A DNA stretch of 22,529 nucleotides from positions 1-22,529 of the IMG/VR virus record IMGVR_UViG_3300036770_002182. One strand, written 5' to 3'. Below are positions 1 to 22,529 of this stretch, in pieces (the stretch's first letter is position 1; every line of letters starts with the position of its first letter). The stretch comes from a virus. The notes under the pieces were generated by a model, which did no database searches, was not told where the DNA came from, and saw only the letters and a list, made by a program, of their open reading frames with translations. Made by a program: the position numbers and the translations under genes.

Positions 1-1
1 T

Positions 2-277
2 ATAAGAACTAATGTCTTATAATAACGAAATCAGGATAGAACATAGAATTATAAAGATATATTCAGAAGTCTTATATGCACTTATAAGGTCTAATCACGA
101 AGTCTTATAGTATTTGGATTTCTTATGTCAGGGGGTACAGATTCTTATGTGTCCCCTCTTGACAAAAAAAGGTCTGCGTGTTATAATAAAACGTCCAAGA
201 TCACATAAGAACTGGGACATAAAAGGCATAAGTGAGCATAAAGAATACAAAGAATAATAAGTGTTAAGAATTATAAG
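2..277. repeat. CTTAT/ATAAG pentamer-rich non-coding region
   Basis: No gene is visible in positions 1-353. CTTAT occurs at 16, 71, 81, 104, 122 and 144, and its complement ATAAG at 2, 84, 205, 228, 257 and 273. The longer form AGTCTTATA recurs around 68 and 102. The CTTAT orientation dominates before the sigma70 promoter at 159-187 and ATAAG after it. The function is unknown; protein binding sites or simple AT-rich drift are both possible. The region ends at the start of the GIY-YIG gene. Confidence 0.45.
159..187 (+). promoter_or_regulatory. Perfect-consensus sigma70 promoter for the GIY-YIG gene
   Basis: TTGACA at 159-164 and TATAAT at 182-187 are separated by exactly 17 nt, which is the bacterial housekeeping consensus in every position. 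Transcription would start near 194 and leave a leader of about 160 nt before the start at 354. It is the only promoter in the window with a consensus -35 box; the minus-strand promoters rely on the -10 element alone. Confidence 0.85.
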
Positions 278-318
278 AAATATCAGCAAAACAAAACATT
301 AATTTAATAATAACTTAA

Positions 319-326
319 TCTAAATA
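319..326 (+). promoter_or_regulatory. Candidate T4-like late promoter of the GIY-YIG gene
   Basis: TCTAAATA matches the T4 late box TATAAATA at 7 of 8 positions and lies 27 nt upstream of the start codon at 354. The same octamer precedes the HNH endonuclease gene on the other strand. If active, this gene has both an early and a late promoter, as known for T4 homing endonucleases. AT-rich sequence makes chance matches likely, so support comes mainly from the spacing. Confidence 0.45.
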
Positions 327-353
327 CAAACAACGGAAATATATTTTATTGCA

Positions 354-1382
354 ATGGCGTACATCTACTCAATAACAAACTTAGTCAATAATAAGATTTA
401 CATCGGTCTTACTACTAAATCAAATCCTTATGATAGATGGAAGCAACATTTATACCTAGCAAAGAATAAGGATAATTTATCTGAATCAAATTCTGCTTAT
501 ACAATGCCAATCATAAGAGCAATTAGTAAGTATGGTGCAGATAAGTTTAAGTTTAGAGTTGTAGAGGAATGTGATGATAATATTGTAAATAAAAGAGAAA
601 AGTATTGGATTGAGAAATTTGATACTTGTAGCAATAAAGGATATAATGCTACATTAGGTGGTGAAGGTGTAAATAAACCTCGTAAGTATTGGAGTAACCA
701 TCCAAATAGTAAACCAATTAGTTGTTTTACATTAGAAGGTGAATGGGTAAAAGATTATGATACTGCTGGTGTTGCTGCTGATTGTTTAGGTAACAAAAAG
801 GGGAAAACATCTATTAGTGCTTGTATAAAAGGAATTACATTTCAAGCACTTGGGTATAGATGGGCATATAAAGGTGAAACTCCTAAACTAATTGAAAAAA
901 GAGTTAATCGTCGTGGTGAGATATATGGCATACATTTAAAAAGTGATCGTAAGAAAATGTGGAAATGTGCTGCTGATTTTGCAGAAGAAATTATTGGTAA
1001 TCGTAGATCAAATAATGGTATTGTTCAGTCATTGAATAGTCCAAACAATAATAAACTACAAGTTTATGATTGGTATTTGTTTAGAAATAAAAATGATGCT
1101 TTGAGTGATTGGACTCCTGCAAAAAGAGCAAATTATAGTTCTGACTACTTTTCAAAGTTAGGTAAATTGAGTGCAAAAAAGAAGAGTGTTGCTGTAAAAG
1201 GAGTAAATGTAAATACTGGTGAAGTAGTTGAATTTAACAGTATTTGTGAAGCATCATACTTTATAAAGGGTGAAGGAGATAGAAGTGCTGTTCCTAACAT
1301 TCATAAGAACATTAAAAGATTAGAGAATGGTCAGAGATGGTGTTATGCTTTTGGGTATCGTTGGTATAAAAATTATTCATAA
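354..1382 (+). CDS. GIY-YIG homing endonuclease
   Basis: A 342-residue free-standing GIY-YIG nuclease, expected to cut a specific DNA site so that its own gene spreads by repair. The N-terminal catalytic domain (about 1-100) shows the motif pair as YIY (3-5) and YIG (16-18), the catalytic Arg at R28 (YDRW) and the metal-binding Glu at E82 (KREKYW). Two C-terminal stretches (about 118-172 and 278-340), each ending in a GYRW motif, look like NUMOD1/IENR1-type DNA-binding repeats, as in T4 Seg and I-TevI enzymes. It is the only gene on the plus strand and is more AT-rich than its neighbours, as expected of a mobile gene. No strong ribosome site is seen; GGAA lies about 17 nt upstream of the ATG. 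Its 3' end overlaps the convergent gene at 1373-1582 by 10 nt. Confidence 0.9.
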   Translation: MAYIYSITNLVNNKIYIGLTTKSNPYDRWKQHLYLAKNKDNLSESNSAYTMPIIRAISKYGADKFKFRVVEECDDNIVNKREKYWIEKFDTCSNKGYNATLGGEGVNKPRKYWSNHPNSKPISCFTLEGEWVKDYDTAGVAADCLGNKKGKTSISACIKGITFQALGYRWAYKGETPKLIEKRVNRRGEIYGIHLKSDRKKMWKCAADFAEEIIGNRRSNNGIVQSLNSPNNNKLQVYDWYLFRNKNDALSDWTPAKRANYSSDYFSKLGKLSAKKKSVAVKGVNVNTGEVVEFNSICEASYFIKGEGDRSAVPNIHKNIKRLENGQRWCYAFGYRWYKNYS

Positions 1383-1582
1383 TCCATTTCATAATAGGCA
1401 GAAATCACAATATCATCATTTTGATGAACTAACTTAGACATTCGGGAATGAATGTTTGAGACATTATAGTTAGTGAATTGTGCTTCATCGAGAATGGAAT
1501 ACAGTTGCTTTCTTTCTCGTTGTGTTTTTGGTTTGCGTAGAGCACAGGAATTGTAATGTGCGTTGCGATGAGTGCGAGACAT
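1373..1582 (-). CDS. Conserved cyanophage-type small protein (MSRTHRN family)
   Basis: A 69-residue basic protein with a distinctive start (MSRTHRNAHYNSCALRKPKT) that I recognise as a recurrent small protein of T4-like cyanophages; its function is not known. The start has a good ribosome site, GGAGAA, 8 nt upstream. It is the last gene of a translationally coupled run beginning at 2666, and its start lies 1 nt after the stop of the 41-codon gene upstream. Its 3' end overlaps the opposing GIY-YIG gene by 10 nt, so that endonuclease may have inserted just beyond it. Confidence 0.8.
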   Translation of the reverse strand: MSRTHRNAHYNSCALRKPKTQRERKQLYSILDEAQFTNYNVSNIHSRMSKLVHQNDDIVISAYYEMDYE

Positions 1583-1583
1583 T

Positions 1584-1709
1584 CTATTTCTTCTCCGTAG
1601 TGAGAACAGTTACAATAGTTGAATCAGGAGTCAGATAATCAATTTGAACAACAGTTGGGGAGATTTGTTGTTTGCCGACAATCGTAGAAATCAGAAGAAG
1701 TTCAAGCAT
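1584..1709 (-). CDS. Hypothetical 41-residue protein
   Basis: An open frame reading MLELLLISTIV... and ending in TTEKK. The start overlaps the stop of the previous small gene (AATGCTTGA), and the stop TAG lies 1 nt before the next start. This tight packing, not homology, is the reason for calling it. The hydrophobic N-terminus (LELLLISTIV) could be membrane-associated, but a beta-rich soluble protein is equally possible. No ribosome site is seen, so translation probably depends on coupling. Confidence 0.6.
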   Translation of the reverse strand: MLELLLISTIVGKQQISPTVVQIDYLTPDSTIVTVLTTEKK

Positions 1710-1830
1710 TTTTTTGAATCAGTCGAATGGACTCAGTAATCGAAGTAGTCAGATAAAGTGGTTGATACGATGCATTGGTGATCGCATAAACAACCTGTTT
1801 TGTTTCTACATCGTATGTATAAACAATCAT
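1702..1830 (-). CDS. Hypothetical 42-residue protein
   Basis: A small open frame beginning MIVYTYDVETKQVVYAITNA. Its ATG overlaps the TGA of the upstream gene in an ATGA arrangement at 1827-1830, and its own TGA overlaps the start of the following gene by 8 nt. The repeated Val/Tyr/Thr pattern suggests a beta-sheet protein. No family is recognised. Confidence 0.6.
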   Translation of the reverse strand: MIVYTYDVETKQVVYAITNASYQPLYLTTSITESIRLIQKNA

Positions 1831-2021
1831 TTGATTTTTGATTTCAGAAGAGAAAGAACACATTCACGATCAATACTATCACCTAGAAACTTTTCATTCT
1901 TAATTCTCAGAATTTGTAGATGAGTTGATGTTGCCTTTTTGATTTGTTTGAGTGTGTATCCATTTCCGTAAATCCCATCGGGACCATAGAAGGATAGCAC
2001 ATAATCGTAGAAGTCAGTCAT
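1827..2021 (-). CDS. Hypothetical 64-residue protein
   Basis: Begins MTDFYDYVLSFYGPDGIYGN; the C-terminal half is basic (QIKKATSTHLQ, SLLKSKIK). The frame can be extended upstream to a TTG at 2066, but that extension lies inside the preceding gene. The ATG at 2021 is 10 nt after the upstream stop and is preferred. The stop overlaps the next start as ATGA. The FYGPDGIYG stretch resembles small proteins seen in cyanophages, but I cannot assign a function. Confidence 0.72.
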   Translation of the reverse strand: MTDFYDYVLSFYGPDGIYGNGYTLKQIKKATSTHLQILRIKNEKFLGDSIDRECVLSLLKSKIK

Positions 2022-2031
2022 TGAGACATAA

Positions 2032-2265
2032 TCAGGAAAGAATGTGACGGTAAGAAAGAGAGTCAATCATCCAACCGCATTGTGCGGTGAGTTCTTCGAC
2101 TAATTCATTGCCAATGTCCTCATCATCAGCATCATCGGGAACTTCAATCTCAACAATGTAACCTACATACTCCTCTTGAAGATGCTCTTGAAGATTTGGT
2201 TGTTGAAGTAGATCATCAGAATCGAGATCGAAAGAAATGTCGGTGACTTGAAGTTGGAGAATCAT
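2032..2265 (-). CDS. Conserved phage acidic protein
   Basis: A 77-residue acidic protein. The central part runs as a beta strand (YIVEIEVPDDADDED) followed by a helix (NELVEELTAQCGWMIDS) and a final strand-like SYRHIL. Proteins with this ending (CGWMIDSL.YRHIL) recur in T4-like cyanophages without known function. The start lies 1 nt after the stop of the previous gene, so translation is probably coupled. Its acidity fits the generally acidic early small proteins of this window. Confidence 0.75.
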   Translation of the reverse strand: MILQLQVTDISFDLDSDDLLQQPNLQEHLQEEYVGYIVEIEVPDDADDEDIGNELVEELTAQCGWMIDSLSYRHILS

Positions 2266-2266
2266 T

Positions 2267-2467
2267 TCAGAAACTTTCGGTTGCTTGTTGTTGCATCATC
2301 ACATCTGTTTCCATCAGATTGAGATTGTCTTCATTCCAGGCATCAGCAATGAAATCACCTTCCTCATCATAAAGTTCACTCAACCAATAATCATAGAGTG
2401 AAGCATTGAGATCAGCAAGATTCGCAAATGCGTTGCTGATTGCGTCGTTGATTTGCATTTGAGTCAT
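2267..2467 (-). CDS. Hypothetical 66-residue acidic protein
   Basis: Begins MTQMQINDAISNAFANLADL and contains an acidic middle (YDEEGDFIADAWNEDNL). An upstream ATG at 2509 would add a Ser/Phe-rich stretch (LLSSSFSFFNSSS) that overlaps the previous gene and looks like read-through of leader DNA, so the ATG at 2467 is preferred. No ribosome site is clear. It belongs to the 2666-1373 operon. No family is recognised beyond resemblance to other small phage proteins. Confidence 0.68.
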   Translation of the reverse strand: MTQMQINDAISNAFANLADLNASLYDYWLSELYDEEGDFIADAWNEDNLNLMETDVMMQQQATESF

Positions 2468-2495
2468 TGATGAAGAATTGAAGAATGAAAATGAA

Positions 2496-2666
2496 CTAGA
2501 CAAGAGCAAGAGCAGAAGAATCTTGACGAGGATTCTTGATTTGCTTACACCAGGCAGATTTGCGATTCTTCACTTGCGAAGGAAGTTTGCTGTAACCTTG
2601 AACTTCATTCACAAGAGCAATGAGATTGAGAAAGAATTGCTTTTCCATTCTCTGTGCGGTGGTCAT
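2496..2666 (-). CDS. Hypothetical basic protein, first gene of its operon
   Basis: A 56-residue basic protein starting MTTAQRMEKQFFLNLIALVN, with a Lys/Arg-rich C-terminal half (KNRKSAWCKQIKNPRQ) that could bind nucleic acid. The start at 2666 is chosen because GAGGAAAGG precedes it; the frame continues upstream to 2750, but that part is the promoter/hairpin cassette. It is the leading gene of the unit 2666-1373. The product is not recognised. Confidence 0.68.
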   Translation of the reverse strand: MTTAQRMEKQFFLNLIALVNEVQGYSKLPSQVKNRKSAWCKQIKNPRQDSSALALV

Positions 2667-2689
2667 TGCCTTTCCTCGATTGCTACGCA

Positions 2690-2750
2690 ATCCTAGCACG
2701 GGACGGGGGGGTTCGGGGGGTGTAGTGTGCCAGTTTGACAAGTGGCACAC
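2690..2750 (-). promoter_or_regulatory. Hairpin/promoter cassette upstream of 2666
   Basis: The hairpin has arms GTGTGCCA (2725-2732) and TGGCACAC (2743-2750). A C-rich stretch on the minus strand follows (G-runs on the plus strand, 2704-2720), then an extended -10 element TGC-TAGGAT (2690-2698). Transcription would start near 2683, just ahead of the ribosome site of the gene at 2666. The -10 is weaker than in the other cassettes. Confidence 0.55.
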
Positions 2751-2763
2751 CGGGGTCTGAGAC

Positions 2764-2916
2764 TCACCCTGAGACTGGTAGCATCAGGGAATAAGCAAAT
2801 GTATTCTCACAAAGATTTGACAGTTCATCATCAGTCAGTTGTGAGAGTTGAGACACAATCTCAGCAAAAGTGAGAGTGGGTTCTTTCAGTTCAGGATACT
2901 GAATTTGATTCATCAT
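2764..2916 (-). CDS. Hypothetical 50-residue protein
   Basis: An open frame starting with two Met codons (MMNQIQYPELKEP) and containing a helical acidic segment (FAEIVSQLSQLTDDELSNLC). It overlaps the end of the upstream gene by about 26 nt and ends 14 nt before the conserved hairpin of the cassette at 2690-2750. The second Met at 2913 is an alternative start. The LTDDELSNL pattern is common in short phage helical proteins. No function can be given. Confidence 0.6.
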   Translation of the reverse strand: MMNQIQYPELKEPTLTFAEIVSQLSQLTDDELSNLCENTFAYSLMLPVSG

Positions 2917-3058
2917 CTTTGGGAAGAAAATCGTTGAGTTTTTGAATCAGTGGTTCGGTGAGTTCATAACTCTTGAACCAGGATTGATCTTCAAGAACAT
3001 ACAATCCGTGAAGAATTGTATTGAGTTCTTGTTCTGTGAATTGAATTGTAATGTCCAT
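2891..3058 (-). CDS. Small 'TEQEL' helical protein
   Basis: A 55-residue protein beginning MDITIQFTEQELNTILHGLY. The start (beta strand, then TEQEL-x-x-ILH-x-LY) closely matches the N-terminus of the gene at 21397-21672 (ITEQELEILHDALYTY), so the two look like paralogues. It is preceded by an extended -10 promoter at 3085-3093 and overlaps the next gene. Function unknown; this type of short helical protein is frequent in cyanophages. Confidence 0.7.
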   Translation of the reverse strand: MDITIQFTEQELNTILHGLYVLEDQSWFKSYELTEPLIQKLNDFLPKDDESNSVS

Positions 3059-3084
3059 TGTTTTACATTTGTGAGACTACCCAC

Positions 3085-3093
3085 ATCATAGCA
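3085..3093 (-). promoter_or_regulatory. Extended -10 promoter upstream of 3058
   Basis: TGC-TATGAT lies just beyond the stop of the preceding gene (3099). It is the same extended -10 form as at 17965-17973. No conserved hairpin is present here, so this is the simplest promoter of the series. Transcription would begin near 3078. Confidence 0.55.
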
Positions 3094-3098
3094 TAAAC

Positions 3099-3683
3099 TC
3101 AACCGAACCGTTTGGCACAAATAGGACCAATTCCCATTTGCACCGAAAGAGGATCACTCAAAGTGCGACCGCAAATCGAACAGTTGCCAGTCTCGTGACC
3201 GTAAATCTTCGCAAGTTGCAGAAGATTATCATTGGCATCTTCCAGAAGATTCTTTACATCTTCGGAAACATTACCTTTGAGAACTCCACTGTGAGTGATT
3301 TTACCCACATAAACTTTGTTCTCATAGATGTAGACACAACCAACGTTTGGTCCTCGATTCACAGTGGAAAGAGTAATACCAGGAAGTCGAACTTGCAACT
3401 TACCGCAAGCACCACTGGCAGAATACATCTTTGTCACCAGATCATAGTATTCTCCACGACCAGACTCTTGATTCTGGTCAGTTTCTTTCACATTCTCGGT
3501 TGCGAGATAGTGCATCCAAGCAATTTGCTTATCAGTCAGTTTCTTACGAGAAACCAGACTCATTGCGAAAGAATTATTCGACAGAGATTCCAGAAGGTAT
3601 TGCTTGGCATCATTCACATCAGAAAACAGAGAATCGAAAACGATCTCTTGACCCTTCTTTTCAACAATGAAAGTGTTGGTCAT
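3099..3683 (-). CDS. Putative zinc-binding protein with DUF6011-like C-terminus
   Basis: A 194-residue protein. The C-terminal segment (about 163-194) has CSICGRTLSDP followed by MGIGPICAKRFG, the CxxC...GxGPxC pattern of DUF6011-type zinc-binding phage proteins; the likely metal ligands are C168, C171, C189 and possibly H163. Before it lies a helical LTDKQIAWMHYLA motif (49-61) also common in such proteins. The middle (95-145) looks beta-rich. A GTG at 3728 would add 15 residues encoded by promoter leader DNA, so the ATG at 3683 is preferred despite an AU-rich leader without a ribosome site. It forms a single-gene unit. The molecular role is not known. Confidence 0.75.
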   Translation of the reverse strand: MTNTFIVEKKGQEIVFDSLFSDVNDAKQYLLESLSNNSFAMSLVSRKKLTDKQIAWMHYLATENVKETDQNQESGRGEYYDLVTKMYSASGACGKLQVRLPGITLSTVNRGPNVGCVYIYENKVYVGKITHSGVLKGNVSEDVKNLLEDANDNLLQLAKIYGHETGNCSICGRTLSDPLSVQMGIGPICAKRFG

Positions 3684-3734
3684 TGAAATAAAGAATAAAG
3701 AACTGGGTGGTCGGGGTGCTCCCTCCACCCTTTA

Positions 3735-3792
3735 ATAATACCACACTTTGGGGTCTGTGCTCATTTTATGTGCCACTAGAACAAGTGGCACA
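3735..3792 (-). promoter_or_regulatory. Family B hairpin/promoter cassette upstream of 3683
   Basis: The hairpin TGTGCCACT (3769-3777), 6-nt loop, AGTGGCACA (3784-3792) is followed by an extended -10 TGG-TATTAT (3735-3743). The leader then contains GGGTG-GAGGGAG-CACCC, which can fold with GAGG in the loop. The stretch 3712-3792 is nearly identical to 10827-10907, and clearly related to 13645-13702. It probably ends transcription from 4966 and starts the unit of 3683. Confidence 0.7.
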
Positions 3793-3805
3793 AGGCATCT
3801 GCGAC

Positions 3806-4009
3806 TCACTGCGAGATCGAGTATAGGTATTGCATCAAATCAGGAACCTTGGAATTATCATAAAATGGATCAATGTCAACTGGGATCTCAAGATAAGGAT
3901 AAAACTCGGTAAGATAATTTACCATAAATTGTCCGTATCGTTGAGTTCCACAATGCTTCATAAAAGCATCGTTGACATCTTTAATGAAGAAATTGTAATC
4001 AAAAGTCAT
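3806..4009 (-). CDS. Conserved phage protein, 67 residues
   Basis: Begins MTFDYNFFIKDVNDAFMKHC; a QRYGQFMVNYL segment is followed by the DPFYDNSKVPDLMQYL ending. The combination of a short helix, RYGQ and 'D-FY-DSK-P' recalls a family of small phage proteins of unknown function. The ATG at 4009 lies within the last codons of the preceding gene (11-nt overlap, different frame); an upstream TTG at 4027 is less likely. It is the last gene before the cassette at 3735-3792. Confidence 0.75.
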   Translation of the reverse strand: MTFDYNFFIKDVNDAFMKHCGTQRYGQFMVNYLTEFYPYLEIPVDIDPFYDNSKVPDLMQYLYSISQ

Positions 4010-4259
4010 CGTAGTCACTGGTGTCAATTAAATTCCATTCAAGATCTAAACTGTCAATGAACTTTAGAAGTTCATTCTCATCTGAGGGTAGATTTTCATC
4101 TTCATCAAGACAAAATTGTGCAGAACATAATCCAGGTCCAAATTCTTTTGGATCAAAATAAGTTCCCTTGAATGTAACAATGCTGTCCTCTACAACAGCA
4201 TTTACATTTACTACACCCTCCTCATCTACAAAGATTTCTTCAATTGAAAGAACAGACAT
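3999..4259 (-). CDS. Conserved acidic phage protein, 86 residues
   Basis: Begins MSVLSIEEIFVDEEGVVNVN. The body alternates strands (VVEDSIVTFKGTYFDPKEF) with very acidic turns (LDEDENLPSDENELLKF) and ends WNLIDTSDYDDF. I recognise this layout from T4-like cyanophages, with no known function. The frame is open back to 4301, but that stretch is the terminator of the preceding gene, so the ATG at 4259 is used. The leader is a T-rich tract without a ribosome site. Confidence 0.75.
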   Translation of the reverse strand: MSVLSIEEIFVDEEGVVNVNAVVEDSIVTFKGTYFDPKEFGPGLCSAQFCLDEDENLPSDENELLKFIDSLDLEWNLIDTSDYDDF

Positions 4260-4260
4260 A

Positions 4261-4301
4261 CTAGAAAGAAAAGAAAAGTGTGGGGGAATTATACCCCACA
4301 C
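4261..4301 (-). terminator. Compact terminator with stop codon and TATAAT in its loop
   Basis: Stem GTGTGGGG (4301-4294 in transcript order) pairs with CCCCACAC (4285-4278), and the transcript then runs into TTTTCTTTTCTTTC (4277-4264), as in an intrinsic terminator. The TAA stop of the DUF2786 gene (4289-4291) lies in the loop, as does a TATAAT box (4288-4293) that could start a new transcript for the gene at 4259. A single 40-nt element may therefore serve as stop codon, terminator and promoter. Confidence 0.7.
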
Positions 4302-4966
4302 AGTTGACGTTGAACAGAACCACTTGCCTGCCGATGAAGTGACACACCAGCACCGACATTTGCACCCACAGCAGCACCAGCACCACTCGCACCATTCATT
4401 CTCTTGGCACGACCAAACCGCATCGTAGACAGTTTCTTATCCACTGCCTCTGCATCATCGTGAGTGCGACCTTCCTCTTTCTTCATTTCAGCAAGTCGCA
4501 TTGCAACTTTATCTGCAAATGCCTTGCGGAAATTAAGTTTGAAAGAACGGGAAACAGTAGCACCAGTCAGTTCGGCAAGAACTTTCTCTGCTTTATGAGC
4601 AGTTTCTGCCTCACGTTCCATCACTTGACACAGATAGTCAAAATAGAGTTTGACTTGGATTTGCTGACCCTCACTACCGATCACTTGAAGTGATTTATGA
4701 TCTACCTTGTTGGAAAGGTATGCTTTTGCATCATAGAAGTTTGCAACAGCATTGAGCAGAATGGAAAGAGCAGCATTGGTTTTCTTGAAGATCATAAACG
4801 ACTCATCAAGAACTTGAGTTTCAGTTGCTTCACTGATCGAAACTCCGTATTGCTTACAGAGTTTATCAATCATCGCAGCAGCAGCAGATGCTTCACCCTC
4901 AAAGTCAGTTCCATTCTGGAGTTTCAGAATGGATTTGATTTTGGCAATAACTTGTTGACGATCCAT
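4289..4966 (-). CDS. DUF2786-domain protein
   Basis: A 225-residue protein. The N-terminal 45 residues (MDRQQVIAKIKSILKLQNGT ... EGEASAAAAMIDKLCKQYGV) match the DUF2786 pattern: two helices around a 'tEaEA-A...id-l...yg(v/i)' core. A longer helical region follows (about 60-160), then a basic segment with KKLSTMRFGRAKRMNG and a Gly/Ala-rich tail (GASGAGAAVGANVGAG). Proteins of this type occur in many phages and bacteria; the function is unknown. The frame extends to 5002, but those residues (MPYNTETQ...) are the promoter, so the ATG at 4966 is used. It heads the unit 4966-3806. Confidence 0.8.
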   Translation of the reverse strand: MDRQQVIAKIKSILKLQNGTDFEGEASAAAAMIDKLCKQYGVSISEATETQVLDESFMIFKKTNAALSILLNAVANFYDAKAYLSNKVDHKSLQVIGSEGQQIQVKLYFDYLCQVMEREAETAHKAEKVLAELTGATVSRSFKLNFRKAFADKVAMRLAEMKKEEGRTHDDAEAVDKKLSTMRFGRAKRMNGASGAGAAVGANVGAGVSLHRQASGSVQRQLCGV

Positions 4967-4990
4967 CGTGTCGGTTGCTTGTGTCTCTGT

Positions 4991-5048
4991 ATTATAGGGC
5001 ATCCGGTGCCCCGGTGCGAGGTGTAGTGGACAGTGCTACAAGTGGCAC
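4991..5048 (-). promoter_or_regulatory. Family A hairpin/promoter cassette upstream of 4966
   Basis: TATAAT (4991-4996) is abutted upstream by a palindrome with arms GGGCA/TGCCC (4997-5011). Further upstream is an imperfect copy of the conserved hairpin (5026-5048; GTGGACAGT ... AGTGGCAC), whose left and right arms come from different variants and pair poorly. The -10 continues as TATAATACAGAGACACAAGC, close to the other family A copies. Confidence 0.65.
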
Positions 5049-5066
5049 AGTCTCACATTGGTCTCA

Positions 5067-5468
5067 TCAAAGTTGTGCTTCAATCAAATCAGCAATTTGT
5101 TTGAATGTTGAACCATTATCATTCAATTCAGCAATTGCGACATTGATCCAAAATTGATCTTCATCTCCATTTTCATCTTCATCTTCAACTTTAATGGTAG
5201 GAGAACTAGAGTAAAGTCCTGCCCATTGCCTCACCGATGATGGAAGAAGTTCACTTTCTCCGTCAAAATACCAATAATCTTGAGGCAGAGGATTTTCATC
5301 ATACTCTCCCTTAAACACCCAACCTTTATTAAAGGGTTCTTGTGCGTAAAGATCGCAAAGAACACCTAGACAACAGAAACCATCATTACTCCGCAGTCTT
5401 CCGGTTGCTTGCTGATACTCACCAGAACGCAGAGCATCCACCCATTTTTGTTTGATTTCGGTATTCAT
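5067..5468 (-). CDS. Conserved phage protein (FCCLGVLCDL family)
   Basis: A 133-residue protein of a family found in many phages: KWVDALRSGEYQQ near the N-terminus, the Cys-rich FCCLGVLCDLY motif (31-41), a central VRQWAGL, and a C-terminal helix IAELNDNGSTFKQIADLIE. An acidic insert (VEDEDENGDEDQ) precedes the last helix. No enzymatic role is established for the family. The start has an AT-rich leader without a ribosome site. It is the last gene of the unit 6065-5067 and stops 18 nt before the cassette hairpin. Confidence 0.85.
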   Translation of the reverse strand: MNTEIKQKWVDALRSGEYQQATGRLRSNDGFCCLGVLCDLYAQEPFNKGWVFKGEYDENPLPQDYWYFDGESELLPSSVRQWAGLYSSSPTIKVEDEDENGDEDQFWINVAIAELNDNGSTFKQIADLIEAQL

Positions 5469-5509
5469 TTGAATAATAAAATAGAATTGAAGTTGTAAGA
5501 GTTGTTTGT

Positions 5510-5632
5510 TTAGACTACAAACTCCTCAAGAAAATAATCTACTGTGATTTCCATTTCCTCACAGATTTTCTCTACACACTCACCAGTGAGTTGTTCGTAC
5601 CAGTAGCAAAAGATGATTTGTTCTTCGGTCAT
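5510..5632 (-). CDS. Small phage protein, 40 residues
   Basis: Reads MTEEQIIFCYWYEQLTGECV and then an acidic helix ending DYFLEEFVV. The start follows the stop of the previous gene by 7 nt. Aromatic and Cys residues near the N-terminus followed by acidic helices suggest a small folded helical protein. I recognise no function. The 41 nt between it and the gene at 5468 hold only AT-rich leader. Confidence 0.62.
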   Translation of the reverse strand: MTEEQIIFCYWYEQLTGECVEKICEEMEITVDYFLEEFVV

Positions 5633-5639
5633 AGTTAAA

Positions 5640-5807
5640 TCAAGCAAAAACTCGGGAGATCAGCACACCTTCTCGATACACATTGACAGGAGCACCATTG
5701 AGTTCAGCACTCCAATCCCAGGCAGAATCATAAGCACGTTCTTCATCCATAAAGTATTCAGCATCATCCAGAATGAAACCTTCGGTTTGAGGAAGAATTG
5801 CGAACAT
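5640..5807 (-). CDS. Conserved cyanophage small protein, 55 residues
   Basis: Begins MFAILPQTEGFILDDAEYFM and ends AELNGAPVNVYREGVLISRVFA. The pattern 'AYDxAWDxSxExxxxVxVYxxG' is typical of a family of short cyanophage proteins of unknown function. An upstream Met at 5858 would add Pro/Phe-rich residues encoded by leader DNA, so the ATG at 5807 is preferred. The leader is U-rich (TTTTCTTTAATCCA) with no ribosome site. Confidence 0.72.
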   Translation of the reverse strand: MFAILPQTEGFILDDAEYFMDEERAYDSAWDWSAELNGAPVNVYREGVLISRVFA

Positions 5808-5864
5808 TGGATTAAAGAAAATAGTTGGAAATAAAGAGGGAGAATGTATCTCCCTCAATTAGAA

Positions 5865-6065
5865 TCAGAGGGCAGCAAGGTATGCTTCGATCTCATCATC
5901 ATTTTCAGGGCAATCAGCAATGCCCAGATCCTCGCAAACTTGTTCCCGAGTGTATTGAACTTGAGTGGGAACAAGAGTTTCCAGAATCTCAAGGATTTGA
6001 TTACCAGTAGCACCCTTGCGGAGCATACCAACCATCAGTTCGGGAGAAAAAGTAGCAGCAGTCAT
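5865..6065 (-). CDS. ELMVGML-family protein, longer copy
   Basis: A 66-residue acidic protein with SPELMVGMLRKGATGNQIL near its N-terminus and LETLVPTQV after it. The gene at 6422-6544 carries the same segment (SQELMVAMLNRANTGNELL), so the two are paralogues flanking a 350-nt structured non-coding region. Its C-terminal part (CEDLGIADCPENDDEIEAYL) is absent from the other copy. Function unknown. The leader is AU-rich (ACTTTATTCTAA). Confidence 0.75.
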   Translation of the reverse strand: MTAATFSPELMVGMLRKGATGNQILEILETLVPTQVQYTREQVCEDLGIADCPENDDEIEAYLAAL

Positions 6066-6177
6066 TTAGAATAAAGTTGAGTTTAATTTGTGGTAAGTGT
6101 TTGGACTCCTACAAGAGGCACTCCCAAACCAGAACCCCGGAGTGTGAAACAACCGGACTTCCCTCACCACCCCCTTA

Positions 6178-6234
6178 ATGTAGCAGGTTTCGGGGGCAGT
6201 GGGGGGTTTGGTGGACAGTTTGGGAACTGGCACA
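6178..6234 (-). promoter_or_regulatory. Divergent family B cassette upstream of 6065
   Basis: The hairpin GTGgaCAGTT ... AACTGgCAC (6212-6234) precedes a weak extended -10, TGC-TACATT (6178-6186). The sequence after it (TAAGGGGGTGGTGAGGG) matches the family B copy near 13630 (TAAGAAGGTGGTGAGGG). A decayed second hairpin copy (about 6088-6114) lies in the leader. It is a plausible promoter for the unit 6065-5067. Confidence 0.45.
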
Positions 6235-6299
6235 CTCATCTGGGACTCAATGGGATTGGTCCTAGGGTCGGGTGCCCCCTCCAGTCTCGGGTGGGACTC

Positions 6300-6390
6300 G
6301 ATGAGACCCCTTGCGGCACCTGGGGGCAAAACCCAAAATACTTTCGATTCTGCCCCTCAGGTGCCCTAGGTCGTCCCCCGCAGTCTCATC
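6300..6390 (-). ncRNA. Candidate structured RNA element
   Basis: Two nested perfect or near-perfect stems occur in 91 nt. The outer stem is GATGAGAC (6300-6307) with GTCTCATC (6383-6390). The inner stem is GGCACCTGGGGGCA (6315-6328) with TGCCCCTCAGGTGCC (6351-6365), 14 bp with one bulge. The region is much more GC-rich than its surroundings and has no coding frame that fits the neighbours. It lies after the stop of the small gene 6422-6544, so it may be an elaborate terminator, or a processed small RNA. Strand is assumed from the flanking genes. Confidence 0.5.
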
Positions 6391-6421
6391 ACCTGTTTAT
6401 GTGAAACTGTTGAGACTGCCC

Positions 6422-6544
6422 TCACATTTCAGGTTGGGCATCAGTTTCATCAGCAACTTCACTTACCAGAGCATCAAGAATGTCAAGAAGTTCATTGCCA
6501 GTGTTGGCACGATTCAGCATAGCAACCATCAGTTCTTGGGACAT
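6422..6544 (-). CDS. ELMVAML-family protein, short copy
   Basis: A 40-residue protein reading MSQELMVAMLNRANTGNELL, then DILDALVSEV and an acidic tail. It is a paralogue of the 66-residue product at 5865-6065. It follows the ArdA-like gene at 6636 by 91 nt with an AU-rich leader (TTCTTTATTCATTCATTTTGATT). The KGATGNQIL/RANTGNELL motif suggests a conserved helix pair. Function unknown. Confidence 0.7.
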   Translation of the reverse strand: MSQELMVAMLNRANTGNELLDILDALVSEVADETDAQPEM

Positions 6545-6635
6545 AATCAAAATGAATGAATAAAGAATAAGTGAGTGTCTTTATCAGTCAGATATTTCCA
6601 ACCCCTAGGCGCATCTCATTCCTATTATCCATCAA

Positions 6636-7142
6636 TCAAAGATGACGGAAGTAATAACCATTCTCCTCATAGAAATCAAATCGCAGAGCAGTTTCCCAAG
6701 TTGCCTCTGCATCAATCACAATCCAATTAGGAATGTTCGCATCACCCATTTCGACAAGGTAATCTACAAAGTCATCTTTGGAATCAAAGTATCCCTCATA
6801 AGTTTCTTCAAAGAGGTGAAGATCACTTACATCAAACAAAGACATAAATGCTGCCACTGCTTCTGGGTTATGATCTTCAATCAGACTATAATAAGTGGGA
6901 AAATACTCTACATTTTCAACTCCTTGATCTTCGATGAAATCATAAAGATCAGATTTACCAGACCCAGCATCATTTACTGCGTCGATGATGCTCTCGATTA
7001 CTTCGGAGTATTCTTCACCAAAATAATCAACAAAGTCAAGAACTTCTTCAAGTTCATAACCATTCTCCACCATTTCATCCACAATCATCACAGTGGAAGG
7101 TGCCAGAGTTTCTTTGTAGTTGTCGGTGAAAGTGATAGACAT
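6636..7142 (-). CDS. ArdA-like anti-restriction protein, diverged copy
   Basis: A 168-residue, very acidic protein. Residues about 90-168 follow the ArdA C-terminal pattern: AVAAFMSLFD, then FEETYEGYFDSKDDFVDYL, IPNWIVIDAEATWETALRFDF and YYFRHL. ArdA proteins are DNA mimics that block type I restriction enzymes. It aligns along its length with the clearer ArdA-like product at 9092-9499, so the two are paralogues. The usual ArdA N-terminal domain motif is not seen, and the 'YIDY' site has become VIDA, so activity is uncertain. The leader is AU-rich. It sits in the unit starting at 7355. Confidence 0.65.
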   Translation of the reverse strand: MSITFTDNYKETLAPSTVMIVDEMVENGYELEEVLDFVDYFGEEYSEVIESIIDAVNDAGSGKSDLYDFIEDQGVENVEYFPTYYSLIEDHNPEAVAAFMSLFDVSDLHLFEETYEGYFDSKDDFVDYLVEMGDANIPNWIVIDAEATWETALRFDFYEENGYYFRHL

Positions 7143-7172
7143 AATTGATTTAAAAATGAGTGGAATTAAAGA

Positions 7173-7355
7173 TCAAACGTCGTAGCAAATAGAACTCTTT
7201 TTGAGTTCAGTGTACCAAACCTTATCGGACTCTGAAAGAATAGAAGTTAGAGACAGAATAAAGTTTGCAGTTTCTGCCGTACTTGCGTTCAGTTCCATGT
7301 GATGATCGTGTCGTTCAATAATCTTACTGTTCATGTAATCAGTGAAGTTGAACAT
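7173..7355 (-). CDS. Hypothetical 60-residue protein
   Basis: Begins MFNFTDYMNSKIIERHDHHM and ends in TELKKSSICYDV. GAGGGA lies upstream of the ATG, and a family C promoter sits 27 nt ahead, so this is the first gene of the unit leading to the ArdA-like gene at 6636. No family is recognised. The His-rich HDHHM near residue 16 is unusual but isolated. Confidence 0.68.
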   Translation of the reverse strand: MFNFTDYMNSKIIERHDHHMELNASTAETANFILSLTSILSESDKVWYTELKKSSICYDV

Positions 7356-7381
7356 AATGTGAATCCCTCAACGACAAATGT

Positions 7382-7436
7382 AGTATAGCAGATGGTAGGG
7401 GGCACAGCAAGGGGTACTGTGCCACTTCATCAAGTG
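7382..7436 (-). promoter_or_regulatory. Family C cassette upstream of 7355
   Basis: An extended -10, TGC-TATACT (7382-7390), is preceded by a 7-bp palindrome GGCACAG/CTGTGCC (7401-7423) and a reduced form of the conserved hairpin (CACTT/AAGTG, 7423-7436). The TGA stop of the gene at 7430-7600 lies in that hairpin's loop. The -10 and the following ACATTTGT are identical in the cassettes at 7850 and 8347. Confidence 0.68.
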
Positions 7437-7600
7437 TCCTGGAAAGTTTCCTTAAACTTCAAGAAAGCATTAGCATCCTCTTCAAACTGAAACAGAGCAA
7501 TGCCTCCACCCATTTCTTCATCTATAACCTGATACCATTGTATCAGAACTTCATTGTCAAGATGATAAACAGGATCAACAGAAAAACGAGGTTCAGTCAT
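7430..7600 (-). CDS. Hypothetical 56-residue protein
   Basis: Reads MTEPRFSVDPVYHLDNEVLI, then a QWYQVIDEEMGGGIALFQFE segment and a helical FLKFKETFQ end. The ATG overlaps the upstream stop as TGATG, so translation is coupled. Its last codons (DT-stop) lie within the reduced hairpin of the family C cassette. The WYQVIDEEMGGG..LF.FE pattern suggests a mixed alpha/beta fold. Function unknown. Confidence 0.68.
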   Translation of the reverse strand: MTEPRFSVDPVYHLDNEVLIQWYQVIDEEMGGGIALFQFEEDANAFLKFKETFQDT

Positions 7601-7827
7601 CAGGTGTCTACCGAGGTGAAAGTTTCAAAGAACAAATCCCACGCATAGTTATCATCAACAAAAGAATGAATCCCTACCTGATCACATACCCATTCGTATG
7701 CCATGTCACAATCAGCATCAGTATTCAGCACAAAATCTTGAAGACCTTCGATTGCACTCAGAAAGGCATTATTCTCAACCAAAGAAAGTCGAACCTTACC
7801 AGTTGAAAGGTCACGGATGATGGTCAT
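7600..7827 (-). CDS. Hypothetical 75-residue acidic protein
   Basis: Begins MTIIRDLSTGKVRLSLVENN and contains a helical acidic C-terminus (YEWVCDQVGIHSFVDDNYAWDLFFETF). The frame opens at a TTG (7845) next to the promoter, but the ATG at 7827 is more likely. It is the first gene of a two-gene unit controlled by the cassette at 7850-7909. No function is recognised. Confidence 0.7.
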   Translation of the reverse strand: MTIIRDLSTGKVRLSLVENNAFLSAIEGLQDFVLNTDADCDMAYEWVCDQVGIHSFVDDNYAWDLFFETFTSVDT

Positions 7828-7849
7828 TGGATTTCTCAAGAACAAATGT

Positions 7850-7909
7850 AGTATAGCAGGGTCTGGGGGGCATTGGAACCCCCCTTGTGCCAGTCTCTCA
7901 ACTGGACAT
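7850..7909 (-). promoter_or_regulatory. Family C cassette upstream of 7827
   Basis: An extended -10, TGC-TATACT (7850-7858), is preceded by a 6-bp G/C hairpin (GGGGGG 7865-7870 with CCCCCC 7879-7884) and by the conserved hairpin (GTGCCAGT 7887-7894, ACTGG-CAT 7901-7909, one bulge). The TGA stop of the upstream gene (7898-7900) lies in the loop of this hairpin. Confidence 0.68.
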
Positions 7910-8323
7910 CTTTACAAACTGTTCCAGAATACCATAGACATCATCAGAACCAATAAATGTACCATCTTTCTTATAATAAGAAGTGCTACATTCAACACCA
8001 GAACGAGAATCAATCGTAGCAGAATTGATCTCCATGATGTTAGAAGTCATCACAGGAAGAAACTGATCAATCAACCAATCCCACACTTCACTGTTGCTAT
8101 TGAGATCTTCACTGTCACATTCAATCAAAAGTTTGCCACCACTGATGCGAACATAATCAGCAAAGTCTACATCAAGGTTATCATTAGAATCAAGACCATA
8201 AAACTCAAAGATAGAGTTTTCTTCCTCCACACATCGAACCGAAAGACCATCCAGATAGGATTGCAGGTTGAAATCATCAACAACTTGGCACTTGGCAGTA
8301 GCAACAAAATGAGTGTAGGACAT
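7898..8323 (-). CDS. Conserved phage protein, 141 residues
   Basis: A protein starting MSYTHFVATAKCQVVDDFNL. The middle (YVRISGGKLLIECDSEDL) is beta-rich, then a helix EVWDWLIDQFLPVM, then MEINSATIDSRSGVECSTSYYKKDGTFIG. The 'GGKL.IE ... W..L...L.PVM ... M..NS...DSR.G' layout recurs in T4-like cyanophages with no known role. It forms a single-gene unit flanked by two family C cassettes. The last codons fall in the hairpin, and the stop is in its loop. Confidence 0.75.
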   Translation of the reverse strand: MSYTHFVATAKCQVVDDFNLQSYLDGLSVRCVEEENSIFEFYGLDSNDNLDVDFADYVRISGGKLLIECDSEDLNSNSEVWDWLIDQFLPVMTSNIMEINSATIDSRSGVECSTSYYKKDGTFIGSDDVYGILEQFVKMSS

Positions 8324-8346
8324 TGTGGTGTCTCAGGAACAAATGT

Positions 8347-8406
8347 AGTATAGCACCTTGGAGGGGGCACCGCAAGGGGTGCTGTGCCAGTTGTCAGACC
8401 GGCACA
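8347..8406 (-). promoter_or_regulatory. Family C cassette upstream of 8323
   Basis: An extended -10, TGC-TATACT (8347-8355), is preceded by a GCACC/GGTGC palindrome (8367-8382) and the conserved hairpin (8383-8406). In the minus-strand RNA that stem is TGTGCCGGT/ACTGGCACA, complete with one G-U pair; the plus-strand RNA would have an A-C mismatch, so the minus strand is the folding one. The TGA stop of the upstream gene (8394-8396) is in the loop. Confidence 0.7.
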
Positions 8407-8606
8407 TCCTCCAATAGTGCTTTATGACAACGATCTGCTTCTTCAAGCATATCTTCATCAATTCGATCCCACTCTACCCAATCATAAGCAGAATAGGTTG
8501 TCTCGTATGATCCATCAGAAAGAAGTGGAGCATACATTAACACTCTGTCATTATCAGGATCCAGAGTATAGGTACAGTTGTTTTTTTGAGAAATAACAAA
8601 AACCAT
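8394..8606 (-). CDS. Conserved cyanophage small protein, 70 residues
   Basis: Begins MVFVISQKNNCTYTLDPDND and continues RVLMYAPLLSDGSYE, then WDRIDEDMLEEADRCHKALLE. The 'YTL....D.VLMY.PLL.DG..' core followed by an acidic helix matches a family of small cyanophage proteins of unknown function. GAGGATTGATT gives a ribosome site, and the start is 2 nt after the upstream stop. The final codons (DVPV-stop) are encoded by the 5' arm and loop of the conserved hairpin. Confidence 0.75.
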   Translation of the reverse strand: MVFVISQKNNCTYTLDPDNDRVLMYAPLLSDGSYETTYSAYDWVEWDRIDEDMLEEADRCHKALLEDVPV

Positions 8607-8608
8607 AA

Positions 8609-8869
8609 TCAATCCTCATCCAACCAGTTGCTAACACCAAAGTCCGCAGGATTTGCTCCCACATCTTCTAGCATAGCAGCAACTTCATCCTCTTCATAAA
8701 ATCGACCGATTTCTTCAATCAGTTCTTCATCCATTGAACAGTTCTTACGAAGATTCATTTCAAGTTGTTCAAAGGCAAATGTAGCAAGAGTATTAAAATC
8801 CATACCTTGAATAATAATCTCACAATAATTTGCGAGCAGTTGATCGTATTGGTCTTGAGTGAGAGACAT
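8609..8869 (-). CDS. Conserved acidic phage protein, 86 residues
   Basis: Starts MSLTQDQYDQLLANYCEIII and is almost wholly helical: GMDFNTLATFAFEQLEMNL, then DEELIEEIGRFYEEDEVAAML and DFGVSNWLDED. This resembles short cyanophage proteins with a 'MD..TL..F......' core; function unknown. The ATG at 8869 is used; a TTG two codons upstream opens the frame. It shares an operon with 9092, 8906 and 8394. Confidence 0.72.
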   Translation of the reverse strand: MSLTQDQYDQLLANYCEIIIQGMDFNTLATFAFEQLEMNLRKNCSMDEELIEEIGRFYEEDEVAAMLEDVGANPADFGVSNWLDED

Positions 8870-8905
8870 AATCAAAAGATGATGATTTTGATGAAAGAAA
8901 TAAAA

Positions 8906-9088
8906 TTAAAAGTCGTTAGAAGGATCTACCGAACCAAATGAATAATCATCATAGAACAGTTCCTCTTCCATAATGTCTGCCATACAATCACTTGCCAACC
9001 AAGGAAACATAGCATCCTCTTGTGCCAGTTGTTCGTAGTCCATAGGATACATTTCTTCGATTTGATTGTTTTGAATGTAAGGATTCAT
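8906..9088 (-). CDS. Hypothetical 60-residue acidic protein
   Basis: Reads MNPYIQNNQIEEMYPMDYEQ and then LAQEDAMFPWLASDCMADIM with a strongly acidic, Tyr-rich end (EEELFYDDYSFGSVD). The start is 3 nt after the stop of the ArdA-like gene at 9092, suggesting coupling; Met13 and Met16 are alternative starts. Such acidity so close to an ArdA-like gene is compatible with a DNA-mimic role, but this is only a guess. Confidence 0.68.
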   Translation of the reverse strand: MNPYIQNNQIEEMYPMDYEQLAQEDAMFPWLASDCMADIMEEELFYDDYSFGSVDPSNDF

Positions 9089-9091
9089 AGA

Positions 9092-9499
9092 TCAAAAATT
9101 GCGACTGAACACATAGTTATTGTTGATTACATAATCCCAAGCAAGATCCTTGGCAAAGGCATCGTAATCAATGTAGGATTCAAGTTCTTCGGGAACAAGA
9201 TGCCCGTAAATCTCATTGAAGAAGTTTTCAGCAAAGGATTCAAAATCACTCCACTCACCATTGTAAGCATCATCAAATTGATTCAGATTATCAAATCCAA
9301 ACTCTGCGACAAAGGCATCTACCGCATCATAACTGACACTTTCACCAATCCGCACAAAATCCTCATAGTATTTCACAAAGGTATCTTCACCGTGCTCGTT
9401 GATGAAAACATAAATGTCTTCCTCATAATAAGAATCTTCGACAAGACCAGCAATGTATTCTTGAGTGGATTCTTTGAGTTGAACTTGAGTTGCGGTCAT
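9092..9499 (-). CDS. ArdA-like anti-restriction protein
   Basis: A 135-residue acidic protein. Residues 56-133 match the ArdA C-terminal region closely: YDAVDAFVAEFG, FDDAYNGEWSDFESFAENFF, then the signature SYIDYDAFAKDLAWDY and VFSRNF. ArdA mimics bent DNA and inhibits type I restriction enzymes. ArdA is usually about 165-170 residues; here the N-terminal domain is shortened or replaced. The frame runs to 9586, but residues there (MPYNTRTQ...) are promoter DNA. The ATG at 9499 has AAAGGAA upstream. It leads a four-gene unit and has a diverged paralogue at 6636. Confidence 0.82.
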   Translation of the reverse strand: MTATQVQLKESTQEYIAGLVEDSYYEEDIYVFINEHGEDTFVKYYEDFVRIGESVSYDAVDAFVAEFGFDNLNQFDDAYNGEWSDFESFAENFFNEIYGHLVPEELESYIDYDAFAKDLAWDYVINNNYVFSRNF

Positions 9500-9526
9500 T
9501 TGCGGTTCCTTTGCTTGTGTCCTTGT

Positions 9527-9586
9527 ATTATAGGGCATCTGGTGCCCCAGTGGGGGTTTAGTGTGCCAGTTCTTAGACTGGCACAC
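9527..9586 (-). promoter_or_regulatory. Family A hairpin/promoter cassette upstream of 9499
   Basis: TATAAT (9527-9532) is abutted by the palindrome GGGCA/TGCCC (9533-9547). The conserved hairpin has a perfect 10-bp stem, GTGTGCCAGT (9561-9570) with ACTGGCACAC (9577-9586). Compared with the copy at 9968-9993 both arms changed at the same positions (AGT/ACT against ACT/AGT), a compensatory change. Positions 9504-9556 are almost identical to 9910-9962. Confidence 0.78.
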
Positions 9587-9904
9587 TCACTGCTTGGCAG
9601 TCCAGTTCATAATCTCCAGCATAGTTTCTGGAGTGATCCACCCCAGAACCTGATCCCCTTCGGGACACCCTGGAAAATCAGTAGAAAATTGATCATCAGG
9701 AGTGAACACTGCAACCTCAGCATCTTCACTGTGCCAGGATCCCCAAACAGGAACAGTTGCACGATAGTCAACATCCTCAAACCGATTTTGGCAGTAGTTT
9801 CCCCCGCCGAACATTACGCTGATCCTCCACCCGTTGGCGAAGGTGATTTGAAATCCCTTTTGAGCAAATGTAGAGAACAACGTAGGATTGAGGAGGTTAG
9901 TCAC
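9587..9904 (-). CDS. Conserved phage protein (FANGWxxSV...GNYC family)
   Basis: A 105-residue protein with KGFQITFANGWRISVMFGGG followed by NYCQNR, then SEDAEVAVFTPDDQF. The 'F.NG...SV..G..NYC ... AEVA' pattern belongs to a common family of small phage proteins with no assigned role. I place the start at a GTG (9904), since AAAGGAACCTGACA supplies a ribosome site; the extension to 9991 is promoter DNA. It is a one-gene unit flanked on both sides by nearly identical family A cassettes, and its last Cys/Pro-rich part (FPGCPEGDQVLGWI) is unusual. Confidence 0.8.
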   Translation of the reverse strand: MTNLLNPTLFSTFAQKGFQITFANGWRISVMFGGGNYCQNRFEDVDYRATVPVWGSWHSEDAEVAVFTPDDQFSTDFPGCPEGDQVLGWITPETMLEIMNWTAKQ

Positions 9905-9932
9905 TGTCAGGTTCCTTTGCTTGTGTCCTTGT

Positions 9933-9993
9933 ATTATAGGGCATCTGGTGCCCCAGTGGGGGGTGTAGTGTGCCACTAGAACAAGTGGCACAT
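9933..9993 (-). promoter_or_regulatory. Family A hairpin/promoter cassette upstream of 9904
   Basis: TATAAT (9933-9938), abutting palindrome GGGCA/TGCCC (9939-9953), and the conserved hairpin TGTGCCACT (9969-9977) with AGTGGCACA (9984-9992). The downstream leader ACAAGGACACAAGCAAAGGA carries the ribosome site. This is the best-preserved copy together with those at 9527 and 14319. Confidence 0.78.
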
Positions 9994-10004
9994 CAGGTAA
10001 GAAA

Positions 10005-10268
10005 CTACCAAACTCCCCGTTTGATGTGATAGTTGCGAATTTCCTTGAAAAGGAATTCTTTCAGTTTAACATCATCAGTTTTTTCGTATGCCTCATACAG
10101 ACGATTTACATAATCCTCTTGTTTGGCACACTTGACTACTTTTGCTGTAGTTACACCCAGATCATTGAGAGTTGATCCAGCACGGACCTTATTCTTACCA
10201 AAATTGCCAGAAATGCGACCAGTGGTACGCAGAGAAGGTTTGATTTTAGAAAGATTGGAGGTAGTCAT
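10005..10268 (-). CDS. Hypothetical 87-residue basic protein
   Basis: Begins MTTSNLSKIKPSLRTTGRIS and stays basic through GNFGKNKVRAG, then helical (EDYVNRLYEAYEKTDDVKLKEFLFKEIRNYHIKRG). The positively charged N-terminus could bind nucleic acid, in contrast to the acidic neighbours. The ATG overlaps the upstream stop (TAATG), so translation is coupled. It ends the unit 10826-10005. No family is recognised. Confidence 0.72.
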   Translation of the reverse strand: MTTSNLSKIKPSLRTTGRISGNFGKNKVRAGSTLNDLGVTTAKVVKCAKQEDYVNRLYEAYEKTDDVKLKEFLFKEIRNYHIKRGVW

Positions 10269-10477
10269 TAGTTACAAGTAAGAACAAGATTCGCAACACG
10301 ATTTTCAGGAATTTGTTCCTGAAGTTTATTGTAGACTTCCTGAAACTGTTGAATCAGGTGAAGATAATAAAGAGACAGTTGTGCATCTTCTTGAACAAAA
10401 TAGGCATTATCTTCTTTTGCTTCAAGAGCAGAGATAATGTCTAGTATTTCACCGGAGGTCAAAGAAATAGAAGTCAT
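10268..10477 (-). CDS. Hypothetical 69-residue helical protein
   Basis: Reads MTSISLTSGEILDIISALEA and then a long helix (LSLYYLHLIQQFQEVYNKLQEQI). The strand plus 'LT..EI..II.AL' start resembles the TEQEL-type proteins at 2891 and 21397. It is coupled to the preceding gene by ATGA and to the next by TAATG. Function unknown. Confidence 0.7.
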   Translation of the reverse strand: MTSISLTSGEILDIISALEAKEDNAYFVQEDAQLSLYYLHLIQQFQEVYNKLQEQIPENRVANLVLTCN

Positions 10478-10638
10478 TTTTGTCCGTAAAATTCAGTGAA
10501 TACATCAGGAGAATCAAGTGCTTTCTCCATCTCTTTGAGAATTGAGATTTCTCGTGCCCAGAACTTCATATCTTTCTGTGCTTTGAGATACTTATTGCGA
10601 GCATCATAGAGTGCTCGTTGTATTTCTACACGGTTCAT
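10474..10638 (-). CDS. Hypothetical 54-residue basic coiled protein
   Basis: An open frame, MNRVEIQRALYDARNKYLKA then QKDMKFWAREISILKEMEKAL, mostly a single charged helix, probably coiled coil. Both ends overlap neighbours as ATGA (10474-10477 and 10635-10638). This perfect fit in a run of coupled genes is the main evidence. No family is recognised. Confidence 0.7.
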   Translation of the reverse strand: MNRVEIQRALYDARNKYLKAQKDMKFWAREISILKEMEKALDSPDVFTEFYGQK

Positions 10639-10826
10639 TTGATGTCGAAGATGTCGAACAGTTCTCGTTGAGTCTTGGTGAAAAGAGTATCAGGTTCTGG
10701 GTAGTTGTGAACTTCCTCTTGAAGTTGCTTGTAAGTATAAAGCATATCTTGCAGGGCAAGAAGTTGCTTTTCAGTCAGGACTTCTTCGATTGTAAGAACT
10801 GTATTCAGCATAGTTTCGCAGGTCAT
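10635..10826 (-). CDS. Hypothetical 63-residue helical protein
   Basis: Begins MTCETMLNTVLTIEEVLTEK, then QLLALQDMLYTYKQLQEEV; the LTEKQL..L.D.LYTYK part recalls the TEQEL-type proteins. The ATG at 10826 follows the GGAGGGAG of the family B leader; Met6 is an alternative. It is the first gene of a four-gene coupled unit. Function unknown. Confidence 0.72.
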   Translation of the reverse strand: MTCETMLNTVLTIEEVLTEKQLLALQDMLYTYKQLQEEVHNYPEPDTLFTKTQRELFDIFDIK

Positions 10827-10848
10827 CGGGTGCTCCCTCCACCCTTTA

Positions 10849-10907
10849 ATAATACCACACTTTCGGGTCTGTGCTCTTTTAGTGTGCCACTAGAACAAGT
10901 GGCACAC
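10849..10907 (-). promoter_or_regulatory. Family B hairpin/promoter cassette upstream of 10826
   Basis: The conserved hairpin has a 10-bp stem, GTGTGCCACT (10882-10891) with AGTGGCACAC (10898-10907), followed by an extended -10, TGG-TATTAT (10849-10857). The leader folds as GGGTG-GAGGGAG-CACCC (about 10845-10829), putting the ribosome site of the gene at 10826 in a hairpin loop. It is a near-identical copy of 3712-3792. Confidence 0.72.
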
Positions 10908-10940
10908 GGTATAAGAGACTTAACGTGAGATCCATTACAT

Positions 10941-11414
10941 CTAGTCTTCATACTTATCTTTTTTAGATAAATTATCTTTTTTCCAAAGAGGTTGAAGATT
11001 AGTGTAATGATTTGCTTTATATTGTTCTTCTAATGAGGATAAATCAAATTTTGATAATGGTTTAATATGATCAATGTGCCATTCACCATAATTTTCCCAA
11101 GTCATTCCGTCTACAAATTTATTTTCAATGTGTTGTAGTAATTCTTCTCTTGAACATCCAAAATTTCTTTCAATGAACTTGGAACCGGATTGATTTTTTA
11201 TACATCTTTTTAATCTAGATCTTAAATTATCAATCAGTCTTCCTTTGGCAGAACTTCTGTATTTTCTTCTATACTCGTTTCTTTTTTCTGGATTATTTTG
11301 ATAAAATAATCTACTTCTCTCATTATGTATTTTTAAATTTTCTGGATTAGACAACCACTTTCTTTTCGTTTCTCTATTAGATTGTCTTCTTTTTTCTGGG
11401 TCTTTATATGGCAT
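10941..11414 (-). CDS. HNH homing endonuclease
   Basis: A 157-residue free-standing HNH nuclease. The N-terminal part (1-70) is very basic and DNA-binding in character (YKDPEKRRQSNRETKRKW). The catalytic core is WHIDHIKPLSKFDL (112-125) followed by NLQPLWKKDN (139-148), giving the His-His pair H113/H116 and the Asn residues N139/N148 of the HNH fold. It is much more AT-rich than its neighbours and lies between the helicase gene and the hairpin that probably ended the helicase transcript, as expected for an inserted mobile gene. A long hairpin covers its start codon and has a late promoter in its loop. Confidence 0.9.
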   Translation of the reverse strand: MPYKDPEKRRQSNRETKRKWLSNPENLKIHNERSRLFYQNNPEKRNEYRRKYRSSAKGRLIDNLRSRLKRCIKNQSGSKFIERNFGCSREELLQHIENKFVDGMTWENYGEWHIDHIKPLSKFDLSSLEEQYKANHYTNLQPLWKKDNLSKKDKYED

Positions 11415-11458
11415 AAGGGTATGAATGTCTCTTATTATTTAGAGCATTCATACCCTTA
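11414..11458 (-). promoter_or_regulatory. Late promoter inside a hairpin covering the HNH start codon
   Basis: The 14-nt arms TAAGGGTATGAATG and CATTCATACCCTTA (11445-11458 and 11414-11427) pair perfectly, and CTCT/AGAG extends the stem by 4 bp with one bulge. The A of the HNH start codon is the last paired base. The loop region holds TCTAAATA (11436-11443), 7/8 to the T4 late box, 22 nt upstream of the ATG. Long early transcripts would fold and mask the start; a transcript begun in the loop would lack one arm. This is the mode known for T4 I-TevI. Confidence 0.65.
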
Positions 11459-11467
11459 TTTTAAGTA

Positions 11468-12703
11468 TTAAGAAACTACGACCTGTCCCTTTACAAAGAT
11501 AGTGTCCACAACATTTTGTAGTTGACGGGCAATCTTATCACCATAGTTATTCTGGACGGGAACAGTGATCGTTCCAAATGGTTTACGATATAGTTCAAAT
11601 TGCCCAGGTTTGATGGATCCATTTTGAATTGCTTTTCGATCATCCTTACTCATACGGATCACACGACCAATAGTTTGACACATCTCAATAACAGGTAGAT
11701 TGCGAAGCATAATACAATGAGTAAGTCCGTGAACGTTGATGCCCTCACTCAGAATAGAGTAATGAAACACAATCATCTTTTGAGTGGGATCATTACCACA
11801 CTCTGCCATTTTGTCGAAGAATACTTCACGAGACACTTTCTTCTTGTTGATGTAACCACCGTGCTTGCTGGTGATATGAAATACAGTAAATCCCATATCA
11901 TTAAGTTGTTGAAGCAGATCACTTTCTGCAAACATACCCCAAATTACTTTGGTGCTAGGAGAAGCAACAAGAACTTTGGGAGTGATACTATCATCAATCT
12001 CTTTGAGAATACCGATGACATTTTCCGCATCCACAAATGCGGCATTTTCTTTTGTGCGGGTGATTTCAGACTTATAAGTATGAACCCGAGGAGGAATGAT
12101 TGAACCAGCATCCAGCAGTTCCGTAGCAGGTACAGAAATAAGATTCTGACCATACACACGGGTATTATTCATAGATTCTTCACTGTTCTTATACTTGGGA
12201 GTTGCAGTGAAGAAATAAGCATTGTCTGCGAACTCAGAGGTGTGGGCAACACCTACAAAGTTGCTGGGTTTAGTGCAATGATGTGCCTCATCAAAATAGA
12301 CAACATCAATGTCAATTCCAGAGTCATTTACACGACCAATGGAATTGTAGGTAGTAAAAATAAACCGATGATTTCCTGCTTCTTTTGCTGCTGCGTGATA
12401 GTTTGCGATGATGTGAGGACGGGTGGAGGATTGATGATGAGTTTCTCCACTGTGGCAATGAATATAAGTAATATCCATACCTTTCAGGTAGTCTTCAAAC
12501 TCTGCAGAGAGTTGATTGGCAAGAAGAATACGAGGAGCAACGACAACAAATGTCATCGTATGCTGAGCATCAAGAATACGATGACGGGCATCCTCCATCA
12601 TCACAGCAGTCTTACCACCACCAGTAGGAATGTAGACAGTACCTTTGGAGTGATTTTGAACAGCAGTCAGGGCACGTTGTTGATAAGGAAGGAGAGTGAA
12701 CAT
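11468..12703 (-). CDS. Superfamily 2 DNA helicase
   Basis: A 411-residue helicase of the DEAH/type III restriction-like SF2 group. Motifs: LLPYQQRAL (Q-motif-like, 4-12), Walker A PTGGGKT (26-32), APRILLANQL (Ia), DEAHH (II, 138-142), FFTATPK (III, 164-170), FHYSILSEGINV (V, 313-324) and QTIGRVIRM (VI, 343-351). Such helicases in T4-type cyanophages may act in recombination, replication restart or branch migration like UvsW; the exact role is not shown. The ATG at 12703 follows a TTG that opens the frame. It is preceded by its own extended -10 promoter, and its downstream border has been invaded by the HNH gene. Confidence 0.9.
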   Translation of the reverse strand: MFTLLPYQQRALTAVQNHSKGTVYIPTGGGKTAVMMEDARHRILDAQHTMTFVVVAPRILLANQLSAEFEDYLKGMDITYIHCHSGETHHQSSTRPHIIANYHAAAKEAGNHRFIFTTYNSIGRVNDSGIDIDVVYFDEAHHCTKPSNFVGVAHTSEFADNAYFFTATPKYKNSEESMNNTRVYGQNLISVPATELLDAGSIIPPRVHTYKSEITRTKENAAFVDAENVIGILKEIDDSITPKVLVASPSTKVIWGMFAESDLLQQLNDMGFTVFHITSKHGGYINKKKVSREVFFDKMAECGNDPTQKMIVFHYSILSEGINVHGLTHCIMLRNLPVIEMCQTIGRVIRMSKDDRKAIQNGSIKPGQFELYRKPFGTITVPVQNNYGDKIARQLQNVVDTIFVKGQVVVS

Positions 12704-12724
12704 AATCAATTCAAGTGTAAAGTA

Positions 12725-12782
12725 ATTATAGCACGGACCCTGCCGGACCCGTGCTTTAAGTGGACAGTCCTACGACTGGCAC
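12725..12782 (-). promoter_or_regulatory. Hairpin/promoter cassette upstream of the helicase
   Basis: An extended -10, TGC-TATAAT (12725-12733), is the best match to the TGnTATAAT consensus in the window. A GCACGG/CCGTGC palindrome (12731-12754) overlaps its TGC. The conserved hairpin appears as GTG-CAGTC/GACTG-CAC (12760-12782) with a small internal loop. Transcription would begin near 12718, 15 nt before the start codon. Confidence 0.7.
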
Positions 12783-12814
12783 ATCAGGATAAGAAATTAA
12801 GAATAAGTTAAGAT

Positions 12815-13141
12815 TTAGAAGATAATACTCCCAAGAGTAGGAACACCATAAGAATCACCAACAGAACAAAACGTAAGAGAACCCTCTACTTTTTCATTGA
12901 GGTCTTCATTGACAACTTCTTGTTGTGGTTCTTCGACTTCTTTCTCTTGCGTATCAAAGATAATCAGTGTTTCGGCAGCAACTTTTGCTGCTTTAAGCGA
13001 TTTGGAAAAGTGTTGAGGAGTATCAAATACATCCATAACAACCCATTTGGTTGCATTAGATTTACGAATGAAACCTACGGTTTCACCATTCTTCTGGATT
13101 TCGTAGTTGCCAGCAGACAGACGGGGGAAAGAGAAAGTCAT
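12815..13141 (-). CDS. Hypothetical 108-residue protein
   Basis: Begins MTFSFPRLSAGNYEIQKNGE and continues TVGFIRKSNATKWVVMD, a beta-rich domain with a KSLKAAKVAAETLI helix; the C-terminal half is acidic and probably disordered (EKEVEEPQQEVVNEDLNEK). The 'G.Y.I.KNGE.VG.I.K....KW.V.D ... KSLK.AK' layout resembles small phage proteins of unknown function. It is coupled to the previous gene by ATGA. Confidence 0.72.
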   Translation of the reverse strand: MTFSFPRLSAGNYEIQKNGETVGFIRKSNATKWVVMDVFDTPQHFSKSLKAAKVAAETLIIFDTQEKEVEEPQQEVVNEDLNEKVEGSLTFCSVGDSYGVPTLGSIIF

Positions 13142-13296
13142 TTGTTCAGGAGTTTGGTAAAGTTAGAAACAACGATGTCACAAGCAATTCTTTGGACTTC
13201 ATCCATTTGCCCCTCATCATCAAATTGAGTTGCAAGAAGACAAATCAAATCCTCTTGAATTTGCTCACGGACAGAAAGAATGTCGATTTCACTCAT
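13138..13296 (-). CDS. Small conserved phage protein, 52 residues
   Basis: Reads MSEIDILSVREQIQEDLICL, then LATQFDDEGQMDEVQRIACD and IVVSNFTKLL. Short cyanophage proteins with this 'VRE.IQ..L ... V..I.C.IV..NF' layout are familiar to me; their function is unknown. The start is 2 nt after the upstream stop, and the stop overlaps the next start as ATGA. Confidence 0.72.
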   Translation of the reverse strand: MSEIDILSVREQIQEDLICLLATQFDDEGQMDEVQRIACDIVVSNFTKLLNK

Positions 13297-13298
13297 AA

Positions 13299-13538
13299 TC
13301 AGCAATACTCGGGAAGAATACAGAAGGAAGCACAGAAACTACGAACCCAGTTCAGGGTATCAAAGTACCCCCTAGGATTACTCATTACCATACTCACATT
13401 CTTACGAGGATTGTAAGCAACAGCAACGTAACAGTAGCAATCAGGAGATTCTTCGATCTCTTGAATCCACATTTGATTTACATTACCATCCTGCCAATCC
13501 CAACGAGACGTGGTGTAATGAAAAACATCAAGAATCAT
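13299..13538 (-). CDS. Hypothetical 79-residue protein
   Basis: Begins MILDVFHYTTSRWDWQDGNV and continues NQMWIQEIEESPDCYCYVAVAYN, a beta-rich protein with several Cys and Trp. An in-frame ATG at 13583 would add 15 hydrophobic residues (MLLSNLITLTSFKNQ); I prefer 13538, because that stretch looks like U-rich leader and AAGAACC precedes the later ATG, but the longer form cannot be excluded. No family is recognised. It leads the unit 13538-12815. Confidence 0.65.
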   Translation of the reverse strand: MILDVFHYTTSRWDWQDGNVNQMWIQEIEESPDCYCYVAVAYNPRKNVSMVMSNPRGYFDTLNWVRSFCASFCILPEYC

Positions 13539-13644
13539 TTGGTTCTTAAATGAAGTTAAAGTGATGAGGTTAGATAACAGCATACTTACCAAGATGTCCT
13601 TCGGACGTTACCGGGGTGGGTGAAACCCCCCTCACCACCTTCTT

Positions 13645-13702
13645 AATCTACCACACTTTGGGGTCTGTGCTCTTTTATTGTGCCACTAGAACAAGTGGCA
13701 CA
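13645..13702 (-). promoter_or_regulatory. Family B hairpin/promoter cassette upstream of 13538
   Basis: The hairpin TGTGCCACT (13679-13687) with AGTGGCACA (13694-13702) is followed by an extended -10, TGG-TAGATT (13645-13653), weaker than in the other family B copies. The roughly 100-nt leader contains GGTG...TTTCACCCACC, which can fold. The upstream part (AGAGCACAGACCCCAAAGTG) is the same as at 3735 and 10849. Confidence 0.6.
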
Positions 13703-13718
13703 CGGTATAAGGTTATTA

Positions 13719-14171
13719 TCAGTTACGATACAGATAAGAACCAGACCAATCGGCATTTTCCATCAACCACTCACGGTCTTTAATTAGTCGCAGGTCATAA
13801 CGAACACCCTTTGCTGGTGCTTTCCAACTCGCAGACTTATAAACCTCACCAGTCTTTTTATCAATGAAGCAATGAACCGAACGGGAACCATTCGCATTCA
13901 TAATGACTTTGTGATACTTGCGACCCGTTTCAGGGTAGAACTCATAATCACAAATACCCTGCTTCAGTTTCTCAATCTTTTTATAACGATAGTCATTTGT
14001 ACAAGGATTAAAGTCACAAGTGTTAATTTCATCAGTAAACGCCCGAATACAGTAATCAATGTAGTTCTGCCGCAGTGCCTCACAGAGAGCATAGGTGTGC
14101 CCCAGCACGGCAAGTTCAACATCCTCCCGTTCCTCGGCAGCAGCAGAGTATTCAGCAAAAGTAGTAGTCAT
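13719..14171 (-). CDS. Conserved phage protein (KTGEVYKSASWKAPAKG family)
   Basis: A 150-residue protein. The C-terminal half contains GRKYHKVIM, SVHCFIDKKTGEVYKSASWK and APAKGVRYDLRLI, ending in ENADWSGSYLYRN. This is a very widespread phage family in which the conserved core is 'KY.KI......SV.aFVdkktGdvYKpAsWKAPAKGvRynl'; its function has not been shown. The N-terminal helical part (1-70) has scattered Cys residues (C30, C41, C52, C57). It is coupled to the upstream basic gene by ATGA. Confidence 0.85.
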   Translation of the reverse strand: MTTTFAEYSAAAEEREDVELAVLGHTYALCEALRQNYIDYCIRAFTDEINTCDFNPCTNDYRYKKIEKLKQGICDYEFYPETGRKYHKVIMNANGSRSVHCFIDKKTGEVYKSASWKAPAKGVRYDLRLIKDREWLMENADWSGSYLYRN

Positions 14172-14290
14172 TTTTGAAGATACTTGTTTTTGAGATGAGA
14201 AAGTGCTTGTTTTCTTGATTTAATTTTATTTTTTGAGACACCTCTGGGATTTTTCTTTTTTCCAGAGTTATGAATCCAATTTGGAGTCAT
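14168..14290 (-). CDS. Very basic 40-residue protein
   Basis: Reads MTPNWIHNSGKKKNPRGVSK, then NKIKSRKQALSHLKNKYLQK; about a third of the residues are Lys or Arg. GAGGAAGTCCA gives a strong ribosome site, a family A promoter lies 29 nt upstream, and the stop overlaps the next start as ATGA. A small nucleic-acid-binding role is plausible. It stands out from the acidic proteins around it. Confidence 0.7.
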   Translation of the reverse strand: MTPNWIHNSGKKKNPRGVSKNKIKSRKQALSHLKNKYLQK

Positions 14291-14318
14291 TGGACTTCCT
14301 CTTTGCTTGTGTCCTTGT

Positions 14319-14378
14319 ATTATAGGGCATCTGGTGCCCCAGTGGGAGTGTAGTGTGCCACTAGAAGAAGTGGCACAC
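14319..14378 (-). promoter_or_regulatory. Family A hairpin/promoter cassette upstream of 14290
   Basis: TATAAT (14319-14324), abutting palindrome GGGCA/TGCCC (14325-14339), and the conserved hairpin with perfect 10-bp stem GTGTGCCACT (14353-14362) and AGTGGCACAC (14369-14378), loop AGAAGA. The region is nearly identical to the copies at 9527 and 9933, although over 4 kb away. Confidence 0.78.
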
Positions 14379-14389
14379 GGTATAACAAA

Positions 14390-14542
14390 CTAACGATACG
14401 TTAGTTGATATTCAGTTTCTTTGTCCTTGAAAGATCGTTCAACATCATAAAGAAGTTGAACGTAGTCCTCATAATCCACACCAAGATAATTCTCGGCAAA
14501 TTCCTTGTAGTCCTCTTGAAGAATTAGATCGTCAACAAACAT
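14390..14542 (-). CDS. Hypothetical 50-residue acidic protein
   Basis: Reads MFVDDLILQEDYKEFAENYL, then GVDYEDYVQLLYDVERSFKD and ETEYQLTYR. It has one of the best ribosome sites of the window (GGGAGG, 7 nt before ATG) and its own TATAAT promoter 29 nt upstream. It is a single-gene unit ending 12 nt before the family A hairpin. Two 'DY.(E/D)(F/Y)' helices suggest a small helical bundle. Function unknown. Confidence 0.72.
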   Translation of the reverse strand: MFVDDLILQEDYKEFAENYLGVDYEDYVQLLYDVERSFKDKETEYQLTYR

Positions 14543-14570
14543 TGAAACCTCCCAGAACTTGTATGTATCT

Positions 14571-14636
14571 ATTATAGAACACTTGGGGTTCTATGTGAAG
14601 TGTGGATGTGCCAGTTGTTTAATTGGATTTAACTGG
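14571..14636 (-). promoter_or_regulatory. Hairpin/promoter cassette upstream of 14542
   Basis: TATAAT (14571-14576) overlaps the end of a palindrome TAGAAC/GTTCTA (14575-14593), the same position as the palindromes of family A but a different sequence. Upstream is CCAGTT/AACTGG (14611-14636), the core of the conserved hairpin, with the TAA stop of the upstream gene (14619-14621) in its loop. Confidence 0.65.
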
Positions 14637-14837
14637 TTTTAGAATAATGTTATCAATGATACATTGTCCAATCTCAGCAATCAAAATCATATCATCCGTT
14701 CCTAGTTTATCACGGATAGCATCGGAAGTCATTTCCATCGTAAAATCCATCCAACGTTCATCAGCATAAATGTATTCAATTACTTCCGGAGTTAAAGCAA
14801 TTGCCAGATTTTGAATGGTTTTGTTAGAGAGTGCCAT
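14619..14837 (-). CDS. Conserved cyanophage protein, 72 residues
   Basis: Begins MALSNKTIQNLAIALTPEVI and continues EYIYADERWMDFTMEMTSDAI, then KLGTDDMILIAEIGQCIIDNI. The 'L..ALTPEVI.YI..DERW.DF..E...DAI' core is recurrent in T4-like cyanophages, with no known role. Two helices around the ERW motif suggest a compact helical protein. The stop falls in the loop of the cassette hairpin. The start is 6 nt after the previous stop. Confidence 0.75.
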   Translation of the reverse strand: MALSNKTIQNLAIALTPEVIEYIYADERWMDFTMEMTSDAIRDKLGTDDMILIAEIGQCIIDNIILKPVKSN

Positions 14838-14843
14838 AATAGT

Positions 14844-15029
14844 TCAGGGAGTAGGGTCAAAGAAAACAATTTCTTCCAGTGCTGGAAGAATCTCATACTG
14901 AATAGTATCGAGATCCTGTGTATGAATAGTCATATCCATCATATGAAGACTATTCTCACGTTCTACAAGATCTTTAAGAATCTTGTAAGCACGTTCAATC
15001 TCACCGTATCCGTAGATTATTTGTGTCAT
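14844..15029 (-). CDS. Hypothetical 61-residue protein
   Basis: Reads MTQIIYGYGEIERAYKILKD and then LVERENSLHMMDMTIHTQDLD, ending in EEIVFFDPTP. It starts 2 nt after the stop of the upstream gene; a TTG two codons earlier opens the frame but the ATG is preferred. The predicted helices and Met-rich centre give no clue to function. Middle gene of the unit 15436-14619. Confidence 0.68.
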   Translation of the reverse strand: MTQIIYGYGEIERAYKILKDLVERENSLHMMDMTIHTQDLDTIQYEILPALEEIVFFDPTP

Positions 15030-15031
15030 TG

Positions 15032-15436
15032 TCAAACAAACAAAGGAGCAGAAGGAATTTGAACTACTTCATACAGTTCAGGTTCAAACTGATGTCGGTC
15101 CCAGCAGATCCATTCACCATCACGGAACAGATAAGCATACTCCTCACCATCTTTTAGATACTCAATCACGTTCTCATCAAGACGAGGAGGGCAATCTTCA
15201 CCACGTTGGGAATAGTATTCAGGACCATACTCTTCATTGAGTTTAGTATCCCAACGTGATTGAGTCCAGCAAGAACTCATATCTCCACCATCAATGAGTT
15301 CTTCTACTTTCTCTTTGGTATTGTAATGGGTTTTAAGAACACGACCCAACCAGTCAGGATAACCGTCCCAATGATGATAAACAGAAAGAACAGACCCGTT
15401 GGAAAGTTCCAAACCTATCCTACTTCTTGTGGACAT
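15032..15436 (-). CDS. Conserved phage protein (TRSRIG...HWDGYP family)
   Basis: A 134-residue protein starting MSTRSRIGLELSNGSVLSVY, followed by HHWDGYPDWLGRVLKTHYNT and VEELIDGGDMSS. This family is common in phages of many kinds and recognisable by 'TRSrIg ... HwDGYp...G..L...Y'. The C-terminal part (YAYLFRDGEWICWDR) is also conserved. No activity is established. The frame reaches 15475, but the extra residues (MPYNTETF...) are the promoter; the ATG at 15436 is chosen. It heads a three-gene unit. Confidence 0.85.
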   Translation of the reverse strand: MSTRSRIGLELSNGSVLSVYHHWDGYPDWLGRVLKTHYNTKEKVEELIDGGDMSSCWTQSRWDTKLNEEYGPEYYSQRGEDCPPRLDENVIEYLKDGEEYAYLFRDGEWICWDRHQFEPELYEVVQIPSAPLFV

Positions 15437-15463
15437 TTGAGGTGTTTTGTTGAATGTCTCTGT

Positions 15464-15522
15464 ATTATAGGGCATCCGGTGCCCCAGTGGGGGTGTAGTG
15501 TGCCACTAGAAGAAGTGGCACA
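15464..15522 (-). promoter_or_regulatory. Family A hairpin/promoter cassette upstream of 15436
   Basis: TATAAT (15464-15469), abutting palindrome GGGCA/TGCCC (15470-15484), then the conserved hairpin TGTGCCACT (15499-15507) with AGTGGCACA (15514-15522). It separates the early-type gene at 15436 from the late-promoter gene at 15532-15732, so it probably also stops late transcripts. Confidence 0.75.
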
Positions 15523-15531
15523 GAGGTATTA

Positions 15532-15732
15532 TTATCCCAGTTCTCTCATAATTTCTTTCTTTAGTTTTTCTTTTTCCCTTTCTTCCTCTCGTTTGATATG
15601 TGGAGCTTGCATAAACTCTTGTTGTCTTTTCCTTTGAAGTTCCGTTCTTTCTTGTTGTCTTTGATTTTGTGCCATAGCAATTGTTCGTCTTCTAGACTCA
15701 ATATCTTCAAAGAAAGACTTATAGGATTTCAT
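15532..15732 (-). CDS. Small basic protein with T4 internal-protein-like N-terminus
   Basis: A 66-residue, highly charged protein starting MKSYKSFFEDIESRRR and continuing as a long Arg/Glu/Gln helix (QRQQERTELQRKRQQEF, EEEREKEKLKKEIM). The start resembles the capsid targeting sequence of T4 internal proteins (MKTYQEFIAE). A clean [LI]xE cleavage site is not evident, so packaging is a guess. It has a late promoter (15755-15762) 22 nt upstream, in line with a virion protein. A coiled-coil scaffold-like or nucleic-acid-binding role is equally possible. Confidence 0.65.
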   Translation of the reverse strand: MKSYKSFFEDIESRRRTIAMAQNQRQQERTELQRKRQQEFMQAPHIKREEEREKEKLKKEIMRELG

Positions 15733-15754
15733 TTTACTCTACTTTTACTTCTTT

Positions 15755-15762
15755 TATTTATT
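15755..15762 (-). promoter_or_regulatory. T4-like late promoter upstream of 15732
   Basis: AATAAATA, a perfect match to the NATAAATA late motif reported for T4-like cyanophages, ends 22 nt before the start codon. It lies at the 3' end of the Dam gene region, whose TAA stop is at 15764. Confidence 0.6.
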
Positions 15763-15763
15763 T

Positions 15764-16615
15764 TTAAATTACAGTAGGATGTAGAGATTCAACATCATAA
15801 TTTGTAATAAGAAGTTCTTTCTTCACATTATCTTTTGTTCCTTTATCCCCACGATGAACCATTGAATAACGAAGTTCCCACTCTCTTTGATAATAGTTCT
15901 TATATCTTTCTACAATCCAGTCATTGATATTATATGTAATCATAAACCGATGAGGACACTTATCTACATCATCTGCGAATCTTTCGTGAGAGAATGATGA
16001 ATGTAGTTGTCGATTAGTTCCATACAAAAAGTCTTTAATATCATAAGGAGGATCTAAAAATACAAATACATTATCACCTGGAGGAGACATTACCTCCGAA
16101 TAATCTATATTTGTAATATTCCAATTACTAATAATTTTAGAGTATTTTGGTAGTTTCTCAATACCAACCAAAGAAAAATTAGATCTTGATGCTTGAACGG
16201 AAAATGTTGAGTTCTCTGTAAGTCCTGAATAAGAACACTTATTCATTACAAAGAAAGCAACTGCTTGATCGAATGGTTCTAGATCTGAAATAGTAGAAGC
16301 ATATGTATTGAATAACTCTTTATGTGCTTCATCATTGCCGTTTATATCACTTTTAATTGAATATAATCTTTCCGAAAGATCTTGCCCTCTATCACGAAGT
16401 TGAACCCAGAAGTTATAAAGATAAAAATACTTATCGTTAATCCATACTGGAACCTTAGGATAATTCTGGGAGAATAGAAGTGCTACACTTCCTCCCCCAA
16501 TGAATGGTTCTCGATATTCTTTTATGTCAGTAGGAAACCAAGGGGCAAGAGTTTTTAATGCTTTACTCTTGCCTCCGGGGTATCTCAAGGCCGTCTTCAA
16601 AGGAAATTGTTTCAC
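15764..16615 (-). CDS. dam: Dam-type DNA N6-adenine methyltransferase
   Basis: A 283-residue class D12 (alpha) adenine methylase, transferring a methyl group from S-adenosylmethionine to adenine, in this family usually in GATC. Visible motifs are RYPGGKSK (11-18, motif X), EPFIGGGSVAL (36-46, motif I, cofactor site) and FLDPPYD (186-192, catalytic DPPY), with TYNIND further on. The start is a GTG (16615) overlapping the upstream TGA (GTGA), with GGAGAG 9 nt upstream. Length fits the family. It is coupled to the LAGLIDADG-like gene and lies near a nuclease-like gene at 17082. Methylation may protect phage DNA from restriction; target specificity cannot be read here. Confidence 0.93.
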   Translation of the reverse strand: MKQFPLKTALRYPGGKSKALKTLAPWFPTDIKEYREPFIGGGSVALLFSQNYPKVPVWINDKYFYLYNFWVQLRDRGQDLSERLYSIKSDINGNDEAHKELFNTYASTISDLEPFDQAVAFFVMNKCSYSGLTENSTFSVQASRSNFSLVGIEKLPKYSKIISNWNITNIDYSEVMSPPGDNVFVFLDPPYDIKDFLYGTNRQLHSSFSHERFADDVDKCPHRFMITYNINDWIVERYKNYYQREWELRYSMVHRGDKGTKDNVKKELLITNYDVESLHPTVI

Positions 16616-17037
16616 TTAAAACTCTCCACTAATTCCATATGTTCATTTAATTTTTCACACAACATAAAGTATTTTTCTTTTCTTCTTTTACCAAGATAAG
16701 GAAGCATTAATTTAGTCCAAAAATGTGCCGGTTCTCCACCTATACTCAAATAATATGATGGTTTTTGTCCTGCTGCTTTATGAACTGGGCCACCTTCAGT
16801 ATATGTAATTTTTCTACCATCCATTATACTAGCAACCCTTAACATTATATCTTCATCAGTCATTTGAAGATTCATTCTTAAATGAGATTTTTCTACATAA
16901 ACTTTTCCATTTCTGTTTGGTTTTCTTCTTTCTGGTTTATAAGACCAAGAACCTTCACCTTCCCATATTCCACATAACCAAGCAAGTTCTGCTTCTGTAG
17001 GTGGGATGTGTTTATACTTTGTTCCTCTTATTTTCAT
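16612..17037 (-). CDS. LAGLIDADG-like homing endonuclease
   Basis: A 141-residue basic protein. LAWLCGIWEGEGSW (18-31) matches a single LAGLIDADG motif with the catalytic acidic residue in the EGEGS turn, followed by strand regions and MTDEDIMLRVASIM, and by LPYLGKRRKEKYFML, typical of the family. One motif implies a homodimer. LAGLIDADG proteins are uncommon in T4-type phages. Its stop overlaps the GTG of dam, so dam translation may depend on it. A hairpin with a late promoter in its loop lies upstream. Catalytic activity is not certain. Confidence 0.8.
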   Translation of the reverse strand: MKIRGTKYKHIPPTEAELAWLCGIWEGEGSWSYKPERRKPNRNGKVYVEKSHLRMNLQMTDEDIMLRVASIMDGRKITYTEGGPVHKAAGQKPSYYLSIGGEPAHFWTKLMLPYLGKRRKEKYFMLCEKLNEHMELVESFK

Positions 17038-17054
17038 ATAATTAAATAATTACC

Positions 17055-17073
17055 CCCCTCTATTTATGAGGGG
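17055..17073 (-). promoter_or_regulatory. Late promoter in a hairpin loop upstream of the LAGLIDADG-like gene
   Basis: CCCCTC/GAGGGG arms (17068-17073 and 17055-17060) form a 6-bp stem with loop ATAAATA. CATAAATA (17061-17068) matches NATAAATA perfectly and ends 24 nt before the start codon at 17037. The G-rich second arm could also act as a distant ribosome site when released. It lies 9 nt beyond the stop of the gene at 17082, so it may also act as its terminator. Confidence 0.6.
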
Positions 17074-17081
17074 AAACTGTT

Positions 17082-17669
17082 TCATCGGCGATTTTTAATC
17101 CAGGTAATAATGGTTTGATAAATCAATTCAGATAGTTTAACATCGGAACAAGGAAAAGTAAAGTTGTCCACATCCAGATCAAGAATAGTTAGTTCATTAT
17201 AAGGGATTTGAGACATTACACCATCACCTTTGCTCGCATAATACTTTTGAGCAGTGTCTTTGGATGCCAGAGCAACTTTATAGCAATTACGATCAATAAT
17301 CATTACATAATGAAACTTATTTTCTGTTTTGAACCTATTAAATGCTTCTTCACTTACATCACCTCGATAATTCTTCATCTTAACTTCTTTACAAGTTCCA
17401 TCCTTCTTGAAGAATCCTTTAAGAAACTTACACTCAATAAGAACTTCTTCTCCATCTACCATCAGTAGAAAATCTACACCATCTTGATCAATATGAATCA
17501 ATTCTGAAAAACATACAACAGACAGTTCCAGAACTTTGGCACGAATGAAATTGTCTGCATTACTTTTGAATCCATCATCAGAGTAAGCATCATTCACAGC
17601 ACCAAAAATCATATTCCAATCAAATTCATTTTCGCAGATGGTTTTCAGTTCTTGAATGGTGATGGTCAT
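17082..17669 (-). CDS. Putative PD-(D/E)XK nuclease-like protein
   Basis: A 195-residue protein with a candidate catalytic core: GVDFLLMVDGEEVLIECKFL, i.e. D66 ... E79-x-K81, placed on a predicted beta hairpin as in PD-(D/E)XK enzymes. Two helices precede it (1-60), and KFHYVMIIDRNCYKVAL follows as a further strand pair. Restriction enzymes, Holliday-junction resolvases and repair nucleases share this core; the particular subclass cannot be assigned. Its position next to the Dam-type methylase suggests a restriction-modification-like pair, but no target evidence exists. The leader is AT-rich. Confidence 0.6.
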   Translation of the reverse strand: MTITIQELKTICENEFDWNMIFGAVNDAYSDDGFKSNADNFIRAKVLELSVVCFSELIHIDQDGVDFLLMVDGEEVLIECKFLKGFFKKDGTCKEVKMKNYRGDVSEEAFNRFKTENKFHYVMIIDRNCYKVALASKDTAQKYYASKGDGVMSQIPYNELTILDLDVDNFTFPCSDVKLSELIYQTIITWIKNRR

Positions 17670-17706
17670 TGTTTTAGTTGAGATAATGTTTAAAAAATAA
17701 AGTTAA

Positions 17707-17940
17707 TCAGACAGAAATCAGAGTGCCGTCTTTACGAGCAAGAGAAATGAATCGACCGAGACTATCATCATTTTGAATCACGACATTCACACTCTCCTCA
17801 AAGTCTTCTACATCATCACACTCAAAGAAATAAAAACTATCAGGATTGTTGGTGAAAGCAACACCAACTTCACTGTTTTCAGTATCCAGAAAAATCTTGG
17901 CAACAGCACTTGATTCTGAAAACTCAAGAACCTTGGTCAT
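17707..17940 (-). CDS. Small KTSC-like protein, 77 residues
   Basis: Begins MTKVLEFSESSAVAKIFLDT and continues ENSEVGVAFTNNPDSFYFFECDD, then FEESVNVVIQNDDSLGRFISLAR. The order 'SSA...I.yD.....v.F.......Y.f..v...FE.......S.G.fI' resembles the KTSC domain, a short beta-rich domain of unclear function. The frame runs to 17976, but the extra residues (CYDYEV) are promoter DNA; AAAGGGAA precedes the ATG at 17940. It leads the unit with 17082. Confidence 0.68.
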   Translation of the reverse strand: MTKVLEFSESSAVAKIFLDTENSEVGVAFTNNPDSFYFFECDDVEDFEESVNVVIQNDDSLGRFISLARKDGTLISV

Positions 17941-17964
17941 TTCCCTTTGGTTGATTACTTCGTA

Positions 17965-17973
17965 ATCATAGCA
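17965..17973 (-). promoter_or_regulatory. Extended -10 promoter upstream of 17940
   Basis: TGC-TATGAT lies directly after the T-run of the intrinsic terminator at 17974-17998, so terminator and promoter adjoin without spacer. The next bases, TACGAAG, lead to the start codon 24 nt on. The same -10 is used at 3085. Confidence 0.68.
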
Positions 17974-17998
17974 CAAAAAAAGACCCCTCGGGGGGTCT
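17974..17998 (-). terminator. Classical intrinsic terminator at the late/early boundary
   Basis: In the minus-strand transcript AGACCCC, a 4-nt CCGA loop and GGGGTCT form a perfect 7-bp stem followed by seven U residues. It terminates the unit ending with the gene at 18028. An imperfect copy of the conserved cassette hairpin (GTGgAC...GTcAC, 18000-18022) lies between the gene and this terminator. Confidence 0.9.
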
Positions 17999-18027
17999 GG
18001 TGGACGGTTTGGGAAGTGTCACAAGCA

Positions 18028-19266
18028 CTACTTATTTGCTTGTGATTGCCTTCTTTCACGACTCTTCTTTCTAACTGCCGCAGAGATTAAATCTCTCACA
18101 GTTACTGCTGATTCTTTACTCCCAGGTCCAGAAACAATATCCTTTGTCTTACCTTCAAATTCGTGTGCTCCTCCTGCTCTATGAGGAACTCCTGGTTTTC
18201 CTTCTGGTGTTTTCTTTCCTTTTGCTGCCATCAAATTCCTTGGTTGATGACCGTGATAGATCCCAAGTTTCTTATCACGTTCAACTCTCTTTTTCCATTC
18301 AGCATCACTCATTGATGCTTTTAGTTTAGCAGATTGATGTGTTGGAGTAATATGATGTGCCTCATATCCTTTTCTTTTAATCGCAGTCTCTTTACGTTTT
18401 GCTTTATCTCTTTCTTCTTGTGATGTTAGAGACTTAATTCTTTCAGATCTTGCTTGTCTTTCCTTTGCTCCACCTGATTTTGGTTTAAGTCTCCATCTTG
18501 GATTTTCTGTGCTTCCGGCATTATTCCAATAATATCCTTCTGGTGTTCCACCGTGATGCTTTTCACCTTCTTCTCTACTTGAAAATGTTTTTGATTTTTC
18601 AATTAAATAAGATTCTTTTGTAATTCTATTTGCCGTAGTTCCTGTTCTTTTATTTGTTACTGCATTATGAGTCTTAACATACATTCTAGATCTAGAATCA
18701 CTTGTAGGTTTAGAAGTCATAATGTCTCCTGGTTTTGCTCCTGCTTTTTTAAGATTAGCAGAAACACCTTTCGTCACTTCTTGTCTAAAACTTCTACCTT
18801 TTGTCATAGTGCTAGATTTATCATCATCATAAGTTCTTTTCTTATTTACTGCAACATCGTGAACTGGTTTTGGTGTTCTATCACCACCAAGTTGCTTTCT
18901 AATTTGTTTTGCTTTTAATGCTCTGCCTTTTGTTGGTTTATTTCCTTTTGGTCCTAGATTTCCAATCTTTGCTGCTGCATAATCAGATTGATTTGCAAAG
19001 GTTGACGTTTCTGTATCGTGATGAGTTGAAGCAGAAGTTTCCGTATATTTAATTTTACGTCCACCTTTACCAGTTACTGGTCTTGAAGACCTACTAAATC
19101 CAGCTTTTGAAAGTGCTGCTCTATTTGAACTGTCCTGCTTTTGTTTATTTCTATCAGACCTATTTGCTGATGGTCCACGAGATGCTAATCTTCTTTTCCC
19201 ACTCTCACCAGAAGAACTTTCTTGAAGTTCATCACAATACTCTGCAAACTCTTTGAATGTTTTCAT
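18028..19266 (-). CDS. Candidate head-packaged protein with HNH/AHH-like domain
   Basis: A 412-residue, strongly basic protein. The N-terminus MKTFKEFAEYCDELQE (1-16) closely resembles the capsid targeting sequence of T4 internal proteins (MKTYQEFIAE), and LQE-S fits the gp21 prohead protease rule (cut after [LI]xE). A long Lys/Arg/Ser-rich linker follows. The C-terminal domain has GYEAHHITPTHQSAKLKASM (300-319), EWKKRVERDKKLGIYHGHQP and RNLMAAKG, an arrangement like HNH/AHH-type nucleases. The related gene at 19285 shares it. I infer a DNA-binding or nuclease protein carried in the head and injected; enzymatic activity is untested. A late promoter (19286-19293) precedes it. Confidence 0.7.
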   Translation of the reverse strand: MKTFKEFAEYCDELQESSSGESGKRRLASRGPSANRSDRNKQKQDSSNRAALSKAGFSRSSRPVTGKGGRKIKYTETSASTHHDTETSTFANQSDYAAAKIGNLGPKGNKPTKGRALKAKQIRKQLGGDRTPKPVHDVAVNKKRTYDDDKSSTMTKGRSFRQEVTKGVSANLKKAGAKPGDIMTSKPTSDSRSRMYVKTHNAVTNKRTGTTANRITKESYLIEKSKTFSSREEGEKHHGGTPEGYYWNNAGSTENPRWRLKPKSGGAKERQARSERIKSLTSQEERDKAKRKETAIKRKGYEAHHITPTHQSAKLKASMSDAEWKKRVERDKKLGIYHGHQPRNLMAAKGKKTPEGKPGVPHRAGGAHEFEGKTKDIVSGPGSKESAVTVRDLISAAVRKKSRERRQSQANK

Positions 19267-19284
19267 CTACTTATAGATTTTACT

Positions 19285-20103
19285 CTATTTATTTTGTTTT
19301 CTTTTTCTTTGCTTTTGTCTTACTTCTTTAACTTTTGAAGAAAGTTCTCTCCAAGTTAAATTACCTCTTCTACGAGTATGGATTGTTCCATGATGAGATA
19401 TTCCAGGACCTTTTTCACCCATTCTCTTTGCAAACGCCAAATTTCGTGGATGATTGCCGTGATATATTCCTTTCTTTTCATCATCTTTCAATCTTTGTTG
19501 CCATTCTGAATCACTCATTGATGCTTTTATTTTTGCAGATTTAGCAACTGGGGTCATATGATGCAAGTCCATTCCTTGCTTAGATGCCTTTTCCAGTTTT
19601 CTAGAAAATCCTTGATGATTTTGATGTTCTGGTGGGGTTACATCATGCAATCTTTGTTTTCTTTTTGTTCTTCTTGAAGTTTCGTTTTGATAATCAACTA
19701 CTCTTCCTCCTGGTTTAGACCTAGATCCATAGTTTCTAATTTCTCTAGTTCTTCCATCAGCACCTTTAAAAAATCTCAATCCTCTAGAAATTGCATCATT
19801 TTTTGAATCCCCTAAACCATGCTTTAACCCTCTAAGTCCCGTGTCCCTTCTTGCTGCTTCCATAATAAAATTTTCAAAAGTTTTTTTCTTACGATTCCTT
19901 GCTGGGTGGGATACTCTTCCACTATCTAAATTTCGATTTGCTTCCTTTCTTTTTCTCATCATATTTGACATAAGTTGAATTGAAGGTCCTTCATCATATC
20001 CTGAACGAACTAAATCTTTTGGAGATTGTGCGGCAGAAGCAGCAAATGCTAACCCTAAAAGTGCGTTTGCTGCTGCGTCTCGTTTTCTACCTTCTTGTAG
20101 CAT
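19285..20103 (-). CDS. Basic protein with HNH/AHH-like domain, paralogue of 18028
   Basis: A 272-residue basic protein. The C-terminal domain (178-241) has MDLHHMTPVAKSAKIKASMS, then EWQQRLKDDEKKGIYHGNHP and RNLAFAKRMGEKGPGISHHG, aligned with the domain of the 412-residue neighbour. Inside the protein, KKTFENFIMEAARRD (73-87) looks like a displaced capsid targeting sequence with an I-M-E|A cleavage site at residue 82, preceded by an extra 73 residues with an Ala-rich helix (AAANALLGLAFAASAAQ). It ends in a basic tail (VRQKQRKRKQNK). Its AAT-AAA-TAG end overlaps the next late promoter. A late promoter at 20125-20132 precedes it. Nuclease and head-packaging roles are inferred. Confidence 0.68.
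   Translation of the reverse strand: MLQEGRKRDAAANALLGLAFAASAAQSPKDLVRSGYDEGPSIQLMSNMMRKRKEANRNLDSGRVSHPARNRKKKTFENFIMEAARRDTGLRGLKHGLGDSKNDAISRGLRFFKGADGRTREIRNYGSRSKPGGRVVDYQNETSRRTKRKQRLHDVTPPEHQNHQGFSRKLEKASKQGMDLHHMTPVAKSAKIKASMSDSEWQQRLKDDEKKGIYHGNHPRNLAFAKRMGEKGPGISHHGTIHTRRRGNLTWRELSSKVKEVRQKQRKRKQNK
19286..19293 (-). promoter_or_regulatory. T4-like late promoter upstream of 19266
   Basis: AATAAATA matches NATAAATA perfectly, 20 nt upstream of the start at 19266. It overlaps the last codons and stop (AAT AAA TAG) of the preceding gene. The same overlap of promoter and stop codon occurs at 20125 and 21689. Confidence 0.62.
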
Positions 20104-20124
20104 TTTATTATAATTATTTCTTAT

Positions 20125-20132
20125 TATTTATT
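20125..20132 (-). promoter_or_regulatory. T4-like late promoter upstream of 20103
   Basis: AATAAATA, 22 nt before the start codon at 20103, overlapping the AAA-TAA end of the gene at 20128-20340. The continuation AATAAG is the same as after the late box of the HNH gene. Confidence 0.62.
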
Positions 20133-20340
20133 TCTTTTTATAAGAGTCCAGACTATAAAAGTATTCAAGTCTTGCCTTTTCTTCTTGTAATTTCAATTCT
20201 TCGGTATAACGAATAAAATGTTCTTGAAGTTCAATATCTTCATCACTAAATGGGATATCATTCTCACGTTTGTATCTTATGTTTTGAGCAAACTGTGTGA
20301 TATAGTTTACTGGTAGTTCTAAAAAGTCTTCGTAGGACAT
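20128..20340 (-). CDS. Hypothetical 70-residue charged helical protein
   Basis: Begins MSYEDFLELPVNYITQFAQN and ends in a long charged helix (YTEELKLQEEKARLEYFYSL) and a KKK tail. It may have a coiled-coil segment. The unit is headed by a possible late promoter in a hairpin (20362-20377) and is followed directly by the genes for the two HNH/AHH-like proteins, so it might act with them. No family is recognised. Confidence 0.72.
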   Translation of the reverse strand: MSYEDFLELPVNYITQFAQNIRYKRENDIPFSDEDIELQEHFIRYTEELKLQEEKARLEYFYSLDSYKKK

Positions 20341-20361
20341 TTTTTGTATGTATTCCCTACT

Positions 20362-20377
20362 ACTAATTTATATTAGT
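20362..20377 (-). promoter_or_regulatory. Possible late promoter in a hairpin loop upstream of 20340
   Basis: ACTAAT/ATTAGT form a perfect 6-bp stem with a 4-nt ATAA loop, and TATAAATT (20365-20372), 7/8 to TATAAATA, spans the loop, 25 nt before the start codon. It is the third hairpin-embedded late-type box in the window, but the AT-only stem is weak, and it overlaps the TAA stop (20377-20379) of the deaminase gene. Confidence 0.45.
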
Positions 20378-20763
20378 TATACTTTATATTGATACAGAAA
20401 TCCATCATCAGTAGAATAAATGACCTTTTTGACACTATTCATTTCAAGTGCCATTTGACAAATAGGACACGGTTTACTCATACGAAGATCACAATAACCT
20501 TGTCCTCCAACTCTAGCAACAACAATCGTGTCTGCTTTCTCCTTTGCTTTAATCAAAGCATTTACTTCTGCGTGAAGATAAATCTTCTCTTTAAGACCTA
20601 CACGTTCCGCAAGTGTTGCTTGAAGAGGATGAGTTTTTCTTTCAAGATTTGTAGCAGTCGATATAATCTTATTCTTTTTGAGAAGCACAGCACCAATCTT
20701 CTTTTTAGAGGGAGAAGATTTAGCAGTGTTAATTGCGAGTTGAAGAATCGAGTCAGAAATCAT
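20377..20763 (-). CDS. Cytidine/deoxycytidylate deaminase-family protein
   Basis: A 128-residue zinc-dependent deaminase. The active site is HAEVNAL (64-70; zinc ligand H64, proton-shuttle E66) with PCPICQMAL (98-106; zinc ligands C99 and C102). In T4 a dCMP deaminase of 193 residues feeds dTMP synthesis; this shorter form lacks room for the allosteric insert, so dCMP, cytidine or another substrate is possible. The ATG overlaps the upstream stop as ATGA, and GGAATTGAA precedes it. Cyanophages commonly carry enzymes that alter nucleotide pools, which fits. Confidence 0.85.
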   Translation of the reverse strand: MISDSILQLAINTAKSSPSKKKIGAVLLKKNKIISTATNLERKTHPLQATLAERVGLKEKIYLHAEVNALIKAKEKADTIVVARVGGQGYCDLRMSKPCPICQMALEMNSVKKVIYSTDDGFLYQYKV

Positions 20764-20900
20764 TTCAATTCCGGTTTGACAGTTTGAATCGTCATATGTT
20801 CAATAGAAGATACTACTGCATCTAACATAGGAGCAATTCCTGAAAATCCAACGGTTGACACTACGATTCCCAATGTCATCACAAAAAGAAAGTTTTTCAA
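20760..20900 (-). CDS. Small membrane protein with TTG start
   Basis: A 46-residue protein that begins at a TTG preceded by GAGG (8-nt spacing): (M)KNFLFVMTLGIVVSTVG then FSGIAPML and a polar C-terminus (EHMTIQTVKPELK). Residues 3-20 form one hydrophobic segment, probably a membrane span. An ATG seven codons in is an alternative start. It is coupled to the deaminase gene by ATGA and driven by the TGCTATAAT promoter at 20924. Function unknown. Confidence 0.62.
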   Translation of the reverse strand: MKNFLFVMTLGIVVSTVGFSGIAPMLDAVVSSIEHMTIQTVKPELK

Positions 20901-20923
20901 GACTTGTGCCTCAATACCTCTGT

Positions 20924-20981
20924 ATTATAGCAGGTATCAGGTGCTGTTGAGAGGTATAGTGGACGGTTCAAAAACTGTCAC
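20924..20981 (-). promoter_or_regulatory. Hairpin/promoter cassette upstream of 20900
   Basis: An extended -10, TGC-TATAAT (20924-20932), is followed by ACAGAGG as in family A. A short AGCA/TGCT palindrome overlaps it. Upstream is the conserved hairpin in its GTGGACGGTT ... AACTGTCAC form (20959-20981), with a bulge and one mismatch in the minus-strand RNA. The stop of the peptide deformylase gene (20978-20980) lies in the hairpin arm. It is the only early-type cassette in the right part of the window. Confidence 0.65.
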
Positions 20982-21403
20982 ATCGTCATCAGTATTCCGT
21001 GAAGATGATCTATTTCGTGTTGAAGTATTCTCGCAGACATCCCTTCATAAGTATCTACACAAGGATGACCTTTAATGTTTCTATATTTTACTACCACAGA
21101 ATTATATCTTTTCTTTTCTATGAAAGTTCCTGGTATTGATAGGCAACCTTCTTCACCAGATACTATTTCATCCGATGTTGAAATAATTTCTGGATTGATG
21201 AATACCTTTGGTTGATTGTCAATTAAAGCAATGACGATTTGTTTTAATATACCACATTGAGGTGCTGCCAATCCAACACCATTATTAGAAATCATTGTAT
21301 CAATTAATGATACACATAAGTTCTTTACGGAGTCATCAATACTCGCAACCCTCTTGCTTTTTTTGCGAAGAATTCTATTCTCGTCTGTTAGAATATTCAG
21401 CAT
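20978..21403 (-). CDS. def: Peptide deformylase
   Basis: A 141-residue peptide deformylase, which removes the formyl group from the first Met of new proteins. All three family motifs are intact: GVGLAAPQ (42-49), EEGCLS (84-89, metal ligand C87) and HEIDH (129-133, ligands H129 and H133, catalytic E130). It ends 10 residues after that motif, so it lacks the C-terminal helix of bacterial enzymes, as known for cyanophage deformylases, which are thought to favour processing of photosystem D1. The start overlaps the upstream gene by 7 nt. It ends in the hairpin of the cassette at 20924-20981. Confidence 0.95.
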   Translation of the reverse strand: MLNILTDENRILRKKSKRVASIDDSVKNLCVSLIDTMISNNGVGLAAPQCGILKQIVIALIDNQPKVFINPEIISTSDEIVSGEEGCLSIPGTFIEKKRYNSVVVKYRNIKGHPCVDTYEGMSARILQHEIDHLHGILMTM

Positions 21404-21672
21404 TTGAATGATTCTCTAAACTTCTCAAGTTTCTCTGGTTCTTCAAGAACAGCATTTACACCATATTGCTCTACAAATGCTTCCATAGCAGGGTCATAAG
21501 TGGATTCTTCCAAATAAAGTCCACTGATCTTGTCATAAAACTTTTCTACATCTTCTGCGACATAAGCACCAGTATCACTATCTAACTGTTGCTTTGAATA
21601 AGTGTATAATGCATCGTGAAGAATCTCAAGCTCTTGTTCTGTGATTTGAAAGGAAACGTTGTAGTTTGACAT
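21397..21672 (-). CDS. 'TEQEL' helical protein, 91 residues
   Basis: Begins MSNYNVSFQITEQELEILHD and continues ALYTYSKQQLDSDTGAYVAE, then a helical acidic end (EAFVEQYGVNAVLEEPEKLEKF). The N-terminal 'F.ITEQEL.ILH.ALY' is shared with the 55-residue protein at 2891. It precedes the deformylase with a 7-nt overlap and has its own late promoter at 21689. Function unknown. Confidence 0.78.
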   Translation of the reverse strand: MSNYNVSFQITEQELEILHDALYTYSKQQLDSDTGAYVAEDVEKFYDKISGLYLEESTYDPAMEAFVEQYGVNAVLEEPEKLEKFRESFKC

Positions 21673-21688
21673 TTTCTTATTTTTTAGA

Positions 21689-21696
21689 TATTTATT
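21689..21696 (-). promoter_or_regulatory. T4-like late promoter upstream of 21672
   Basis: AATAAATA, 17 nt before the start at 21672, overlapping the AAA-TAA end of the gene at 21692-21895. If active it gives late expression of the 91-residue protein and the deformylase. Confidence 0.55.
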
Positions 21697-21895
21697 TACT
21701 TGATTCCTTCAATAGTTTAATTTTATTAAATTGATCCCTATAAACTACAATACAGACATTTTTTACTTTTTCTTTTGGAAAGGACTTAATACACAATGTT
21801 AAGTAGGAATTACCAACAAAATTGATAATTCCCACATAATTATCGTAAATTGCTTCTAGTCCTTCGTGAAATATGGTGCTAGTCACAGGTTTCAT
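21692..21895 (-). CDS. Hypothetical 67-residue protein
   Basis: Reads MKPVTSTIFHEGLEAIYDNY, then VGIINFVGNSYLTLCIKSFP and VKNVCIVVYRDQFNKIKLL, a beta-rich basic protein. GGAG precedes the ATG (21895); the GTG one codon earlier is also possible. It overlaps the upstream gene by 17 nt. The layout resembles small cyanophage proteins with a 'G.I.F....YLT.CI' core and no known role. Confidence 0.7.
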   Translation of the reverse strand: MKPVTSTIFHEGLEAIYDNYVGIINFVGNSYLTLCIKSFPKEKVKNVCIVVYRDQFNKIKLLKESSK

Positions 21896-22067
21896 CACTC
21901 CAGTAATACCTCAGTTTATCACCATTCGCAGAAATATTCAAGTGGTAGATTTTACCATTCTCACCATAAACACCAATCCATAAGGTGCGTTCATTCATAC
22001 TTTCCAAGTGAAACATCTTCACACCTTCCAGCACAATTTCGTCTGGGTTTTCAGTAAATCTACTCAT
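21879..22067 (-). CDS. Hypothetical 62-residue protein
   Basis: Begins MSRFTENPDEIVLEGVKMFH and continues LESMNERTLWIGVYGENGKIYHLN, a beta-rich protein ending in LRYYWSDETCD. The repeated strand pattern (TLWIGVYGENGKIYHLNI) suggests a small sheet. The start overlaps the upstream stop as ATGA. Function unknown. Confidence 0.72.
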   Translation of the reverse strand: MSRFTENPDEIVLEGVKMFHLESMNERTLWIGVYGENGKIYHLNISANGDKLRYYWSDETCD

Positions 22068-22282
22068 TTTGGTTCAAAAAATCTAGCATCAGGTCCACAA
22101 GAAAAATCAAGGTCTTGCCAATAATGTGCTCTTAACATATCACAAAATCTTTTCTTACGACCTGTTACAAGGTCACTAGTGGTATTTGGACAGGCACATA
22201 CATCTAAACCATTGTTTCTAAAAAAGATGTGCTCAATCCAATCCTTACGATACCACTTACAATCCTTACAGAGTTTTTTCAT
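22064..22282 (-). CDS. Conserved Cys-rich phage protein
   Basis: A 72-residue protein with CKDCKWYRKDW at the N-terminus, then DVCACPNTTSDLVTG, FCDMLRA and the ending CGPDARFFEPK. The paired Cys (C5, C8 and C29, C31) and the 'C..ARS...CG..A..FEPK'-type end match a widespread family of small phage proteins, probably zinc-binding. No function is known. Both ends overlap neighbours as ATGA. Confidence 0.82.
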   Translation of the reverse strand: MKKLCKDCKWYRKDWIEHIFFRNNGLDVCACPNTTSDLVTGRKKRFCDMLRAHYWQDLDFSCGPDARFFEPK

Positions 22283-22473
22283 TTTACCGTAGTCCTAATA
22301 GCAATTTCCATACCTGCCCTGAATGCCTCATCAAGTGCCGATTTCATACAACCAACAGAAACATCATAAAAATCCAAACCATCCATTCCACGGGTTTCAA
22401 GGGTTTCAACATTAAACCATTTCTTTGCGATGGTTTCAAGGAGTTGATTGTATTGTTCAGGAATAGTAGTCAT
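22279..22473 (-). CDS. Conserved small phage protein, 64 residues
   Basis: Begins MTTIPEQYNQLLETIAKKWF and ends in GLDFYDVSVGCMKSALDEAF then RAGMEIAIRTTVK. The 'DFYDVSVG..K.AL.EAF.AG' ending is common in small phage proteins of unknown role. The ATG overlaps the upstream stop as ATGA and the stop overlaps the following start. Confidence 0.78.
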   Translation of the reverse strand: MTTIPEQYNQLLETIAKKWFNVETLETRGMDGLDFYDVSVGCMKSALDEAFRAGMEIAIRTTVK

Positions 22474-22529
22474 TTCAAAATACCAAGAGCATAAAGTTGT
22501 CGTTCAATTCGTTGACTTGGGGTTCCAGT
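22470..22529 (-). CDS. 3' end of a gene running off the window
   Basis: The last 19 codons and stop of a frame reading TGTPSQRIERQLYALGILK. It ends with an ATGA overlap with the gene at 22473, in keeping with all neighbours, which supports it as real. Too little is present to identify the product. Confidence 0.6.
   Translation of the reverse strand, partial: TGTPSQRIERQLYALGILK

Follow-up and report, generated by a model that had tools for sequence, protein, structure and literature searches.

Does this locus encode a nuclease that is packaged into a phage head and injected with the DNA? The gene in question, P0001, lies in a virus record of 22.5 kb (22,529 nucleotides), the whole of which is called the window here. 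A first-pass annotation had described its 412-residue product as a possible nuclease, carried into the head by a T4-type targeting peptide. The ORF is present and is read on the minus strand, from 19266 down to 18028 (Table 1). The product has a net charge of +49 and a pI of 10.3. The first-pass annotation mentioned neither the strand nor a second copy of the C-terminal module in the neighboring ORF P0002, and it left out another conserved cleavage-like site, at residue 223, by which the nuclease-like part is set off as a separate module. The window is probably a fragment of a T4-like cyanophage; this assignment of host and taxon follows from similarity, because Synechococcus phage S-SRM01 (Kyanoviridae) has the closest cultured relatives of both P0001 and the window peptide deformylase, and phages P-RSM4 and S-TIM4 match a 50-bp stretch at 92% identity. 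The deformylase gene (20978–21403, minus strand) has its best phage match in S-SRM01, at 50% identity. The window also holds possible homing-type endonuclease genes at 354–1382 (plus strand, GIY-YIG-like), 10941–11414 (minus strand, HNH, below the cut-off) and 16612–17037 (minus strand, weakly LAGLIDADG-like).

Table 1. Positions of P0001, its parts and nearby features in the window. A slash marks a predicted cut.
Feature	Position	Strand	Basis or remark
P0001 ORF, 412 aa	18028..19266	(-)	ORF reading
N-terminal capsid-targeting-like peptide MKTFKEFAEYCDELQE, residues 1–16, predicted cut after E16	19219..19266	(-)	sequence and T4 comparison
Domain A, residues 17–223, very basic, pI 10.7	18598..19218	(-)	sequence comparison
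Internal cleavage-like site YLIE, residues 220–223, at the edge of the C-terminal module	18598..18609	(-)	sequence
HNH-like module, residues 224–412, with invariant H304, H305, H338, N344, H362	18031..18597	(-)	alignment and model
Late-promoter-like box AATAAATA of P0001	19286..19293	(-)	~27 nt upstream of the gene
Late-promoter-like box AATAAATA of P0002	20125..20132	(-)	sequence
Probable intrinsic terminator, GC hairpin and T run, downstream of P0001	17975..17998	(-)	read by eye, no program score
P0002, 272-aa ORF, second HNH-like module copy	19285..20103	(-)	sequence comparison
66-aa ORF, label-like start MKSYKSFFE/D	15532..15732	(-)	sequence

P0001 starts with MKTFKEFAEYCDELQE/SSSGE, as the first-pass annotation stated, and residues 1–7 (MKTFKEF) are identical to the first seven of the T4 internal protein I (IPI). 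T4 proteins were translated as controls. IPI (MKTFKEFTSTTTPVSTITE/A) has the same MKTFKEF start and a hydrophobic-x-E site at ITE19/A, and IPII and IPIII both start with MKTYQEFIAE/A. In this T4 peptide, called the label below, residues 4 and 7 direct targeting and residues 8 and 10 direct processing (PMC9026906). F4 and F7 of P0001 are the aromatic or hydrophobic residues expected at these positions of a T4-type capsid-targeted propeptide, and LQE16/S supplies the hydrophobic-x-E sequence with which such a propeptide ends and where cleavage is predicted. The strict ten-residue T4 rule does not hold for P0001. With A at position 8 and Y at position 10, the cut must fall at residue 16, compared with 19 in IPI. 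The first-pass annotation had taken LxE at residue 16 to be the site of the prohead protease, and this site is conserved in homologues (LCE/SS in L004, LSE/SS in L054 and a remnant, LEE/SS, in L005). An S77 (gp21-type) prohead protease was found in six related records, including the nearest relative of 71.8 kb; its gene would not be expected inside a 22.5-kb fragment. A cut of P0001 at E16 is therefore likely by comparison with T4.

The T4-like targeting sequence claimed earlier also recurs in the family. Chance resemblance was set aside: the label is found at 17 of 33 listed family starts (identical copies were merged and close relatives kept, so these are not independent sequences), and of 437 annotated cyanophage proteins a single one starts with the pattern M[KI][TS][FY]..F. 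A more extended rule for the label matched 9 of the 437 cyanophage protein starts versus 4 of 1827 internal methionines (p 1e-4), and a DNA pattern for label starts gave 37 matches across the window and its relatives, 12 records in all, versus 3 for the reversed pattern. Hydrophobic-x-E occurs no more than 16 residues from the start in 31 of the 33 listed family members, compared with 109 of the 437 background proteins. One relative, L052, starts with MKTFQKFIAE/A and agrees with T4 IPIII around the cut.

Relatives of the C-terminal part of P0001 (residues 224–412) come from 41 environmental viral loci. Neither a tblastn search of cultured phages nor a pattern scan of bacterial and archaeal genomes found the module. 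Domain A is related to two tandem proteins of S-SRM01 and to L004 and L054. At the module edge, P0001 has a further hydrophobic-x-E site, YLIE223/K224 (YLIE/KSKTF). Other fused forms have DILE/VNRPE (L004, L054) or VVVE, VVME or VILE/VNRPE (L057–L060) at this edge, and stand-alone copies of the module read FILE/VNRPE. Because the conserved YLIE223/K224 sits where the His-rich module begins, the product of P0001 may be a two-part precursor, and cleavage at E223 appears somewhat probable from its conservation.

The same parts occur in other arrangements. L062 has comparable halves as two labelled genes side by side, 4832–5581 (domain-A-like) and 5581–6426 (module), and its domain A is only distantly similar to that of P0001 (46% over 41 residues). 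In L005, the module directly follows a label; after it come a labelled gene resembling GNAT and, in broken form, a remnant of the start of domain A. Single ORFs in L100 (2893–4335) and L099 (2432–3811) are made up of a label, an HNH-like module, a second internal label (MKSYKTFLEE/S or MKRYNQFIKE/S) and a nucleotidyltransferase-like domain. Further family members start with MLxE/G or MLxE/A, followed by approximately 70 residues and then an internal KTFxxFxxE, often without a methionine. P0002 has an MLQE start and an internal KKTFENFIME82/A site, and its module is 40% identical to that of P0001 over the matched region. These arrangements suggest cassette shuffling and precursors that would be split by the protease.

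The true start of P0002 is ambiguous: its internal KTFENFIME/A corresponds to MKTFKEFVEE, with methionine, in the L005 relative, and the front part before the internal site measures approximately 80 residues. A small labelled protein with weak similarity to GNAT acetyltransferases recurs beside the HNH-like genes (L005:3633–4013, L123:1501–1872, L120:2169–2558). Another labelled family, with the shared sequence EMRKEDKV.GK.KTP, is seen in the same gene arrays (L120:1088–1576, L121:1501–1956, L062:4357–4827); its member L051:1088–1573 had no match in cultured phages. Small labelled proteins of related phages, one of them in L062, show weak similarity to the 66-aa ORF of the window.

The first-pass annotation described an HNH/AHH-like, His-rich C-terminus. 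P0001 indeed carries HHITP (304–308), YHG (337–339), PRN (342–344), PHR (361–363) and AHE (367–369), and H304, H305, H338, N344 and H362 (P0001 numbering) are invariant in 28 sequences, in keeping with the His/Asn pattern of HNH/AHH nucleases. Using AlphaFold2 on the 28-sequence alignment, we obtained a model with pLDDT 82 and pTM 0.68. In the model, the HH motif lies on a strand; two inserted helices come next, then a second strand immediately behind N344, and a helix that starts at residue 367 and is of lower confidence. The predicted strand-strand-helix order fits what a beta-beta-alpha metal site would show, but Foldseek searches of the PDB and BFVD with two models gave no significant fold match. 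VIA-align returned one chain at Z 2.5, and a profile search of PDB sequences gave no match. P0001 had no match in Pfam, where the best relative reached 12.7 bits for HNH_2 versus a cut-off of 21, and no significant family match for the module was found in PHROGs. When an AHH set gathered here was aligned to the module with hhalign, the HH motifs were aligned with a score of 21, versus at most 14 in 30 column shuffles, at a probability of 4%. The AHH resemblance is at the level of the motif only. Because of this low probability and the lack of a significant fold or family match, we call the module HNH-like and do not assign it to the Pfam AHH or HNH families.

These results have to be weighed against a second explanation, in which P0001 is packaged as a basic internal protein but has no nuclease function. 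It would balance the charge of the DNA or block a host defence enzyme, as T4 IPI does, and its His and Asn residues would bind a metal or a partner. The high net charge of P0001 and the lack of a significant nuclease match for the module agree with this, and the T4 internal proteins are diverse injected defence proteins that have the label alone in common (PMC3012670). However, the invariant HH...H.....N...H in 28 diverse sequences resembles an active site, the predicted strand-strand-helix order points the same way, and such conservation would not be needed for charge balance alone. We consider a non-nuclease role a serious but lesser possibility. The nuclease reading is plausible and slightly favored, but it is not proven.

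Analyses of cyanophage virions have repeatedly turned up enzymes without a structural role, and the authors of the virion studies could not decide between packaging and contamination (PMC10665884, PMC9602691). We translated all 219 proteins of S-CREM2, whose published virion proteome comprises 52 proteins (PMC10665884 Table 3), and applied a T4-derived label rule (hydrophobic residues at 4 and 7, hydrophobic-x-E at 8–10). The rule matches six S-CREM2 proteins, five of which are in the virion proteome (p 0.003; the N-termini had been seen before the test). Virion proteins with the label include a SAM lyase (MKDFDSFLEE), a kinase (MKRFDAFLTE) and a cytidylyltransferase (ORF154, MKNFSSFLTE). The S-SZBM1 proteome alone is not significant (0/3 by the strict rule). 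Pooling the two phages gives p 0.002, but the rule was widened after S-SZBM1 had been seen, and the S-CREM2 value is the cleaner one. The cytidylyltransferase has been reported from the virions of several cyanophages and is the sole label-bearing protein detected in those of S-SZBM1. It bears the label in S-CREM2, S-SZBM1 and S-SCSM1, and relatives of it with the label are also found in P-SSM2, S-SM2, S-CRM01 and S-SRM01. From these comparisons, which support it well, packaging of P0001 in the phage head appears very likely. In the open-access papers searched, we found no description of this label in cyanophages; as far as searched, the label on their non-structural virion proteins is seen here for the first time.

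Some related observations were made in these proteomes. The annotated start of the Bellamy cytidylyltransferase (gene 170, L069:1–230) misses an in-frame label upstream, MKSLFQFLNE/A. S-CREM2 ORF12 (L038:7704–10313), a virion protein annotated as Cas9, has the internal label LRFASFMAE/A after an N-terminal extension and an HNH-like motif, DHVIG...DPLNLV...N..K, near residue 497, which was read by eye and is without a Pfam score. The name Cas9 is doubtful because it has no Pfam support. An element like LGLVGDGHGGWYNRATGEFEAKTVGGQLKYF follows the label in unrelated enzymes (S-CREM2 ORF12 and ORF14, S-SRM01 165428, L065, L066 and L067), and it is possibly a second packaging or core-binding motif.

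The proteomes also bear on whether P0001 could be a component of the prohead core or scaffold that is mostly digested after entry, with nothing functional injected. The labelled S-SZBM1 proteins 191 and 192 were undetected in virions, as this would predict, and hydrophobic-x-E sites are abundant in T4 scaffold proteins. Against this, labelled enzymes persist in S-CREM2 virions, and the patchy distribution of the family, with no match in cultured phages, is unlike that of a core assembly part. We consider a scaffold role improbable.

The first-pass annotation had also placed a late promoter before the gene. Late-promoter-like boxes are mildly above chance in the window (44 one-mismatch matches versus 31 expected), which is weak evidence by itself. 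The family comparison supports the late promoter of P0001: 22 of 32 family members have an ATAAATA or [TC]CTAAATA box in the 60 nt preceding the gene, compared with 4% of random windows, and some members without a box come directly after another labelled gene. A hairpin and T run lie just downstream, so that a late transcription unit probably ends with P0001. An HNH homing endonuclease or other selfish gene with a coincidental label-like start, a thought encouraged by the homing-endonuclease-like genes in the window, is very improbable given the upstream late promoter box, the recurrence of label and cleavage-like sites across the family and the lack of a homing-endonuclease family match in Pfam or PHROGs.

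We therefore return to the packaged nuclease. P0001 would be made late and directed to the prohead core through its N-terminal targeting peptide, and a T4 gp21-type (S77) prohead protease would cut it after E16 and probably also after E223. On infection of the next cyanobacterial cell, the cargo would enter together with the DNA. The cuts would release domain A, which is very basic, and a metal-dependent nuclease module of HNH/AHH-like type, which would most likely act early on host DNA or that of rivals. Carrying a nuclease in the head is not necessarily harmful to the phage: active T4 virus has been obtained with staphylococcal nuclease in the heads, and digestion occurred only on addition of calcium (PMC3012670). 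We put packaging, cleavage and nuclease activity together at a probability of roughly 0.5. Action after injection is fairly probable by analogy, and for early action on the host we infer solely from T4 precedents. The nuclease activity and its target are the least certain parts of this explanation. The first-pass reading is thus supported in part: comparison strongly favors targeting, the prohead-protease site and late expression, and its nuclease is plausible from the invariant residues and the predicted order of elements, without a significant family or fold match.

More tentatively, P0001 may belong to a modular cargo-cassette system in cyanophages. Late genes in tandem would encode a variety of enzymes with short T4-type labels in front, and cassettes that have fused would give polyproteins for the prohead protease to split in the head. 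From P0001, an HNH nuclease for injection and a second, basic protein would result, and the label would predict injected proteins from sequence alone. The T4-type label offers a mechanism and a sequence rule for the non-structural enzymes of cyanophage virions, and the rule is open to a check in existing mass-spectrometry data, in the form of peptides whose first residue is the one following the predicted E. With this family, viruses that infect photosynthetic bacteria have candidates for injected nucleases, and protease-split cargo is a possible route to two delivered proteins from one gene.

We regard P0001 as a new cargo family in a known kind of system, in an unusual, possibly polyprotein, form. 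Its module shares the HH motif and the order HH, N, H, helix with the AHH/HNH-EndoVII nucleases (Pfam PF14412), a match at the level of the motif; it differs in having no score above the cut-off and in a long helical insert between HH and N. P0001 shares the N-terminal label with the SAM lyase, kinase, 'Cas9' and cytidylyltransferase of S-CREM2 (PMC10665884), whose passenger domains are unrelated to it and which were detected in virions, whereas P0001 is known from sequence alone. Like T4 Alt, the packaged ADP-ribosyltransferase, it would be an enzyme-like cargo of a T4-type head, injected with the DNA, but it has no ADP-ribosyltransferase domain, and the Alt propeptide differs (MELITELFDE). 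With T4 IPI, IPII and IPIII it has in common a short propeptide ending in hydrophobic-x-E, a basic character and a late promoter box. Unlike these T-even proteins, P0001 probably comes from a cyanophage; its passenger is much larger, with a conserved module of HNH-like type and another cleavage-like site inside the protein.
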